NCBI RefSeq assembly: GCF_009709675.1
Contig: NZ_WMLB01000017.1
Span: 1 to 64,000 of the forward strand
Source of the DNA: Agromyces bracchium
GTDB lineage: Bacteria > Actinomycetota > Actinomycetes > Actinomycetales > Microbacteriaceae
Direction of reading: 5' to 3'
DNA length: 64,000 nt
Shown here: piece by piece, positions 1 to 64,000 of the stretch
Numbering within the stretch: position 1 is the stretch's first letter
Layout of the letters: every line of letters starts with the position of its first letter
Translations under genes and position numbers: made by a program
The notes under the pieces: model-generated
The model's database searches: none
What the model was told of the DNA's origin: nothing
Seen by the model: only the letters and a program-made list of their open reading frames with translations

Positions 1-63
1 GACCACCGGACGCTGCACGAGCGGGTCTCGATACGGGCGCTTCGCGTCCTACTCGACCACCGG
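1..63 (+). repeat. REP-like intergenic element, copy 1 (tail of one unit plus one full unit)
   Basis: Positions 23-63 read GGGTCTCGATACGG, then a GCGCTTCGCG core, then CTACTCGACCACCGG. The first nine bases of the window, GACCACCGG, match the right end of the same unit, so a preceding copy is probably cut by the window edge. Near-identical units occur at 35879-35920 (opposite orientation), 60386-60459 and 61775-61851. The core can fold as a small GC hairpin. No protein is encoded here. The repetition is seen directly; a REP/BIME-like nature is inference. Confidence 0.8.
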
Positions 64-70
64 CCGGCCG

Positions 71-643
71 TCAGTGCCCGTGCGCGAGCTGCTGCAGCCC
101 CACGACCGCGAGGCCGAGGAGCACGAGCAGGCCGAGGGCGACGACCTGCTCCCACCAGGCGAGTCGGCTGCGGCGCACGGCGACGTAGCCAATCAGCGCG
201 AGGGTGACGATGTAGACGATCGACGACGCGAAGAGCGCCCCCTTCAGCTCGAAGACCCCGAGCACCGCGAGGACGAGGATGACGAGCGGGATGCTCGCCG
301 ACCCCAGCGCGGATCCGGCGACGCGGAGCATCCGCCTGAGCTCGCCGCCGCGCGGGAAGTCGGCGTGCACGACGAGGTGGGAGATCACGTCGGCGACGAA
401 CCCGGCCGCGGTGATCGCGACGATGCCCACGAGCAGCGTGAGGGTCGCGCGTCCGGCGGTCAGGTGCTCGGCGTTCTCGTGCTGCACGAGCACGATCGCG
501 AGGCCCGTGAAGGTCGCGTAGACACGCTCCTTGAGCGCCTCGGCCATCTCCTCGATCGGCATGTCGTCGGGCCCGCGGCGCCGATGCGGCCGACCTCGTC
601 GGCTCGCCGGGTCGCCGCCCGCCGACGCGTCCGCCTCGTCCAT
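71..643 (-). CDS. small integral membrane protein, unknown function
   Basis: About 190 residues. A polar, basic N-terminal tail of some 45 residues (RRGRPHRRRG) is followed by four hydrophobic segments, at about residues 45-60, 68-90, 107-130 and 135-185, with a short loop rich in His and Arg between the second and third. I do not recognise a named family; the VTGLAIVLVQHENAEH-like beginning of the membrane part and the four helices suggest a small multipass protein of unknown role. The start was set at the ATG ending at 643 because a TACGGT hexamer lies 7 nt upstream, the leaderless pattern common in this window; a GTG three codons earlier (652) is the alternative. It runs opposite to the dehydrogenase at 721. 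Confidence 0.7.
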   Translation of the reverse strand: MDEADASAGGDPASRRGRPHRRRGPDDMPIEEMAEALKERVYATFTGLAIVLVQHENAEHLTAGRATLTLLVGIVAITAAGFVADVISHLVVHADFPRGGELRRMLRVAGSALGSASIPLVILVLAVLGVFELKGALFASSIVYIVTLALIGYVAVRRSRLAWWEQVVALGLLVLLGLAVVGLQQLAHGH

Positions 644-720
644 GCGCGTCACCGTAGCATCCGCCTCGCGCGAGCGGGGAGGGCCGGTGGACCCGGGATC
701 CGGTCTGGGAGGATCGACGC

Positions 721-1674
721 ATGACCGAGCACCCGAACCTCCTCGTCACCGTGCCCGGCGCGACCCTGCGGCGTGCGCTCGAGCAGACGCCCGGCGGCGT
801 GCCCGCCGGCGTCGACGTCGTCGAGTGGGACATGTCCGGGCCGCCGCCGGCGGAGGCATCCGCTCGTCGCATCGGCATCGTCGTCCCGCCCTACATGGGC
901 GCCTCGGCCCGGCTCGGCGTGCTCGACCGACTCGACGTCGGGCTCGTGCAGTCGCAGTCGATCGGCTACGACGACGTTCCCGATGCGCTGCCGCCGGGGC
1001 ACGTGTTCGCCAACGCGGCATCCGTGCACGAGACCTCGACCGCCGAGCTCGCGGTCGGGCTCGCGATCGCGGCGCAGCGCGGCATCCCCGACTTCGTGCG
1101 CGCGGCCGACGAGGGGCGCTGGGCGCCCGCGCGGCACGCGAGCCTCGCCGACCGGCGCGTGCTGCTCGTCGGCTACGGCGGCGTGGGCCGAGCGATCGAG
1201 GACCGCCTCGCGGGCTTCGAGGTGGAGCTCACGCGCGTCGCGAGCCGCGCACGGGCCGACGAGCGCGGACGGATCCACGGCGTCGACGAACTGCCCGCGC
1301 TGCTGCCCGCCGCCGAGATCGTCATCGTCGTCGTGCCGCTCTCCGGCGCGACGACCGGACTCGTCGATGCCGCCTTCCTCGCGGCGCTGCCCGACGGCGC
1401 GCTCGTCGTGAACGTCGCGCGCGGCGCGGTCGCCGACACCGACGCGATCCTCGCGGAGGCGGCATCCGGCCGCCTGCGCTTCGCGCTCGACGTCACCCAG
1501 CCCGAGCCGCTGCCCGAGGGCCACCCGCTCTTCGCCCTGACGAACGTGCTGATCTCGCCGCACGTCGGCGGCGCGACGACGGCGATGATGCCGCGCATGG
1601 CGCGGCTCCTCCGAGACCAGATCGAGCGGATGCTCCGGGGCGACGAACCGCGCAACGTCGTGCTCCGAAGCTGA
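721..1674 (+). CDS. D-isomer-specific 2-hydroxyacid dehydrogenase, NAD-binding
   Basis: 317 residues, the usual family length. The N-terminal half holds a substrate domain; the NAD fold begins with GYGGVGRAI (GxGxxG) near residue 145. The catalytic set of the family is visible: Arg in NVARGAVADTD, Glu in the TQPEPLPEGHP segment, and His in SPHVGGATT. Enzymes of this family interconvert 2-oxo and 2-hydroxy acids (glyoxylate/hydroxypyruvate reductase, phosphoglycerate dehydrogenase and others); the exact substrate cannot be read from sequence. It is cytoplasmic. A GAGGAT hexamer 6 nt before the ATG suggests a leaderless transcript. The next gene starts 64 bp downstream on the same strand and may be co-transcribed, although the functions are not obviously linked. 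Confidence 0.92.
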   Translation: MTEHPNLLVTVPGATLRRALEQTPGGVPAGVDVVEWDMSGPPPAEASARRIGIVVPPYMGASARLGVLDRLDVGLVQSQSIGYDDVPDALPPGHVFANAASVHETSTAELAVGLAIAAQRGIPDFVRAADEGRWAPARHASLADRRVLLVGYGGVGRAIEDRLAGFEVELTRVASRARADERGRIHGVDELPALLPAAEIVIVVVPLSGATTGLVDAAFLAALPDGALVVNVARGAVADTDAILAEAASGRLRFALDVTQPEPLPEGHPLFALTNVLISPHVGGATTAMMPRMARLLRDQIERMLRGDEPRNVVLRS

Positions 1675-1738
1675 CCGTCGCCGGCTCGCTCCGCCACCCC
1701 GACCCGCGCCCCCCGCGCACCACGAGAGGACCCACCCC

Positions 1739-2710
1739 ATGCCGCAGTTCGACCACGCCTTCGACTGGGTCCGCCGCAACGTCACCGAGGGTCCGCTGCC
1801 GAACGCCGTGCTCGGCGTCGCGAGCGCCGACGGCATCGTCGCGCTCGACGCGTTCGGCGCGGCATCCGTCGACGATCACTACCCGCTGTTCTCGATCACG
1901 AAGCCGATCGTCGGGCTCGCGGCGCTGCGCCTGGTCGAGCAGGGGCGGCTCACGCCCGACACGCCCCTCGAGCGCGCGCTGCCCGGCTTCGGCGCCGGCC
2001 GAGCCGACGTCGTGCGCCTGCGCCACCTCGCGAGCCACACGTCCGGCATCATCGAGCCGCCGCTCGACACGCCCGACGGGCTCCGGCCCTCGCTCCTCGC
2101 GCCGGGTCGCGACTTCGCGGCCGGCACGGTCTCGCGCTACTCGACCATCGCGTTCGAGGGCATCGCGGCGCTGATCGAGCACGCGTCGGGCGCGCCGTGG
2201 GAGCGGGCCGTCGCCGAGGTCGCCGAGCGAGCGGATGCCTCCGGCCTCACCTTCGACGCCGGCGCCTCGCCGCACGCGCCCGTCGACGCCGCCGCACAGG
2301 GGCTCGACTACGCGCGGTTCGCCGCGCTGCGGCATCCGGGTGCCGGCTTGCTCGGCCGGGCGGCCGACCTGCTCGCGCTGGGCAGCGCACTGCTGCGCAA
2401 CGACGGCGCAATCGTCGCACCCGTCACCGCCACCGCCATGCTGCGTCCGCTCACCGCGGGCCTGCCGAAGCTCGAGCCGTACCCCGCCGAGCGCGGCCAG
2501 GACTGGGGCTTCGCCTGGAACCTGCGGCACTCCGGGCCAGGCCTCCTCACGACGGACACGTTCGGCCACGGCGGCTGGGCGGGCACCGAGTTCTGGATCA
2601 CGCCGTCGCTCGGCGTGTGCTTCGTGCTGATGACGAACCTCGGCGGCGGCTTCGGCCGGTTCGGCGTCGACGGCGACGAGCTGCACAACGCGGTGGCCGC
2701 GGCGGCCTGA
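1739..2710 (+). CDS. beta-lactamase-fold serine hydrolase (class C/esterase type)
   Basis: 323 residues. The SxxK nucleophile motif is at Ser52-Lys55 (FSITKP), and the C-terminal HGG box appears in FGHGGWAGTE, where penicillin-binding relatives have KTG. The middle tyrosine motif is SRYST rather than the classical YxN. There is no signal peptide, so the enzyme is probably cytoplasmic and more likely an esterase or peptidase than an antibiotic resistance enzyme. The family (Pfam Beta-lactamase, PF00144) includes esterases EstB and D-aminopeptidases. A run of CCAC and GAGAGGACC precedes the ATG and could serve as ribosome binding site (GAGAGG at about 1723-1728). Function beyond the fold is not assigned. 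Confidence 0.9.
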   Translation: MPQFDHAFDWVRRNVTEGPLPNAVLGVASADGIVALDAFGAASVDDHYPLFSITKPIVGLAALRLVEQGRLTPDTPLERALPGFGAGRADVVRLRHLASHTSGIIEPPLDTPDGLRPSLLAPGRDFAAGTVSRYSTIAFEGIAALIEHASGAPWERAVAEVAERADASGLTFDAGASPHAPVDAAAQGLDYARFAALRHPGAGLLGRAADLLALGSALLRNDGAIVAPVTATAMLRPLTAGLPKLEPYPAERGQDWGFAWNLRHSGPGLLTTDTFGHGGWAGTEFWITPSLGVCFVLMTNLGGGFGRFGVDGDELHNAVAAAA

Positions 2711-2776
2711 GCGCGCGAAGGCTGGTCGCGCAGTCGTGTCCACCTGTGGGTTCGCCCGCGGCGCGCGCCGTGCGGA

Positions 2777-3004
2777 TCAGCACTCCGCATGCCCGCCGTC
2801 GCCGAACCAGGTGACAGTTTCGTCGCGCCCGGCGGTGGAAAAGTAGCCCGCGTCCCCTTTTCCACCACCTCCACGCAACGGATGCTCGTTCGGGATCCGC
2901 TCGAATAGGCCGACCTCGCGCGCGGTGCGCTCGAATGGGTCGGCACCGCGCATGGCGCGCGCCCTGTCGGCGTCCGGGCGCCCGGGCATACGATCGAGGG
3001 ACAC
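2777..3004 (-). CDS. possible small ORF, hypothetical 75-residue protein
   Basis: This reading frame fills most of the otherwise empty stretch 2711-3021. It starts with GTG at 3004 (or ATG at 2989) and has an ordinary amino-acid mix (for example FERTAREVGLFERIP and GYFSTAGRDETVTWF) rather than the Arg/Pro-rich look of antisense shadows here. I counted about 79% G or C at third codon positions, higher than the surrounding bases, which favours coding. Against it, the 5' end overlaps the likely promoter of the NYN gene and I see no clear ribosome binding site. I do not recognise the family. Confidence 0.4.
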   Translation of the reverse strand: MSLDRMPGRPDADRARAMRGADPFERTAREVGLFERIPNEHPLRGGGGKGDAGYFSTAGRDETVTWFGDGGHAEC

Positions 3005-3021
3005 CCCGACGGAAGGTCCGC

Positions 3022-4101
3022 ATGCCCGCTTCGGCAGAACCCCGCGTCGCGCTCTACTTCGACTTCGACAACATCGTCATCTCGCGGTACGACCAGCTGC
3101 ACGGCGACAGCCAGTACCGCAAGGACACCTCGCGCAACAAGGCGGTCTCGCCCGGCACGAAGGCGGCCGAGCGGCTGAAGGAGGCGACGGTCGACGTCGA
3201 CGCCGTGCTCGACTTCGCCGCGACGTTCGGCACGATCGCGATCGCGCGCGCGTACGCCGACTGGTCCACGCCCGTGAACGCCAGCTACCGCGGGCAGCTC
3301 ATCGACCGCGCGGTCGACCTCGTGCAGCTCTTCCCGCTGTCGGCGACGAAGAACGGGGCAGACATCCGCCTCGCCGTCGACGCGGTCGAGGACATGTTCC
3401 GCATCGACGACCTCTCGCACATCGTGATCGTCGCGGGCGACTCCGACTACGTCGCGCTCGCGCAGAAGGCCAAACGCCTCGGCCGGTACGTGGTCGGCAT
3501 CGGCGTCGCGGGCGGCACGAGCCGTGCGCTGACGGCCGCATGCGACGAGTACGCCGACTACGACGCGCTGCTGGCGACGGATGCCGCCGTGGCCGACGAC
3601 GAGGCGAGCGCGCCCGCGTCGCAGGCCGCACCACGCGGCGGCAGGGCGTCGGCCGGGTCCACGAAGAAGGCCGAGTCGTCCGAGGCGCCGAAGGACGAGG
3701 AGCCGGCGCCGCGCCGGCGCCGCGCCTCGTCGAAGAAGGCGACGGATGCGGCATCCGATGAGAGAGCGGCCGAAACGGCCGAGGAGAAGCCGTCGGCGCC
3801 GTCGACGGCCGTCCAGTTCATGGCGCCGGGCCAGGCCGCGGACGAGACGCCCGCGGGAACCACGCGCAACCCGGGTCGGCTCCTGCTGAAGGCGCTCGAG
3901 CTGCTGCGTTCGAAGTCCGACGAGGAGTGGCAGCCGAGCGGCGCGGTGAAGAACCAGATGCTCCGCATGGACCCCTCGTTCCAGGAGCGGAAGCTCGGGT
4001 TCGCCTCGTTCACCGACTTCCTCAAGTCGCGCGGCGGCGTCGTCGAACTCGACGAGACGCCGGGTCAGAACCGCGTGCGAATCCGGCCGAAGAAGGGCTG
4101 A
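3022..4101 (+). CDS. NYN-domain ribonuclease-like protein with C-terminal LOTUS/OST-HTH-like domain
   Basis: 359 residues. The N-terminal NYN (PIN-like) domain, about residues 5-185, opens with LYFDFDNI and carries the conserved acidic residues of the fold in DFDN, NGADIRLAVDAVEDM and VIVAGDSDYVALA, which bind metal for RNA cleavage in this family. A long Ala/Glu/Lys/Arg-rich linker (about 190-285) follows. The last 75 residues (LLLKALELLRSK to the end) look like a LOTUS/OST-HTH RNA-binding domain, a pairing also known in bacterial NYN proteins. The upstream ATG-frame extension to 2935 was rejected: GGAAGG lies 5 nt before this ATG and a TACGAT -10-like box sits at 2989-2994, giving a short leader. 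Role in RNA decay is inference. Confidence 0.85.
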   Translation: MPASAEPRVALYFDFDNIVISRYDQLHGDSQYRKDTSRNKAVSPGTKAAERLKEATVDVDAVLDFAATFGTIAIARAYADWSTPVNASYRGQLIDRAVDLVQLFPLSATKNGADIRLAVDAVEDMFRIDDLSHIVIVAGDSDYVALAQKAKRLGRYVVGIGVAGGTSRALTAACDEYADYDALLATDAAVADDEASAPASQAAPRGGRASAGSTKKAESSEAPKDEEPAPRRRRASSKKATDAASDERAAETAEEKPSAPSTAVQFMAPGQAADETPAGTTRNPGRLLLKALELLRSKSDEEWQPSGAVKNQMLRMDPSFQERKLGFASFTDFLKSRGGVVELDETPGQNRVRIRPKKG

Positions 4102-4128
4102 GCCGCCGGTTCAGTGGTCGCGACCCGT

Positions 4129-4605
4129 TCAGCGGTTCCTCTCCGTCGCGGCGCCGCCGCCGTACACGATGATGCCGGTGATCGGGATCAGGAAGAAGAA
4201 CAGCCACGACCAGGTGAACCCGCCGGGCACCCAGAACCCGAAGCCGAAGAACAGCAGCAGGGCGATGAACGGCGAGAGCGCCATGATCGTGTCGCCGACC
4301 CGACCGCCGAGGGCTCGGGAGCGTCGTCCCATCGGCGCCGTCGGCTCGGGGACGGGCGCCCAGGTCAGGGGTGGCTCCGAAACGGTCGGGGCGGCGGGTC
4401 TCGGTGCGGCCGAGGGCAGGTCGGCGAACAGCGGCGCGAGGTCGCCTCGCGTCACGGCGGCGCGCGCCGAGGCGGATCGATCGGCCAGCTCGGCCGTCGT
4501 CAGGCGCCCTTCGGCCTGCGCCGTCATGAGGTGGCCGACGGCCTCCTCGCGCTCGGCGTCGCTCAGTCGCTCCTGCGGTCGTTCCGGCTCGGCGTATCCG
4601 CTCAT
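4129..4605 (-). CDS. DUF1707 domain membrane protein
   Basis: 158 residues. The first about 60 residues match the DUF1707 pattern of actinobacterial proteins: RLSDAEREEAVGHLMTAQAEGRL followed by TTAELADR. A Pro-rich stretch separates this from two hydrophobic segments near the C-terminus (LSPFIALLLFFGFGFW and WSWLFFFLIPITGIIVY), which should anchor the protein in the membrane with the DUF1707 module inside the cell. DUF1707 modules are thought to mediate interactions near the membrane; no reaction is known. It ends 28 bp from the convergent NYN gene. The start at 4605 was preferred to an in-frame extension that would run through the lactate regulator's operator. Confidence 0.85.
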   Translation of the reverse strand: MSGYAEPERPQERLSDAEREEAVGHLMTAQAEGRLTTAELADRSASARAAVTRGDLAPLFADLPSAAPRPAAPTVSEPPLTWAPVPEPTAPMGRRSRALGGRVGDTIMALSPFIALLLFFGFGFWVPGGFTWSWLFFFLIPITGIIVYGGGAATERNR

Positions 4606-4674
4606 GCATCCAGCGTGTCCCACCTGCTCCGCCGCGCGCCAGTGACCAAAGGCCCCGTGCCTCGAACTCCTCGC

Positions 4675-4714
4675 ATGTGGTCTGACCACATCTGCTACTG
4701 TGGTCAGACCACAT
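4675..4714. promoter_or_regulatory. tandem palindromic operators of the FadR/LldR-type regulator
   Basis: Two copies of a TGTGGTCNGACCACA palindrome are present: ATGTGGTCTGACCACAT at 4675-4691 and the core TGTGGTCAGACCACA at 4699-4713. Their centres are 23 bp apart, about two helical turns. The TGGTCNGACCA core is the known consensus type for FadR-subfamily GntR repressors (TGGTNNGACCA). A TACTGT hexamer (4696-4701) bridges the second operator and may be the -10 box. The sites lie 45-84 bp before the regulator gene, so autoregulation together with the lactate genes is likely (inference). Confidence 0.88.
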
Positions 4715-4758
4715 ACGGCGCGGCCCGTCGGCCGCGCACCGCGCGCGAGGGAGACGGC

Positions 4759-5544
4759 ATGGGCGACGAGGCATCCGCCCGCTCGATCGAGCCGCGCGCC
4801 TGGCAGGCCGTTCTCGAGCACGTCGAGCGCAGGCTCCTCGACGGCGAGCTCGCGCCCGGCGACCGGCTCCCGGGCGAGCGGCAGCTCGCGGCCGACCTCG
4901 GCGTCGGCCGCTCGAGCGTGCGCGAGGCGCTGCGCGTGCTCGAGGTGCTCGGACTCATCCGCACGCACGCCGGTTCGGGTCCGACCGCGGGCGCGATCAT
5001 CATCGCCACGCCCGGCGGCGGCATGAGCGCGCTCATGCGATTGCAGGTCGCCGCGAGCGGATTCCCGGTGGGCGACATCGTCGCGACGCGGCTGCTCCTC
5101 GAAACCCATGTCGCGGGCGACCTCGCCGCCGCATCCGCGCGAGCCGCGGCATCCGCCCCCGACCTCGCCGCCGCCGAGCGGCTGCTCGACGCCATGGACG
5201 ACCCCGCCCTCGACCCGGCGGAGTTCCTGGCGCTCGACGCGGCGTTCCACCTCGCCCTCGCCGAGGCATCCGGCAATCAGGTCGTGACCGCGACGATGGC
5301 GGGCCTCCGCAGCGGCATCGAGGGCTACGCGCTCGCCGGGCAGGGGCGCATCGCCGACTGGCCCGCGACCTCCACGCGACTGCGTGCCGAGCACCGTGGC
5401 GTGCTCGACGCGATCAGGGCGGCGGATGCCACGACCGCGCGCACCCGGATCCACGACCACATCTCGGGGTACTACGCCGAGATCTCCCCCGAGACCGACA
5501 CCGCCCCCGACGCCGGAGCGCCGAGCGCGCCCGCCCACCCGTAG
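4759..5544 (+). CDS. lldR: FadR/LldR-subfamily GntR transcriptional regulator
   Basis: 261 residues. A winged helix-turn-helix of the GntR type covers about residues 12-80 ([37 protein letters not shown]), followed by an all-helical FCD ligand domain (about 110-240) with the metal-binding pattern D...H...H (the [10 protein letters not shown] and HRGVLDAI segments). FCD regulators sense small carboxylic acids, in LldR L-lactate. The gene is followed after 16 bp by the FMN-dependent lactate-type dehydrogenase, and preceded by two perfect FadR-type operators, which strongly suggests a lactate-responsive repressor of its own operon. The start is the ATG after GAGGGAGACGGC; the longer in-frame version would read through the operators and is rejected. 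The symbol is by context, so treat as likely. Confidence 0.88.
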
Positions 5545-5560
5545 GAAAGAGAGCACCAGC

Positions 5561-6847
5561 ATGGTCCAGCGCCAGTTGCCGAACCCCCGCGAGCTCGCCG
5601 AGCTCATGAAGTTCAAGACGCCGACCCTGAACCCGACCGACCGCCGCCTCGAGAAGGCGCTGACGATCGCCGACCTGCGCGCGATCGCCAAGCGCCGCAC
5701 GCCGAAGGCGCCGTTCGACTACACCGAGGGCGCCGCCGAGGGCGAGCTGTCGCTGGCCCGCGCCCGCCAGGCGTTCCAGGACGTCGAGTTCCACCCGTCG
5801 ATCCTGCGCAGCGTGCCCGTGGTCGACACCTCGGTCGAGGTGCTCGGCGGCCGCAGCGCCCTGCCGTTCGGCATCGCGCCGACCGGCTTCACGCGCCTCA
5901 TGCAGACCGAGGGCGAGGTCGCGGGCGCGGGTGCTGCAGGTGCCGCGGGCATCCCGTTCACGCTGTCGACCCTCGGCACCACCTCGATCGAAGACGTGAA
6001 GGCCGCGAACCCGACGGGCCGCAACTGGTTCCAGCTGTACGTCATGCGCCAGCGCGAGGTCTCGTACGGGCTCGTGGAGCGCGCAGCCGCGGCCGGCTTC
6101 GACACGATCTTCTTCACGGTCGACACCCCGGTCGCGGGCGCGCGCCTGCGCGACAAGCGCAACGGCTTCTCGATCCCGCCGCAGCTCACGCCCGGCACGA
6201 TCATCAACGCCATCCCGCGCCCGGCCTGGTGGATCAACTTCCTCACGACGCCGCCGCTCGAGTTCGCGTCGCTCTCGACGACGGGCGGCACCGTCGGCGA
6301 ACTGCTCGACTCGGCCATGGACCCGACGATCTCGTTCGACAACCTCGACGTCATCCGCTCGATGTGGCCGGGCAAGATCGTCGTGAAGGGCGTGCAGACC
6401 GTCGAGGACGCGAAGCTCCTCGCCGACCGCGGCGTCGACGGCATCGTGCTCTCGAACCACGGCGGGCGCCAGCTCGACCGCGCGCCGATCCCCTTCCACC
6501 TGCTGCCGCACGTGGTGCGCGAGGTGGGATCGGACCTCGAGGTGCACATCGACACGGGCATCATGAACGGCGCCGACATCGTGGCATCCGTCGCGCTCGG
6601 CGCGAAGTTCACGCTCATCGGGCGCGCCTACCTCTACGGCCTCATGGCCGGCGGCCGGCGCGGCGTCGACAAGACGATCTCGATCCTGAAGGGCGAGGTC
6701 GAGCGCACCATGAAGCTGCTCGAGGTCGCCACGCTCGACGAGCTCGAGCCGAAGCACGTCACGCAGCTCTCGCGCCTCGTGCCCGTCACCCGCCCGGTCG
6801 CGGCCGCCGCCGAGCGCGTCGCCGAGACGGCTCCGGTCACGCTGTGA
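5561..6847 (+). CDS. lldD: FMN-dependent alpha-hydroxy acid dehydrogenase, L-lactate dehydrogenase (quinone) type
   Basis: 428 residues, slightly longer than typical LldD because of a 30-residue N-terminal tail. The family signature SNHGGRQLD is present, with the active-site base His300 and the Arg303 that binds the substrate carboxylate. FMN-binding features include PFGIAPTGF near residue 105, TLSTLGTTS, and [10 protein letters not shown] in the C-terminal half. The enzyme oxidises L-lactate to pyruvate and passes electrons to the quinone pool; it associates with the membrane surface. GGAAAGAGAGC lies just before the ATG. It follows the LldR-type regulator by 16 bp and overlaps the lactonase by 4 nt, so the three genes are one operon. 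Glycolate or another 2-hydroxy acid is a possible alternative substrate. Confidence 0.93.
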
Positions 6848-7887
6848 TCGCCGCCGCGCGCCGGTTCGCCGTCGGGTGCTACACGCCCGACGGCGCCGGG
6901 CCTGCGGTGCACCTCGTCGAGCGCGATGCCGAGGGCGGATGGCGCGTGACGGCGTCGGCGGTCGCGTCGAACCCGTCGTTCCTCGCCGTCGCGGGCGACG
7001 TCTGGTTCGCGGTCGGCGAGGATGCCGCGGGGTCGGTCGTGAGCTTCCGGCTCGAGGAGGGCGGCGGCGCCGCCGATGACGCGCCCGCGCTCGTCCCGGT
7101 CGCCTCGGTCGTGCACGGCGAGGCCGACCCGTGCCACGTCGTCGTCGCGGCCGAGCACGGCGTGCTCCTCGTCGCGAACTACACGGGCGGCTCGGTCACG
7201 GCTGTGCCGTTCGCGGCCTCGGGCGACCTCGGTCGACCAGTCACGCTCGCACTCCCGCACCGGACCGGTCCGGTCTTCGACCGGCAGGATGCGCCGCATG
7301 CGCACCAGGTCGCCGCGACGCCGTGGGGCACGCACCTCGTGAGCGATCTCGGCGGCGACGAGATCCACGAGCTCGTGGTCGAGCGGGCGACGGATGCCGC
7401 CACCCCCGCGCTGCGGATCGTCCGCACGCTCGAGCTGCCGCCCGGCACGGGTCCGCGGCACATGCTCGTCGGCGGCGGGCTGCTGCACGTCGTCGGCGAA
7501 CTCGACGGGCGCCTGCACACGTTCGTGCTCGACGCCGCGAGCTTCGCGCCGAGCGGCAGCGAGCCCGTGGTCGCCGACCCGGGCGGAGACGTGGTCGTGC
7601 AGCCCTCGCACCTCGACCGCGCCCCATCGGGCCGGCTGCTCACCGCGCTCGTGCGAGGCCGCGACACGGTCTCGGTCTTCGAGGCGACGGATGCCGCGCG
7701 CCCGCGCCTGGCTTCCGAACTGCCGATCGGGGCGGAGTGGCCGCGTCACCACGCGCACCTCGACGACCGCACGGTCGTGGTCGCGGCGCAGGAGGGCGAC
7801 GCGCTCGTCGAGCTCGACCTCGTGACGGGGGCCGCCCGAAAGGTGCTCGCGCTCCGCGCCCCCGCGTGCGTGGTGCCGCTCTCCTGA
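6844..7887 (+). CDS. lactonase family protein (YbhE/6-phosphogluconolactonase-like beta-propeller)
   Basis: 347 residues starting with GTG that overlaps the lldD stop (GTGA), indicating translational coupling. The sequence has the repeating blade pattern of the seven-bladed lactonase propeller: [50 protein letters not shown], and ARGRD-like segments towards the end. The family (PF10282) hydrolyses sugar or muconate lactones; YbhE is the classical 6-phosphogluconolactonase. No signal peptide is visible, so it should act in the cytoplasm. In this operon its substrate may be a lactone rather than phosphogluconate; that remains open. Confidence 0.87.
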
Positions 7888-7909
7888 TCCGCGAGGCGGC
7901 GGCCCTGCC

Positions 7910-7915
7910 TAGGAT
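7910..7915 (+). promoter_or_regulatory. leaderless -10 box for the SDR gene
   Basis: TAGGAT matches the TANNNT -10 consensus and ends exactly 6 nt before the ATG at 7922, so transcription should start at or within a base of the start codon. No ribosome binding site can fit. The same geometry recurs at other genes of the window. Confidence 0.6.
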
Positions 7916-7921
7916 GACGCC

Positions 7922-8707
7922 ATGGACCTTCCCGTCCCATGGAACCTCGACGGACGCGTCGCGATCGTGAGCGGCGCCGGCAGCCGCGAAGGCATCGGCT
8001 TCGCCACGGCCCGGGCGCTGGGAGAACTCGGCGCCGGGGTCGTGCTGACGGCGACGAGCGAGCGCGTGCACGAGCGCGCCGAAGAGCTGCGTCGCGCCGG
8101 CATCACCGCGACGGGCCTCATCGCGCGGCTGGACCTCGAGGAGCACGTCGACGACCTCGCGGCCGAGCTCGCGGCAGGAGGCATCCGCCCCACCATCGTC
8201 GTGAACAACGCGGGCATGATCGCGACGGGCGACCCGGAGATGCTGCGCGGCGACGGGACGATGTCGCTCGCCGACTGGAACGCGGGCCTCGCGATGAACC
8301 TCACGACGGCCTTCCTGCTGACCCGCGCGATGCTCCCCGGCATGCGCGAGACCGGATGGGGGCGGGTGATCTGCGTGTCGAGCGTCTCGGGACCGCTCAT
8401 GGCCTCGCGCGGCGACGTCGGCTACGCGACCGCGAAGGCCGGCATGCTCGGGTACGTCCGAGCGCTGGCGGTCGACGAGGCCCTGTCGGGGATCACCGCG
8501 AACGCCGTCGCGCCCGGCTGGATCGCGACCGCGAGCCAGCTTCCGAGCGAGGCCGAGGAGGGGCTGCTCGTGCCGGTCGGCCGGAGCGGGCGCCCCGACG
8601 AGGTCGCCTCGGCGATCGCCTGGCTCGCGAGCCCGGGCGCGTCGTACGTCACCGGCCAGCTGATCGCGGTCGACGGCGGCAACGCGGTCGCCGAGGAGCG
8701 CCGCTGA
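7922..8707 (+). CDS. short-chain dehydrogenase/reductase (FabG-like SDR)
   Basis: 261 residues, normal for a classical SDR. The NAD(P)-binding Gly motif is present near residue 17 as SGAGSREGIGFATA, a variant of TGxxxGxG. NNAG is at about residue 97, the catalytic Ser is in ICVSSVSG, and the YxxxK pair is in GYATAKAGMLG. It is therefore an intact NAD(P)-dependent oxidoreductase; the substrate is unknown, with 3-oxoacyl or sugar alcohols both possible. The gene has its own leaderless-type promoter although it lies 34 bp behind the lactonase, and it ends at a strong terminator shared with the convergent GH3 gene. Confidence 0.92.
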   Translation: MDLPVPWNLDGRVAIVSGAGSREGIGFATARALGELGAGVVLTATSERVHERAEELRRAGITATGLIARLDLEEHVDDLAAELAAGGIRPTIVVNNAGMIATGDPEMLRGDGTMSLADWNAGLAMNLTTAFLLTRAMLPGMRETGWGRVICVSSVSGPLMASRGDVGYATAKAGMLGYVRALAVDEALSGITANAVAPGWIATASQLPSEAEEGLLVPVGRSGRPDEVASAIAWLASPGASYVTGQLIAVDGGNAVAEERR

Positions 8708-8712
8708 CGCGC

Positions 8713-8738
8713 GGGGCCCGGCACGATCGCCGGGCCCC
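8713..8738. terminator. bidirectional hairpin terminator between SDR and GH3 genes
   Basis: GGGGCCCGGC (8713-8722), loop ACGATC, then GCCGGGCCCC (8729-8738): a perfect 10-bp stem with a 6-nt loop. It lies between two convergent genes ending at 8707 and 8753. There is no clear U tract, as is common in high-GC actinobacteria. Confidence 0.75.
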
Positions 8739-8752
8739 ACGCGCTCGCGTCA

Positions 8753-11107
8753 TCAGGCCAGCGGCGCGTTCGCCACGGCGATGAGCTGCTCGATCTGCTC
8801 GAGGTCGAAGGCCGACCCGGGGAACATCGCGGCACGGCCGATGGGCATCGCGCCCATCATCTGCATCATGCCCTCGGCGTCGAGGCCGAGCCCGCCGGCG
8901 GTCTCGGCCGGGGCGTCGCCCGCAGCCTCACCCGCCGGCTCGCCCCCGCCGAGCAGGTCGGCCGCCATGGCCGCGAGCGCCTGCCCGACGATCGGACCGG
9001 CGACGGGGTGGGCCATGACCTCGCTGATCGTCGACTCGATCGTGAGCGGGATCCGCACCGGGTCGGCCTCGACGTCGACGGTCGCGACCGAGCGGATGTC
9101 GCGGCTCGACGCCCCGACCTCGACCGTGTACTCGCCGCCCTCGACGATCCAGAGGTCGACCCGCGTGTCCCAGTAGGCGAGGTCGGTGCGGCGGACGCGG
9201 ACCTCGACGTCGCGACGCTCGCCCGCCGCCAGCGTCACCTTGGCGAAGCCCTTGAGCTCGCGCGGAGCGCGCGCCACCGTCGAGCCCGGCAGCGACGTGT
9301 AGACCTGCACGACCTCGGCGCCGTCGCGGCCGCCCGTGTTCGTCACGGGCACGCGCACGAGGAGGCCGTCGTCGTCGGAGCTCACGACGGCGTCGCCGTA
9401 CTCGAAGGTCGTGTACGAGAGGCCGTGGCCGAACGGGTAGGTCACCTCGAGCTCGCGCGCGTCGTACCAGCGGTACCCGACGAGGAGGCCCTCGCCGTAG
9501 CGCACGTGCCCGTGCTCGCCGGGGAAGTTGCCCCACGCGGGGGTGTCCTGCAGGCGCACCGGCACGGTCTCGGTGAGGCGGCCCGACGGGTTCACCGCGC
9601 CGTAGAGCACGTCGGCGACGGCCGAGCCGCCGGCCTGGCCGAGGAGCCACGTCTCGAGGATCGCGGGGACCCGGTCGGCGAACGGCGCGAGGCGCACGAC
9701 GCCGCCGTGCGAGAGCACGACGACCGTGTTCGGGTTCGCGGCGAGCACGCGGTCGACGAGCTCGAGCTGCGCGGCGGGCAGCTCGATGTCGCGCCGGTCG
9801 AAGCCCTCGGACTCGAGGCTCGCGGGCAGGCCGAGGAAGAGCACGGCCACGTCGGCGGAGGAGGCTGCGGCCACGGCCTCGTCGGCGAGCCCCGCGGCAT
9901 CCGAGCCGTCGATGGTGAAGCCGGGCGCGAAGGTCACGGCATCCGCGCCGGCGACCTCGCGGATCGACTCGAGCGCGGCGTCGACGCGCGTGGCGTTCAC
10001 GTGCGAGCTGCCGCCGCCCTGGAAGCGCGGCGTGCGCGCGAACTCGCCGATGACGGCGACGGATGCCTCGGGCGCGAGCGGCAGCAGCGAGCCCTCGTTG
10101 CGCAGCAGCACGATGCTGTTCGCCGCGGCTTCGCGCGCGAGCGCGTGGTGCGCGTCGACGTCGTACGTGGCGTCGGCGTCGGCGCCGGCCACGGCCTTCT
10201 GCACGAGCTCCACGGCGCGGCGGGCGCCGGCGTCGAGCACCGACTCGTCGAGCTCGCCCGACTCGACCGCCGCGACGACCTGCGCGTCGGACCGGCCGTC
10301 GTTGGCGGGCATCTCGAGGTCGAGGCCGGCGGCGAGCGCGGCGACCCGGTCGGTGACGGCGCCCCAGTCGGAGACGACGAGCCCGTCGAAGCCCCACTCG
10401 TCGCGGAGCACCTCGGTGAGGAGGAACCGGTTCTGCGAGGCGGGCACGCCGTTCACGCGGTTGTACGAGCACATGACGGTCCACGGCTGCTCGTCCTCGA
10501 CGACGCGCTGGAAGCCGCGGAGGTAGATCTCGCGGAGCGGGCGCGGGTCGATGTCGGCCGACACGCGCATGCGGTCGTCCTCCTGGTTGTTCGCCGCGTA
10601 GTGCTTGAGCGACGCGCCGACGCCCTGCGACTGCACGCCGCGCACGAGCGCGGAGCCGAGCACGCCCGAGACGAGCGGGTCCTCGGAGAGGTACTCGAAG
10701 TTGCGGCCGCACAGCGGCGAACGCTTGATGTTGATGCCCGGGCCGAGGAGCACGCCGACGCCTTCGGCGCGCGACTCCTCGCCGAGGGCGACGCCGACGC
10801 GCTCGAGCAACTCGGGGTCGAACGACGAGCCGAGGGCGACCGCGGGCGGGAAGCAGGTGGCGGGGACGGAGGCGGCCATGCCGAGGTGGTCGGCGCTGTC
10901 GTCCTGCTTGCGCACGCCGTGCGGGCCGTCGGTGAGCATGATCGACGGCACGGGGCCGACCTGCTTGGTGGTCCAGAAACTCTCGCCGCTCGTGAGGCCG
11001 GCCTTCTGCTCGGTGGTGAGCGCGGCGACGACCTCCGCCGCGGGCGTCGCGACGAACGCCGCGGAGTCGACGGCCGCTGCTCGGCCGTTCTGGAGGGTGT
11101 CGGTCAT
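8753..11107 (-). CDS. glycoside hydrolase family 3 beta-glucosidase-type enzyme
   Basis: 784 residues. The GH3 (alpha/beta)8 domain spans about residues 30-320 with the substrate-binding KHY at 168-170 and the nucleophile Asp247 in VVSDWGAV. The (alpha/beta)6 sandwich domain follows (SIVLLRNEGSLLPL, VLFLGLP), then a fibronectin type III-like domain ending in YTVEVGASSRDI near residue 670. About 100 extra C-terminal residues contain an Ala/Gly-rich patch and MMQMMGAMPIGR. There is no signal peptide, so it hydrolyses imported beta-glucosides or related glycosides in the cytoplasm. The start at 11107 has GAAAGG upstream; a longer frame to 11257 would cross the promoter. It is divergent from the padR-sulfatase-MFS operon. 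Confidence 0.93.
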   Translation of the reverse strand: MTDTLQNGRAAAVDSAAFVATPAAEVVAALTTEQKAGLTSGESFWTTKQVGPVPSIMLTDGPHGVRKQDDSADHLGMAASVPATCFPPAVALGSSFDPELLERVGVALGEESRAEGVGVLLGPGINIKRSPLCGRNFEYLSEDPLVSGVLGSALVRGVQSQGVGASLKHYAANNQEDDRMRVSADIDPRPLREIYLRGFQRVVEDEQPWTVMCSYNRVNGVPASQNRFLLTEVLRDEWGFDGLVVSDWGAVTDRVAALAAGLDLEMPANDGRSDAQVVAAVESGELDESVLDAGARRAVELVQKAVAGADADATYDVDAHHALAREAAANSIVLLRNEGSLLPLAPEASVAVIGEFARTPRFQGGGSSHVNATRVDAALESIREVAGADAVTFAPGFTIDGSDAAGLADEAVAAASSADVAVLFLGLPASLESEGFDRRDIELPAAQLELVDRVLAANPNTVVVLSHGGVVRLAPFADRVPAILETWLLGQAGGSAVADVLYGAVNPSGRLTETVPVRLQDTPAWGNFPGEHGHVRYGEGLLVGYRWYDARELEVTYPFGHGLSYTTFEYGDAVVSSDDDGLLVRVPVTNTGGRDGAEVVQVYTSLPGSTVARAPRELKGFAKVTLAAGERRDVEVRVRRTDLAYWDTRVDLWIVEGGEYTVEVGASSRDIRSVATVDVEADPVRIPLTIESTISEVMAHPVAGPIVGQALAAMAADLLGGGEPAGEAAGDAPAETAGGLGLDAEGMMQMMGAMPIGRAAMFPGSAFDLEQIEQLIAVANAPLA

Positions 11108-11140
11108 GGTGCGCCTTTCTCGTCGCTGAGTTCCGAAAAC

Positions 11141-11169
11141 TGTATAGCACTCGGTTTTGAGTCTCAAGA
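11141..11169 (-). promoter_or_regulatory. promoter of the GH3 gene with an overlapping palindrome
   Basis: On the minus strand TCTTGA (11169-11164), a 17-bp spacer and TATACA (11146-11141) form a plausible sigma-70-type promoter with a leader of about 27 nt. The palindrome TTGAGTCTCAA (11157-11167) overlaps the -35/spacer region and could be an operator. The binding protein is not known. Confidence 0.55.
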
Positions 11170-11192
11170 CCTCATGATCCTGAAATCCGAGC

Positions 11193-11248
11193 TTGACACG
11201 GTTTTCCCAGACGGTTATAACACTAGTGACATGTGTGACGATGCACAT
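11193..11248 (+). promoter_or_regulatory. near-consensus promoter and PadR-type operator of the padR-sulfatase operon
   Basis: TTGACA (11193-11198) and TATAAC (11216-11221) are separated by exactly 17 bp, the best -35/-10 pair in the window. Just downstream, ATGTG (11231-11235), 8 bp, CACAT (11244-11248) forms an inverted repeat resembling the ATGT/ACAT half sites bound by PadR-family repressors. It covers the early transcribed region and ends 11 bp before the padR start codon, so PadR bound here should block its own operon. Confidence 0.8.
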
Positions 11249-11259
11249 AGGGAGCAACG

Positions 11260-11898
11260 ATGAAGTTCGAGAACGTCCTGCTGGGCCTGCTGGCCCTGAA
11301 GCCGCTGCACGGCTACGAGCTGATGAAGTGGCTCGACACCGAGGGGCAGTTCCTGCGGTCGAACACGCACCACAGCCAGATCTACCGCGAGCTCGGCCGC
11401 ATGGTCGCGAACGGCCTCGTCGAGTTCCACGTCGACTCGCGTGAGGGCCGACCCGACGCGAAGGTCTACCGGATCACCGAGGTCGGGCGCGAAGCGCTCA
11501 TGGAATGGGTGCACTCGCCGTACAAGCCGACGAGCCGCTTCCAGGACGCCGACTTCAACGCACGATTCGTCTTCACCGCGCAGCTCGACCCCGCGGCCGC
11601 GGTCGTGGTCATCGACACCGAACTCGAGTACCGGCGCGCACAGGTCCTCCGCAGCCGGACCCGCTCCCTCACCATGTCCGACCTCGACCCGATCCCCGAG
11701 ATCGACGTCGACCGGGTCGAGCGCATCGGGCTCGCCATGCACGAGTTCGGCAAGGAGTCGGTCGATCGCTGGATCGAGTGGCTCGAGGAGATGCGCGCCT
11801 CGCTCGTCGCCGAGATCGCGAGTTCCGCCGACGCCGAGGCGTCCGGCCCCGAGACATCCGCCGCCACCGCCACCACCGCCGAGGAGGCCCGCGCATGA
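11260..11898 (+). CDS. PadR family transcriptional regulator
   Basis: 212 residues. The N-terminal winged helix of PadR proteins is clear: MKFENVLLGLLALKPLHGYELMK, then the YRELGRMVANGLVEF recognition and wing region with VYRITEVGREAL. The C-terminal half is the Vir-like helical dimerisation domain (PF10400 type), and the last 25 residues are an Ala/Thr-rich tail. PadR repressors release DNA when they bind aromatic or other small ligands. GGGAGC precedes the ATG by 5 nt. An ATGTG-N8-CACAT operator lies just upstream, and the gene overlaps the sulfatase by 4 nt (ATGA), so it very likely controls the sulfatase, the MFS transporter and perhaps the divergent GH3 enzyme. Confidence 0.92.
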   Translation: MKFENVLLGLLALKPLHGYELMKWLDTEGQFLRSNTHHSQIYRELGRMVANGLVEFHVDSREGRPDAKVYRITEVGREALMEWVHSPYKPTSRFQDADFNARFVFTAQLDPAAAVVVIDTELEYRRAQVLRSRTRSLTMSDLDPIPEIDVDRVERIGLAMHEFGKESVDRWIEWLEEMRASLVAEIASSADAEASGPETSAATATTAEEARA

Positions 11899-13706
11899 GG
11901 GCCATCATGGTCATGTTCGACAGCCTGAACCGGCGGATGCTGCCGCCGTACGGCAGCGACTGGGTGCACGCGCCGAACTTCGAGCGCCTCGCGGCTCGCA
12001 GCGTGACGTTCGACCACTGCTACGGCGGGTCGATGCCCTGCATGCCGGCGCGTCGCGAGATGCACACGGCCCGCTACAACTTCCTGCACCGGTCGTGGGG
12101 CCCGCTCGAGCCGTTCGACGACTCGGTGCCCGCGATGCTCACGGCCGCCGGCATCCACACGCACCTCGCAACCGACCACCAGCACTACTGGGAGGACGGC
12201 GGCGCGACCTATCACTCCAGGTACTCCACCTACGAGTTCTTCCGCGGCCAGGAGGGCGACCCGTGGAAGGGCCAGGTCGCCGACCCCGAGATCCCCGAGT
12301 CGCTCGGCATGTCGAAGGAACTGAAGACGAAGCTCTGGCGCCAGGACTGGGTCAACCGCGGCCACCTGCAGGAGGAGAAGGACCACCCGCAGACCCGCAC
12401 GTTCGACGCCGGCATCGAGTTCCTCGAGACCAACGCCGACCAGGACGGCTGGTTCGTCCAGATCGAGACCTTCGACCCGCACGAGCCGTTCTTCAGCTAC
12501 GCCGACTACAAGCGCCACTACGAGACCGGCTACGACGGCCCGCACTTCGACTGGCCCGACTACGCCAAGGTGACCGAGGTGCCCGAGGCCGTCGAGCACG
12601 CCCGCGCGGAGTACGCCGCGCTGCTGACGATGTGCGACCGGTCGCTCGGCCGTCTGCTCGACGTCATGGACCAGCACGACCTGTGGGCCGACACGATGCT
12701 CATCGTCAACACCGACCACGGCTTCATGCTCGGCGAGCACGGCTGGTGGGGCAAGAACGTGCAGCCCTGGTACGACGAGACCATCCACAACCCGCTGTTC
12801 GTCTGGGACCCGCGGTCCGGCGTCGCGGGCGAGCGCCGCGCCTCGCTCGTGCAGACGATCGACTTCGGCCCGACGCTGCTCGACTTCTTCGGCGTCGCGC
12901 CCACCGACGACATGCAGGGCTCCTCCCTCGCGCCGGTCGTCGTCGACGACCAGCCGATCCGCGAGTACGGGCTGTTCGGCGTCTTCGGCGGCCACGCGTG
13001 CGTGACCGACGGCCGGTACGTCTACATGCGCGCCTCGGCGACGCCCATGAACCAGCCGCTCCACGAGCACACGCTGATGCCGACCCACATGAACGGCTTC
13101 TTCCACGCGGGTGAACTCGCGCACGCCGAGCTCGTCGACGGGTTCGGCTTCACGAAGGGGCTGAAGGTGCTGAAGACCCCGGCGCAGGCGTTCGTCTCGC
13201 CGTATGCGTTCGGCACGCAGCTGTTCGACCTCGAGGCCGATCCCGAGCAGCTGCACCCGCTGCGTGACGACGCGCTCGAGCTCGAGCTCGCGACCGCGCT
13301 CCGCGACCTGTTGGTCGCCTCCGACGCACCCGCGGAGCAGTTCGTGCGCCTCGGCCTGCCCGAGACCGGGCCGCTCGGCGACGAGCACCTGCTGGTCGGC
13401 GCGCAGTGGCAGATGCTCCAGCTCTCGCTCCTGCCCGCCGCGTCGGCCGCCGACTTCGGCGAGGCCGGCGCGGCGCTCGAGCGACCGATCGCCGAGTTGC
13501 TGGCGGATGACGCGAGCCGCGCCGTCCTCGCCCGGCATGCCCCGATGCTCGCGGGCGGTCCCATCGTCGCGATCGCCGGCCGGCTCACGCTGCTGCAGGT
13601 CGCGTCGATGATGGTCGGCCTCCTGCCCCGCCCGCTCCTCGCCGCCCTGGCGACGGAGCTGACTGAGGCGGATGCCGCGGCATCCGTCGCCCTCGACCGG
13701 ACCTGA
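11895..13706 (+). CDS. sulfatase, Cys-type (formylglycine-dependent), cytoplasmic
   Basis: 603 residues. The sulfatase signature CxPxR is present as Cys49-Met-Pro51-Ala-Arg53, where Cys49 should be converted to formylglycine. Metal ligands are suggested by MVMFDS near the N-terminus and by NTDHGFMLGEHG in the middle. The first 410 residues cover the alkaline-phosphatase-like fold; the last about 150 residues are a less conserved helical extension. The enzyme removes sulfate esters. No signal peptide is visible, so the sulfated substrate must enter the cell first, consistent with the MFS transporter downstream. The ATG overlaps the padR stop by 4 nt. No formylglycine-generating enzyme is encoded in this window. 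Confidence 0.92.
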   Translation: MRAIMVMFDSLNRRMLPPYGSDWVHAPNFERLAARSVTFDHCYGGSMPCMPARREMHTARYNFLHRSWGPLEPFDDSVPAMLTAAGIHTHLATDHQHYWEDGGATYHSRYSTYEFFRGQEGDPWKGQVADPEIPESLGMSKELKTKLWRQDWVNRGHLQEEKDHPQTRTFDAGIEFLETNADQDGWFVQIETFDPHEPFFSYADYKRHYETGYDGPHFDWPDYAKVTEVPEAVEHARAEYAALLTMCDRSLGRLLDVMDQHDLWADTMLIVNTDHGFMLGEHGWWGKNVQPWYDETIHNPLFVWDPRSGVAGERRASLVQTIDFGPTLLDFFGVAPTDDMQGSSLAPVVVDDQPIREYGLFGVFGGHACVTDGRYVYMRASATPMNQPLHEHTLMPTHMNGFFHAGELAHAELVDGFGFTKGLKVLKTPAQAFVSPYAFGTQLFDLEADPEQLHPLRDDALELELATALRDLLVASDAPAEQFVRLGLPETGPLGDEHLLVGAQWQMLQLSLLPAASAADFGEAGAALERPIAELLADDASRAVLARHAPMLAGGPIVAIAGRLTLLQVASMMVGLLPRPLLAALATELTEADAAASVALDRT

Positions 13707-13819
13707 CCCGACCCGACCCGACCGCGTCGTTCCCCCTCACCGCTTGCCCGCCGGTCCGCTCGTCCGCCGGGCCCCGGCCCGACCCATCCCACCGCAGTAC
13801 CCTCACGAAGGAGTGAACC

Positions 13820-15223
13820 ATGTCCAATGGCGTCCGCACCGCGCCGAGCGCGGTCCCGGTGGCCGCCCCGGCGCCGGCCGGCCCGACCGCACCGTCGCCC
13901 GACGGGTCGGCCGCACCGAAGCGCCGCAAGACCAACCTGGTCGTGCTCGGCGGCTCGATGCTCGTCGACGGCGGCGAGGGCAGCATCTCGACGACGCTGT
14001 TCCCCGTGATCCAGGCCGCCCTCGGCCTCGCGACGAGCGCGCTCGGCATCCTCGCCGCGGCCGGCCGCATCGTCGGCGCGGTGGCCGGGCCGGTCTGGGT
14101 GTACCTCGCCCGCCGGTTCTCCCGGAAGTGGATCCTCGCGATCGCCACCGGGTTCTGGGGCCTCTGGGGCATCGCCGCGGGCTTCGCGCAGGACTTCACG
14201 CAGCTGCTGCTCTTCTACACGATCATGGCGGCCGGCCCCGCGGCGGCGCACGCGATCGTGCCCGAGGTGATCGGCGACTCGTTCGAGGACCGGAAGCGCG
14301 GCCGCGTGGTCGGGTGGCTCTACGGCGGCGTCGCCGCGGGATCGGCCGTGCTCGCTCCGCTCATCGGGCAGCTCGCGAACATCGAGGACGGCTGGCGTTA
14401 CGGCCTCTTCGCCTTCGGCGCGATCAACGTGCTCTTCGGCCTGCTCATCGTGCTGTTCTTCAAGGACCCCGGCACGGGCAACGGCGAGACGCAGCTGCGC
14501 GGCTTCACGCAGGCCGAGCGCGACGCCGAGTCGAAGATCACGTGGGCCAAGGTCGTCTCGCTCGTGAAGATCCCGAGCTACCTGATCCTGCTCGGCAGCC
14601 GACTGCTCTCGAGCCACCTGCTGCTCGCCGCCTTCGGTGTCGTGATGCTCGTGCAGGTCTACGGCTTCGACACCGCGGTGGCCGCGACGGTCATGGCGCC
14701 GTTCGGCATCGGGTACCTGCTCGGCACGATCATCGGCGGCTACGTCGCCGACGTGCTGAACCGGCTGAGCCCGAACTACGGTCGGGTCGGCCTGCTCCAG
14801 GCGGCGCAGTTCCTGTTCGCCATCGTCGCGTTCTTCGCGACGCAGGTCGCGTACGGCGGCATCGTCCCGTTCCTCGTGCTCTTCGGCCTCGTCGGGCTCA
14901 CGGTGGGCCTGAACCCGGGCGTGAACCGCCCGCTCGTCATGGCGGTCGTGCCGCCCGAGCTCCGCGGCGCGGCGTTCGCGATCTTCGTGTCGATCATCGA
15001 GTCGGTGGCGTTCGCGATCTACACGCTCGCAGCCGGGTTCCTGGCCGACGCGATCGGCATGCAGGCGGTCATGTTCTGGCTCGTCGTCGTGATCATGATC
15101 GTCAACGGCCTGTTCCTCTCGTTCCTCTACCGCCCGTTCAAGCGCGACCGCCTCGCCCTCGAGGCCGAGCTCGACCGCCGGCGCGAGCACATCCTCGCGA
15201 AGGAGGCCGCCGAGTCGGCCTGA
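13820..15223 (+). CDS. MFS transporter, probably for a sulfated or glycosidic substrate
   Basis: 467 residues with about 12 hydrophobic segments and the typical cytoplasmic loop after helix 2 (YLARRFSRKW) and between helices 6 and 7 (residues about 215-250). The N-terminal 35 residues are Pro/Ala-rich and soluble. It belongs to the major facilitator superfamily; the direction is presumably uptake because the two neighbouring hydrolytic enzymes (sulfatase and GH3) lack export signals. GAAGGAG lies 6 nt before the ATG. It is 113 bp behind the sulfatase and followed by a strong hairpin, so it is likely the last gene of the padR operon. The substrate is inferred from context only. Confidence 0.88.
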   Translation: MSNGVRTAPSAVPVAAPAPAGPTAPSPDGSAAPKRRKTNLVVLGGSMLVDGGEGSISTTLFPVIQAALGLATSALGILAAAGRIVGAVAGPVWVYLARRFSRKWILAIATGFWGLWGIAAGFAQDFTQLLLFYTIMAAGPAAAHAIVPEVIGDSFEDRKRGRVVGWLYGGVAAGSAVLAPLIGQLANIEDGWRYGLFAFGAINVLFGLLIVLFFKDPGTGNGETQLRGFTQAERDAESKITWAKVVSLVKIPSYLILLGSRLLSSHLLLAAFGVVMLVQVYGFDTAVAATVMAPFGIGYLLGTIIGGYVADVLNRLSPNYGRVGLLQAAQFLFAIVAFFATQVAYGGIVPFLVLFGLVGLTVGLNPGVNRPLVMAVVPPELRGAAFAIFVSIIESVAFAIYTLAAGFLADAIGMQAVMFWLVVVIMIVNGLFLSFLYRPFKRDRLALEAELDRRREHILAKEAAESA

Positions 15224-15239
15224 CCCGGCACCGCTGACA

Positions 15240-15279
15240 GGGGCGGATGCCACGTGCCGACGGCCGTGGCATCCGCCCC
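15240..15279 (+). terminator. 15-bp stem hairpin after the MFS gene
   Basis: GGGGCGGATGCCACG (15240-15254) pairs perfectly with CGTGGCATCCGCCCC (15265-15279) across a 10-nt loop. It begins 17 bp after the MFS stop codon. The stem contains the GGATGCC word discussed in the findings on both arms, one of the few intergenic examples. Confidence 0.7.
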
Positions 15280-15331
15280 CGCCGTCTCGCACCCGGCCGG
15301 CCACCCGCTGCGGCCGATGCCATCGCTCCGC

Positions 15332-15365
15332 AGACCGGGGAGAAGGTTCTCCCCGGTCTCCTTTT
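15332..15365. terminator. rho-independent terminator, 13-bp stem
   Basis: AGACCGGGGAGAA (15332-15344), GG, TTCTCCCCGGTCT (15347-15359) is a perfect inverted repeat, followed by CCTTTTCTCC. The U-rich tail makes this the most classical terminator of the window. It backs up the hairpin at 15240 and separates the MFS gene from the convergent GT-C gene. Confidence 0.85.
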
Positions 15366-15547
15366 CTCCCTGCTCTGTCGAGAGAGGGTCACCCGCGGTG
15401 GCGGTCAGGGTGGTGAACGGGGAGGACTGCCCGGGGCGAACGCGGGTGCGGAGCGGGTCAACGCCCGTGGACGGTCCGGCGGCGGATTCGGGTTGCAGTT
15501 CCGCGGCATCCTGTGTCGGGGCTTCGCGGCGGCAGCGCGCTCGTTCG
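15366..15547. other. intergenic stretch without a recognisable gene
   Basis: This is the remainder of the 324-bp gap between the convergent MFS and membrane-protein genes. After the terminator I see only GC-rich sequence and a short GTCAC...GTGAC inverted repeat near 15548. No open frame with normal composition and no RNA gene is apparent. Confidence 0.5.
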
Positions 15548-17020
15548 TCACCAGCTCGTGACGAGCAGGTGCTGCACGACGAGCGCGAAGCCGAGCTGGC
15601 CGGCGAAGCCGGCGCGGCGCCAGCGCTCGGTGAGGAGCGCGGTGCCGACGAGCAGCCACGGGACGAACGGCAGCCAGATGCGCTCGACCTCGGCCTTGCT
15701 CATCTGCGAGAGGTCGGCGGCGACGATCGTGGCGGCTGCGGCGAGTGCGAGCACGATCACGATGCGCTCCGGGCGCGCCTCGGCGCGCCAGTCGACGGCG
15801 CGTGCGCCGGCGGTCGCGACCGCTGCGCCGACGAGGGGGCCGGCGCTGATCGCGAGGGCGGCGAGGTTGCCCCACACCCAGTAGGTGAACTGGCGGCGGC
15901 TCGCGACGCCGTCCCAGTAGCGCTCGACGAGTACGGGGAACGCCTCCCACCAGGCGAAGCCGAACGCCGCGAAGGCGAGCACGACGGCGAGCGCTGCGAC
16001 CGCCGCGATGGGCAGCGGTCGCCAGTCGCGGCCGAGCGCGAGCACGGCGAGGGCCAGGATCCCGAGGATCGGCAGGCCGTACGACATCATCACGCAGGTC
16101 CCGAGGAGCAGCCCGGCGAGCACGCTCCACGCCACCATGGCGCCCGTGCCGCGAACGCCCGCCGGGCCGGCACCGCTCCCCTCCGCGCGGCGACGGGCCG
16201 TCGCCGCGAACCCGAGCGCGCACAGTCCCCACGCGGCGACCGCGGCGAACATGCCGTCGGCCGACACCGCGAACCAGATCGCCGCGGGACCCATCGCCAG
16301 GAACGGCGCCGCCCGGCGCGCGCCATCCTCCGCCCCGAACCGGCGGAGCAGGGCGAGCACCGCGAGCGCCGCGGTCGCGCCGACGAGGAGCACCACGAAC
16401 CCGGCCGCGAGCCCGCCGCCGAGCCCGAGGCGGACGAGCACCACGAAGAACAGCAGCGCTCCCGGCGGGTGGCCGGCGATGTGCACCGGCCAGTTGTCCT
16501 CCGAGTCGAGCGGGATGTGCGCGATGTAGTCGCGGAGGGTCGCGCCGAAGTCGGTGACCTCGCGCGCGGTGCCGAGGTACTCGTACTTGTGCTCCAGAAC
16601 CTGCCCGATCCCGTCCCAGCCGTCGACGGTCGCGAGTGCGACCATCCAGGCCACGGCGGCCGCGTAGACCACGCCGAGCAGCGCACCCCAGCGGAGCCGG
16701 CGCGCGAGCGGAACACCCCAGACGGATGCGGCGACCGCGAGCAGCACGGCGGGCAGCGTGCCCGGCCCGAGCCGCGGCATCCACTCGGCGTGCAGCGGCG
16801 GGAACGACCTGATGTGCACGCTCTGGCCGAGCAGCGGCGGGACGATCATCGCGAGCGCGATGAGCGCGAGCGCCACCCCGAGGCCGACCCACGGCGCGAC
16901 GGCCACCAGGGTGCGACGACGCGACGCGGGCGGAGCCGGCGATGCAACCCGGTCGGTCGGGGCAGCGGATGCCGCGGGCGCACCGTCGGCGCCGCCGGGA
17001 CCCTCGGGTTCGACCTGCAC
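15548..17020 (-). CDS. polytopic membrane protein resembling GT-C glycosyltransferases
   Basis: 490 residues with roughly 11-12 hydrophobic segments after a Pro/Ala-rich N-terminal tail of 35 residues. The long first extracytoplasmic region (about residues 65-170) holds acidic and aromatic residues (LHAEWMPRLGPG, LDSEDNWPVHIAGHPPG), and the HPPGALLFF motif recalls actinobacterial GT39/GT-C-like mannosyltransferases that use polyprenyl-phosphate sugars. I infer a glycosyl transfer to a lipid or cell-wall acceptor, but no DD or equivalent catalytic pair can be assigned with certainty. It is divergent from the molybdopterin oxidoreductase (150 bp apart), and near a GT2 and an epimerase, which fits a surface-glycan role. 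Confidence 0.72.
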   Translation of the reverse strand: MQVEPEGPGGADGAPAASAAPTDRVASPAPPASRRRTLVAVAPWVGLGVALALIALAMIVPPLLGQSVHIRSFPPLHAEWMPRLGPGTLPAVLLAVAASVWGVPLARRLRWGALLGVVYAAAVAWMVALATVDGWDGIGQVLEHKYEYLGTAREVTDFGATLRDYIAHIPLDSEDNWPVHIAGHPPGALLFFVVLVRLGLGGGLAAGFVVLLVGATAALAVLALLRRFGAEDGARRAAPFLAMGPAAIWFAVSADGMFAAVAAWGLCALGFAATARRRAEGSGAGPAGVRGTGAMVAWSVLAGLLLGTCVMMSYGLPILGILALAVLALGRDWRPLPIAAVAALAVVLAFAAFGFAWWEAFPVLVERYWDGVASRRQFTYWVWGNLAALAISAGPLVGAAVATAGARAVDWRAEARPERIVIVLALAAAATIVAADLSQMSKAEVERIWLPFVPWLLVGTALLTERWRRAGFAGQLGFALVVQHLLVTSW

Positions 17021-17169
17021 CCTCCGAGACTACGGACGAGGTGCACGGCCGGGCAGGGGTGGACTTCTTACGGAAGTCGGAACCCCGGCGGACGAGCCAG
17101 CGCACGCGCGTCCGCGAACCGTAAGCTCCGCGCGTCGCATCCGGCGCGCCGCGGTGGTCGACTGGGGGC

Positions 17170-18360
17170 ATGGCCGGCTTCACCGAACGCGCCTCGGCCC
17201 GGATCGCCGAGCGACTCGAGCCGCTCATGGGTGCCGCGCACGACGCGGCATCCGACCCGCCGGTGAAGGCCGCACGCACGACGGTCGTGATCGGCCGCCT
17301 GCTCGGCGCCGCGTTCCTCATCTGCTTCGCCACGGGCGTCTACAGCCACCTGCTGCAGAGCCCGCTGCCGTGGCTGCCGATGCCGACGAGGCCGGTGGAG
17401 CTCTACCGCGTGACGCAGGGCCTGCACGTCATCACGGGCACGGCCGCCGTGCCCCTGCTGCTCGCGAAGCTCTGGACGGTCTACCCGCGCCTGTTCGCGT
17501 GGCCGCCCGTGCGGTCGGTGCCGCACTTCCTGGAGCGCGCGTCGATCGCCGTGCTCGTGGGCGTCTCGCTCGTCGAGGTGACGATCGGCCTGATGAACCT
17601 CGTGCAGTGGTACGCATTCCCGTTCCCGTTCCGCGCCACCCACTTCGCGCTCGCGTGGGTGCTCATCGGGGCGCTCGCGATCCACCTCGGCGTGAAGCTG
17701 CCGGTCATCGCGAAGGTCTGGCGGCGACCCGAGGGCGACCGGGCGGATGCCGCGGGGCGGTTCGTCTCGCGTCGCGGATTCCTCGCCGCGGTCGGCGCGG
17801 CCGTGGCATCCGCCGTCGCCCTCACGGCCGGCCAGACCGTGCCCGCGCTCGCCCCGCTCAACGTGCTCGCACCGCGCCGGATGGGCGTCGGCCCGCAGGG
17901 ACTGCCGATCAACCGCACGGCCGCGCAGGCGGGCGTCACGGAGACGGCGGTCGCGCCGGACTGGGTGCTCACCGTCGCGACGCCGTCGGGCTCGCGCGAC
18001 TTCACGCTCGACGACCTGCGTGCCCTGCCGCAGGCCGAGGAGGTGCTGCCGATCGCCTGCGTCGAGGGGTGGAGCCAGTCGGCGACGTGGCGCGGCGTCC
18101 GGCTCGTCGACCTGCTCGCGGCAGCGGACGCCGCGGAGCCGACGGCGCCGCTCCGGATCGAGAGCCTGCAGGAGCGCGGCGCGTTCGCGCGCACCGAGAT
18201 GCCGCCGCAGTACGCGCGCGACCCGCTCACGCTCGTCGCCCTCGAGCTGAACGGCGGGACGCTCGACCTCGACCACGGATTCCCGGCCCGTGTGATCGCG
18301 CCGGGGCGCCCGGGCGTCATGCAGACGAAGTGGCTGCGGCGGATCGAGGTGACGGCATGA
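17170..18360 (+). CDS. membrane-anchored molybdopterin oxidoreductase with fused heme-b-like domain (sulfite oxidase/YedY superfamily)
   Basis: 396 residues. Residues about 38-185 form four transmembrane helices with His60, His86, His158 and His172 placed like heme ligands of cytochrome b561/YedZ proteins. Next comes a twin-arginine motif (SRRGFLAAVG, Arg201-Arg202) plus a hydrophobic stretch, then the Moco domain (about 255-396) with the molybdenum-ligating Cys297 in LPIACVEGWSQ. The organisation suggests a fusion of the YedZ-type heme subunit and the YedY-type catalytic subunit, the Moco domain facing outside. It probably exchanges electrons between quinones and an extracytoplasmic substrate. 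It is followed by an overlapping small membrane gene (ATGA). Confidence 0.85.
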   Translation: MAGFTERASARIAERLEPLMGAAHDAASDPPVKAARTTVVIGRLLGAAFLICFATGVYSHLLQSPLPWLPMPTRPVELYRVTQGLHVITGTAAVPLLLAKLWTVYPRLFAWPPVRSVPHFLERASIAVLVGVSLVEVTIGLMNLVQWYAFPFPFRATHFALAWVLIGALAIHLGVKLPVIAKVWRRPEGDRADAAGRFVSRRGFLAAVGAAVASAVALTAGQTVPALAPLNVLAPRRMGVGPQGLPINRTAAQAGVTETAVAPDWVLTVATPSGSRDFTLDDLRALPQAEEVLPIACVEGWSQSATWRGVRLVDLLAAADAAEPTAPLRIESLQERGAFARTEMPPQYARDPLTLVALELNGGTLDLDHGFPARVIAPGRPGVMQTKWLRRIEVTA

Positions 18361-18800
18361 GGGCGGCGCGCACCGCGCTCGTCGGGGTCGGGCTCGGGCT
18401 CGCTGCCTTCGGCGGGTTCCTGGTGCTGACCGAGATCGCGCCCTCGCGCTGGCTCGGCATCGCGGTGTGGGTCGGCGCGGCGATCCTGCTGCACGACGGC
18501 GTGGTGGCGCCCGTCGTCGTCGCGATCGGGCTCGGCGCCGCGCGCGTGCGCGGCCGGGTCGGCGATCGCGGCGTCACGATCGCGCAGGGCGCGCTCGTCG
18601 TCGGCGCGATCCTCACGGCGATCACGGTGCCCGCGCTCGTCGCCTCGACGCTCGGCAATCCGAACCCGACGATCCTCGTCGGCTCCTACGGCATCGCGCT
18701 CGCGGTCATCTGGGCCGTGCTGCTGGTCGTCGCCGCGATCGCGCTGCGCGTCTCGCGCACGAGGCTCCTCCGCGCCGAGCGCGCCGCGCGCACGAAGTGA
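18357..18800 (+). CDS. small membrane protein overlapping the oxidoreductase gene
   Basis: 147 residues with four hydrophobic segments (about residues 5-27, 33-62, 70-95 and 105-130) and a basic C-terminal tail (RTRLLRAERAARTK). Its ATG overlaps the stop of the molybdopterin enzyme by 4 nt, so the two are translated together and may form a complex. I do not recognise a named family. The last 115 bp overlap the 3' end of the methyltransferase gene on the opposite strand, an unusually long convergent overlap. Confidence 0.78.
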   Translation: MRAARTALVGVGLGLAAFGGFLVLTEIAPSRWLGIAVWVGAAILLHDGVVAPVVVAIGLGAARVRGRVGDRGVTIAQGALVVGAILTAITVPALVASTLGNPNPTILVGSYGIALAVIWAVLLVVAAIALRVSRTRLLRAERAARTK

Positions 18801-19543
18801 CGCCCCGCGGCGTCCCAGTGCTCGGCGACCGCGAGGCCCGCCTCGGTCGCGAGCTCGGCCACCGCCGCCCAGCCGAGACGCGCCCAGGGGAACGGCTCGC
18901 TCTCGCGCCCGTCGTCGTCGACCAGCGTGCAGTGGCCGACGACCGCGAGGTCGGCGTCGGCGTCGACCTCGACGAGCACCTGGCCGCCGCCGGTCACGAG
19001 CTCCGCGCACCGCTGGAGCAGTGCGGCCGGGTCGCCGCCGATGCCGATGTTGCCGTCCATCAGCAGCACGCTCTGCCAGCGCCCCTCGAGCGGAAGCCGG
19101 TCGAAGACCGACCGCTGCAGCGCGAGGCCGCCCGCGCGCCGCGCGCGCTCGACGGCGTGCGGCGCGACGTCGATGCCGAGCGCGGGCAGCGATCGGGCGT
19201 CGGCGGCGTGCAGCATCCGACCGGGCCCGCAGCCGATGTCGAGCATCGGCCCCGTGGCGCGGTCGAGCACCGTGAGGTCGGCGTCGCCGGCCGGACGCAC
19301 CCAGCTGCCCGCGTCGAGCCGGTGCGAGGTGCCGTCGGCGCCGCGGAGCGAGAGCGTCGCGACATCCTGGCCAGCGAGCAGTCGCACGTACGGCTCGCCG
19401 CGACCGGCCCCGAAGGCGACCGGTTCGGGCGGTGCGGCCCGACGCGGCGCGTCGCCCTCGCCTCCTGCGCTCGCCCGTGCGCGGCCGGCCGGGGCGCTCG
19501 GCCCGGTGGCGGCCGGCGGCGGCCGGAGCGGCGGGGCGCTCAT
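18686..19543 (-). CDS. class I SAM-dependent methyltransferase
   Basis: 285 residues. The SAM-binding motif I is MLDIGCGPGRML near residue 100, followed by LGIDVAPHAVERAR (acidic end of strand 2), LLMDGNIGIGGDP (motif IV region) and GGQVLVEVD. The N-terminal 50 residues are Pro/Ala-rich. It is last in the five-gene minus-strand operon; its ATG overlaps the stop of the DUF2064 gene by 4 nt. The acceptor is unknown; by context it could be a sugar or lipid-linked glycan. The C-terminal about 38 residues are encoded over the convergent membrane gene and look atypical (SAIAATTSSTAQMTASAMP), so the functional end may be earlier. Confidence 0.85.
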   Translation of the reverse strand: MSAPPLRPPPAATGPSAPAGRARASAGGEGDAPRRAAPPEPVAFGAGRGEPYVRLLAGQDVATLSLRGADGTSHRLDAGSWVRPAGDADLTVLDRATGPMLDIGCGPGRMLHAADARSLPALGIDVAPHAVERARRAGGLALQRSVFDRLPLEGRWQSVLLMDGNIGIGGDPAALLQRCAELVTGGGQVLVEVDADADLAVVGHCTLVDDDGRESEPFPWARLGWAAVAELATEAGLAVAEHWDAAGRHFVRAARSARRSLVRETRSAIAATTSSTAQMTASAMP

Positions 19544-20226
19544 CGCCGACCTCGCGTGAGCTCGCGGTGCAGCCGGGCGAACCGCGTGCCGGGCGCCGCG
19601 AGGGCGACGGATGCCGCGGACTCGGCCGTGTCGACGTCGGTGAGCTCGTCGAGCAGGCCCACGACGAGCCCGGCCGCCTCGAGCCGTTCGAGCTGCCGTC
19701 GCCCGGTGTCGTCGCGCGACATGGAGACCCCGCGGACCACGGCCCCGTCGGGCTCGCGCATCGCGAGCGCCCAGAAGCCGCCGTCGGCGGCCGGGCCGAG
19801 CCACGCGTCAGGCGTCGGACCGCCGCCGGTGCGGCCGCTGATCGATGCCACTCCGGTCTTCGAGCCGATCGCCACGCGATCGCCCATGGCGAGCGCCGAC
19901 GCCACGAGGCTCGGCGTGAGCTGGGGCGTGTCCATCCCCACGAGGAGCATCGGCTCGTCGACCACGTCGAACAGGTGCGCGAGCCGGGCATCGAGCTCGC
20001 CCGCCGACTGGGCGAGCACGTCGAAGCCGGCCGCCGCCGCGGGCACCACGTCGCCGTCGAAGTAAAGCACGCGCCGCTCGACGGGCAGCGCGCCGACGAC
20101 GTCGAGCGTGTCGACGAGCGCCGCCGCGGCGAGCGCGGCGGCCTCTTCGGGCGTGAACGGCGGGACGAGCCGGGTCTTCACGCGACCGGGCCGGCACTCC
20201 TTCGCGATGACGGCCACGGCGGTCAT
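19540..20226 (-). CDS. DUF2064 (TIGR04282-like) GT-A-fold glycosyltransferase-like protein
   Basis: 228 residues. Family landmarks are VIAKECRPGRVKTRLVPP at the N-terminus (nucleotide-sugar-binding loop), LLVGMDTPQL in the middle (the G-x-D-x-P motif of DUF2064) and the GPAADGGFWALAM segment (the DGG(Y/F)W motif). This family is found with GT2 proteins, including the arsenosugar cluster, and has a nucleotidyltransferase/glycosyltransferase fold with unproven activity. It is translationally coupled to GT2 upstream and the methyltransferase downstream by 4-nt overlaps, so the three act in one pathway. The gene starts at the ATG at 20226. Confidence 0.87.
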   Translation of the reverse strand: MTAVAVIAKECRPGRVKTRLVPPFTPEEAAALAAAALVDTLDVVGALPVERRVLYFDGDVVPAAAAGFDVLAQSAGELDARLAHLFDVVDEPMLLVGMDTPQLTPSLVASALAMGDRVAIGSKTGVASISGRTGGGPTPDAWLGPAADGGFWALAMREPDGAVVRGVSMSRDDTGRRQLERLEAAGLVVGLLDELTDVDTAESAASVALAAPGTRFARLHRELTRGRR

Positions 20227-20906
20227 GCGTGCACCTCGCGGAAGATGCGCGACATGTCGCCGATCGCGGTGAGCGTGCCGCGCACGGTCCCGGTCACCTT
20301 CGACCGCCCCTCGCGTGGCCGGTAGGGCACGTCGAGTTCGCGGATGCGCCATCCGCCCGCGGCGGCCCGCAGCACCATCTCGAGCGGGAAGCCGCTGCGC
20401 CGGTCGCGGATGCCGAGCGCCTGGAGGCGCGCGGTCTCGGCGACGCGCATCGGCCCGAGGTCGTGCAGGCGCGTGCCCGTGCGTCGCGTCATTCGCGCGG
20501 CGAGGACCCGGTTCGCGAGCCGCGCGTGCGGCGGCCAGGCCGAGCCGCTCGTCGGGCGGCGGCGACCGAGCACGAGGTCGGCTTCGCCGCGTTCGACGAG
20601 CGCGACGAGCGCCGGGAGGTCGGCGGGATCGAGCGACGCGTCGGCGTCGCAGAAGGCGACGAGCGGCGCGGTCGCGGCCTCGAGGCCCGCGTTGGCCGCC
20701 GCGCCGAATCCGCGACGGGGCTCGGTGACGACGGTCGCGCCGTGCTCGCGCGCGACCTCGGCCGAGCGATCGGTCGAGGCGTTGTCGACGACGATCGCGC
20801 GCACGCCGTCGGGCAGCCGCCCGAGCACCCACGGCAGCGCCCGCTCCTCGTCGAGGCATGGCAGCACGAGGTCGACGCGCGGCCCGCCGTCGGTTCCAGG
20901 GGTCAT
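20223..20906 (-). CDS. family 2 glycosyltransferase
   Basis: 227 residues, a minimal GT2 catalytic domain without transmembrane segments. Recognisable parts are DLVLPCLDEERALPWVL, VDNASTDRSAEVA (nucleotide binding) and FCDADASLDPADLP carrying the DAD metal motif near residue 88. The C-terminal GMRI-like section (RSGFPLEMVLRAAAGGWRIRELDVPYRPREGRSK) is typical of dolichol-phosphate-sugar synthase relatives, so a polyprenyl phosphate acceptor is possible. Its start overlaps the epimerase stop and its stop overlaps the DUF2064 start, each by 4 nt. Confidence 0.9.
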   Translation of the reverse strand: MTPGTDGGPRVDLVLPCLDEERALPWVLGRLPDGVRAIVVDNASTDRSAEVAREHGATVVTEPRRGFGAAANAGLEAATAPLVAFCDADASLDPADLPALVALVERGEADLVLGRRRPTSGSAWPPHARLANRVLAARMTRRTGTRLHDLGPMRVAETARLQALGIRDRRSGFPLEMVLRAAAGGWRIRELDVPYRPREGRSKVTGTVRGTLTAIGDMSRIFREVHA

Positions 20907-22012
20907 CGCGCGACTCCCTCCGACGCGAGGCGGCCCTGCTCGGGCCCGCCTCCATCTGCCGCCGACGAGTCGGCTTCGGCCGACGCGAACTCGGCGAGCC
21001 CGTCGGCGAGCGCGACGCGCGGCGCCCAATCGAGCTCCGCCCTGGCGCGAGCGGATGACGCGGTGATGTGCCGCACGTCGCCGAGCCGGTACTCGCCCGT
21101 CACGATCGGCTCGGGCCCGCCCATCGCGCGTGCGAGGCCCGCGGCGAGTTCGCCGACGGTGGTGACGACGCCCGAGCCGACGTTGAACGCCCGTGCCGTT
21201 CCTCCCGGCAGCTCGTCGAGCGCGTCGGCGGCGGCGAGGTTGGCGCCCGCGACATCCGTCACGTGCACGAAGTCGCGGCGCTGCGCGCCGTCCTCGAAGA
21301 CGCGGGGCGCCCCGCCACGCGCGAGCGACGAGCGGAAGATCGCCGCGACACCGGCATAGGGAGTGTCGCGCGGCATCCGCGGCCCGTAGACGTTGTGGTA
21401 CCTGAGGAGCGCCGCTCGACCGCCGGTCGAGCGCGCCCACGCCGAGGCCAGGTGCTCCTGCGCGAGCTTCGTCAGGGCGTAGACGTTGCGCGGGTCGAGC
21501 ACGTCGTCCTCGTCGACGAGGTCGGGCTCGAGCGGATGCCCCGTCTCGGGGTCGCGCGGCTCGAAGCGCCCGGCGTCCAGGTCGGCGACGGTGCGCGCGG
21601 CGGGCCGGCGCCGGCGCCCCTCGGCGTCGCGATACGCCCCCTCGCCGTAGACGACCATCGACGACGCGAGCACGAGCCGGCCGACGCGCGCCCGCGCCAA
21701 CGCCGCGGCCAGCTCGGCCGTGCCGAGCACGTTCGACGCGACGTAGTCGGGCGCGTCCTGCAGGTCGACGCCGAGGCCCACCTTCGCCGCCTCGTGGAAC
21801 ACCGCGTCGACGCCGGCGAGCGCCCGGTCGAGCACCGCCGGGTCGCGCACGTCGCCGTGCACGAACTCCACGCCGTCGGGCGGGGCGACGGATGCCGCGT
21901 GCACGTCGGCGCGCAGCGAATCGAGCACCCGCACCGCGTCGCCCCGTTCGAGGGCGAGGCGCACGACCTCGCCGCCGATGAACCCGGCACCGCCGGTGAC
22001 GAGGAGCGTCAT
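20903..22012 (-). CDS. NAD-dependent epimerase/dehydratase (extended SDR)
   Basis: 369 residues. The NAD motif TGGAGFIG lies at residues 6-13, the catalytic Ser is in ASSMVVYGEG (around residue 118) and the YxxxK pair is Tyr178/Lys182 (NVYALTKLAQ). FVHVTDVAGANL and the LGDVRHITAS segment are typical of UDP-glucose 4-epimerase or dTDP-glucose dehydratase relatives. It should act on a nucleotide sugar, but which one is not readable. The insertion of about 45 residues around 130-170 (acidic, Arg-rich) is unusual. It overlaps the MTA phosphorylase upstream and the GT2 downstream by 4 nt each. Confidence 0.9.
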   Translation of the reverse strand: MTLLVTGGAGFIGGEVVRLALERGDAVRVLDSLRADVHAASVAPPDGVEFVHGDVRDPAVLDRALAGVDAVFHEAAKVGLGVDLQDAPDYVASNVLGTAELAAALARARVGRLVLASSMVVYGEGAYRDAEGRRRRPAARTVADLDAGRFEPRDPETGHPLEPDLVDEDDVLDPRNVYALTKLAQEHLASAWARSTGGRAALLRYHNVYGPRMPRDTPYAGVAAIFRSSLARGGAPRVFEDGAQRRDFVHVTDVAGANLAAADALDELPGGTARAFNVGSGVVTTVGELAAGLARAMGGPEPIVTGEYRLGDVRHITASSARARAELDWAPRVALADGLAEFASAEADSSAADGGGPEQGRLASEGVAR

Positions 22013-22800
22013 CTCACCACCGGGAGTCCGAGCACGTGCGCGATCGCCTCGCCGTCGATGAGTTCGCGAGGCGAGTAGTCCGCCGGGATCGCGGCGACGA
22101 TCCGCTCGAGCGATGCGAGCACGCGAGGGCGAGCCTCGGCGAGGCGGCGGAACACGAGCTCGGCGGTCACCGCATCGGGGTCGTCCTCGACGTGCCCGGT
22201 GTCGGTGTCGGTCACGAGGCAGAGCGTCACGGTGCCCATTCCCAGTTCGGCGGCGAGCGCCACCTCGGGGCAGAGCGTCATGTTCACGAGGTCTGCACCG
22301 CTGTCGCGGAGCAGGGATGCCTCGGCCCGCGTGGAGAACCTCGGACCCTGGATCACCGCGACGGTCGCACGCGGCGCGGCATCCGGCAGCGCCTCGACCG
22401 CGATGCGCCGCAGATCGGGGCAGAACGGCTCGGCGAACGGCAGGTGCCGCACGAGCGAGGCGTCGTAGAACGTGTCCCCCCGACCCCACGTGCGATCGAG
22501 GAGCTGGTCGGGGATCGCCCACGACTGCGTCGGGAACTCGGCCCGGAGCGACCCGACGGCCGCCGTCGACACGACCGCGCGCACCCCGAGGTCGGCGAGC
22601 GCCCACGCGTTCGCACGCGCGTTGATGCGGTGCGGCGGGATGGTGTGCCCGTCGCCGTGGCGGGCGAGGAACGCCACCGGCCGGCCGGCGAGCTCACCCG
22701 ACGTGACGAGCGCCGTGCCGAACGGCGTCGCGTGCTCGCTCGTCTCGCCGTCGACCAGCGCGGCGAGCCCCGTGCCGCCGATCACCCCCACCGCGTCCAT
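22009..22800 (-). CDS. mtnP: S-methyl-5'-thioadenosine phosphorylase (MTAP/PNP family)
   Basis: 263 residues. GVIGGTG near the start binds phosphate; RHGDGHTIPPHRIN is the family motif after strand 2; NMTLCPEVALAAELGM carries the Met that contacts the ribose and the Glu; TDTDTGH supplies the Asp that acts on the purine N7. The enzyme cleaves methylthioadenosine (or another 5'-modified adenosine/inosine) with phosphate to adenine and a ribose-1-phosphate derivative. Being first of five genes joined by 4-nt overlaps with sugar enzymes and a methyltransferase is odd for a salvage enzyme, and suggests that its product feeds the pathway or that a 5'-deoxynucleoside is its true substrate. Confidence 0.9.
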   Translation of the reverse strand: MDAVGVIGGTGLAALVDGETSEHATPFGTALVTSGELAGRPVAFLARHGDGHTIPPHRINARANAWALADLGVRAVVSTAAVGSLRAEFPTQSWAIPDQLLDRTWGRGDTFYDASLVRHLPFAEPFCPDLRRIAVEALPDAAPRATVAVIQGPRFSTRAEASLLRDSGADLVNMTLCPEVALAAELGMGTVTLCLVTDTDTGHVEDDPDAVTAELVFRRLAEARPRVLASLERIVAAIPADYSPRELIDGEAIAHVLGLPVVR

Positions 22801-22895
22801 GGCTCAACCCTGCCCGTCCCCCGCTCCGCCGGTTCGAGGAGGTTCCTTACGATCCGGTGACGCGGAGGCGTCCCGTCGTCGCGCGCATCGTCACG

Positions 22896-23372
22896 TCAGT
22901 CCCCGCGGTTCATCCGCCGCACGCGCTCCTTGGCGGTCTTCCGGGCGCGCTCCTGGTCGGTCGGCGTCGTGATCGCGGAGAACAGCGTGCGGAAGCCGCT
23001 CACGATCGCCATGTTCGAGGGCCGCTTCACCTGCTTGCGCTGGCGCTCGATCGACTTCGCCGCGCCGCCCGTGCGGGACGCATCGGCGGAGGACGCCCGC
23101 CCGCCTGCCGTGCCGTAGCGGACGGACACCCGCTCGAGGCGCGCCGACGAGCGCCTGGCCGCGCGACGCGCGGCGTAGGGCACGCGGTCGGCCTCGCGCT
23201 TGACGATGACGATGCGTCGCCGCTCGGCGGATGCCACGGACTTCACCCTCGACTTCGCCGGTTCGGGCAGCGACGAGGCGAGCTTGCGCGCCTGCTTCCC
23301 GGCGCGCTCCGCCTCCTTCACGGCGCGCTTCGCATCCCGGCGGGCATCGCGGTCGGCAGTGGTCTTCGGCAT
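22896..23372 (-). CDS. hypothetical basic, low-complexity protein
   Basis: 158 residues, strongly basic, rich in Lys, Arg and Ala: the first 45 residues (TADRDARRDAKRAVKEAERAGKQARK) are predicted helix or coiled coil, and the C-terminus (RARKTAKERVRRMNRGD) is also basic. It has no signal peptide or membrane segment. Nucleic acid or ribosome binding is conceivable by charge alone, nothing more. The ATG at 23372 has GAGGGGGACGC upstream (GAGGGGG as ribosome binding site). It is divergent from the TetR gene at 23498 and 95 bp from the MTA phosphorylase start. Confidence 0.7.
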   Translation of the reverse strand: MPKTTADRDARRDAKRAVKEAERAGKQARKLASSLPEPAKSRVKSVASAERRRIVIVKREADRVPYAARRAARRSSARLERVSVRYGTAGGRASSADASRTGGAAKSIERQRKQVKRPSNMAIVSGFRTLFSAITTPTDQERARKTAKERVRRMNRGD

Positions 23373-23497
23373 GCGTCCCCCTCGCGTGTCGGCAGGGCGG
23401 CCACGGCGGGTCGCCCGCACGGGCAGCGTACGCCGCGAGGCATCCGGCCCCAACCCCTTGACGGGTCGACGGCGCGACGCAACCTAGTATCGATGGC

Positions 23498-24115
23498 ATG
23501 GCACGGCGTGGGGCGTACGCGAAGGGCGTCGCGAAGCGCGAGGAGATCCTGACGGCCGCACTCGAGGTCATCGCTCGCGAGGGGTACGGGCGCGCGTCCG
23601 TCCGCGAGCTCGCCGAGGCGGTGGGGCTCAGCCAGGCCGGGCTCCTGCACTACTTCGGCACCAAGGAGGAGCTCTTCGCCGCGGTCCTCCGCAAGCGCGA
23701 CGAGACCGACCTGCAGCGCGTCGAGGAGCGGATGGGCGAGGTCTCGACGTTCGAGGGCTTCCGCCAGACCATCGACCGCAACGCCGACGTGCCCGGCCTG
23801 ATCCAGCTGTACGTGCGCCTGTCGGCCGAGGCGACCGACCCCGCCCACCCGGCGCACGCGTTCTTCGCCGAGCGGACGCGGACCTTCCGGGACATCGTCG
23901 CCGTCGACATCCGCCGCATGCAGGCCGAGGGCACGGTCCGCGCCGACGTCGATGCCGAACGGGCCGCCATGCTCATCCTGGCCGCGGCCGACGGCCTCCA
24001 GGTCCAGTGGCTCATGGACCCGACCGTCGACATGGCGACGCACGTGTCGGCCCTGCTGCGGCTGCTCGAGCCCGCCGGTTCGCCCGCGGCACCGTCCCCG
24101 CCAGCCGAGGCCTGA
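23498..24115 (+). CDS. TetR family transcriptional regulator
   Basis: 205 residues. The TetR_N helix-turn-helix is at residues 8-55: KREEILTAALEVIAREGYGRASVRELAEAVGLSQAGLLHYFGTKEELF. The remaining helices form the ligand pocket and dimer interface (TetR_C_6/BetI-like). A TAGTAT hexamer sits 7 nt before the ATG, a leaderless arrangement. The next gene, a carboxylesterase, begins 15 bp downstream in the same direction with its own GAAGGAG, so the regulator probably controls an operon with the esterase; the inducer may be an ester or its product. Confidence 0.92.
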   Translation: MARRGAYAKGVAKREEILTAALEVIAREGYGRASVRELAEAVGLSQAGLLHYFGTKEELFAAVLRKRDETDLQRVEERMGEVSTFEGFRQTIDRNADVPGLIQLYVRLSAEATDPAHPAHAFFAERTRTFRDIVAVDIRRMQAEGTVRADVDAERAAMLILAAADGLQVQWLMDPTVDMATHVSALLRLLEPAGSPAAPSPPAEA

Positions 24116-24129
24116 CCGAAGGAGACCCC

Positions 24130-25674
24130 GTGCCAGACCCCGCCCCGACCGTCGACGTCCGGACGAGGTCCGGGACGGTGCGCGGGAGGTGGCGGGGCGC
24201 TCCCGGCACGCCGGGAGCGTCGGCGGCGTTCCTCGGCATCCCCTTCGCCGAACCGCCCGTGGGCGATCTGCGCTTCGCCCCGCCGGTGCCCGCCCGCCCC
24301 TGGGACGGCGTGCGCGACGCGCTCGAGCACGGCCCCACGCCGCAGCGCGGCGACCCCGGTGCCACGCTCATCCCGGAGCCGTCGGTGCCCGGCGACGCGA
24401 CGCTGAACGTGGACGTCTTCACGCCGGCGCCGCACACCGGCGAGGCGTCCGAGGCTGACGGTGCCGGCGGGCTGCCCGTCCTCGTGTGGTTCCACGGCGG
24501 CGGCTACGTCGCCGGCTCGCCCGCCAGCCCCTGGTACGACGGCCGCACGTTCAACCGCGACGGCGTCGTGACGGTCAACGTGTCGTACCGACTGGGCTTC
24601 GACGGCTTCGGCTGGATCGCCGGCGCCGCGCCGAACCGCGGCGTGCTCGACTGGCTGCTCGCACTCGAGTGGGTCCGCGACCACGTCGCCGCCTTCGGCG
24701 GCGATCCGCGGCGCGTGACGATCGCCGGGCAGTCCGCGGGCGGCGGAGCCGTCCTGACGCTCCTCGGGATGCCGCGGGCGCAGGGTCTCTTCCACCGCGC
24801 GTGGGCGGTCTCCCCCGCCGTCGCCGACGTGTCGCGCGAGCGGGCGCAGGCGTTCGCGCGGCGGATCGGCGAGCTCGGCGGCATCCGCCCCGACCTCGAC
24901 GGGCTGCGTTCGCTGTCCGAGGAGCGCATCCGGCAGCTCCAACGGGAGGCGCTCCAGCCGCCGCGCGGCGCCCGAGGCGGCGGCGCGGAGCTCGTCGCCG
25001 CGGGGCTTCCGCTCGGGCCGGTCGTCGACGGGCGCGTGGTCCCGGCGAAGACCGCGTCGTCGATCGCGGCGGGAGTCGGCGCCTCGGTGCCGCTCGTGCT
25101 CGGGACGACCGACGACGAGTTCTCGTCGGCCTTCCGCAGCGCCGCCGGGCGGCTTCGCTGGGTGTCGCGGAAGGCGGCCCTGAAGCGACTCGGACTCCTC
25201 GAGCCGCGACGCTCCGAGTGGCTCGAGGCCAACCGCGGCGAACGCCTCCACGGCACGGCCGCCGTGCTCGGACGCTACGTCAGCGACCACGTCTTCCGCG
25301 CGCCCCTCGTGCGCATGGTCGCGGCCCGCGAGCTCGGCGCGGCCGTGGCGGCGACGGATGGCGCGGCCCCGGCGGCGACCTGGGCGTACCGGTTCTCGTG
25401 GCGCTCCCCCGTCTCCGGCGCCGCGGTGCACTGCCTCGACGTGCCGTTCCTGTTCGACGTGCTCGCGGAGGGCCACGTGCCCGCGATCGCGGGCGCCCGC
25501 CCGCCGCAGGGCCTCGCGGACCACGTGCACGCCGATGTCGTCGCGTTCGTCCGCGGCGCGGATCCGTCCTGGCCGACCGCGGCGGGCGAGGCCTTCCCGG
25601 CACGGGTGTACGACCTGACGATCGCGACCGTTCCCGACGCGTACGCCTCGGCGCGGCCGCTCGCGGGGGTGTGA
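24130..25674 (+). CDS. type B carboxylesterase
   Basis: 514 residues starting with GTG, preceded by GAAGGAGACCCC. The oxyanion hole is WFHGGGYVAGS (about residue 120), the nucleophile elbow is IAGQSAGGGA with Ser near residue 200, the acid is in TTDDEFS and the His is in the DHVHADVVAF section, as in para-nitrobenzyl esterases (PF00135). It hydrolyses carboxylic esters in the cytoplasm; no signal peptide is present. It is paired with the TetR regulator 14 bp upstream. Earlier in-frame starts reach into the regulator and were not used. Confidence 0.92.
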   Translation: MPDPAPTVDVRTRSGTVRGRWRGAPGTPGASAAFLGIPFAEPPVGDLRFAPPVPARPWDGVRDALEHGPTPQRGDPGATLIPEPSVPGDATLNVDVFTPAPHTGEASEADGAGGLPVLVWFHGGGYVAGSPASPWYDGRTFNRDGVVTVNVSYRLGFDGFGWIAGAAPNRGVLDWLLALEWVRDHVAAFGGDPRRVTIAGQSAGGGAVLTLLGMPRAQGLFHRAWAVSPAVADVSRERAQAFARRIGELGGIRPDLDGLRSLSEERIRQLQREALQPPRGARGGGAELVAAGLPLGPVVDGRVVPAKTASSIAAGVGASVPLVLGTTDDEFSSAFRSAAGRLRWVSRKAALKRLGLLEPRRSEWLEANRGERLHGTAAVLGRYVSDHVFRAPLVRMVAARELGAAVAATDGAAPAATWAYRFSWRSPVSGAAVHCLDVPFLFDVLAEGHVPAIAGARPPQGLADHVHADVVAFVRGADPSWPTAAGEAFPARVYDLTIATVPDAYASARPLAGV

Positions 25675-25750
25675 CGCGGCCGACCGCTCCATCTCCACCC
25701 CCCGAACGGGGCACTTCTCGCGCGCTGTCCCGAGCCGTCATGCTGGCGCC

Positions 25751-27025
25751 ATGACGCAGCCCGGCGCCACCGCAGCCCACGACCCGTCAGCCCACGACCC
25801 CTCAGAGAGCACCGCGGCGAACCAGGCGGGCCGCGCCGAGCACGCGGGGCGACTGGTCGACCACCTGTTCGCGCACGGCAGCGCCACGCGCGCAGAGCTC
25901 GCCGGCGCGACCGGCCTCGGACGGACCGCCGTCTCGGGGCTCGTCGCTCGACTGATCGAGGCCGGCGTGCTCGTCGAACCCGGTGGCGACCACGCGCGCC
26001 ATGGCCGACTCCGCCTCGGGATCGCCGACCGCCTGCTCCTCACCGCCGGCGTCGCCGGCGACGACGCCGTCGCCACGCTCTCCGAGCTCGATGGCACCGA
26101 GACCGCACGCTACGAGGAGCCCGTCGCGATCGCCGACGACGACCCGCGCCCCGCGAGCGCCGCCCCGCTCGACGCCCTCGCCGTCGTCGTCGACCGCGCC
26201 ATCGCGCAGGCCGAGCGGGAGGGGCATGACATCGCCGACGTCACGCTCCTCGTGCAGGGGGCGGTCGTCGGGGCTCCCGCACTCGCCATCGGCGACGCGA
26301 CGCTCGGACTCGAACCGCTCGACGTCGTCGCCGCGCTCCGCGCCAGGTCGGATCGCCTGGCGGGCATCGAGCCCGATCTCGTCGTCCCACCGACGCTCCG
26401 CACGACGGCATCCGCCCGCGCCGCGAGCGAGGCGGGTGACGGAACCGGGCACCTCGACGAGGTCGTGCTGCACATCTCGGGCGACGCGCAGGTCTCCGCC
26501 GCGATCGTCATCCGCGGCGAGCCGTACTCGGGCGCACACGGACTGGCCGGCACGTTCGGGCATCTCCCGATCGTGCCGAACGGCATCAGGTGCGAGTGCG
26601 GCCAGCGCGGATGCCTCGCCACCGTCGCCGCACCCGACGTCGTGCTCGCCAAGGCCGAACTCCAGGACTTCGAGCTGACGTACGGCCGGAAGGCCGCGAT
26701 CGCCGAACTGGAGGGTCGGATCGCCGACTCCGAGGACCGCGCACGCTGGGCATGGCTCGACGCCGCGCTCTGGATCGGCCGCGCCCTGCAGGTCGTCGTG
26801 CCCGCGATCGATCCCGACGTCGTCATCGTCGGCGGATGGTGGGCGCCGCTCGTCGCCGACATCGACGCGTCGTTCCGCGACAACCGGCCGACCGTCGGCA
26901 ACGGCGCGTTGAACGCGATCCCGCGCCTCACGGCCGGGAGGCCCGGCGACGACCTCGGGCTCGAGGGCGCACGCCGTCAGGCGCGCGACGGCCTGCGGTC
27001 CGTCCTGGCCTCCGCCGTCGCCTGA
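25751..27025 (+). CDS. ROK family transcriptional regulator with N-terminal helix-turn-helix
   Basis: 424 residues. Residues about 35-85 form a MarR-like winged helix (HGSATRAELAGATGLGRTAVSGLVARLIEAGVL). The ROK domain follows (about 90-400) but with weak ATP-binding motifs; the zinc-binding cluster CECGQRGCL is intact (CxCGxxGCL), and HGLAGTFGHLPIV gives the ExGH-like motif with Thr/Phe in place of Glu-Ile. Such proteins (NagC/Mlc-like) regulate sugar uptake genes by binding sugars rather than phosphorylating them. The last 49 bp overlap the convergent Ppm1 gene. No sugar transporter is adjacent, so the target is unknown. Confidence 0.88.
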   Translation: MTQPGATAAHDPSAHDPSESTAANQAGRAEHAGRLVDHLFAHGSATRAELAGATGLGRTAVSGLVARLIEAGVLVEPGGDHARHGRLRLGIADRLLLTAGVAGDDAVATLSELDGTETARYEEPVAIADDDPRPASAAPLDALAVVVDRAIAQAEREGHDIADVTLLVQGAVVGAPALAIGDATLGLEPLDVVAALRARSDRLAGIEPDLVVPPTLRTTASARAASEAGDGTGHLDEVVLHISGDAQVSAAIVIRGEPYSGAHGLAGTFGHLPIVPNGIRCECGQRGCLATVAAPDVVLAKAELQDFELTYGRKAAIAELEGRIADSEDRARWAWLDAALWIGRALQVVVPAIDPDVVIVGGWWAPLVADIDASFRDNRPTVGNGALNAIPRLTAGRPGDDLGLEGARRQARDGLRSVLASAVA

Positions 27026-27762
27026 CGCGCCGGGCGGAAGCGGCGAGCGATGCCCCACGCCGTCACCCGACCCATCGCCTCGAACACGATCGCCGCGCTC
27101 ATCTTCGACCGCCCCAGCTCGCGCTCGACGAACGTGACCGGCACCTCCACGAGGCGCAGCCCGGCCATGACGGCGTGCCAGGTCATGTCGACCTGGAAGC
27201 CGTAGCCCTTGGTGTGGACGTCCTCGAGGTGCAGGGCCCGCAGCGCTTCCGCGCGATACACGCGGTACCCGGCGGTCGCGTCCTTCACGGGAAGCCCGAG
27301 CATCCACCGCGAATAGGTGCTGCCGGTCTTCGAGAGCCAGATCCGTCGACGGGGCCAGTTCACCGCCGAACCGCCGGGCACCCACCGCGAGCCGATCACG
27401 ACGTCGGCCGCTCGCCCCGCGTCATCCGTCGTCTCGAGCGCGTCGAGGAGTGCCGGAAGCTGCTCGGGCAGGTGCGAACCGTCGGCGTCGAGTTGCACGA
27501 TCGGATCGAAGCCGCGCTCCAGGGCCCAGTCGAAGGCGGCGAGGTACGCGGCGCCGAGCCCCTCCTTGCCGCGCCGGTGCAGCACGTTCACCGAGGCATC
27601 CGCGGCGGCCATCTCATCGGCGAGCTCGCCGGTGCCGTCGGGCGAACCGTCATCGACGACGAGCACGGCCGCGCTCGGCACCGCGGCTCGCACGCGTGCG
27701 ACGATCCCGGGGAGATTCTCGCGCTCGTCGTACGTGGGGATCACCACGAGCGTTCCGCTCAC
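26977..27762 (-). CDS. polyprenol monophosphomannose synthase (GT2)
   Basis: 261 residues. GT2 features: VVIPTYDERENLPGIV, VVDDGSPDGTGEL, GLGAAYLAAFDWALERG and QLDADGSHLPEQLP with the DAD metal motif near residue 92. The C-terminal segments GYRVYRAEALRAL, KGYGFQVDMTWHA and FVERELGRSKMS are diagnostic of dolichol/polyprenol phosphate mannose synthase (Ppm1/DPM1). It transfers mannose from GDP-mannose to polyprenyl phosphate, feeding lipomannan and protein mannosylation in Actinobacteria. It has no C-terminal membrane anchor. The 3' end overlaps the ROK gene by 49 bp. Its natural partner in this region could be the GT-C-like protein at 15548, though that is 10 kb away. Confidence 0.92.
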   Translation of the reverse strand: MSGTLVVIPTYDERENLPGIVARVRAAVPSAAVLVVDDGSPDGTGELADEMAAADASVNVLHRRGKEGLGAAYLAAFDWALERGFDPIVQLDADGSHLPEQLPALLDALETTDDAGRAADVVIGSRWVPGGSAVNWPRRRIWLSKTGSTYSRWMLGLPVKDATAGYRVYRAEALRALHLEDVHTKGYGFQVDMTWHAVMAGLRLVEVPVTFVERELGRSKMSAAIVFEAMGRVTAWGIARRFRPARQATAEARTDRRPSRA

Positions 27763-27832
27763 GGGCTCCTCCTCACACGCGACGACATGTCAGGGCATCG
27801 TACCGGGCCGCGCTGACGGGCGGCGAACCGGC

Positions 27833-30346
<2,514 letters not shown>

Positions 30347-30354
30347 GCCCGGCG

Positions 30355-30370
30355 CGGCGGCGCGCCGCCG
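30355..30370. terminator. GC palindrome between convergent genes
   Basis: CGGCGGCGCGCCGCCG at 30355-30370 is a perfect 16-bp palindrome lying between the stops of the hydrolase (30346) and the Rho_N-like gene (30373). It could form a stem in RNA from either strand; there is no U tract and a DNA-binding site is an alternative reading. Confidence 0.45.
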
Positions 30371-30372
30371 GC

Positions 30373-30873
30373 TCAGCCCGCGAGCGCTTCGAGCAGCTGC
30401 GGCTTCGTCATGCGCGAGTAGCCCGTGACGCCGCGATCCTTCGCGAGTGCGCGAAGCTCGGGGACGGTGCGCGACGCCAGGTCGGCCGTCGCGGGCTTCG
30501 CGCCGGGTCTGGTCGCGGGCTTCGCCCCGGGCTTGGCCGCGGGCTTCCTCGTGGTCGGCGGCTTCGCAGCGGCCGGCTCGTCGGCAGCGGGCTTCGAGCC
30601 GGTCCCGGGCTCGGCGGACGCCGGAACGGCGGGCTGGGGCGCAGCCTCGACGGCGCCCGACGCGGACGCGGACGCGCCCGCCACGGGCTCGCCTGCCGCG
30701 GGGCCCGCCACGGGCTCATCCGCGGTCGCCGCGCCCGCGGCATCCGTCGTCGTGTTCGCGCGCCGGAGCGTGCGCAGCCGCTCGCGCGTGGCCTGCCCGG
30801 CTCGGGCGGCGAGCCGCTTCGCAGCGCCGAGCGCCTTCACGGCAGCGTTCTGGTCGGTGTTCGCAGGTGCCAT
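30373..30873 (-). CDS. low-complexity protein with C-terminal Rho_N/SAP-like domain
   Basis: 166 residues. An N-terminal helical basic segment (VKALGAAKRLAARAGQATRERLRTLRR) is followed by about 80 residues of Ala, Pro, Glu, Gly and Lys repeats (several KPAA/KPGAKP units). The last 40 residues (LASRTVPELRALAKDRGVTGYSRMTKPQLLEAL) match the N-terminal RNA/DNA-binding domain of transcription terminator Rho, also found alone in small actinobacterial proteins. It probably binds nucleic acid; its function is unknown. It stands alone, 55 bp after the amidinohydrolase gene with the same orientation. Confidence 0.8.
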   Translation of the reverse strand: MAPANTDQNAAVKALGAAKRLAARAGQATRERLRTLRRANTTTDAAGAATADEPVAGPAAGEPVAGASASASGAVEAAPQPAVPASAEPGTGSKPAADEPAAAKPPTTRKPAAKPGAKPATRPGAKPATADLASRTVPELRALAKDRGVTGYSRMTKPQLLEALAG

Positions 30874-30928
30874 CGTCGATCCCTCGGGGGTGGGTCGGTG
30901 GGTGGGGTCCTGCGGAAGCGTAGCGGGA

Positions 30929-31792
30929 TCAGCGCCGCAGTTCGAGCGTGCAGCACTTCACACCGCCGCCGCCGAGCAGCAGCTCGGACAGGTCGACGCC
31001 GATCGGGTGATAGCCCGCATCGCGGAGCTGCCGCTCGAATCCCGTCGCGCGCGCGGCGATCACGACGTTGCGGCCGTCGCTGTAGGAGTTGAGGCCGAGC
31101 ACCGCCGCATCCTCCTCGGAGACGAGGATCGCGTCGGGGTAGCGCTCGCGCAGGATCTCGAGCGAGGGACCGTCGAACGCGCTCGGCAGGTACGCGATGT
31201 GCTCCTGGCCCGGCCGGGAGTCGAGCACGGCGATCGCGGTGTCGAGGTGGTAGAAGCTCGGGTTCACGAGGGTCAGGGTGACGACCTCGCGGCCCGTGAT
31301 GTGGGCGAGCTCCTCGTGGCTCGAGCCGTCGCTGCGGAAGCCGGTGCCCGCAAGGATGACGTCGCCGACGAGCAGGAAGTCGCCCTCGCCCTCGTTCGTC
31401 TCGGCCGGCTCGCGCACGTCGAAGCCCGCCTGCCGGAACCAGTCCATGTACGCCGGCCCCTCGGCCGCGCGCTGCGCGTGCGTGAACTTCGCGCCGTACG
31501 CGATGCCGTCGATCACGGTGCCGCCGTTGGCCGCGTAGACCATGTCGGGCAGGCCCTCGACGGGGTCGATGAGGTGCACGTCGAAGCCCAGGCCGACGTA
31601 CGTGTCGTGCAGGGTCTGCCACTGCGCGACGGCCAGCGCGGTGTCGGTCGGCTTCGCCGGATCCATCCACGGGTTGATCTGGTAGACGACGGTGAAGTGC
31701 TCGGGGCGGCACATCAGCACGGTCTTCTTCGACGCGGTGCGCTCCGGCGCGGCGGGGGTAGGGGTCGTCTGGGTCTCGATCACGGTCGACAT
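30929..31792 (-). CDS. dimethylargininase/amidinotransferase family hydrolase (DDAH-like)
   Basis: 287 residues. Landmarks are MCRPEHFTVVYQINPWMD near the N-terminus, GGTVIDG and EGEGDFLL (substrate-binding acid), FYHLDTAIAVL (catalytic His183 with Asp) and the C-terminal GGGGVKCCTLELRR, where Cys280 or Cys281 is the nucleophile. This is the guanidine-modifying fold; the closest known activity is hydrolysis of N-omega-methylated arginine to citrulline and methylamine, with related ornithine or arginine activities possible. Actinobacterial homologues often neighbour rocD and an Lrp regulator; here an Lrp gene lies 1.4 kb away, but no rocD. The leader is long (over 100 nt) and shares a 13-mer with putA (see findings). 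Confidence 0.87.
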   Translation of the reverse strand: MSTVIETQTTPTPAAPERTASKKTVLMCRPEHFTVVYQINPWMDPAKPTDTALAVAQWQTLHDTYVGLGFDVHLIDPVEGLPDMVYAANGGTVIDGIAYGAKFTHAQRAAEGPAYMDWFRQAGFDVREPAETNEGEGDFLLVGDVILAGTGFRSDGSSHEELAHITGREVVTLTLVNPSFYHLDTAIAVLDSRPGQEHIAYLPSAFDGPSLEILRERYPDAILVSEEDAAVLGLNSYSDGRNVVIAARATGFERQLRDAGYHPIGVDLSELLLGGGGVKCCTLELRR

Positions 31793-32105
31793 CTCACTCC
31801 TCGAAGGTGGGTTCGTCGGCCGGGCACGGCGGCGCGCCGCCGGCTCGGCCGGTGGGGTGTCGGCGGACCAGGTCGCTCTCTCGAGCCCCGGCGGCGGTGT
31901 TCGGATGGCACCGCCGTCGGGACGCCACCTCCAGTGTGTCGCTCGGGGCCTGCGACTTCTCGGCTTCTCGCACACGATTCGTGCGCGTTCGGGCGCATGA
32001 CGCAACGATCGAGGGGTCACGGATGCCGCGGGCGCGCGCATCGCGCGCCGTGGCGGGCTGCGCGGGCGCACGAATCCCGCGCGGCGACCGGGATGCGACC
32101 CGGGC
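31793..32105. other. 313-bp regulatory-looking spacer between DDAH-like and LLM genes
   Basis: No open frame of normal composition is present. The spacer holds CACACTGGAGGTG on the minus strand (near 31925-31938), which also occurs before putA; the palindrome CACGATTCGTG at 31973-31983; and a related GCGCACGAATCCCGCG at about 32066-32081. The last is nearly identical to GCGCACGATTCCCGCG before the Lrp gene at about 33088. A shared operator for the Lrp regulator is a reasonable guess. Confidence 0.5.
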
Positions 32106-32933
32106 TCAGGCCGCGCGCACCCCCGCCTGCTCGTTGCGGCGATCGCGCCAGGCGAGCCAGTGCTTCACGGCCGTGTCGTCGTAGTGCGGGCCCGAGAGGC
32201 CGAGCGTGAACAGGCGCACGCCGGCGTCGTGGAGCGCGTCGGCGTACGCGTCGTCGAGGCTGCGCCGCGGAAGTTCGTTCGAGATCGTGATGCCCGAGAC
32301 ATCCCGCACGACCTTCTCGCCCCAGCGGGCCAGCACGTCGAGCTTGTGGCCGAGCTCGTCGGGCCGCACGAACGAGTGCCAGATGTCGGCGTGCTCGGCG
32401 ACGAGGCGCAGCGTCTTCTGCTCGCCCTTGCCGCCGATCATGATCGGGATGTCGCGCGTCGGCGCCGGGTTCAGCTTCGCCCAGCGCGCCTTCACGCGCG
32501 GCAGCGCCTCGGCCAGGTCGTCGAGGCGCGAGCCGACCGTGCCGAACCCGTAGCCGTACTCGTCGTAGTCGCGCTCGAACCAGCCCGAACCCGTGCCGAA
32601 GATGAAGCGGCCGGCGTCGCCGCCCCTCGCGCTGATGTGGTCCAGCGTGCGGGCCATGTCGGCCTGCAGGTCGGCATTGCGGTAGGAGTTGCAGTTGACG
32701 AGCGAGCCGAACTCGACGCGATCGGTCTGCTCCGCCCAGGCGCCGAGCATCGTCCACGCCTCGAAGTGGAGGCCGTCGGGGTCGCCCGAGAGCGGGAAGA
32801 AGTGATCCCAGTTGAAGACGACGTCGACGCCGAGGTCCTCCATGCGGAGCACGGCGTCGCGGATCTGCGTGTAGGTCGCGTGCTGCGGCTGCAGCTGCAC
32901 GCCGAGGCGCGCGGGAGCGGTGTTCGGGGTCAT
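32106..32933 (-). CDS. LLM class F420-dependent oxidoreductase
   Basis: 275 residues of the luciferase-like TIM-barrel family. Typical segments are VFNWDHFFPLSGDPDGLHFEAWTMLGA, RVEFGSLVNCNSYRNADLQADMARTLDHIS, GWFERDYDEYGYGFG and IPIMIGGKGEQKTLRLVAEHADIWH. These features match the actinobacterial F420-dependent subgroup (TIGR03560/TIGR03857 type), which reduces or oxidises a substrate with deazaflavin F420; FMN use cannot be ruled out. Substrate unknown. It begins at an ATG at 32933 and is divergent from the Lrp regulator, which may control it. Confidence 0.88.
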   Translation of the reverse strand: MTPNTAPARLGVQLQPQHATYTQIRDAVLRMEDLGVDVVFNWDHFFPLSGDPDGLHFEAWTMLGAWAEQTDRVEFGSLVNCNSYRNADLQADMARTLDHISARGGDAGRFIFGTGSGWFERDYDEYGYGFGTVGSRLDDLAEALPRVKARWAKLNPAPTRDIPIMIGGKGEQKTLRLVAEHADIWHSFVRPDELGHKLDVLARWGEKVVRDVSGITISNELPRRSLDDAYADALHDAGVRLFTLGLSGPHYDDTAVKHWLAWRDRRNEQAGVRAA

Positions 32934-33147
32934 GGCCTCACGCTACGCCCGCCGGCGAGCGGTCTCCCCGGTCTGCGCCACGAGCGAACGGATGCCGCGT
33001 CCGCGCGTCGCGCGCTGGCTTCGTCGGTCGACCGCAGCCGCCCGCACCGCGCCATCCGCTCGCCCGCGATCACGAACGTGCAACGGCGCGCACGATTCCC
33101 GCGCCGACCCGTTCCCCGACGCAACGGACCGTCCTACACTCGGGCGC

Positions 33148-33585
33148 ATGGACAACCTCGACCGGGCCATCCTCGACCTGCTCCGCCAGAACTCGCGGGC
33201 CGGGTACGGCGACATCGGGTCGTCCGTCGGGCTCTCCGCATCAGCCGTGAAGCGCCGTGTCGACAAGCTCGTCGCCGACGGCGTCATCAAGGCCTTCACG
33301 ATCCAGGTCGACCCGGCCGTCGACGGCATGAGCACCGAGGCGTACGTCGAGCTGTTCTGCCGCGGCACGGTCGCGCCCGACGAGCTGCAGCGGATCCTGC
33401 AGGGCGTGCCCGAGGTCGTGTACGCGGGCACCGTCACGGGCAGCGCCGACGCCATCGTGCACATGCGCGCCCGCGACATCACCTCGCTCGAGGAGGCGCT
33501 CGAGCGCGTGCGCATCGCGCCGAACGTCGACCACACGAGGAGCGCCATCGTGCTCTCGCGCCTCGTCAACCGCAACCGCGACTGA
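33148..33585 (+). CDS. Lrp/AsnC family transcriptional regulator
   Basis: 145 residues. The AsnC helix-turn-helix is LDRAILDLLRQNSRAGYGDIGSSVGLSASAVKRRVDKLVADGVI (residues 4-47), and the RAM ligand domain follows with EVVYAGTVTGSADAIVHMRARD. The family senses amino acids. A TACACT hexamer 7 nt before the ATG gives a leaderless promoter. GCACGATTC-type words precede this gene, the LLM spacer and the DDAH-like gene. Similar regulators sit next to arginine/ornithine catabolic genes in other Actinobacteria, which makes this one a candidate controller of the DDAH-like enzyme (inference). Confidence 0.92.
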   Translation: MDNLDRAILDLLRQNSRAGYGDIGSSVGLSASAVKRRVDKLVADGVIKAFTIQVDPAVDGMSTEAYVELFCRGTVAPDELQRILQGVPEVVYAGTVTGSADAIVHMRARDITSLEEALERVRIAPNVDHTRSAIVLSRLVNRNRD

Positions 33586-33622
33586 CCGCCGGGCGCACGC
33601 GCCCCCCGACACCGGAGCCCCC

Positions 33623-33985
33623 ATGCGATTCACCGTCGACGACGACGCGCACACTCCTCCCTACGAGCAGCTCCGCATGCAGGTGGTCGATGCCGTGCGG
33701 GACGGCCGCCTCGCCGCGGGCTCGAAGCTGCCGACCGTGCGGGGCCTCGCCGATGAGCTCGGCCTCGCGGCGAACACGGTCGCGCGCGCCTACAAGGAGC
33801 TCGAGTCAGACGGCGTCGTCGAGGGTCGCGGCCGTGCGGGCACGTTCGTCAGCGCCGCGGGCGATCCGGTGGAGCAGGCGCTGCAGGCGGCGGCATCCGC
33901 CTTCGCCGACACCGTCGAGCGCCTGGGCGTGCCGACGGATGCCGCCGAGGCCGCCGTCGCACGCGCGCTCCGCGCCCGCCGCTGA
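33623..33985 (+). CDS. GntR family regulator of the small YtrA type
   Basis: 120 residues. The winged helix (PPYEQLRMQVVDAVRDGRLAAGSKLPTVRGLADELGLAANTVARAYKELESDGVVEGRGRAGTFV, residues 12-76) is followed by only about 40 helical residues, too short for an FCD or UTRA effector domain. This is the YtrA subfamily, which often controls ABC transporters. CCGGAGCCCCC precedes the ATG. It lies 37 bp after the Lrp gene and may be co-transcribed; its target is unknown and no ABC genes are adjacent. Confidence 0.9.
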   Translation: MRFTVDDDAHTPPYEQLRMQVVDAVRDGRLAAGSKLPTVRGLADELGLAANTVARAYKELESDGVVEGRGRAGTFVSAAGDPVEQALQAAASAFADTVERLGVPTDAAEAAVARALRARR

Positions 33986-34153
33986 CGGGGAGCCGTCCGG
34001 TCGACGCGCCCCTGGGCCACGCTCGAAGTGAGGTTTCTGCGCCCAAGTGCGGTTCGAGGCCTCGCTCCAGCGCGGGAACCTCACTTGGGGCGCGGTGGAG
34101 ACGGCGACGGCGACGGCAGGGACGGAGCAGGGAGGAGGGCAGGCGCCCGCGCG

Positions 34154-35362
34154 TCAGCTCGCCGCGGCCTCGGGCGCGGCCGGGATCGGCTCCTTGGGCA
34201 GGCGCCGGACCTTCTGGCGCCGGCGACGGCGCTCGGGGATCATCGAGCGCATCTCCTCGAGCTTGCCGAAGCAGAGCAGGCGGTCCTCGGCCTCGAGCAC
34301 GACGCCCTTGCGCGGGTTGGGGATCACCGTGGCCCCGCGGTGCAGCGTGAGCACCGTGATGTCGCGCTCCCAGAGCCCGGACTCGCCGAGCGTCTTGCCC
34401 ACGAGGTCGGCCGCCCCATGCACGACGAGCTCGGCGACGCCGTACCCCGTCGAGACGGTGAGTCGCTGCCGCACGTCGATCTCGGGGAACGCGACCTGGT
34501 TGCCGATGTAATCGATGATGGCGCCCGCGACATCCAGCTTCGTCGCCGTCTCGATGCCCTGCAGGCCGGGCGAGGAGTTGACCTCCATGACGAGCGGGCC
34601 CTCGTTGCCCTCGAGCATGTCGACGCCCGCGACCTTCAGCCCCATGATCTGGGCAGACCGCACCGCGGCCTGCTCGTACTCGGGCGAGAGCTCGACGGGC
34701 TCCACGCTGCCGCCGCGGTGCACGTTCGAGCGGAACTCGTCGCCGCTCGCGACGCGGCGCATGGCGGCGACCACGCGGTCGCCGACGACGAGGGCGCGGA
34801 TGTCGCGGCCGCGGCTCTCGGCGATGAACTTCTGGATCAGCACGTTCTGCTTGGTCGAGTGCAGCGTCTCGATGATCGCCTCGGCGACCTTGACGGTCGG
34901 GGCGAGGATGACGCCGATGCCCTGCGTGCCTTCGAGCAGCTTGATCACGACCGGCGCACCGCCGACCGACTCGATCGCCGGGCGCAGGTCGGCACGGTTG
35001 CGCACGAACGTCGTCGCGGGCAGCGCGATGTTGTGGCGCGAGAGGATCTGGTTCGCGCGCAGCTTGTCGCGCGCGTTCGTGATGCCGTTCGCGGTGTTCG
35101 GCGTGTAGACGTCCATCTGCTCGAACTGCCGCACCACTGCGGTTCCGAAGTAGGTGATCGAGTTGCCGATGCGCGGCAGGATCGCGTCGTAGTCCGACAG
35201 CGGTCGACCGCGGTACTGCAGGTCGGGCTCGGCGCCGGAGAGGTCGATGCCGAAGCGGAGGGTGTTGAGGACCTTGACCTCGTGCCCGCGCTGCTGCGCT
35301 GCAGCACGGAGACGCTGGGTCGAGTACGCCTGCGGCGCGCGCGACAGGATCGCGAGTTTCAT
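34154..35362 (-). CDS. rimK: RimK-family ATP-grasp ligase with C-terminal TrkA-C (RCK-C)-like domain
   Basis: 402 residues; ordinary RimK is about 300. Residues 1-295 are the RimK fold: MKLAILSRAPQAYSTQRLRAA, LPRIGNSITYFG, the ATP-binding VIKLLEGTQGIGV and VLIQKFIAESRGRDIRALVVG, and the metal-binding LVMEVNSSPGLQGIE. The enzyme adds L-glutamate residues, classically to the C-terminus of ribosomal protein S6. The extra part, about residues 310-385 (VAELVVHGAADLVGKTLGES to VLEAEDRLLCFGK), has the pattern of a TrkA-C domain, a ligand-binding module of potassium channels, then a basic tail. It is divergent from the RimB-type protease, 26 bp apart. The rimA gene is not nearby. Confidence 0.9.
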   Translation of the reverse strand: MKLAILSRAPQAYSTQRLRAAAQQRGHEVKVLNTLRFGIDLSGAEPDLQYRGRPLSDYDAILPRIGNSITYFGTAVVRQFEQMDVYTPNTANGITNARDKLRANQILSRHNIALPATTFVRNRADLRPAIESVGGAPVVIKLLEGTQGIGVILAPTVKVAEAIIETLHSTKQNVLIQKFIAESRGRDIRALVVGDRVVAAMRRVASGDEFRSNVHRGGSVEPVELSPEYEQAAVRSAQIMGLKVAGVDMLEGNEGPLVMEVNSSPGLQGIETATKLDVAGAIIDYIGNQVAFPEIDVRQRLTVSTGYGVAELVVHGAADLVGKTLGESGLWERDITVLTLHRGATVIPNPRKGVVLEAEDRLLCFGKLEEMRSMIPERRRRRQKVRRLPKEPIPAAPEAAAS

Positions 35363-35388
35363 TCGGGAGTCCCTGCGAAGATGATCGG

Positions 35389-35871
35389 GTGACGGATGTG
35401 CCGAACCATTCAAACACCATCGCCGGATGGCGCGAATGGGTGCGCCTCCCCCAGGCCGACGTGGAGTGGCTGAAGGCGAAGCTCGACACGGGCGCACGCT
35501 CGTCGGCGCTGCACGCGTTCGACGTCGAGGAGTTCCGGCGCGACGGCGCCGACTGGGTGCGCTTCGGCATCCACCCGTGGCAGGACACCGACGCGGATGC
35601 CGCGACCGTCGAGCTTCCCGTCCACGATCGCCGGGTCATCCGCAGTTCGACCGGTCACACCCAGGAGCGGCTCGTCGTCCTCATGGACGTCGTGCTGCAC
35701 GACCGTCCGGTCACGGCCGAGGTGACGCTCACGAACCGCGACGAGATGGGCTTCCGCATGCTCATCGGGCGCGAGGCGCTGCGGAACGGGTTCCTCGTCG
35801 ACGCCGGCCGCTCGTTCGTCGGCGGGCGCGCGCCCCGCGACATCCGTCGCCGCAATCGCGGCCGCGCCTGA
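35389..35871 (+). CDS. rimB: RimB-type retropepsin-like protease (ATP-dependent zinc protease family)
   Basis: 160 residues starting with GTG. The sequence WLKAKLDTGARSSALHA contains the DTGA catalytic loop of single-domain aspartyl (retropepsin-like) proteases, and GFRMLIGREALRNGFLVDAGRSF is the characteristic C-terminal half of the family (PF05618). In Pseudomonas the RimB protein trims poly-glutamate added by RimK to ribosomal protein S6. The head-to-head arrangement with rimK, 26 bp apart, and a shared regulatory region strongly support a ligase-protease pair. It ends just before two repeat elements. Confidence 0.87.
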   Translation: MTDVPNHSNTIAGWREWVRLPQADVEWLKAKLDTGARSSALHAFDVEEFRRDGADWVRFGIHPWQDTDADAATVELPVHDRRVIRSSTGHTQERLVVLMDVVLHDRPVTAEVTLTNRDEMGFRMLIGREALRNGFLVDAGRSFVGGRAPRDIRRRNRGRA

Positions 35872-35878
35872 CGCACCC

Positions 35879-35920
35879 CCGGTGGTCGAGTAGCACGCGA
35901 AGCGCGCGTATCGAGACCCC
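35879..35920 (-). repeat. REP-like intergenic element, copy 2
   Basis: CCGGTGGTCGAGTAG, the CACGCGAAGCGCGCG core and TATCGAGACCCC are the reverse complement of the unit at 23-63. This copy has a slightly different, fully palindromic core. It begins 8 bp after the rimB stop and is directly followed by a member of a second hairpin family. Confidence 0.8.
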
Positions 35921-35925
35921 GAACC

Positions 35926-35993
35926 GAGTTCGCAGGACCAGCCCGGCCATGGTGCCTCCAAGCGAGGCATCGTGGCGCTCATCCTGCGAACTC
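35926..35993. repeat. second hairpin repeat family, copy 1
   Basis: GAGTTCGCAGGA (35926-35937) pairs exactly with TCCTGCGAACTC (35982-35993) across a 44-nt loop that can fold further (CCTC...GAGG). A related structure with the same TTCGCAGG...CCTGCGAA ends lies at 49596-49660. It may be a bidirectional terminator or a mobile-derived repeat; coding is not apparent. Confidence 0.65.
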
Positions 35994-36028
35994 ATCAGGG
36001 TGCGGGTCGGCGAGACGGATGCCGCGGC

Positions 36029-36973
36029 TCACGCGACGGCGAGGTCGGCCTCGAGACGAGCGACGTCCGAGGCACGGCAGAGCTCCGTCGCCGGGAGCAT
36101 CGCCGTCGCGCTGCCGGCCGCCACCGCGGTGCGGAAGGCCTCGGGGAGCGTCCGGCCCTGTGCGAGCCGCAGCACGAGCGCGCCGAGGAATGCATCGCCG
36201 GCCCCCACGGCGCTCGCGACCTCGACCCGCGGCGTCGGGAGTCGCAGCACCTCGTCGGACGTCACGAGGATCGCCCCGCGGGCGCCGAGCGTGAGCGCGA
36301 CCACCTCGCTGCGACCGGCGGTGACGAGCGACCGGGCGGCGTCGACCATCGCCGACTCGTCGAGTTCGCCCTCCGCGCCGACGAGCTCGGCGAGCTCGTC
36401 GCGGCTCGGCTTGATCAGGAACACGCCGGCTTCGAGCGCGGCCGCGAGCGCCGGCCCCGAGGCATCCACCACCAGTCGCACATCGTGATCGGCCGAGATC
36501 TCGGCGAGCAACGCGTAGAAGCCGTCGGGCACGCCCGGCGGCAGGCTGCCGCTCGCGACGAGGAACCCGCCGACGGGCAGTTCGTCGGCGACGACCGACA
36601 GGCAGGCGCGCCACTCGGGCTCGCGCATCATGGGGCCCTGCAGCACGAACCGGTACTGCTCGCCCGTCGACAGCTCGTCGACGGTGAAACTCTCGCGGGT
36701 GTTGCCCCCGATGGTGATGACCCGGGCGACGAGGCCCGCCTCCTCGATGAACCCTCGGTAGGCCTGCCCGGTCGGCCCGCCCAGCGGGTAGACCGCGATC
36801 GAGCTGCCGCCGAGGTTCCGGATGGCGCGGCTCACGTTCACGCCTCCCCCGCCCGGGTCGAACCGGCTCGGCCCGCACCGCAGCTTGTGCTCCGGGACGA
36901 CCCGGTCCGCCGTGCTCGACACGTCGAGCGCGGGGTTCATGGTCAATGTCACGATCGGTGCGTGCACGGCCAT
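36029..36973 (-). CDS. PfkB-family hexose kinase, 1-phosphofructokinase type
   Basis: 314 residues. PfkB signatures are present: PGGGGVNVSRAIRNLGG (residues 40-56) and the C-terminal SAVGAGDAFLGALVLRL with catalytic Asp260 in GAGD. VTLTMNPALDVSS and IKPSRDELAELVG are typical of 1-phosphofructokinase/6-phosphofructokinase II and tagatose-6-phosphate kinase. It phosphorylates a sugar phosphate with ATP in the cytoplasm. Unexpectedly it starts 2 bp after the arginine deiminase stop, with arcA and arcD upstream on the same strand, rather than with a fructose PTS. It would share the arginine operon transcript. Confidence 0.9.
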   Translation of the reverse strand: MAVHAPIVTLTMNPALDVSSTADRVVPEHKLRCGPSRFDPGGGGVNVSRAIRNLGGSSIAVYPLGGPTGQAYRGFIEEAGLVARVITIGGNTRESFTVDELSTGEQYRFVLQGPMMREPEWRACLSVVADELPVGGFLVASGSLPPGVPDGFYALLAEISADHDVRLVVDASGPALAAALEAGVFLIKPSRDELAELVGAEGELDESAMVDAARSLVTAGRSEVVALTLGARGAILVTSDEVLRLPTPRVEVASAVGAGDAFLGALVLRLAQGRTLPEAFRTAVAAGSATAMLPATELCRASDVARLEADLAVA

Positions 36974-36975
36974 GG

Positions 36976-38214
36976 TCAGTAGTCCACGGCGTCGCGCGAG
37001 ATCGGGCAGGTCATGCAGTGCCCGCCGCCACGGCCCCGGCCGAGTTCGGCTCCGACGATCTCGATGACCTCGACGCCCGCGTCGCGCAGCAGCGCGTTCG
37101 TGTAGGTGTTCCGGTCGTAGGTGAAGACCACGCCGGGCTCGACCGCGACCGCGTTGTTGCCGCTGTCCCACTGCTGCCGCTCCCCGGCGTACCATCCGCC
37201 GCCCGGCTCGACCGCGCGCAGCTTCGCCAGGCCGAGGGACTCGGCGACGACCTCGATGAACGAGCCGCGCTCCTCGGTGACCTCGATGCCGCAGCCGTCG
37301 GCCGGCCTCAACGAGAACGTGTGGATGCCGTCGACGATGTCGGGGTAGTACGTCACGACATCGCGGTCGGCGAAGGTGAAGACCGTGTCGAGGTGCATGG
37401 CTGCACGGAGCTTCGGCATGCCGGCGACGACGACCCGCTGCGCGGCCCCCTGCTCGAAGAGGCGCGCGGCGACCGCCGTGATCGCCTGTCGCGACGTCCG
37501 TTCGCTCATGCCGATGAGCACGACGCCGTTGCCGACGGGCATGACGTCGCCGCCCTCGAGCGTCGCCTGCCGCTGGTCCTCTTCGGGGTCGCCCCACCAG
37601 ACCGTGCTGCCCGTGTAGTCGGGGTGGAAGTCGTAGATCGCCTTCATCAGCATGGTCTCCGCGTGCCGCGCGGGCCAGAACAGCGGGTTCAGCGTCAGTC
37701 CGCCGTAGATCCAGCACGTCGTGTCGCGCGTGTAGATCGTGTTGGGCAGCGGCGGCATGAGGTACTCGGTCATGCCCGCCGACTCGCGCACGAGCGCGAC
37801 CTCCGGGGCCCGGAACTCGGCCGGCAGGTCGCGCGTCGACAGGCCGCCGATCAGGTACTCGGTGAGCGTCGCCTCGTCGAGCGAGTCGAGGAACGCGCGC
37901 GTGTCGGCGACCAGCCCGGCGCCGACCTCGTTCGCCACGATCTTGCGGTCGAGCAGCCAGTCGCGCGCGCCGGGCACCGCCATCGTCTCGGCGAGCAGGT
38001 CGTGGAGCTCGACCACCTCGACGCCGCGGTCGCGCATCTGCTGCACGAAGTCCGCGTGGTCGCGCTGGGCGTTCTGCACCCAGAGCACGTCGTCGAAGAG
38101 CAGCGCGTCGCTGTTGCTCGGCGTCAGCCGCTCATGGCCGAGGCCGGGTCGGCACACGAGCACCTTCCTGAGCCGGCCGACCTCGGAATGGACCCCGTAC
38201 GACTGGTCCGACAT
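36976..38214 (-). CDS. arcA: arginine deiminase
   Basis: 412 residues, the normal length. The active-site Cys400 is in [15 protein letters not shown], the catalytic His275 in MHLDTVFTF with its Asp pair, and substrate-binding groups in [18 protein letters not shown] (Asp164) and [13 protein letters not shown] (Glu220 and Asp223). It hydrolyses arginine to citrulline and ammonia, the first step of the arginine deiminase pathway, giving ATP and acid resistance when ornithine carbamoyltransferase and carbamate kinase follow. Those two genes (arcB, arcC) are not in the window. The antiporter lies 35 bp upstream and a PfkB kinase 2 bp downstream. Confidence 0.95.
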
Positions 38215-38249
38215 GGCGTGCTCCCTTCTGCGCCGCGGCGCGAGGACGA

Positions 38250-39710
38250 TCAGAGCTGAACGGCACCCGTGACGAGCAGCACGACGCCGATCACCGCGAA
38301 GGCGAGGATGACGATGAAGACGACGAGCCCGGCCGGCGTGAAGACCCTGGCCTGCTGCTGGCGCCGGGCGACGACGTAGAGCGCGGTCGCCGGGGCGAGC
38401 AGGATGCACGCCAGGAACAGGAAGACGTAGCCCGCCGCCCAGATCAGGAACAGCGTGTACGCCGTCGAGATCGCCGCGACCACGAGCTCGCGCGTGCGGC
38501 GCGCCGATGCGGCATCCGCGTAGCCGTCTCGTTGCACGGCGATCTTCACGGCGTACGCGCTCGCCAGCGCGTAGGGCGCAAGCGACAGCGCCGCGGTGAG
38601 GTCGAGCGTGAAGTCGAGCGCGTCGTTCACGAACTGGACGAGGAAGAGGATGACGGTGACGAGGATGGACGTCCAGAGCACGGCATGCTCGGGCACCTCG
38701 CGCGAGTTGAGGCGCGCGAAGTAGCGCGGCAGGTCCTGGTCCTTCGCGGCCGCGAACACGACGTCGGCCGCGAGCAGCTGCCAGGCGAGGTACGCGCCGA
38801 GCACCGAGATGATGAGCCCGACGCGGATGAACGCACCGCCCCACGGGCCGACGGCGGCCTCGAGCACGCCGCCCGCCGACGGTTGCTGCAGTTCCGCGAT
38901 CTCGGCCTGCGGCAGGATCCCGTACGACAGGATCGACACCGACGCGAACAGCGCGAGCACCGAGAGGAAGCCGAGCACGGTGGCCCGCCCGACGTCGGAC
39001 CGCTTCTTCGCGTAGCGGGAGTACACGCTCGCACCCTCGATGCCGAGGAACACGAAGACCGTGATGAGCATCGTGCCCTGCACCTGCGCGAACAGCGTCT
39101 CGTCGCCCGCGGGCCCGTCGTCGCCCGAGAGGTTGCCGACGAAGACATCCCAGTCGAAGAAGAAGACCACGAGCACGAGGAAGAGCGCGAGCGGCACGAG
39201 CTTCGCGATCGTGACGATGAAGTTGATCGCCGCGGCCTCGCGCACCCCCTGCCGGATCAGCAGGTAGACGCCCCAGACGGCGGCGACCGAGATGAGGAAC
39301 GACGGCCAGGTGTCGCCCTCGCCGAGCACCGGTCGCAGCTCGGGGAAGAGCTGCGAGAGCGTGGTCATGATCAGCACCCAGTAGAACGCGTTGCCCGCGC
39401 ACGCCGACGCCCAGTAGCCCACGGCCGAGAGGAAGCCGGGGTAGACCCCGAAGCCCGCCCGCGCGTACACGTAGACGCCGTTGTCGAGCTTGGGCTTCCG
39501 CATCGCGAGGGTCTGGAACACGAGCGCCAGCGTCAGCATGCCGAGCCCGGCGATCGACCAGGCGATGAGCGCGCCGTACACCCCGGTCTGGCTCGCGAAG
39601 CGCGCCGGGAGCTGGAAGACGCCCGCGCCGACCATCGAGCCGACGACCATCGCGGTGAGCGCCGGGAGGCTCAGCTTGGAGGGCGCCCGCGTCTCGGCCG
39701 TCGATGCCAT
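38250..39710 (-). CDS. arcD: arginine/ornithine antiporter (APC family)
   Basis: 486 residues, about 12-13 hydrophobic segments. The amino-acid/polyamine antiporter signature is [23 protein letters not shown] at the N-terminus (GSxxGAGIF-like loop of APC transporters), with [19 protein letters not shown] as the second conserved loop. It exchanges external arginine for internal ornithine, and in front of arcA that role is well supported. GAGGGGGCCCTG precedes the ATG. It is first of the three-gene arcD-arcA-pfkB unit. A polyamine or other basic amino acid substrate remains possible. Confidence 0.92.
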
Positions 39711-39874
39711 CAGGGCCCCCTCCCCAGTTCGATCCGCCCCCGTGCGGATGGTTCAGGACGCGGCGTCGCAACCTGCTCCGTGTCTAGCGCAGGCCCGGGG
39801 CGGGCACAAGGGCGAGGGCGGCGGATGCCGCGGGCGCGCGAATGCACGACCCGGCGAGCCGGCGGCACGACGAA

Positions 39875-39900
39875 GGGGCGGCCGCGTGTGCGACCGCCCC
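39875..39900 (-). terminator. hairpin terminator of the putA gene
   Basis: On the minus strand GGGGCGGTCGC, loop ACAC, GCGGCCGCCCC form a stem of 7 plus 3 bp with one mismatch, followed by TTCGTCG. It lies 19 bp after the PutA stop codon, before the arginine operon. Confidence 0.65.
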
Positions 39901-39918
39901 CCGTGACATCCGCTCGCC

Positions 39919-42900
39919 CTAGATCACGCCGTCGGAGATCGTCGTCGGGTTGCCGAACCGGTGGTTCGTGATCGAGATCGCCTGCTCGTGCAGGAAGGGC
40001 AGCAGCTCGACGCGACCCGACGGCGTCACCGGGTGCGACCAGACCGCGAGGTCGGGCGTGCCGCCGGTCGCCTCGGCGAGCGCCGCGGCCGAGCCGCCCA
40101 CGAGCCGCACGCGGCCCGTGACCTCGCCCTTGCCGGCACGCGCGATCCATCCGGCGTCGCCCTCGCGCACCACGCGGACGTCGCGGGAGGCCAGGAGCGC
40201 GCGGACGCCCTTCGGCAGCTCGTGCGCGGTCGAGATCGACAGCGGCGACTTCGCGAGGATGCCCGCGGCGATCACGCGGAGGCCCTCGGCGAGCATCGCG
40301 TCCTCGCTCACCCGGATGGTGACGGGCAGCGGCAGGTACCGGAACAGGTTCCGCTCGACGCCGAGGCCCGAGACGTCCTTCACCGTGGCGTACTCGTCGG
40401 CCCATGCGACCGCGTCGGAGAGCGCGGAGCGGCGGAGCATCTCGTACGCCTCGTACTCGAGCGACGACTGCGACGCCTCGATGAGGTCGGTCACGCGCTG
40501 CTCGAGTCCGCGCAGGTGCAGCGACCGGCTCGGCTCGGAGTGGTCGGGCGCCCAGTCGCCGAGGCCGAACAGGTAGTTCGGGCCGCCGGCCTTGGCGCCC
40601 GCGCCGACCGACGAGCGCTTCCAGCCGCCGAACGGCTGGCGCTGCACGATCGCACCGGTGATGCCGCGGTTGACGTAGAGGTTGCCGGCCTCGACGTTCG
40701 CGAGCCACGTCGCGAGCTCGTCGGAGTCGAGCGAGTGCAGGCCCGCGGTCAGGCCGAAGTCGACCGCGTTCTGGAAGCGGATGGCCTCGTCGAGGTCCTT
40801 CGCGTGCATGATGCCGAGCACGGGGCCGAAGAACTCGGTGAGGTGGAAGTACGAGCCGGGCTTCACGTTCGCGCGGATGCCGGGCGACCACAGCCGGCCG
40901 GTGCCGTCGAGCTGCCGCGGCTCGACGAGCCACTCCTCGTCGGCGCCGAGCGTCGTGAGCGCGTGCAGCAGCTTGCCGTTCGCGGGCTCGACGATCGGGC
41001 CCATCTGGCTCTGCGGGTGCTCGGGCCAGCCGACGCGCAGGCTCGTGGCGGCGTCGACCAGCTGGCGGCGGAACCGCTCGGACTTCGCGACCGAGCCGAC
41101 GAGGATCACGAGCGACGCGGCCGAGCACTTCTGGCCCGCGTGACCGAAGGCGCTCTTGACGACGTCGGATGCCGCGAGGTCGAGGTCGGCCGACGGCGTG
41201 ACGATGATCGCGTTCTTGCCGCTCGTCTCGGCGAGGAGCGGCAGGTCCTTCCGGAACGAGCGGAAGAGCTCGGCCGTCTCGTACGCGCCCGTGAGGATGA
41301 CGCGGTCGACCTTCTCGTCGGAGACGAGCTTGGTGCCGAGCTCGCGGGAGCCGAGGTCGACGAGGGCCAGCAGGTCCTTCGGGATGCCGGCCTCCCACAG
41401 CGCCTCCACCATGATCGCGCCCGAGCGCTGCGAGAGCTTCGCGGGCTTGATGATCACGCCCGAGCCCGCGGCGAGCGCGGCGAGCACGCCGCCCGCCGGG
41501 ATCGCGACGGGGAAGTTCCACGGCGGGGTGACGACCGTGAGCTTCGAGGGCACGAAGCGCGCGCCCTGGACGTGGTCGAGCTCGCGGGCGCGCTCGGCGT
41601 AGTAGTGCGCGAAGTCGATCGCCTCGCTGATCTCGGGGTCGGCCTCGGCGATGGTCTTGCCGGTCTCGGCGGCCATGACCTCGATCAGCCGGTCGCGGTT
41701 CGCGGCGAGTGCGAGGCCCGCGCGGTGGAGCAGCGCTGCGCGCTGGTCGCCGGGGAGGGCCGCCCACGCGGCGGCGCGCTCGGTGACCGCGGTCATGAGC
41801 CGCTCGAGCTCGTCGGCGGTCTCGATGCGGTTCGCCTGCAGGGTGTCGATGCCGAGCGTCGAGGTGGGCACGCGCTCGAGGATCCGGCGACCCCAGTCGC
41901 GGTTCGCGGCGAGCGCGGGGTCGGTGTCGGGCTCGTTGCGGAACCCGGGGGTGACGCCGGGACCGGTGAGCTCGGCTGCGGCGGCGGCCGCGGCATCCGT
42001 CAGCTGACCATCGAGGCCGGAACCGCGGGTGATGCCGAGCACGACGCTCGTGAGCGAGCCCTCGTGCTCCTCGCCCGGCGCGGGCGCGCCGACGACGGTG
42101 CCGGCGAGGTCGGCGGCATCCTTCTCGTCCCACTCGGTGCGGCGGTTCTGGGTGCGGTTCGGCGCCGGCGCCGGGCCCTCCGGGTCCTCGCCCTCGAGCG
42201 CCGCGAGCGAACGCAGGTAGCGGTCGCGCTCGCGCTCGAAGAGGGCGCGGTTCTCGTTCAGCTCGAACACGGCCGACATGAAGTTGTCCTGGCTCGCGTT
42301 CTCCTCGAGGCGGCGGATCAGGTACGCGATCGCGACGTCGAACTCGCTCGGGTTCACGACGGGCGTGTAGAGCAGCAGGCGGCCGACGTCGCCGCGCACG
42401 GCCTCGGCCTGGCCGGTCGCCATGCCGAGCAGCATCTCGAACTCGACGCCCTGCTCGACGCCGCGCTCCTTCGCGGTGAGGTACGCGTGGGCGACGTCGA
42501 AGAGGTTGTGGCCGGCGATGCCGAGCTTGACGGCGTCGATGCGCTCGGGCGTCATCGACCAGTGCAGCACGCGCTTGTAGTTGGTGTCGGAGTCCTGCTT
42601 GGTCGAGTAGGTCGCGAGCGGCCAGTCGTGGACGTGCGCGTCGACGTGCTCCATCGCGAGGTTCGCGCCCTTCACGACGCGCACCTTGATCGGGGCGCCG
42701 CCCGCGGCGCGGCGCTCCTGCGCCCACGCGGTGAGGTCCTGCATGGCGCCGAGCGCGTCGGGCAGGTAGGTCTGCAGCACGATGCCGGCCTCGAGGCCCT
42801 GCAGCTGCGGCTGGTCGAGGAGCCGCTTGAAGACCGCGATGGTGAGGTCGAGGTCGCGGTACTCCTCCATGTCGAGGTTGATGAACTTCGCCTGACCCTG

Positions 42901-43551
42901 CGCGGCGCCCTTCGCCGCGAGCTCGTACAGCGGCGTGAGCTTGGCGACGACCTTCTCGACGGCCTCGTCGAACGACCACATCGAGAGCTGGCTCACGACG
43001 CTCGAGACCTTGATCGAGACGTAGTCGACGTCGTCGCGCGCGAGGAAGTCGTAGGTGCCCTTCAGGCGCCGGTCGGCCTCGTGCTCGCCGAGCACGGCCT
43101 CGCCGAGGAGGTTGAGGTTCAGGCGGTTGCCCGACTCGCGGAGCTTCGCGATCGCGGGGCCGAGCTTCGCGGGCGTCGCGTCGAGCACGAGGTGGCCGAC
43201 CATGGCGCGCAGCACGCGCCGCGCGATCGGGATGACGAGCCACGGGAAGGTCGGCGCCATCGCGCCGCCGAGGCGGATCGCGGCCTTGAGGGAGGCGGGC
43301 AGGAACTTCGGCGTGAGCTTCGCGACCTCCGCGAGGTTGCGGCCGGCGACGCCGAGGTCTTCGGGGCGCATGACGCCGTCGACGAAGCCGACGGTGAACG
43401 CGAGGCCGTGCTCGTCCTTCAGCACGCCCGCGAGGCGCTGCGCGGCCGGGTCGACGGGGTGGTTCGCACTCTCGGCGAGCCAGCGCTCGACGAGCGCGAT
43501 GACGTGATCGGTGTCGGGGACGACGTCCGTGAGGAGCTTCGAAGTGGTCAC
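39919..43551 (-). CDS. putA: bifunctional proline dehydrogenase / L-glutamate-gamma-semialdehyde dehydrogenase
   Basis: 1210 residues, start GTG at 43551. Residues about 60-440 are the FAD-dependent proline dehydrogenase barrel (KGTYDFLARDDVDYVSIKVSSV, GNLAMEHVDAHVHDWPL, and YLIRRLEENASQDNF). Residues about 510-980 are the aldehyde dehydrogenase with NFPVAIPAGGVLAAL, LAETSGKNAI (catalytic Glu region) and GQKCSAASLV (catalytic Cys). The final about 200 residues form the PutA C-terminal domain. It lacks an N-terminal DNA-binding domain, so regulation must be by another protein, most likely the divergent LysR. It oxidises proline to glutamate at the membrane with quinone and NAD. Confidence 0.95.
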   Translation of the reverse strand: MTTSKLLTDVVPDTDHVIALVERWLAESANHPVDPAAQRLAGVLKDEHGLAFTVGFVDGVMRPEDLGVAGRNLAEVAKLTPKFLPASLKAAIRLGGAMAPTFPWLVIPIARRVLRAMVGHLVLDATPAKLGPAIAKLRESGNRLNLNLLGEAVLGEHEADRRLKGTYDFLARDDVDYVSIKVSSVVSQLSMWSFDEAVEKVVAKLTPLYELAAKGAAQGQAKFINLDMEEYRDLDLTIAVFKRLLDQPQLQGLEAGIVLQTYLPDALGAMQDLTAWAQERRAAGGAPIKVRVVKGANLAMEHVDAHVHDWPLATYSTKQDSDTNYKRVLHWSMTPERIDAVKLGIAGHNLFDVAHAYLTAKERGVEQGVEFEMLLGMATGQAEAVRGDVGRLLLYTPVVNPSEFDVAIAYLIRRLEENASQDNFMSAVFELNENRALFERERDRYLRSLAALEGEDPEGPAPAPNRTQNRRTEWDEKDAADLAGTVVGAPAPGEEHEGSLTSVVLGITRGSGLDGQLTDAAAAAAAELTGPGVTPGFRNEPDTDPALAANRDWGRRILERVPTSTLGIDTLQANRIETADELERLMTAVTERAAAWAALPGDQRAALLHRAGLALAANRDRLIEVMAAETGKTIAEADPEISEAIDFAHYYAERARELDHVQGARFVPSKLTVVTPPWNFPVAIPAGGVLAALAAGSGVIIKPAKLSQRSGAIMVEALWEAGIPKDLLALVDLGSRELGTKLVSDEKVDRVILTGAYETAELFRSFRKDLPLLAETSGKNAIIVTPSADLDLAASDVVKSAFGHAGQKCSAASLVILVGSVAKSERFRRQLVDAATSLRVGWPEHPQSQMGPIVEPANGKLLHALTTLGADEEWLVEPRQLDGTGRLWSPGIRANVKPGSYFHLTEFFGPVLGIMHAKDLDEAIRFQNAVDFGLTAGLHSLDSDELATWLANVEAGNLYVNRGITGAIVQRQPFGGWKRSSVGAGAKAGGPNYLFGLGDWAPDHSEPSRSLHLRGLEQRVTDLIEASQSSLEYEAYEMLRRSALSDAVAWADEYATVKDVSGLGVERNLFRYLPLPVTIRVSEDAMLAEGLRVIAAGILAKSPLSISTAHELPKGVRALLASRDVRVVREGDAGWIARAGKGEVTGRVRLVGGSAAALAEATGGTPDLAVWSHPVTPSGRVELLPFLHEQAISITNHRFGNPTTISDGVI

Positions 43552-43671
43552 GACTGCGGTGTCCTTAGGTCTCGGAGGGCGCACGGGGATGGTGCACGCC
43601 CGGCACCTCCAGTGTGCGCCCCGGATTCCGTTCGGTACAGCGAATGAATCCGATGCATACTGTTCATGTTT

Positions 43672-43690
43672 CCCGAACGTTTGGTTCGGG
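43672..43690. promoter_or_regulatory. inverted repeat between putA and lysR
   Basis: CCCGAAC (43672-43678), GTTTG, GTTCGGG (43684-43690) is a perfect 7-bp inverted repeat with a 5-bp centre, located in the 201-bp divergent spacer 62 bp before the LysR start. Placement and size fit a LysR-type binding site (T-N11-A type half sites within), though a hairpin is also possible. The lower-GC stretch just before it (43640-43670) is where the putA promoter probably lies. Confidence 0.55.
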
Positions 43691-43752
43691 CCGTCCCGCC
43701 GCGCCGCCTCGGGCCCGATGACGGGCGGATGCCGCGCAGAGGAGGTGCACGC

Positions 43753-44745
43753 ATGCTCGATGTCCGACGCTTGCGCCTCCTCGTCGAGCTCAGCCAGCGG
43801 GGCACCCTCACCGCCGTCGCCGAGGCGCTCTCGTACAGCCCGTCGTCGGTCTCGCAGCAGCTCAGCCAGCTCGAGCGCGAGGCGGGCGTGCCCCTGCTCG
43901 TCCAGGTCGGCCGGCGCGTGCAGCTCACGCCCCAGGCCGAGCTGCTCGTCGGCCACGCGCAGGCCGTGCTCGAACGGCTCGAAGAGGCCGAGGCGGATGT
44001 CGCGCGGTCGCTCACGACCGTCAGCGGCACCGTGCGCATCGCCGTGTTCCAGTCTGCGGCGCACGCCGTCGTCCCGCAAGCGCTCACCCTGCTCGCCGCC
44101 GAGCATCCGTCGCTGCGCGTCGAGGTGACCGAACGCGAGCCGGAACTCGCCCTCTTCGACGTCGCGGCGCGCGACTTCGACCTCGTCGTCGCCGAGCAGT
44201 ACCCCGGGTACACACGGCCGCTGCATCCCGAGCTCGACCGCGTGCCGCTCGCGCGCGACGCCATCCGCCTCGCCCTTCCGCCGCATCCGGCCGCCCGCCG
44301 TCGCGGACTGCGCCGACCCGACCCCGTCGCGGCGGCCCTGCCGAAGGACGCCCCGACGGAGCTGCTCCGGTCGGTCGCCGACGACGGCCTCGCCGCGGCA
44401 TCCGAGATGCCCTGGGTCATGGAACCGCGCGGCACGGCCTCGCGCGAGTGGGCCGAGCAGCTCTGCCGCCGCGCGGGCTTCGAGCCCGACGTGCGCTTCG
44501 AGACCGCCGACCTCATGGCGCACATCCGCCTGATCCGGTCGGGCAACGCCGTCGGCCTGCTCCCCGACCTCGTGTGGGCCGGCGAGGCGCCGAGCGTGCA
44601 GCTCGCGTCGCTGCCCGACGACCCGTTCCGCGAGGTGTTCTCCTCCACCCGGAGCGCCGCGGCCCGCCGCCCCGCCGTCGTCGCCGCACGCGACGCGCTG
44701 GCCCGCGCGGCGGCCCGAAGCGCGCCGCCCGCGACGCACGACTGA
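43753..44745 (+). CDS. LysR family transcriptional regulator
   Basis: 330 residues. The N-terminal LysR winged helix reads LDVRRLRLLVELSQRGTLTAVAEALSYSPSSVSQQLSQLEREAGVPLL (residues 2-50), followed by the periplasmic-binding-like effector domain (VRIAVFQSAAHAVVPQALTLLAAEHP, DLVVAEQYPG, and RSGNAVGLLPDLV). The start at 43753 follows GGAGGTGCACGC and was preferred over an in-frame ATG at 43666, which would read through the inverted repeat. Divergent transcription from putA makes it a likely activator of proline catabolism; the ligand may be proline. Confidence 0.92.
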   Translation: MLDVRRLRLLVELSQRGTLTAVAEALSYSPSSVSQQLSQLEREAGVPLLVQVGRRVQLTPQAELLVGHAQAVLERLEEAEADVARSLTTVSGTVRIAVFQSAAHAVVPQALTLLAAEHPSLRVEVTEREPELALFDVAARDFDLVVAEQYPGYTRPLHPELDRVPLARDAIRLALPPHPAARRRGLRRPDPVAAALPKDAPTELLRSVADDGLAAASEMPWVMEPRGTASREWAEQLCRRAGFEPDVRFETADLMAHIRLIRSGNAVGLLPDLVWAGEAPSVQLASLPDDPFREVFSSTRSAAARRPAVVAARDALARAAARSAPPATHD

Positions 44746-44833
44746 CCGGCGCCCCGCCCGCCCGGACCTGCCGACCGCTCACCTTGCGCCCGTTCGCCTG
44801 CCGACCGCTCGCCTGCCGACAGCTCGAATCCCG

Positions 44834-44972
44834 CGCATGAGAATCCGCGGCACACCGCCCCGCACGCGCCCATCGCCCGGATCCTCATGCACGAGGAATC
44901 GCGCCACCGCATCGTGCATGGAGATCCAGCAGACAGCGCCCCGCACGCGCCCATCGCCCGGATTCTCATGCG
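44834..44972. repeat. nested direct and inverted repeats
   Basis: A 35-bp direct repeat (CGCCCCGCACGCGCCC then ATCGCCCGGATNCTCATGC) occurs at 44856-44890 and 44937-44971 with one mismatch. The segment is bounded by a perfect 14-bp inverted repeat, CGCATGAGAATCCG (44834-44847) and CGGATTCTCATGCG (44959-44972), and contains a further 8-bp inverted repeat ATGCACGA/TCGTGCAT (44887-44894 and 44912-44919). Upstream (44767-44825) there are three copies of CCTGCCGACNGCTC. No coding frame of normal composition is present. Confidence 0.8.
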
Positions 44973-45002
44973 GCAGGATGCGGGCCCCGCTACGCTGCGA
45001 CC

Positions 45003-45395
45003 ATGACCAGGGGGAAGAGACTCGTCATCGGCATGGGGGTGCTGGCGGCCGCGCTCGCGTTCAGCGGGTGCAGCGGTGTCGCCGGCGAGGACACCGGAGG
45101 CGACATCGATCCGACCGGCACGTGGGGCGACTCGTCGACGCAGGGCGAACCGTTCCTCACGCTCGAGGATGGCGGCGACTTCACCGGCAGCGACGGCTGC
45201 AACACGCTCAATGGCACGTGGTCGGTCAACGAGGCCGATCAGGTCGAGTTCGAGAACGTGGCCTCCACGGAGAAGGCGTGCGACGACGTCGACTACTGGC
45301 TCGCCGGCATGAGCGCAGCGGATGTCGCGGACGACTCGATGACCGTCCTCGGCGAGGACGGCTCGCCGATCGGCACGCTCGACCGTTCGAGCTGA
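45003..45395 (+). CDS. META-domain-like lipoprotein
   Basis: 130 residues. A lipoprotein signal peptide is clear: MTRGKRLVIGMGVLAAALAFSGC with lipidated Cys23. The mature part contains PTGTWGDSSTQGEPFLTLEDGGDFTGSDGCNTLNGTWSV, the pattern of the META/HslJ domain (beta-rich, stress or heat-shock associated, function poorly defined). It should be anchored at the outer face of the cytoplasmic membrane. A TACGCT box 6 nt before the ATG gives a leaderless promoter. Confidence 0.85.
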   Translation: MTRGKRLVIGMGVLAAALAFSGCSGVAGEDTGGDIDPTGTWGDSSTQGEPFLTLEDGGDFTGSDGCNTLNGTWSVNEADQVEFENVASTEKACDDVDYWLAGMSAADVADDSMTVLGEDGSPIGTLDRSS

Positions 45396-45433
45396 GCGCG
45401 CCGGGCGGGCGCCGGCCGCCGGGCCGCGGTCGC

Positions 45434-45859
45434 TCAGGCCGCGCCGTCGCCGTGCATCCACGGCGTGTAGCTGACGCCCACGAGCAGCCCTTCGGGGCTC
45501 ATCAGCCGCGACGTGGTCTGCCCCCACGGCTCCTCGTGCGCCTCGACGAGGATCTCGAGACCCTTCGCGCGCAACTCGTCGACCGCCGGGCCGACCGCCT
45601 CCGGTGAGGCGACGTCGAACTCGATCCACGCCTGCGGCACCGGACGGTCGGCGGGCCACTCGCTCGTGCCGAAGGTCGCCTCGGCCGCCTGGTCGAGGGG
45701 CCAGATCGCGAACGCCTTCGCGCCCTCGACCTCCTCGGTGTGGAAGTACCGCGGCGCGTTCTCGTGGAACGGGATGCCGATCGCACCGGCCCAGAAGTCG
45801 TGCGACGCGGCGTCGACGGTGCCGATCGGGCCGAACCCGGCGATGAAGGCGATGTCCAT
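45434..45859 (-). CDS. VOC (glyoxalase/bleomycin resistance) family protein
   Basis: 141 residues with the beta-alpha-beta-beta-beta pattern of the VOC superfamily: IAFIAGFGPIGTVDAASHDFWAGAIGIPF at the N-terminus, WIEFDVASPEAVGPAVDELRAKGLEILVEAHEEPWGQTTSRLMSPEGLLVGVSY at the end. Possible metal ligands are His40 and Glu residues, but the set is not fully conserved. The reaction is not predictable. It converges on the META lipoprotein gene and starts at the ATG at 45859. Confidence 0.85.
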   Translation of the reverse strand: MDIAFIAGFGPIGTVDAASHDFWAGAIGIPFHENAPRYFHTEEVEGAKAFAIWPLDQAAEATFGTSEWPADRPVPQAWIEFDVASPEAVGPAVDELRAKGLEILVEAHEEPWGQTTSRLMSPEGLLVGVSYTPWMHGDGAA

Positions 45860-45981
45860 GTCCCCATTCGACTCCGGCCCGCCGACACTCGCCACCCCCG
45901 CGCCACCCTCGCGCCCGCCTCGCGCCCGCCTCGCGTCCCTCGCACACCGAGTCCCGCCAAGTGGCGGGACCGCCCGCCATC

Positions 45982-46998
45982 TCACGGGAATCGCGCGGCC
46001 GGGCCGCCCGGGCCGCCACCACCGGCGGCCGCCGCGAACCGCTCGGCCTGCGCCGCGAGGTACTCGAGCAGTTCGGGCGGACCGTCGACGCGGCATCCGA
46101 CCCCCTCGGGCACCCAGAGGAGCGCCGCCGCGACCCCGGCGACCGACTCGCCCTCGACCGGCCACGCCGTGCCCGCACCGCCCGGCCCGGCGACCGCATC
46201 GCGCGCCCACCAGCCGAGCCGCTCGCGGAACTCGTCCACGGGCATCGCCACGTGCACCTCGGCGCGCACCGCCTGGTCGCGCCAGCGCACCGCCCGCTGC
46301 ACACGCTCGAGCGCCTCGTCGTCGGTGAGCGGATGCGGCGCGAAGCGCACACGCGTCTGGAACACGTCGTCGATCCGATCGAGCCGGAACGTCCGCCAGT
46401 CGTCGCGGTCGCGATCCCACGCGAGGAGGTACCAGCGCCGCCCGAGCGGGACCAGCCGGTGCGGCTCGATCGATCGCGTCGTGGCGGCGCCCGTGGCATC
46501 CGTGTACCTCATGCGGATCCGCTCGGCGTCGCGGCAGCAGAGCGCGAGCAGTCCGAGCAGGTCGCTGTCGACGAATGGCGCGGCGCCGGGCCCCGCGCCC
46601 GGCCCGCCGGCCGGCGTCGCGACGGCCTGCAGTGCCTCGATGCGTCGCCGCAGCGCGGGCGGCAGCACTTGCTCGATCTTCGCGAGCGCGCTGAACGTCG
46701 TGTGCTCGGCGCCGCGCAGCCCGGCCGCCGCCTGCGAGCGCAAGCCGACCGCGATCGCGACGCCCTCGTCGTCGGTGAGGAGCAGCGGCGGCAACCCCGT
46801 GCCCGCGGCGAGTCGGTAGCCGCCGGCGACGCCGCGCGTCGACTCGATCGCGTACCCGAGCTCGCGCAGGCGCTCGACGTCGCGGCGCAATGTGCGTTCG
46901 CTGACCCCGAGGCGGTCGACGAGCTCACGCGCGGTCCAATGCCGGTGACTCTGCAGCAGGGAGAGCAGGTCGAGGGTGCGGGAAGTGGTCGCGGCCAT
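45982..46998 (-). CDS. WYL-domain (YafY-type) transcriptional regulator
   Basis: 338 residues. The N-terminal DeoR-like helix-turn-helix is TSRTLDLLSLLQSHRHWTARELVDRLGVSERTLRRDVERLRELGYAIESTRG (residues 4-58). The WYL domain follows (about 145-225) with the WYLLAWDRDRDDWRTFRLDRI core that gives the family its name, then the WCX C-terminal segment. WYL domains bind nucleic acid or nucleotide-like ligands and control DNA-damage or defence genes. GAGAAT lies 6 nt before the ATG, again a leaderless geometry. The longer frame to 47133 was rejected. Confidence 0.9.
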   Translation of the reverse strand: MAATTSRTLDLLSLLQSHRHWTARELVDRLGVSERTLRRDVERLRELGYAIESTRGVAGGYRLAAGTGLPPLLLTDDEGVAIAVGLRSQAAAGLRGAEHTTFSALAKIEQVLPPALRRRIEALQAVATPAGGPGAGPGAAPFVDSDLLGLLALCCRDAERIRMRYTDATGAATTRSIEPHRLVPLGRRWYLLAWDRDRDDWRTFRLDRIDDVFQTRVRFAPHPLTDDEALERVQRAVRWRDQAVRAEVHVAMPVDEFRERLGWWARDAVAGPGGAGTAWPVEGESVAGVAAALLWVPEGVGCRVDGPPELLEYLAAQAERFAAAAGGGGPGGPAARFP

Positions 46999-47050
46999 GT
47001 CCCGATTCTCGACCCGCATCCGGTCGGAATACGTCCGGAATGCGGCCCGG

Positions 47051-47413
47051 CTACAGCGAGAGGTGGAACCGGAGCGCGTCGTCGACCCGGCCGAGCACGG
47101 ATTCCGGGCAGCGCCCGATGGTTCCGCGCACACTTGCGACCGAGATGGACCTCACCTGGGCCGCCTGCACCTTCGACGGCGCGGGCAGACCCATCGCGGC
47201 GAGATCGTCGACGCTGTCGACGAGGCACTCGAACGGAGCGAAGACCCGTGCCGTGTTCGACGTGAGCGGCACGACCGTGACGACCCCCCGGCCGAGCCGG
47301 GTCGCCGTCGAGTTCGCACCGTCGTTGCTCACCAGCACACACGGGCGGGCCTTGGACGCCTCCGCCGGCAGGGCGCGATCGAGCGCCACCACGATGACGT
47401 CACCGCGTCTCAC
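47051..47413 (-). CDS. MazF/PemK-type toxin endoribonuclease
   Basis: 120 residues, start GTG at 47413 overlapping the antitoxin stop (GTGA). VRRGDVIVVALDRALPAEASKARPCVLVSND matches the start of PemK-like toxins, with RP(C)V, and GVVTVVPLTSN and LPAPSKVQAAQVRSISVASVRG cover the remaining beta strands, ending in a helix. The toxin cleaves mRNA at short sequences when freed from its antitoxin. The overlap indicates translational coupling. It converges on the WYL regulator gene, 53 bp away. Confidence 0.88.
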   Translation of the reverse strand: MRRGDVIVVALDRALPAEASKARPCVLVSNDGANSTATRLGRGVVTVVPLTSNTARVFAPFECLVDSVDDLAAMGLPAPSKVQAAQVRSISVASVRGTIGRCPESVLGRVDDALRFHLSL

Positions 47414-47631
47414 CTCGCGAGCCCCTCGGCCGCGGTCGACTCCCACGCCGCCGCGTCGCCGGAGGACTCCCACTCGTCGAACGCCTCGGCGTAGGCGTCG
47501 CCGGCGGCGAGTTCTCGGCCGAGGCGGACGAGATCGTGGATCGCCGCGGAACGGTTGCCTTCGTACTGCACGGCGATCGCATCGATGAACTCGATGTCGG
47601 CGGGCGGAAGGCTCACGCTGAGCTTGGTCAT
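47410..47631 (-). CDS. MazE/CopG-type antitoxin
   Basis: 73 residues. The N-terminal MTKLSVSLPPADIEFIDAIAVQYEGNRSAAIHDLVRLGREL matches a ribbon-helix-helix DNA-binding fold (one strand, two helices), followed by an acidic C-terminal arm (AYAEAFDEWESSGDAAAWE) that should wrap the toxin. It binds and neutralises the MazF-like toxin and autoregulates the promoter. A TAGGAT box is 6 nt before the ATG, so the mRNA is leaderless; TAGAGTAGGAT overlaps it. The order antitoxin-toxin is normal. Confidence 0.86.
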   Translation of the reverse strand: MTKLSVSLPPADIEFIDAIAVQYEGNRSAAIHDLVRLGRELAAGDAYAEAFDEWESSGDAAAWESTAAEGLAR

Positions 47632-47741
47632 ACCTCGATCCTACTCTAGTACGACCCGTTCGAGACGGGCATCGGCCGGCCGGATGCGGGCCGACTGAGA
47701 CGGCGCGCGGAACGCGGCATCCGCTCGTCTACGCTCGTGGG

Positions 47742-49547
47742 ATGCCCACCGATGCGCACCCTGCCGACGCGCCCCCGCCCGCCGGCGCACCCGACCAGGC
47801 CCCCGATCACGACGTCGTCATCGTCGGCGGCGGCCACAACGGCCTCACGGCCGCCGCCTACCTCGCCCGCGCGGGCAAGCGCGTGCTGCTGCTCGAGCGC
47901 GACGACCACCTCGGCGGCGCCGCCGTCTCGGCCGAGGCGTTCGAGGGCGTCGACGCGCGCCTCAGCCGCTACTCGTACCTCGTGAGCCTGCTGCCGCAGC
48001 GGATCATCGACGACCTCGGGCTCGACGTGCGACTCGTGCGCCGCCGGTTCTCGTCGTACACGCCCGACCCGCGCGACCCGTCGCGCGGCCTGCTCGTCGA
48101 CGTCGAGGCGGATGCCGCGGCCGCGCGCGACGCGTTCGCCCGGGTCGGCGCGGAGGGCGACGCCGACGCGTGGGAGGCGTTCTACGCCGACACGGCCCGC
48201 GTCGCCGAGGCGCTCTTCCCGACCCTGACCGAGCCGCTGCCCACCCGCGCCGAGGCGCGCGCCCTCGTCGGCGACGACCGCGTGTGGGACGGGTTCGTCG
48301 AGCGCCCGCTGGGCGAGGCGATCGACGAGCGCTTCGCCGACGACCTCGTGCGCGGCATCGTGGCGACCGACGGGCTGATCGGCACGTTCACCGACCTCGA
48401 CGACCCGTCGCTCGACGCGAACCGCTGCTTCCTGTACCACGTCATCGGCGGCGGCACGGGCGACTGGGACGTACCGGTCGGCGGCATGGGCGCCGTGTCG
48501 GGCGAGCTCGCCAGGGCCGCCCGCGAAGCGGGCGCCGTGCTCCGCACCGAGGCCGAGGTCGTCGCGATCGACCCCGCGACCGGAGAGGTCCGGTGGCGCG
48601 AGGGCGGCCTCGACGCCGGTTCCGACGGCGGCGAGCGCGCCGTGCGCGCCCACGTCGTGCTCGCGAACGTCGCGCCGGTCGTGCTCGAGCGGCTCGTCGC
48701 GGCATCCGGCCGTGGCACCGAGGCGGCACCCGCCGACGCAGGCACCGGCCCCGCGGCATCCGCCGCCCCGGCATCGGGAGCAGCCACCGTCGCCCCGCGC
48801 GACGAACCCGCCGCCGTGCCGGGCTCCGACGAGGTCGCCCTGGACGACGCGACCCGCCGCCGCCTCGCCCGCGCCGGCATGCCCGAGGGCGCCCAGGTCA
48901 AGGTCAACCTGCTGCTCACGCGCCTTCCTCGCCTCGCCGACGCGTCGGTCGCGCCCGAGCAGGCGTTCGCGGGCACCTTCCACATCAACGAGCTCGAGTC
49001 GCAGCTCGAGGCCGCCTACCGCAGCGCCGCGGCCGGCGACCTGCCCGACCCGCTGCCCTGCGAGATCTACTGCCACACGCTGAGCGACCGCACGATCCTC
49101 GGGCCCGAGCTCGCGGCATCCGACGCGCAGACCCTCACCGTGTTCGGGCTGCACGTGCCCGACCGGCTGGTCGACGCGCACGGCAACGACGAGCTCCGCG
49201 AACGACTGCGCGACGCCGTGCTCGCCTCGCTCGACTCGGTGCTCGCCGAGCCCATCGCCGACGTGATCGCGACGGATGCCGCCGGCCGGCTCTGCGTCGA
49301 GGTGAAGACGACCCGCGACCTCGAGGACGCCCTTAACATGCCCGGCGGCAACATCTTCCACGGCCCGCTGTCGTGGCCGTGGACCGAGCCGGGGGCCGAA
49401 CCCGCCACTCCCGCCGAGCGCTGGGGCGTCGCAACGTCGCACCCCCGCGTGCTCGTGTGCGGTTCGGGCGCGGTCCGCGGCGGCGCGGTCAGCGGCATCG
49501 GCGGGCACAACGCCGCGATGGCCGTGCTCGAGGAGGAACTCCCCTGA
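47742..49547 (+). CDS. FAD-dependent oxidoreductase, phytoene-desaturase/PYROXD2-like
   Basis: 601 residues. The dinucleotide-binding motif is VVIVGGGHNGLTAAAYLARAGKRVLLLERDDHLGG (residues about 25-60). FHGPLSWPW near residue 545 and the C-terminal LVCGSGAVRGGAVSGIGGHNAA are family elements that close the FAD site. A variable segment around residues 300-370 (Ala/Gly/Pro-rich) is not conserved. The family includes carotenoid desaturases, isomerases and PYROXD2; without adjacent carotenoid genes the substrate cannot be named. TACGCT sits 6 nt before the ATG (leaderless). Confidence 0.88.
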   Translation: MPTDAHPADAPPPAGAPDQAPDHDVVIVGGGHNGLTAAAYLARAGKRVLLLERDDHLGGAAVSAEAFEGVDARLSRYSYLVSLLPQRIIDDLGLDVRLVRRRFSSYTPDPRDPSRGLLVDVEADAAAARDAFARVGAEGDADAWEAFYADTARVAEALFPTLTEPLPTRAEARALVGDDRVWDGFVERPLGEAIDERFADDLVRGIVATDGLIGTFTDLDDPSLDANRCFLYHVIGGGTGDWDVPVGGMGAVSGELARAAREAGAVLRTEAEVVAIDPATGEVRWREGGLDAGSDGGERAVRAHVVLANVAPVVLERLVAASGRGTEAAPADAGTGPAASAAPASGAATVAPRDEPAAVPGSDEVALDDATRRRLARAGMPEGAQVKVNLLLTRLPRLADASVAPEQAFAGTFHINELESQLEAAYRSAAAGDLPDPLPCEIYCHTLSDRTILGPELAASDAQTLTVFGLHVPDRLVDAHGNDELRERLRDAVLASLDSVLAEPIADVIATDAAGRLCVEVKTTRDLEDALNMPGGNIFHGPLSWPWTEPGAEPATPAERWGVATSHPRVLVCGSGAVRGGAVSGIGGHNAAMAVLEEELP

Positions 49548-49595
49548 GAACGACGGCGACGGATGCCGAGGGCGCGAGCCGCGGCATCCGTCGCC

Positions 49596-49660
49596 GTTCG
49601 CAGGGCCAGACGCCCGATGCCGCCCGCACGAGGCGCAAGCGGCGGCTGGTCCTGCGAATC
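49596..49660. repeat. second hairpin repeat family, copy 2
   Basis: TTCGCAGGGCCAG (49597-49609) pairs with CTGGTCCTGCGAA (49646-49658) with one G.T wobble, a 13-bp stem enclosing a 36-nt loop. The arms match those of the element at 35926-35993. It lies between the stop of the FAD oxidoreductase and the converging membrane gene, so it may work as a bidirectional terminator. Confidence 0.65.
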
Positions 49661-49689
49661 CACCCGCGCGAGTCGGGCCGGGCCCAGGG

Positions 49690-50061
49690 TCAGAAGACGA
49701 ACAGCTGCCCGAGGATCATGATCGCGATGACGAACAGCGCCACGACCGCTCCGACGATGATGAGGGCACGGCCCGACATCTTCGCGACGCCGTAGCCGAC
49801 GAGGATCGGCAGCGCGACGAGCAGGAGCGTGACGACCCACCAGAACGCCTGGTAGCCGCCCTGCGTCGCCTCGGACAGGCGGCCGCCGAACAACTGCTGC
49901 GTGCCCGGGTTGGTCGCGAAGGCGAACGCGGCGCTGAGCGGCACAGCGATCAGGGCGAGCACGATGATGCCGCTGAACCACCCCCACATGCCGCTGTGCC
50001 GGCCGGCGATGTGGAGCGATTCTTCGTCGTGCGACTGCTGCGAGGTTCCCCGAGTGCTCAT
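49690..50061 (-). CDS. small membrane protein, unknown
   Basis: 123 residues with three hydrophobic segments (WFSGIIVLALIAVPLSAAFAF, AFWWVVTLLLVALPILVGYGV and ALIIVGAVVALFVIAIMILGQ). The N-terminus is polar and the loop after the first helix carries FGGRLSEATQGGY. I do not recognise the family. The start at 50061 has TAGAGT 7 nt upstream, another leaderless case; a GTG three codons earlier is possible. Confidence 0.72.
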   Translation of the reverse strand: MSTRGTSQQSHDEESLHIAGRHSGMWGWFSGIIVLALIAVPLSAAFAFATNPGTQQLFGGRLSEATQGGYQAFWWVVTLLLVALPILVGYGVAKMSGRALIIVGAVVALFVIAIMILGQLFVF

Positions 50062-50119
50062 GCGCGCCACTCTAGCCGTCCCGGGGCGGCCGGATTAGCC
50101 TGAGGGAAGGACGACACGC

Positions 50120-50662
50120 ATGGGGGCGACGATGACCATCACTCGGGCGACCGGCCACTACGTTCACAAGGGCGACGGGCTCTACCTCCAGTTCGATCGG
50201 CTGTTCCATGCGCCGATCGAGGATGTCTGGTACTCGCTGACGAATCCGACGGCGATGCTCGCGTGGATCGGGACCTACACGGGCAATCCCTCGACCGGTG
50301 CGGTCCGGTTCCGGATGTCGAGCGAGGACGCCGAGTGGCAGAACACCTCGATCCTCGAGTGCGACGCACCCCACGGGTTCCACGCCGACATCGGCGAGGG
50401 CGACGACGCCGTGCGCGTCTTCTGCCACCTGCGGGAGGCCGGCGGGATGACGACGCTCACGCTCGGCCAGCGCCTGCGCTCCCCCGCCGACGCAACCTCG
50501 ATCGGGCCCGGATGGGACTACTTCCTCGACCGGCTCGCCGCCGCACGCTCGGGTTCCGGGATGCCGGAGTGGAGCGCCTACGACCCGGGCCTCGTCGACA
50601 CCTACCGTTCGCTGCACGTACCGGCGGCCGCGCAGGCGCCCGACGCCGCGGGCGGGCGCTGA
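50120..50662 (+). CDS. SRPBCC (AHSA1/START-like) protein
   Basis: 180 residues. YLQFDRLFHAPIEDVWYSLTNPTAMLAWIGTYTG opens the SRPBCC fold, and HGFHADIGEGDDAVRVFCHLREAGGMTTLTLGQRL and GPGWDYFLDRLAAARSG complete the sheet and long C-terminal helix. It belongs to the AHA1-like activator/polyketide cyclase superfamily, which binds hydrophobic ligands in a deep pocket; no catalytic residues are diagnostic. GGGAAGGA precedes the ATG. A TAGCCT hexamer about 20 nt upstream may be the -10 box. Confidence 0.85.
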   Translation: MGATMTITRATGHYVHKGDGLYLQFDRLFHAPIEDVWYSLTNPTAMLAWIGTYTGNPSTGAVRFRMSSEDAEWQNTSILECDAPHGFHADIGEGDDAVRVFCHLREAGGMTTLTLGQRLRSPADATSIGPGWDYFLDRLAAARSGSGMPEWSAYDPGLVDTYRSLHVPAAAQAPDAAGGR

Positions 50663-50719
50663 CGACGGCCCGGCGCCCGGTGCTGCGCTCCGCGGGGGCG
50701 CGCCCCTAGACTGACGCGC

Positions 50720-51829
50720 GTGAAGCCCATCGAACGGCGAGCCCGCGACCTCGAGACCACCCGCGTGCGGGCTTCCGCGTCGGGCGGCATGATGGGCCAG
50801 CGCCCCTTCGTGTGGGGCCTGCTCGCCACCGCTGGCGTGCTCGTCACGCTCGCACTCGCCGCCGCGCTGATCAACCTCTCGAGCGTCGTCTTCTCGGTGT
50901 TCGCCGCGGTGTTCATCACCCTGGGGCTCGATCCGCTCGTGCGCTGGTTCCAGCGACGCGGCATGAAGCGCGGCTGGGCCATCCTCACCGTGATCATCCT
51001 GTTCATCCTCGTCATCGGCGGGATGCTCGGGGTCGTGCTGCCGATCGTCATCACGCAGGCGGCCGACTTCATCACCTCGCTGCCCCAGCTCTACGCGAAC
51101 CTGCAGGAGCAGGACTGGTTCAAGCAGCTCTCCTCCGACTCCGACGGGGTGTTCGCGAACCTCTACTCGACGTTCGTCGACTTCATCACGGACCCCGCCA
51201 CGTGGGCGACCGTCGGCGGCGGAGCCCTGAACGTCGGGTTCGCGATCATCGGCGGGATCTCGACGGCGTTCTTCATCTTCATCCTGACGATCTACTTCAC
51301 CGCGACCCTCGACTCGTCGAAGGCCGCGATCTACACGCTGGTCTCCGCGTCGCACCGCGACCGCGTGGTCGACTACGCCGAGCGCATCATGCAGAACGTC
51401 GGCCGGTACCTCAGCGGCATGGTCGTCCTGGCGTTCTTCAACGCGGTCTACAGCCTGATCCTGCTCACGATCGCGCAGGTGCCGTTCGCGCTCGTGATCT
51501 CGGTCGCGGCGTTCTTCATCACGCTCATCCCGATGATCGGCACCGTGCTCACGACCATCTTCATGACCGTGCTCGCGCTGTTCGTCTCCCCGACCGCTGC
51601 CGGGGTCGTCCTCGTGGGCATGCTCATCTACATGCAGGTCGAGGCGTACATCCTGACCCCGCGGGTCATGAACCGAGCCGTGCAGGTGCCCGGGTCGATC
51701 GTGCTGATCGCCGCCCTGGCCGGCGGCACGCTCGCGGGCCTGCCGGGCGCGCTCGTCGCGATCCCGGTCGCCGCAGGCATCCTCCTGATCGTCAAGGAGG
51801 TCGTCGTGCCCTGGAAGGCGCGCAGCTAG
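50720..51829 (+). CDS. AI-2E family transporter (PF01594)
   Basis: 369 residues with eight or so hydrophobic segments, including the paired N-terminal helices, the long central region (residues 95-175) and the conserved LILLTIAQVPFALVISVAAFFITLIPMIGTVLTTIF segment characteristic of the AI-2E/UPF0118 family (TqsA, PerM relatives). Members export autoinducer-2 or other small molecules, or are sodium-proton antiporters; the substrate here is not known. It starts with GTG, TAGACT 7 nt upstream (leaderless). The gene ends 1 bp before the convergent thioesterase. Confidence 0.9.
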   Translation: MKPIERRARDLETTRVRASASGGMMGQRPFVWGLLATAGVLVTLALAAALINLSSVVFSVFAAVFITLGLDPLVRWFQRRGMKRGWAILTVIILFILVIGGMLGVVLPIVITQAADFITSLPQLYANLQEQDWFKQLSSDSDGVFANLYSTFVDFITDPATWATVGGGALNVGFAIIGGISTAFFIFILTIYFTATLDSSKAAIYTLVSASHRDRVVDYAERIMQNVGRYLSGMVVLAFFNAVYSLILLTIAQVPFALVISVAAFFITLIPMIGTVLTTIFMTVLALFVSPTAAGVVLVGMLIYMQVEAYILTPRVMNRAVQVPGSIVLIAALAGGTLAGLPGALVAIPVAAGILLIVKEVVVPWKARS

Positions 51830-51830
51830 T

Positions 51831-52397
51831 TCAGTGCCAGACGGATGGCGCCGCCGCACGCGTCGCGGGCAGCGCGACATCCGCCCCCCAGCGCTCGATC
51901 CACTCGGGCAGCTCGTCGTCGGCGGGCGGCGTGCCGAACACCTCCATGAGCTCCGACACGGGAACGGTGCCGCCCCCCTTGCGGAGGAACCGGGCGCGGA
52001 TGAACGCCCGCGCGTAGATCTCGGGCTCGCCCGAGGCATCCGGACGCACCAGCCGGTGCTCGACGTAGACCGCGCGCTCGTCGTATCCGAGCAGGCGCGA
52101 CTCGATCGTGAATCGCTGCCACAGCTGGAGCGACTTCCGGAACGTGATCGTCTCGCTCGCGACGACCGGGTACCAGCCCTTGTCGCGCATGAGCCCGAAG
52201 ACGCCGTTGCGGACGAGCATGTCGAACCGCGCGACATCCATGATCGAGAAGTAGACGCCGTTGTTCATGTGGCGGTTGACGTCGAGGTCGGTCGGCAGCG
52301 TGATGAACCGGGTGCGCGCGATGTCGTAGTGCCCGAGCGTCGGCTTGCGGCGCGACAGGAACAGCATGTGGAGCAGCGTCCGGAACAGCATGTGCAT
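51831..52397 (-). CDS. hotdog-fold thioesterase (4-hydroxybenzoyl-CoA thioesterase-like)
   Basis: 188 residues. PTDLDVNRHMNNGVYFSIMDVARFDMLVR is the signature of the 4HBT/TesC-type family, where Asp of the LDVNRHMNN segment is catalytic. GWYPVVASETITFRKSLQLWQRFTIESRLL and ERAVYVEHRLV continue the hotdog strands. It hydrolyses acyl-CoA or acyl-ACP thioesters. The start at 52397 (MHMLFRTLLH) has TATCCT 8 nt upstream; an ORF extension to 52439 is less likely. A lower-GC restriction gene follows on the same strand 112 bp upstream. Confidence 0.87.
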   Translation of the reverse strand: MHMLFRTLLHMLFLSRRKPTLGHYDIARTRFITLPTDLDVNRHMNNGVYFSIMDVARFDMLVRNGVFGLMRDKGWYPVVASETITFRKSLQLWQRFTIESRLLGYDERAVYVEHRLVRPDASGEPEIYARAFIRARFLRKGGGTVPVSELMEVFGTPPADDELPEWIERWGADVALPATRAAAPSVWH

Positions 52398-52508
52398 AGT
52401 CCACGAGGATATGGCCGTTCCGCTGGCGGTCCGGTACACCTTGGCGGGCGGCCACAGTGCGGTTGCGGATGCCGCGGCGCGGCGTTGTGCGCAGGCGCGA
52501 ACGCTCCC

Positions 52509-55214
52509 CTATCCGTCGAACGGGTGGTAGTCGACTTCGCCCTGCGCAATGCGACGGTTGAGCTCGGTCAGGTGGGCGACGATACGGGCGGCGTCCTGCG
52601 CGTCCCCCTTCGGCCAACCGTAGGCCTCGGCGACCGCCTCATCGAGCCGCTTGTGCAGTGCGGCGAGCTCCGCGAACCCACCCTCATCCATTAGGTTGTA
52701 GAGCTTCGTGAGACCCATGCCGTACTCGACGCAGAGCTCGCTCCGACGAGAATACAGATCGACGGATGACTCAGCGATCGCTCTGCGCTGGGCAGTAGTC
52801 GGGTCGGGCCAAGGAAAGGTCTCGAAAACCGAAGACGGCGTGTAGCGGAGGCGAGTCTCTAGTGTTGACGATCGCGCCCGCGCCCACGCTTCGTGGGCCG
52901 CTGACATCAGCACACCCATGCTGTAGTCATCGTCGAATGAGAACACAATCACAAGATCGCTGGGGCACGTCCAAGCGTCCTGCCAAGCCAACAGCATCCG
53001 CTTGCCGACCCGACCAACCGACGCATATCTAGGCATGCCCTCGAGCGCCGCCCGCATTCCGACACGAGCTTCACCGAACTGCCACCACTTCGTCCGATAG
53101 GCGTCTCGTCGCGCGAAGTCGCGGAACGGCTTGACACGGTCGCGAACAATCGACAGCACCTGAGGGAACTTCGATGCAGTTTCGAGCCCGCGCTGAGCGA
53201 AATCGATTACCCACCGTGAAGGATCTTGTTCAGGGCGCGCCGCGATGTCGTCGCCTACGAGGTACGGCCGCACGACGTCTCGATTCCCTGGATCGGCTGC
53301 CACAAGCCCGAGAGCTTCATCCTCGTCGAGGATGAAGCCTGCACCTACTACCACCGGACCCTGGAATGCACGGTCGCGATTTTGCGGCAGCGCCAACGGT
53401 GCCCACTCGTCGCCCGTGCCGATGGTCAGTGACGACGTAATTCCGTCGACTTTCTCGCCATCGAGCTCGAACTCGCTCGGTGCGACTGCGGGGTTCTTGA
53501 CCCAGTTCACGATGCTGACGTGCACCTTGGCTTCGCCGGGCCATTTTTGGGTTGAGACCGCGTCGGTGATGACCCCGCCATTCCGCACGATGTAGTCGAG
53601 CGACGCCTCGCGCCCACGGTTCTGCATGATCGAATTCGTCCCGACGAGGCCGGCCCGTTGACCTGGCTTGAGGTTCTCGTTTGCCTTGCGGAACCAGTAC
53701 ACGCAAAGGTCCTTCACGCCGACACCGAAAGCCTTCGACAACCATTTGAGATAACCGTCGCCGAGCGCCTTACGGAGGAGCTGGGATCCAAGGAACGGCG
53801 GATTCCCGATGATCGCGTCGACTTCAGGCCAGTCGGCGCGCAAGGCGTCGGCGACCCGGATGCCCGAGAGGTCCACGAGCGGAAGGACTGGTTCCGCCTC
53901 ACCGAACCGCTCGATCATCTGGCGGTGGCCCATCCAGAGCGTGACGCGCGCGATGAGAACGGCGATACGTTCGATGTCGATCCCGCGGATGTTCGAGAGC
54001 GGGTAGTAGGGCAGCGGACCCTTCTGGACTGGTACCCCGGTCTCTTGAGCGAGGCGCGTCATGCGCTGCTTGATCTCGAACTCGAGTGACCGCAGCTCGC
54101 GATAGGCGACATAGAGGAAGTTGCCGCAGCCGCAAGCGGGATCGAGCACCGTGAAGGCGCACAGTTCGTCGAGCAGCTCTCGCGCTTGCGACACGGTCGA
54201 CGCCGATTCGATGCGGTCGCGCCATGGGCGAACGATCGTCGGTGTGACGATCTTCATGATGTCTGCCTCGTGCGTGTAATGCGCACCAAGCTCGGCGCGA
54301 CGGTCCTCGCCCAGCACTCCCTCGAGCAGTGAGCCGAAGATCGTCGGGTTGACCTCACGCCAGTTGAACTCAGCTGCCGCGCGCAGGTGCTCGAGTTCGT
54401 CGCGCGTCAGGTACACCGCGGCCGGCTTCGCGAAGAGCTCACCGTTCACATACCTGGTGCCGGAGTACCGTCCCTTCCGGTTGTGGTCCCCCTTCTGGTT
54501 GAGCAGCGTGAAGAGATGTCCGATATCGCGAGAGGAATCCGGGTCCTTCTCGGCGAGGAGGGTATCGACCGTCGCCTGCAACGGGAACCCATCGAGCATG
54601 CCGAGGTCTTCCGCGAAGAGGCACCACACGAGCTGCATCGTGAACCGCTGGATCTCGTCGATCGGAGCGGCGGACCGGTCCGCCATCGACGTATAGAGAA
54701 CGGCGACGTGTTCGGCAGCGTCAGCCGTCAGTTCTCGACGATGCTCCGAGAAGACTGGCTCGATGGTGTCGGACTGGAGGAACAGCAGCGCGTCGTAGTG
54801 GTCCGGCAGCTCCTCGAGGCTGAACCGCAGCCGCGGTTCGTTCGGGAACCGGCCTGGCTCCCAGATCTCGAACTCGCGGAAATTGCAGGCGATCACCCAT
54901 CGAGCGGCAGGGATGCCGGCCTTCGAATCGCTCGATTCCTGCCAATACTTGACACGCTGATCCTTCGCCTTTTCAAGCGCGACGGTCGGCGCCTTCATCT
55001 CCACGATGAGCACGCCCGGCCAGTGAAGATCCATGAAGCCTGCGGATGACTTGAAGTCCTCGAAGAGCGCGCCCACCTCGCCGCGATCCGACCCGTAGGC
55101 AGCAAAGAGCTCATTGAGGAACGTCTGAGCTTCGGCCCTCTCGCTGCCCGCGTAGACGGACCATTTCTTCACGAACTTCTCCAGCGCGAGCTGGATCTCG
55201 AGGCCGCTCTTCAC
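52509..55214 (-). CDS. MmeI-type single-chain restriction-modification enzyme (Type IIL)
   Basis: 901 residues. The N-terminal nuclease shows D-X9-E-X-K as FMDLHWPGVLIVEMK (Asp62, Glu72, Lys74), as in MmeI. A helical spacer leads to the adenine methyltransferase with motif I LDPACGCGNFL and motif IV IIGNPPFLG, then a target-recognition region (about 560-800) and helical C-terminus. Such enzymes cut at a fixed distance and methylate one strand for protection. The GTG at 55214 has AGGGAG 8 nt upstream; the GTG at 55223 is too close to it. Base composition is visibly lower in GC (about 60% in a sampled 60-bp line) than its flanks, a sign of transfer. No separate specificity or endonuclease gene is needed. 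Confidence 0.92.
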   Translation of the reverse strand: MKSGLEIQLALEKFVKKWSVYAGSERAEAQTFLNELFAAYGSDRGEVGALFEDFKSSAGFMDLHWPGVLIVEMKAPTVALEKAKDQRVKYWQESSDSKAGIPAARWVIACNFREFEIWEPGRFPNEPRLRFSLEELPDHYDALLFLQSDTIEPVFSEHRRELTADAAEHVAVLYTSMADRSAAPIDEIQRFTMQLVWCLFAEDLGMLDGFPLQATVDTLLAEKDPDSSRDIGHLFTLLNQKGDHNRKGRYSGTRYVNGELFAKPAAVYLTRDELEHLRAAAEFNWREVNPTIFGSLLEGVLGEDRRAELGAHYTHEADIMKIVTPTIVRPWRDRIESASTVSQARELLDELCAFTVLDPACGCGNFLYVAYRELRSLEFEIKQRMTRLAQETGVPVQKGPLPYYPLSNIRGIDIERIAVLIARVTLWMGHRQMIERFGEAEPVLPLVDLSGIRVADALRADWPEVDAIIGNPPFLGSQLLRKALGDGYLKWLSKAFGVGVKDLCVYWFRKANENLKPGQRAGLVGTNSIMQNRGREASLDYIVRNGGVITDAVSTQKWPGEAKVHVSIVNWVKNPAVAPSEFELDGEKVDGITSSLTIGTGDEWAPLALPQNRDRAFQGPVVVGAGFILDEDEALGLVAADPGNRDVVRPYLVGDDIAARPEQDPSRWVIDFAQRGLETASKFPQVLSIVRDRVKPFRDFARRDAYRTKWWQFGEARVGMRAALEGMPRYASVGRVGKRMLLAWQDAWTCPSDLVIVFSFDDDYSMGVLMSAAHEAWARARSSTLETRLRYTPSSVFETFPWPDPTTAQRRAIAESSVDLYSRRSELCVEYGMGLTKLYNLMDEGGFAELAALHKRLDEAVAEAYGWPKGDAQDAARIVAHLTELNRRIAQGEVDYHPFDG

Positions 55215-55266
55215 GCAGCGCACTCCCTACCGCGCGGCGATGGCCGCGACATCCGTCGACGTTGAA

Positions 55267-55527
55267 TCAGATGAGGCGGAGCGAATCGCCCGCGTAGTAC
55301 GTGTCTTGCATCAACCGCTTGTGTACCCGCGTCAAGTCGGCGATCGCCTCGCCGAGGGCGAGCTCGACATTGGGGTTGCCGCCGGTCTTCTTGACCTGGG
55401 CAAGAGCCTTCTTGGCGCGCGACAGGCTGTGCTCGACGTTGAGCAGCACATCAGAGACTTCTCCGAGCGCCTGCTCTTGTGCGACCTCGCGCGGCGAGCG
55501 GTCGTCAGCCCGTGCGGTTGCACCCAT
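55267..55527 (-). CDS. small helical hypothetical protein before the restriction gene
   Basis: 86 residues, two predicted helices with regular heptad-like spacing (LGEVSDVLLNVEHSLSRAKKALAQVKK and VELALGEAIADLTRVHKRLMQDTYY). No membrane segment or signal is present. It lies 52 bp upstream of the MmeI-type gene in the same direction and within the same lower-GC block, so it may be part of the system, for example a controller or inhibitor. I do not recognise the family. Confidence 0.65.
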   Translation of the reverse strand: MGATARADDRSPREVAQEQALGEVSDVLLNVEHSLSRAKKALAQVKKTGGNPNVELALGEAIADLTRVHKRLMQDTYYAGDSLRLI

Positions 55528-55550
55528 CGTCGGCCTCCCCAGGATCGTGT

Positions 55551-55634
55551 TCCTCCACAGTACGCCGAGCGACCGACGCGCGCGTGGTCGCTTCCGCGCG
55601 CCGCGCGGCCGTCCGGCCAGGCACCTGTGGAGGA
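55551..55634. repeat. 10-bp inverted repeat at the island border
   Basis: TCCTCCACAG (55551-55560) and CTGTGGAGGA (55625-55634) are perfect inverted repeats 64 nt apart, between the small gene before the restriction enzyme and the end of the citrate synthase gene. They could form a terminator hairpin or mark an insertion boundary. Confidence 0.5.
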
Positions 55635-55636
55635 GC

Positions 55637-56815
55637 TCACGCGGCTGGTTCGCCGTCGGCGTTGCCGCGCGGCGGCACGTGCCGCTCCTCGGGCCCCTCG
55701 TAGACCGAGAGCGGACGGATGAGCGCGTTCGACGCGAGCTGCTCCATGACGTGCGCAGTCCACCCGGTCACGCGGCTCGCGACGAACAGCGGCGTGAAGA
55801 TCTCGGTGTCGAAGCCCATGAGGTGGTAGGTCGGCCCCGCCGGGTAGTCGAGGTTCGGCTTGATGCCCTTGCGCTCCTCCATCGCCTGCTCGAGGGCCGT
55901 GTAGAGCTCGAGCAGGTCGGGGCGGTCGTAGTGCTCGACCATCCGCTCGAGGGCGTCGCGCATCGTCGGCACCCGGGAGTCGCCGTTCTTGTACACGCGG
56001 TGGCCGAAGCCCATGATCTTGCGCTTGTCGGCCAGCGCGGCATCCAGCCAGGCGACGGCGCGCTCCGCGCCGCCCTCACCCGCACCGATCTCGTCGAACG
56101 CGTGCATGACGGCCTCGTTGGCGCCTCCGTGCAGCGGGCCCTTGAGCGCGCCGATCGCACCGGTGATCGCCGAGTACAGGTCGGAGAGCGTCGACGCGAT
56201 CACGCGCGCGGTGAACGTCGAGGCGTTGAACGAGTGCTCGGCGTACAGGATCATCGACGTGTCGAACGCGTTGACGACCTCGAGCTCGGGCGTCTCTCCG
56301 AACGCCTGCCAGAGGAAGTTGGCCGAGTAACCGAGGTCGTTGTTCGGCTCGACGAAGTCGAGCCCGCGGCGGCGGAGCTGGTCGTAGGTGACGATCGACG
56401 GCAGCTTTGCGAAGAGTCGCACCGACTTCTCGAGGTTCGCCGCGTGCGAGTCGTCGGGCGTCGCCGGGTCGCTGGCACCGATGACACTGACCGCCGTGCG
56501 GACGACGTCCATCGGGTGCGCGGTGAGCGGCAGCTCGTCGACGATGCGCTTGGTCTCGTGGTCGAGGCCGCGGTGGCTGCGCTCGAGGTCCTCGAACGCG
56601 GCGAGCTCCTCGTCGTTCGGCAGCTCGCCGTACCAGAGCAGGTAGGCGACCTCCTCGAAGGTGACGGATGCCGCGAGCTCCTGCACCGGGTAGCCGCGGT
56701 ACAGCAGCGAGTTCGTCTCGGGGTTCACCTTCGAGATGGCGGTGACGTCGACGGGGACTCCGGCGAGGCCCTTGTAGATCTTCGGCGTCTCGGCTTGCGG
56801 GGTCTGCTCGCTCAT
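55637..56815 (-). CDS. prpC: citrate synthase 2 / 2-methylcitrate synthase
   Basis: 392 residues. Citrate-synthase landmarks are LLYRGYPVQELA, EHSFNASTFTARVIASTLSD (catalytic His), GALKGPLHGGANEAV, GFGHRVYKNGDSRVP (second His) and the C-terminal FVASRVTGWTAHVMEQL with SRVTGW. The short form with IYKGLAGVPVDVTAISKVN is typical of actinobacterial PrpC, which condenses oxaloacetate with propionyl-CoA or acetyl-CoA. It is 185 bp from the dehydratase, same strand, with prpB absent between them. Start at the ATG at 56815, GAGGAGCACG upstream. Confidence 0.93.
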   Translation of the reverse strand: MSEQTPQAETPKIYKGLAGVPVDVTAISKVNPETNSLLYRGYPVQELAASVTFEEVAYLLWYGELPNDEELAAFEDLERSHRGLDHETKRIVDELPLTAHPMDVVRTAVSVIGASDPATPDDSHAANLEKSVRLFAKLPSIVTYDQLRRRGLDFVEPNNDLGYSANFLWQAFGETPELEVVNAFDTSMILYAEHSFNASTFTARVIASTLSDLYSAITGAIGALKGPLHGGANEAVMHAFDEIGAGEGGAERAVAWLDAALADKRKIMGFGHRVYKNGDSRVPTMRDALERMVEHYDRPDLLELYTALEQAMEERKGIKPNLDYPAGPTYHLMGFDTEIFTPLFVASRVTGWTAHVMEQLASNALIRPLSVYEGPEERHVPPRGNADGEPAA

Positions 56816-56902
56816 CGTGCTCCTCGTGGGGCTCTTCGGACGGGCGGGTCGCCTCGTCGCGACCGCTCCCCCAGCCTACGGCCCGCCGCCCGCGCGCGCG
56901 CT

Positions 56903-56973
56903 TCACAGGAGATCCCGCGATTCACATGAGGGCGTACGCGGATTCGTCCTGCAGATCGCGGAATCTCCTGTGA
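56903..56973. repeat. 19-bp imperfect inverted repeat in the prpD-prpC gap
   Basis: TCACAGGAGATCCCGCGAT (56903-56921) pairs with ATCGCGGAATCTCCTGTGA (56955-56973) with one mismatch over 19 bp and a 33-nt loop. It fills the space where prpB would be expected and lies 28 bp after the prpD stop. It may form a very stable RNA hairpin (terminator or attenuator), or be the trace of a mobile element. Confidence 0.7.
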
Positions 56974-57000
56974 TCCGCCCGGGTCCCGCGCGGACCCCGC

Positions 57001-58548
57001 TCAGAAGAGGCCCGTGGGGATCTCGACGTGGTTCAGGGCGCCGGGGGCGGCCGTGATCGTCAGCTGGCCGAGTTCGTCGGGGCCGAGTTCGGGGAGGCGT
57101 TGCGCGACCTCGAGGAAGCGGTCGATCTCGGCGGGCTCGAGCACCCACTCGGCGAGCGTGCGGAACTTCTGCACGTACTGCTCGCGCCCGAACGGGCGGG
57201 CGCCGAGCGGGTGGGCGTCGGCGACGGCGATCTCGTCGACGATCTCGTTGCCGTCGGCGAGGCGGATGACGACGCGACCGCCGAACGCCTTCTCGCCGAT
57301 GTCGAGCGAGTGGTAGCGGCGCGTCCACTCCGGGTCCTCGACGGTCGAGACCTTGCGCCACAGCGCGACGGTGTCGGGCCGGTGCGCCCGCTCGGGCGTG
57401 TACGAGTCCGCGTGGTGCCAGGTTCCGTCCTGCAGGGCGACGGTGAAGATGTACGGGATCGAGTGGTCGAGCGTCTCGCGCGAGGCATCCGGATCGTACT
57501 TCTGCGGGTCGTTCGCCCCGGTTCCGATGACGTTGTGCGTGTGGTGCGACGTGTGGATCGTGATCGACTCGATGCCCTCGGGGTCGTCGAGGATCAGCGG
57601 ATAGGCGTCGTGCAGCTTGCGCGCGAGGTCGATGAGCGCCTGCGCCTGGTACTCGGCCGAGTGCTCCTTCGTATAGGAGTCGAGGATGGCGCGCTTGGCC
57701 TCGCCCTGCTCGGGCAGCGGCACGTCGTACGTCGCCTCGGGGCCGCCGAGGAGCCAGGCGATGACGCCGTCTTCGCCCTCGTAGATCGGCACGGGGCTGG
57801 TCTCGCCGCGCATCGCGCGGTCGACCGACTCGACCGCCATCTTGCCGGCGAACGCCGGTGCGTGCGCCTTCCACGTCGAGATCTCGCCCTTGCGGGACTG
57901 CCGGGTCGCGGTCGTCGTGTGCAGCGCCTGCCCGATGGCCTGGAAGATCGTCTCCCGGTCGAGGCCGAGCAGGGTGCCGATACCGGCGGCGGCCGACGGG
58001 CCGAGGTGCGCGACGTGGTCGATCTTGTGCGCGTGCAGCGTGATGGCCTTCACGAGGTCGACCTGGATCTCGTACCCGGTCGCGATGCCTCGGACGACGT
58101 CTCGACCCGTCAGGCCGCGCGTCGCGGCGAGGTGCTGCGCCACGGCGACGATCGGCGGGATGTTGTCGCCGGGGTGCGAGTAGTCGGCGGCGAGGAACGT
58201 GTCGTGGAAGTCGAGCTCGCGCACGGCGACGCCGTTCGCCCACGCGGCCCACTCGGGCGAGGTCCGGCGCGCGGCATCCGCACCGAACACGGTGGCGCCG
58301 TCGCCGCCGATCGAGACCGGGTGCGCGAGTGCCTGGCTGCGGGCCGACACGACGGGCTTCCGGGCGAGGGATGCCGCGGCCACGGCCGCGTTGTCGATGA
58401 CGCGGTTCACGACCATGTCGACGACCTCGTCGTCGACCTCGACCGGATCGACGGCGACGCCCGCGAGCTGCCAGGCGAGCTGGCCCTCTCGTGCGAGGTT
58501 CTCGTCGCTCCGGTGGGTACGCAGGTGGTGGATCTTCACGTCGCTCAC
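57001..58548 (-). CDS. prpD: 2-methylcitrate dehydratase (MmgE/PrpD family)
   Basis: 515 residues, starting with GTG at 58548. Typical PrpD segments are [69 protein letters not shown] and [23 protein letters not shown]. The enzyme removes water from 2-methylcitrate to 2-methyl-cis-aconitate in propionate degradation. The methylcitrate synthase lies downstream on the same strand, but methylisocitrate lyase (prpB) is missing from its usual place. The longer in-frame start at 58743 would overlap sufS in antisense and was not used. Confidence 0.93.
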
Positions 58549-58621
58549 GCTATCGAACCGGGCCCCGTCGCGCCCGGTCTTGACGGCGACCTCCCGGCCG
58601 GGGCATGGGACGATGGAGGGG

Positions 58622-59935
58622 ATGATCCCCACCGCTACCGAGCGCGTCGGCGCACGCGCGATCGACGACATCCGGAACGACTTCCCGGCCTTCGCGGCAT
58701 CCGGCGACGCCCGACCCACCGCGTACCTCGACTCGGCCGCCACGGCGCAACGCCCGACGGCCGTGCTCGACGCCGAACGCGACTACCTCGAGCACGACCT
58801 CGCGGCCGTGCACCGCGGCGCGAGCGCCGCGACCGGCCGCTCGACGACCCGCTTCGAGGAGGCCCGCGCCGACCTCGCCCGCTTCGTCGGTGCCGCCGAC
58901 GACCGCGAGATCGTGTGGGCGCAGAACGCGACCGACGCGCTCAACATGGTCGCGCTCGGCATCGCCGACGCGAGCGCCGGCATCGGCGGGGCGGATGCCT
59001 CGCGCTTCGCGCTCCAGCCCGGCGACGAGATCGTGCTGACCGAGGCCGAGCACCACGCCAACCTCTTGCCCTGGCAGCGCGTCGCACAGCGGACCGGTGC
59101 CCGGCTCGTGCCCGTGAAGGTCGACGAGCAGGGCTGCTGGTCGGTCGACGACCTCGTCGCGGTGCTGACGCCGCGCACGCGCGTCGTCGCATTCGCCGAG
59201 ATCTCGAACGTGACCGGGCTGATCGTGCCCGTCGCCGACGTCGTCGCGGCCGTCCGGGCGCGCGCCCCTCAGGCGCTCGTCGTGCTCGACGCCTGCCAGT
59301 CGGTGCCGCACCGCCCCGTCGACTTCGCGGGGTACGACGTCGACTTCGCGGCGTTCTCGGGCCACAAGATGCTCGGGCCGAACGGCATCGGCGTGCTCTA
59401 CGGGCGCGCCGAGCTGCTCGACGCGCTCCCGCCGGCCCGCACCGGCGGGTCGACCATCACGCGCGTGACCTTCGAGACGGCGGAGTTCCTGCCCGCGCCG
59501 CAGCGCTTCGAGGCCGGCACGCAGCCCGTGTCGCAGGCGATCGGGCTGGCCGCGGCCGTCCGCTACCTCGAGGGGATGGGTATGGATGCCGTCGCGGCCC
59601 ACGAGGACGCGTTCGCCGAGCGCGTGGTCGAGGGCGTCGCGGGCATCCCCGGCGTGCGCATCGTCGGCCCGCAGGCCGGGCACGCACGCGCCGGCCTCGT
59701 GAGCGTCGCCGTCGACGGCGTGCACGCGCACGACGTCGGCCAGTTCCTCGACGACGCGGGCCTCGTCGTGCGCGTGGGCCACCACTGCGCGCAGCCGCTG
59801 CACCGCGCGCTCGGCCTCACCGCGACGACGCGGGCGAGCGCGCACGTCTACACGACCGCGGAGGAGGCCGACCGGTTCGTCGCCGCACTCGGCGAGGTCC
59901 GCACCTTCTTCGGACTCGGAACGGGAGCCGCGTGA
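58622..59935 (+). CDS. sufS: cysteine desulfurase, SufS type
   Basis: 437 residues, class V aminotransferase fold. The PLP Lys249 is in [11 protein letters not shown], the catalytic Cys389 in [13 protein letters not shown], and [48 protein letters not shown] complete the site. It mobilises sulfur from cysteine for iron-sulfur cluster assembly. Start ATG with GGAGGGG upstream. The next gene, sufU, overlaps its stop (TGATG), so the pair is a module. It is divergent from prpD with a 73-bp spacer. The remaining suf genes are not in the window. Confidence 0.94.
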
Positions 59936-60375
59936 TGGCGAACCTCGACGGCCTCTACCAGGAGATCATCCTCGACCACGCGAAGGCGCGGCACGGCGAC
60001 GGCCCGCTCGAGGGCGCCGACGCCGAGCACCACGAGTACAACCCGACCTGCGGCGACGAGATCACGCTCCGCGTCAAGCTCGACGGCGCGCACGAGCGCA
60101 TCGACGCGGTCGCCTGGCAGGGCGACGGATGCAGCATCTCGATGGCGTCGGCGTCCGTGCTCACCGACCTCGTGGCCGGTCGGCCGGTCGACGAGGCGCT
60201 CGGCCTCGCCGAGGAGTTCCGCACGATGCTGCGCTCGAAGGGCGAGGGCGAGCCCGACGAGGACGTGCTCGGCGACGCGATCGCGTTCCACGGCGTCTCG
60301 AAGTACGTCATGCGCATCAAGTGCGCGATGCTCTCGTGGGTCGCGCTCGAGGCGGCGGTCGCGAAGGCGCGCTGA
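59935..60375 (+). CDS. sufU: SufU zinc-dependent sulfur acceptor
   Basis: 146 residues. The three ligand cysteines are Cys39 (NPTCGDEI, with Asp41), Cys66 (GDGCSIS) and Cys130 (IKCAMLSW), the normal SufU zinc/sulfur set; the insert region EEFRTMLRSKGEGEPDEDVLGD is the characteristic SufU loop that distinguishes it from IscU. It receives sulfur from SufS and passes it to the SufBCD scaffold. The ATG overlaps the sufS stop by one base. A REP-like repeat follows. Confidence 0.93.
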   Translation: MANLDGLYQEIILDHAKARHGDGPLEGADAEHHEYNPTCGDEITLRVKLDGAHERIDAVAWQGDGCSISMASASVLTDLVAGRPVDEALGLAEEFRTMLRSKGEGEPDEDVLGDAIAFHGVSKYVMRIKCAMLSWVALEAAVAKAR

Positions 60376-60385
60376 GCGCGGGGGC

Positions 60386-60459
60386 GGGGTCTCGATACGG
60401 GCGCTTCGCGTCCTACTCGACCACCGGGGCCGGCGCTTCGCGTCCTACTCGACCAGCGG
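60386..60459 (+). repeat. REP-like element, copy 3, full unit plus truncated unit
   Basis: GGGGTCTCGATACGG, core and CTACTCGACCACCGGGG occupy 60386-60429. Immediately downstream GGCGCTTCGCG followed by TCCTACTCGACCAGCGGG (to 60459) is a second unit that lacks the left GGTCTCGATAC arm. The YCII gene's stop codon begins 3 bp further. The same full-plus-truncated order recurs at 61775-61851. Confidence 0.82.
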
Positions 60460-60462
60460 GGG

Positions 60463-60801
60463 TCACATGCCCGGAACCGCCTGCGCGGCATGCACCTCGA
60501 TCTCGCACCCGCCAGGCATCTTCAGGTGCGGATGCACCTTCGCCAGCGCGAGCGCCGCGTCCATGTCCTCGGCTTCGATGATCGTGTAGCCGCTGACCTC
60601 GCGTGTGCTCGGCGCGGTCGAGCCGTCGGAACTCACGCGGACACCCTCCGCGAGCGGCGTGCCGAAGTCGACCATGTCGTCGCCGACCTTCGCCGCCCAC
60701 TCCATCCACTCGCCCATCACGGCGGCGGTCTGCTCGTCGGTGGGCGGGGTGGCATCGGCGGGGCTCATCGGGGCGTGGTAGATGAACACGAAACGTGACA
60801 T
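60463..60801 (-). CDS. YCII-related protein
   Basis: 112 residues. The ferredoxin-like YCII/DGPF fold is indicated by FVFIYHAPMSPADA at the N-terminus, VMGEWMEWAAKVGDDMVDFGTPLAEGVRV, SGYTIIEAEDMDAALALAKVHPHL and EIEVHAAQAVPGM. Function in the family is uncertain; some members sit with ECF sigma factors or with SRPBCC proteins. It is third in a leaderless ArsR-AHSA1-YCII operon, 83 bp after the AHSA1 gene. GAGAGG precedes the ATG. Confidence 0.88.
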   Translation of the reverse strand: MSRFVFIYHAPMSPADATPPTDEQTAAVMGEWMEWAAKVGDDMVDFGTPLAEGVRVSSDGSTAPSTREVSGYTIIEAEDMDAALALAKVHPHLKMPGGCEIEVHAAQAVPGM

Positions 60802-60883
60802 GGTGTCGGTCCTCTCGGAATCGGTGGCGGGCTTCCGGTCGGGAGCCCGGGGTGCCGGCGACGGCGCCGGTACGGGACGTGGG

Positions 60884-61321
60884 TCAGCCGGTCGACGGCT
60901 CGAAGACGGCGGCGATGGATTCGAGGCATCCGCGCCAACCGTCGCCGTGCCGTTCGGCCGACTCGGTCGACGAGAAACGCGTGTGGGTGATCCGGACGCT
61001 GGTGCCCTCGTCGGCGTCGGCGAAGCGCACCTCGACGAGCGTCTCCTCGTCGGTTCCGTCCCACCGCCAGGTGAAGCTCAGCCGGTCGATGGGGTCGACG
61101 TCGACGTACGTGCCCGAGGTGGCGTAGACCGCGTCGGGCCCGTGCATCTCGAAGCGGTAGGCTCCGCCGGGTCGCGGGTCGATCGTGGCGACGGTCTCCC
61201 CGTACTCGGAGACGGACGGGCGCATCCAGCGCGCCGCGTGCGCGGCATCCGTCCAGAGCGACCACATGGTCGACCGGTCGATCGCGAACGTGCGCTCGAT
61301 GTCGAAGACGGCGTCAGGCAT
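60884..61321 (-). CDS. SRPBCC (AHSA1-type) protein
   Basis: 145 residues. DIERTFAIDRSTMWSLWTDAAHAARWMRPSV starts the fold, then GGAYRFEMHGPDAVYATSGTYVDVDPIDRLSFTWRWDGTDEETLVEVRF and ERHGDGWRGCLESIAAVFE give the remaining strands and C-terminal helix. It is a hydrophobic-ligand pocket protein of the AHA1 family with no fixed enzyme activity. It overlaps the ArsR gene by 8 bp and precedes YCII, a common actinobacterial trio. Confidence 0.9.
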   Translation of the reverse strand: MPDAVFDIERTFAIDRSTMWSLWTDAAHAARWMRPSVSEYGETVATIDPRPGGAYRFEMHGPDAVYATSGTYVDVDPIDRLSFTWRWDGTDEETLVEVRFADADEGTSVRITHTRFSSTESAERHGDGWRGCLESIAAVFEPSTG

Positions 61322-61700
61322 CGGGGTCGTCCTCCAGGGTGGAGATGTACGAGTCGAGGGCGTCGAGCCGGGCGGTCCAGTACTCCCGAGCGCGGACGAT
61401 CCACTGCTGCGCTTCGATCAACGCCACCGTGTCGAGCACGAGCCGACGCTCCCGGCCGTCGCCCACGCGACGGACGAGACCGGCCTTCTCGAGGGCCGCA
61501 GTGTGCTTGTTGAGCAGTTGCGGTGACACGCCGCGGTCGGCGGCGACCTGCGACATGCGCGGCGAGTCGGTCCTCGCGGCGAGGTAGACGACGAGGTCGC
61601 GTCGGGACCGATGCGAGAGCGCCGCGAAGACCGCGTCGAGGCGGTCGGCGTCCCCCTCCGTCCGGGCCTGCAGGCCTCCGTCACCCGTCGAGTAAACCAT
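61314..61700 (-). CDS. ArsR family transcriptional regulator
   Basis: 128 residues. The winged helix reads LDAVFAALSHRSRRDLVVYLAARTDSPRMSQVAADRGVSPQLLNKHTAALEKAGLVRRVGDGRERRLVL (residues 21-88). There is no arsenic- or zinc-binding Cys pair, so it senses a non-metal ligand or acts without one. Its ATG at 61700 lies inside a perfect 16-bp palindrome, and TAATAA is 6 nt upstream, so the transcript is leaderless and its own operator covers the transcription start. An earlier in-frame start at 61736 (MCGALV...) is possible but would read through the operator. Confidence 0.88.
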   Translation of the reverse strand: MVYSTGDGGLQARTEGDADRLDAVFAALSHRSRRDLVVYLAARTDSPRMSQVAADRGVSPQLLNKHTAALEKAGLVRRVGDGRERRLVLDTVALIEAQQWIVRAREYWTARLDALDSYISTLEDDPDA

Positions 61701-61708
61701 ATGGTTTA
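61693..61708. promoter_or_regulatory. perfect palindromic operator over the ArsR start
   Basis: TAAACCATATGGTTTA at 61693-61708 is a perfect 16-bp palindrome, AT-rich in a GC-rich context. It contains the arsR start codon and overlaps the presumed -10 box TAATAA (minus strand, just upstream). ArsR-family proteins bind such 12-2-12-like palindromes, so simple autorepression by blocking initiation is likely. Confidence 0.85.
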
Positions 61709-61774
61709 TTATTCGCCGGACGAGGGCGCCGCACAACCCCCTGTGCCGACCGGTCAGCGCAGGACGCGGAGGGC

Positions 61775-61851
61775 GGGACTCGATACGGGCGCTCCGCGGC
61801 CTACTCGACCAGCGGGGTGCCGGGCGCGACGCGGCCTACTCGACCACCGGA
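61775..61851 (+). repeat. REP-like element, copy 4, full plus truncated unit
   Basis: GGGACTCGATACGG, core GCGCTCCGCGG and CTACTCGACCAGCGGGG occupy 61775-61817. A second, left-truncated unit ending GGCCTACTCGACCACCGG follows to 61851. The right arm of the second unit, read on the minus strand as GTGGTCGAGTAG, supplies the last codons and stop of the hydrolase gene that ends at 61836. Confidence 0.82.
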
Positions 61852-62978
61852 GGCGGGGCGTCCCAGACGGGGTCGTGCAGCTGCTCCCGGAGCACGCGCG
61901 CGGGCAGGCCCGGCGGAACGTCGTCGAGCGTGGGCGGGTCCCACTTCGGCGAGCGGTCCTTGTCGATGACTTGAGCGCGGATCCCCTCGTGCAGGTCGTG
62001 CTGGCCGATGAACCACGACACGGCGCGGAACTCCTGCTCGAGCGCGTCCTCGAGGCTCGGAAGCGTGCGCGCCCGTCGCACGGCCTCGAGCGTGATCGCG
62101 AGCGCCGTGGGCGAGAGGGTCTCGAGCTCGTCGGCGGCGGCCGCCGCGTAGGCGTGAGCCGGTTGGTCGGCCGGATGGGACGACCCGTCGCCCGCGCCGG
62201 GCGCGCCCCACGCGGCATCCGCTCGCCCCTCGGCGAACGCCCGCAGGCGGTCGATGATCTCGTGCACGGTCGGCGCCGAGAAGCACGCGTCGACCCACGG
62301 GCGTGCAGCGGCGAGCGCCGACGGCCCTGGCGTCTCGTCGAAGAGCATGACGATCTCGGACGGCGTGCCGGGGTCGGCCCGTTCCTCGAGCGCCTGCAGC
62401 AGGTGCGGGATGCTCGCGCTCGGCACGAACGCGTCGGCGAAGCCGGCGTGCATGGCGTCGGCGGCGTCCATCGTGCGTGCGTTCAGCGCGAGGTGGATGC
62501 CGAGCTCGCCGGGGGCGCGACCGAGCAGCCAGGTGCCGCCGACGTCGGGCGTGAAGCCGATGCGGGTCTCGGGCATCGCGACGCGCGAGCGCTCGGTGAC
62601 GATGCGGATCGACGCGTGCCCGGCGAGGCCGATGCCGCCGCCCATCGTGATGCCGTCCATGATCGCGACGACGGGCTTCGGATAGCGGGCGATCGCGGAG
62701 TTCAGCCGGTACTCGTCGCGGAAGAAGCGGAGCGCCTCGGCGACGTGGCCGCCGGTGGCGTACATGTAGAGCTCGCGGATGTCGCCGCCCGCGCAGAACC
62801 CGCGCTCGCCCGCGCCGTCGAGCACGACCATCGAGACCTCGGGGTCGTGCCGCCACGCATCGAACACGGCGGTGAGCGCGCGGATCATCTCGTAGCTCAG
62901 CGCGTTCAGCGCCTGGGGCCGCTCGAGCGTCAGGTGGCCGACGCCGTCGGCGACGCTCGCGGAGATGTGCTCGCTCAC
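61836..62978 (-). CDS. 3-hydroxyisobutyryl-CoA hydrolase (enoyl-CoA hydratase superfamily)
   Basis: 380 residues, longer than plain crotonases and matching HIBYL-CoA hydrolases. GERGFCAGGDIRELY gives the oxyanion hole, GITMGGGIGLAGHAS the second Gly-rich loop, and PETRIGFTPDVGGTWLLGR carries the catalytic acidic residue. The C-terminal 170 residues contain the typical SALAAARPWVDACF and LEQEFRAVSWF elements. It hydrolyses 3-hydroxyisobutyryl-CoA in valine degradation. The coding sequence ends PPPVVE and its stop codon lies inside the REP-like repeat. Confidence 0.9.
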   Translation of the reverse strand: MSEHISASVADGVGHLTLERPQALNALSYEMIRALTAVFDAWRHDPEVSMVVLDGAGERGFCAGGDIRELYMYATGGHVAEALRFFRDEYRLNSAIARYPKPVVAIMDGITMGGGIGLAGHASIRIVTERSRVAMPETRIGFTPDVGGTWLLGRAPGELGIHLALNARTMDAADAMHAGFADAFVPSASIPHLLQALEERADPGTPSEIVMLFDETPGPSALAAARPWVDACFSAPTVHEIIDRLRAFAEGRADAAWGAPGAGDGSSHPADQPAHAYAAAAADELETLSPTALAITLEAVRRARTLPSLEDALEQEFRAVSWFIGQHDLHEGIRAQVIDKDRSPKWDPPTLDDVPPGLPARVLREQLHDPVWDAPPPVVE

Positions 62979-63034
62979 GGTGCAACGGTAGCGGCATCAC
63001 CGGTCGCGGCGTAGCGTCCTCCGAGGGAGGGACC

Positions 63035-63418
63035 ATGATCGAATCCGCGTTCCCCATCGTCGAGGTGCCCGACATGGAGGCCGCGCTGCGGTTCTACCGC
63101 GACGGGCTCGGCGCGACCGTGACGTACCGCTATCCGCCCGAGGGCGAGCCGCTCTTCGCGACGCTGCAGGCGGGGTCGTCGCAGGTCGGGCTCGGCCTCG
63201 CCGACGGCTCGACGGCCGGCGAGGGCGCCGGCATCCTGCTGTGGTTCTACGTCGACGACGTCGATGCCGTGACAGCGTCGCTCGCCGAGGCGGGGTTCCT
63301 CGTGGTCGAGGAGCCGACCGACAGCGACTGGGGGGAGCGCGTCTCGCTCGTCACCGATCCGTTCGGCACGCGGGTGCGGCTCGGGCAGCCGATCGCGCCG
63401 CCGCCCGACGAGGAGTAG
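63035..63418 (+). CDS. VOC family protein
   Basis: 127 residues of the glyoxalase fold: FPIVEVPDMEAALRFYRDGLGATVTYRY, LFATLQAGSSQVGLGLAD, LLWFYVDDVDAVTASLAEAGFLVVEEPTDSDWGERVSLVTDPFGTRVRLGQP. Possible metal ligands are Glu residues of VEVPDMEAA and the C-terminal strand, but the reaction is unknown. GGGAGGGACC precedes the ATG; a TAGCGT box lies upstream. It is divergent from the hydrolase by 56 bp. Confidence 0.86.
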   Translation: MIESAFPIVEVPDMEAALRFYRDGLGATVTYRYPPEGEPLFATLQAGSSQVGLGLADGSTAGEGAGILLWFYVDDVDAVTASLAEAGFLVVEEPTDSDWGERVSLVTDPFGTRVRLGQPIAPPPDEE

Positions 63419-63447
63419 CCCGGCTCGGCCGAGCGTAGGATCCCCTC

Positions 63448-64000
63448 GTGGTCCCCGCATCCAACCTCTGGGCGTTCGTGCTGGCCTCGGTGGTGCTCAT
63501 CGTCATCCCGGGGCCGAGCGTGCTGTTCGTCATCGGCCGCTCGCTCGCGCTCGGCCGCATGGGCGGGCTGCTCAGCGTCGTCGGCAATGCGATCGGGATG
63601 CTGCCGCTCGTCGCGGCCGTCGCGCTCGGCGTCGGCACGGTCGTCGCGCAGTCGGTCGTGCTGTTCACGGGCATCAAGATCGCGGGCGCCCTCTACCTCG
63701 TCTACCTCGGCGTGCAGGCGATCCGTCATCGAGCGGATGCCGCGGACGCCGTCACCCGACAGGTCGCGCCCCGCTCCCCGTGGCGCCTGCTCGGCGAGGG
63801 CTTCGTCGTCGGCGTCACGAACCCGAAGACCATCGCGTTCTTCGTCGCGGTGCTGCCGCAGTTCGTCGACTTCCACTCCGGCGCGATTCCGCTGCAGATG
63901 GCGATGCTCGGAACCGCGTTCGTGGTGCTCGCGCTCGCGTGCGACTCGGTGTGGGCCCTCGCGGCCGGAACGGCGCGCGACTGGTTCGCCCACTCGCCGC
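63448..64000 (+). CDS. LysE/RhtB family exporter, truncated by the window end
   Basis: About 184 codons are present before the edge; the full protein should be about 205-215 residues. The start is GTG, with TAGGAT exactly 6 nt upstream. Typical features are LIVIPGPSVLFVIGRSLALGRMGGLLSVVGNAIGM near the N-terminus, KIAGALYLVYLGVQAIR, and GEGFVVGVTNPKTIAFFVAVLPQFVD, the LysE family motif. Five hydrophobic segments are visible. It exports basic amino acids, homoserine or other metabolites. The stop is beyond 64000. Confidence 0.88.
   Translation, partial: MVPASNLWAFVLASVVLIVIPGPSVLFVIGRSLALGRMGGLLSVVGNAIGMLPLVAAVALGVGTVVAQSVVLFTGIKIAGALYLVYLGVQAIRHRADAADAVTRQVAPRSPWRLLGEGFVVGVTNPKTIAFFVAVLPQFVDFHSGAIPLQMAMLGTAFVVLALACDSVWALAAGTARDWFAHSP

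What the first reader, a model, noticed from the sequence alone, without database searches (positions are those of the whole stretch)
15548..22800. Candidate undescribed pathway: MTA-phosphorylase, epimerase, GT2, DUF2064 and methyltransferase in one fully coupled operon
Five genes (22800 down to 18686) are joined by four ATGA-type 4-nt overlaps, so they must be made together. The first is a methylthioadenosine-type phosphorylase, a salvage enzyme that normally stands alone, and the rest handle nucleotide sugars, sugar transfer and SAM methylation. Converging on them are a heme-b/Moco fusion oxidoreductase, a small membrane protein and a GT-C-like membrane protein. Known: DUF2064 (TIGR04282) and phosphorylases occur with GT2 in arsenosugar clusters. 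Inference: the operon may use a 5'-deoxyadenosine derivative as a sugar source for a methylated surface glycolipid, with the oxidoreductase acting on it outside the cell. No radical-SAM or arsenic gene is present, so it is not the arsenosugar pathway itself.
Basis: partly seen in the sequence, partly recalled or inferred. Interest (0 to 1): 0.72.

Follow-up and report, generated by a model that had tools for sequence, protein, structure and literature searches.

The report
Methylthio-sugar surface pathway outside mycobacteria
This gene cluster looks like the pathway that turns a sulfur-containing waste nucleoside into a cell-surface sugar, known so far from the tuberculosis group, but here in bacteria that lack that group's arabinan-building enzymes, with an added methyltransferase and an enzyme that may keep the sulfur reduced.

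Summary
The five-gene operon with four ATGA overlaps is real, but its core is not undescribed. It matches the mycobacterial methylthioxylose (MTX) cluster: MTA phosphorylase, epimerase, GT2 (MtxS), DUF2064 and GT-C transferase (MtxT). Named Mycobacterium loci carry the same set. Elsewhere in the class, 55 of 60 fetched regions hold epimerase, GT2 and DUF2064 together. In 60 genomes of the window's genus, the 16 with the GT-C all have the phosphorylase, although in five the GT-C lies elsewhere; one more has the phosphorylase alone. mtnA was found in 0 of those 17, so methionine salvage is unlikely. The window genome has no Emb arabinosyltransferase. A 2024 paper calls it unclear whether MTX transfer exists outside lipoarabinomannan; this locus makes that testable. 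The additions are a methyltransferase, an MsrP-like Moco oxidoreductase found almost only beside the methyltransferase and, in about half of the regions, a two-component system. Proposed: the oxidoreductase re-reduces the oxidised sugar. Against: no spermidine synthase here; 15 of 89 DUF2064-bearing genomes lack a strong phosphorylase match. No product was tested.

The parts
22009..22800 (-). MTA-type phosphorylase (263 aa), proposed entry enzyme: MTA + Pi to 5-methylthioribose-1-phosphate
   Evidence: PF01048; TIGR01694 230.4 bits, below its 274.85 cut-off. Profile of the cluster phosphorylases hits solved MTA phosphorylases at 6e-88. The only other PF01048 match in its genome is weak against it, E 1.2e-4.
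20903..22012 (-). NAD-dependent SDR epimerase (369 aa), proposed to invert one carbon of the nucleotide-activated methylthioribose (ribo to xylo by analogy)
   Evidence: PF01370 161.8 bits; 51-82% identical to the 13 cluster partners in alignment A6.
20223..20906 (-). GT2 polyprenyl-phosphate sugar synthase (227 aa), MtxS-like
   Evidence: 50-85% identical to the 13 cluster partners in A2. Best solved relatives of the profile are ArnC-type and dolichol-phosphate mannose synthases.
19540..20226 (-). DUF2064 GT-A-like protein (228 aa), proposed nucleotidyltransferase for the 5-modified ribose-1-phosphate
   Evidence: PF09837; TIGR04282 97.9 bits, below its 134 cut-off; weak CofC match, 33.2 bits. 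Profile hits 3cgx (3e-28) and, weakly, a 2-phospho-L-lactate guanylyltransferase (0.006). Invariant K-T-R-L and M-D-T-P-Q motifs.
18686..19543 (-). class I SAM methyltransferase (285 aa), proposed to methylate the sugar; accessory to the core
   Evidence: PF13489 28.9 bits, PF13649 29.0 bits. Conserved D-G-N-x-G motif in cluster partners. In 53 of 60 regions.
18357..18800 (+). small membrane protein (147 aa), possible partner of the oxidoreductase; role unknown
   Evidence: 4-nt overlap with the oxidoreductase. No family match. Similar small genes in 7 of 60 regions and 12 of 80 named loci.
17170..18360 (+). probable heme-b membrane domain fused to an extracytoplasmic sulfite-oxidase-family Moco domain (396 aa), proposed menaquinol:methylsulfoxy-sugar reductase
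   Evidence: PF00174. Invariant H86, H158, H172 and C297-V-E-G-W. Model (mean pLDDT 78.6) matches sulfite-oxidase and MsrP folds over the Moco domain. Cys motif aligns with MsrP 1xdq, weakly.
15548..17020 (-). GT-C-like membrane glycosyltransferase (490 aa), MtxT-like, proposed to move the sugar from its lipid carrier to the acceptor outside the membrane
   Evidence: Window protein 46% identical to the Mycobacterium-type L108 protein in alignment A1; 37-47% to the 80 named loci. Model (mean pLDDT 70.8): best PDB matches AftA (E 3.3e-3), oligosaccharyltransferases and ArnT; none at E<=0.001.

Best explanation
The locus makes and attaches a 5-deoxy-5-methylthio-pentofuranose to a cell-surface glycan by the MTX route of mycobacteria. 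The phosphorylase splits MTA to 5-methylthioribose-1-phosphate. DUF2064 activates it with a nucleotide. The epimerase inverts a carbon. The GT2 loads the sugar onto polyprenyl phosphate. The GT-C protein transfers it outside the membrane to an acceptor that is not lipoarabinomannan, because this organism has no Emb. Shown here: gene families, synteny, co-occurrence, no match for mtnA or Emb, sulfite-oxidase fold; GT-C fold supported only by weak structure matches. Inferred: every substrate, the order of steps, the acceptor, and that the methyltransferase and oxidoreductase further modify or maintain the sugar.
For: MtxS is Rv0539 and MtxT is Rv0541c (paper passage). MTX starts from MTA, uses a decaprenyl-phosphate donor and a GT-C enzyme (paper passage). 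Of the 80 best named loci, found through the GT-C and so carrying it by construction, 77 have GT2, 77 DUF2064, 65 epimerase, 50 phosphorylase; many are cut by contig or flank ends. Epimerase, GT2 and DUF2064 occur together in 55 of 60 fetched regions, in varied order. In the genus (60 genomes, window's included), all 16 with a strong GT-C match have a strong phosphorylase match; of the 44 without, one has it (G218, 840 contigs). In five of the 16 the full-length GT-C is on another contig or about 1 Mb away. mtnA in 0 of 17 phosphorylase-bearing genomes of the genus. GT2 profile resembles polyprenyl-phosphate sugar synthases; GT-C model resembles AftA and ArnT, weakly.
Against: The window genome has no spermidine synthase match, the usual source of MTA (0 at E<=1e-3). 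15 of 89 DUF2064-bearing genomes have no strong MTAP, including ones with near-complete clusters: L071, L072, L099, L104. The phosphorylase gene sits in only 20 of the 57 regions that have GT2 and DUF2064, and the GT-C in 31 of 60. M. tuberculosis itself was not among the 80 loci, so orthology to the tested genes is through named relatives and a recalled gene order. No product was seen. The epimerase's carbon is not known.
Confidence: 0.72

Rival explanations
1. The same machinery, fed by 5'-deoxyadenosine from radical-SAM reactions instead of MTA, making a 5-deoxy-pentofuranose without sulfur.
For: The phosphorylase scores below the MTAP equivalog cut-off. No spermidine synthase match in the window genome. 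MTAP-type enzymes that use other 5'-deoxy nucleosides are known (recalled).
Against: Homologous mycobacterial clusters belong to a route that starts from MTA. A sulfoxide-reductase-like enzyme in the cluster fits a sulfur sugar.
Confidence: 0.15
2. The phosphorylase is ordinary MTA salvage and only travels with an unrelated sugar operon.
For: MTAP is common in the class without DUF2064: 28 of 102 genomes with strong MTAP lack a DUF2064 match.
Against: mtnA was found in 0 of 17 phosphorylase-bearing genomes of the genus. A strong phosphorylase match is missing from 43 of 60 genomes of the genus and tracks the GT-C even when unlinked.
Confidence: 0.06
3. A nucleotide-sugar pathway with another product, for example an O-methylated pentose on a teichoic or teichuronic acid, in which MTAP acts on a different purine nucleoside.
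For: The methyltransferase is in 53 of 60 regions, and 15 DUF2064-bearing genomes lack strong MTAP.
Against: Shared gene set with the mycobacterial MTX genes.
Confidence: 0.07

Closest known systems
Methylthioxylose (MTX) capping of lipoarabinomannan in Mycobacterium tuberculosis, MtxS/MtxT (Angala et al. 2017, not held; passages in PMC8780516 and PMC11127046)
   Same: MTA phosphorylase, epimerase, GT2, DUF2064 and GT-C clustered together; MTA as start and a polyprenyl-phosphate donor by inference
   Different: No Emb arabinosyltransferase here; an added methyltransferase, MsrP-like oxidoreductase and small membrane protein. The methyltransferase and oxidoreductase are missing from 33 of 77 named loci with GT-C and DUF2064
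Three-component pentofuranose transfer (GT136 systems, PMC11127046, passages)
   Same: Lipid-linked pentofuranose donor, GT-C transferase outside the membrane, epimerase that sets the sugar
   Different: Those start from PRPP with a phosphoribosyl-polyprenyl synthase; this locus has a phosphorylase and GT2
MsrPQ envelope methionine sulfoxide reductase (PMC7759655, passages)
   Same: Sulfite-oxidase-family Moco domain with the CVExWS motif and a membrane cytochrome (inferred here); msrPQ is under a two-component system, and a histidine kinase and a response regulator lie in about half of the regions here
   Different: Fused in one chain, far below the MsrP curated cut-off, membrane domain not shown to be MsrQ-like; substrate unknown
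Arsenosugar gene clusters (TIGR04282/TIGR04283)
   Different: Both proteins fall below those families' cut-offs; none of the eight genes matches a radical-SAM or arsenic family

Membership tests
MTX pathway (MtxS/MtxT type) | MtxS-like GT2 homologue | tested here: met
   46.7-57.9% identity to the GT2 of 77 of 80 named loci; polyprenyl-phosphate synthase relatives. Not compared with the M. tuberculosis protein itself.
MTX pathway (MtxS/MtxT type) | MtxT-like GT-C homologue | tested here: met
   37-47% identity to the GT-C of the 80 named loci, which were found through it; weak GT-C fold matches, best E 3.3e-3. Not compared with the M. tuberculosis protein itself.
MTX pathway (MtxS/MtxT type) | MTA phosphorylase linked to the pathway | tested here: met
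   In the operon; strong match in 16 of 16 genomes of the genus with the GT-C. Substrate not tested.
MTX pathway (MtxS/MtxT type) | Lipoarabinomannan as acceptor (Emb arabinosyltransferase present) | tested here: not met
   PF04602 found in 14 of 197 class genomes, not in the window genome
MTX pathway (MtxS/MtxT type) | MTA supply from spermidine synthesis | tested here: not met
   No PF01564 match in the window genome at E<=1e-3
MTX pathway (MtxS/MtxT type) | Product is 5-deoxy-5-methylthio-xylofuranose | not testable with these tools
   Needs chemical analysis of the glycan
Methionine salvage | MtnA to process methylthioribose-1-phosphate | tested here: not met
   TIGR00524 in 0 of 17 phosphorylase-bearing genomes of the genus, window genome included; in 2 of 4 other genomes searched
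MsrPQ | Sulfite-oxidase-family Moco domain with CVExWS motif | tested here: met
   Model matches sulfite oxidases and 1xdq/1xdy; CVEGWS aligned to CVEAWS of 1xdq, a weak local match, E 0.22
MsrPQ | Curated MsrP score (NF003767, 207 bits) | tested here: not met
   35.9 bits
MsrPQ | Reduces sulfoxides | not testable with these tools
   Needs an enzyme assay
Arsenosugar biosynthesis (TIGR04282) | TIGR04282 cut-off 134 bits | tested here: not met
   97.9 bits
Arsenosugar biosynthesis (TIGR04283) | TIGR04283 cut-off 182 bits | tested here: not met
   36.8 bits

The most novel reading that the evidence does not exclude
A rechargeable sulfur-sugar shield: many Actinomycetes coat a surface glycan with a methylated methylthio-pentose that absorbs oxidants as its sulfoxide, and the membrane heme-b/Moco enzyme re-reduces it with electrons from menaquinol, often under its own two-component system. 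Part of Mycobacterium kept the sugar but carries neither the methyltransferase nor the reductase at the locus.
Probability: 0.3. Interest if true: 0.82.

Novelty: new variant of a known kind. Interest (0 to 1): 0.62.

Why it matters
A 2024 paper states that it is unclear whether MTX transfer exists outside lipoarabinomannan assembly (PMC11127046, passage). The gene set does: 80 of the 89 DUF2064-bearing genomes in the class sample have no Emb match, most of the fetched regions carry the cluster, and the window's genome has the full set without Emb. That would give harmless bacteria in which the pathway can be studied, bears on a sugar used as a tuberculosis diagnostic epitope (titles seen), gives DUF2064 a concrete proposed reaction, and adds an oxidoreductase that would act on a sugar rather than on protein.

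Tried and rejected
Judged unlikely: ordinary MTA salvage; arsenosugar pathway; chance neighbourhood. Rfam on the window: no match. No sigma-70-like promoter. A rule 'oxidoreductase only with methyltransferase' was first read as strict; checking showed one exception, L151, a metagenome assembly with an intact oxidoreductase and only a C-terminal remnant match to the methyltransferase. A second apparent exception, L105, has a run of N where the methyltransferase would lie and a residual 41-residue match there. The arsenosugar literature search gave nothing useful in its 10 listed titles, and one search requiring MTA phosphorylase, DUF2064, glycosyltransferase and methyltransferase together found no paper. 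The methyltransferase's solved relatives are too mixed to name a substrate. The GT-C profile found no solved relative by sequence.
Full report
What is there. Five genes run on the - strand from 22800 to 18686, joined by four ATGA overlaps: MTA-type phosphorylase, SDR epimerase, GT2, DUF2064, class I methyltransferase (families). Facing them on the + strand are a 396-aa fusion of a membrane domain with a PF00174 Moco domain (17170-18360) and a 147-aa membrane protein (18357-18800), again overlapping by 4 nt. A 490-aa membrane protein (17020-15548) lies beyond on the - strand.

Synteny. A DUF2064 search found matches at E<=0.001 in 89 of 197 class genomes. I fetched 60 regions: 54 around DUF2064 matches, picked by hand and mostly the best-scoring ones, from 52 genomes, and 6 around phosphorylase matches; the other DUF2064-bearing genomes were not examined. 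Of the 60: DUF2064 58, GT2 57, epimerase 55, methyltransferase 53, oxidoreductase 42, GT-C 31, phosphorylase 22; epimerase, GT2 and DUF2064 together in 55. Some regions are cut by contig ends. The two without any of the three are L057 and L058, chosen for their phosphorylase; L063 lacks GT2 and epimerase. Gene order and strand vary while the set stays together. Thirteen cluster GT2s aligned are 50-85% identical to the window's, against 30-32% for the two other GT2s that matched in L053 and the window stretch. A histidine kinase family recurs in 30 of 61 stretches (the window's counted in the 61) and a response regulator family in 29 (Pfam of examples); a GT87-type membrane protein in 20. The window stretch itself has neither regulator family.

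The link to mycobacteria. The first row of the query was a Mycobacterium-like sequence, so this set leans to mycobacteria. Commonest order, 27 of 80: GT-C, DUF2064, GT2, epimerase, phosphorylase. By my recollection this is the order of Rv0541c, Rv0540, Rv0539, Rv0536, Rv0535 in M. tuberculosis, but M. tuberculosis was not among the 80. A paper legend names MtxT as Rv0541c, which transfers MTX to the mannose caps, and MtxS as Rv0539, in the formation of the decaprenyl-phosphate donor (PMC8780516, passages). PMC11127046 (passages) says MTX starts from MTA, uses a decaprenyl-phosphate donor and a GT-C, and that it is unclear whether the reaction exists outside lipoarabinomannan. The original paper (Angala et al. 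2017) is not held.

Co-occurrence. In 60 genomes of the window's genus I counted only strong matches, above wide gaps in the E-values: GT-C E<1e-140, phosphorylase E<1e-70, oxidoreductase E<1e-65, methyltransferase E<1e-40. At E<=0.001 the tallies are 16, 43, 54 and 22 genomes; the dropped rows are weak matches to other proteins (next best E 1e-7, 5e-16 and 1e-6; for the GT-C, fragments in G012). Strong GT-C is in 16 genomes and strong phosphorylase in 17: the same 16 plus G218, an 840-contig assembly. In G001 and G012 the full-length GT-C is on another contig (G012 also has GT-C fragments on the phosphorylase's contig); in G006, G221 and G240 it is about 1 Mb away; in the other 11 it is within 10 kb. 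The methyltransferase is in 14 and the oxidoreductase in 13, all within those 16. In the class sample, strong MTAP and DUF2064: 74 both, 15 DUF2064 only, 28 MTAP only, 80 neither (Fisher p 4.6e-16, not corrected for relatedness). mtnA was found in 0 of 17 phosphorylase-bearing genomes of the genus and in 2 of 4 others. Emb is in 14 of 197 class genomes, one family only, and not in the window's.

Accessory genes. Among 77 named loci with GT-C and DUF2064: 33 match neither accessory gene, 9 the methyltransferase only, 35 both; one of the 35, L151, keeps only a C-terminal MT remnant. Among 57 regions: 41 both, 11 MT only, 4 neither, 1 oxidoreductase only, the last being L105, where N covers the MT's place. 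In the genus: 13 both, 1 MT only, 2 neither of 16. So the oxidoreductase appears almost only where the methyltransferase does. Series action on one product, or loss of the last gene of an operon first, could each explain this; relatedness is not corrected for.

Mechanism. The oxidoreductase has invariant histidines in its membrane part and a Moco cysteine in C-V-E-G-W, aligned with C-V-E-A-W-S of MsrP (1xdq; weak local match), where chicken sulfite oxidase has C-A-G-N-R-R. By overall score sulfite oxidases rank above MsrP, and its NCBIfam MsrP score is far below the cut-off. [quoted passage not shown] The sulfoxide link to MsrA rests on the title of Stalford et al. [quoted passage not shown] that this substrate is oxidised MTX is recalled. 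An anti-oxidative role for MTX has been proposed (PMC10503756, passage). Menaquinol can reduce a sulfoxide while menaquinone can hardly oxidise a thioether (potentials, and menaquinone as the quinone here, recalled), so I favour a reductase.

Results against. No spermidine synthase match in the window genome. Fifteen DUF2064-bearing genomes without strong MTAP; all 15 have other PF01048 proteins, none shown to feed the pathway. Phosphorylase outside the fetched region in 37 of 57.

Noticed in passing
window 52509-55223 (-): A 904-aa MmeI-like type IIG restriction-modification protein in a stretch of lower G+C (about 62-64%; most of the window is 71-76%), possibly acquired.
   Followed up: partly
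window 20903-22012 and alignment A6: Most aligned cluster epimerases carry a Cys/His insertion (C-x2-H-G ... C-P-x-C-G) that looks like a metal site; the window's protein, L053 and L059 lack it.
   Followed up: no
window 18686-18800: The methyltransferase and the small membrane gene converge and overlap by 115 bp.
   Followed up: no
window 11505-13706 (+): Sulfatase-family protein (PF00884) near the locus; no link to it was tested.
   Followed up: no
L151 9483-9647: Mycolicibacterium metagenome locus where only a C-terminal remnant of the methyltransferase matches while the oxidoreductase is intact.
   Followed up: partly
G233 C12: This genome has two GT-C homologues (93% and 63% identical to the window's), which might serve two acceptors.
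   Followed up: no
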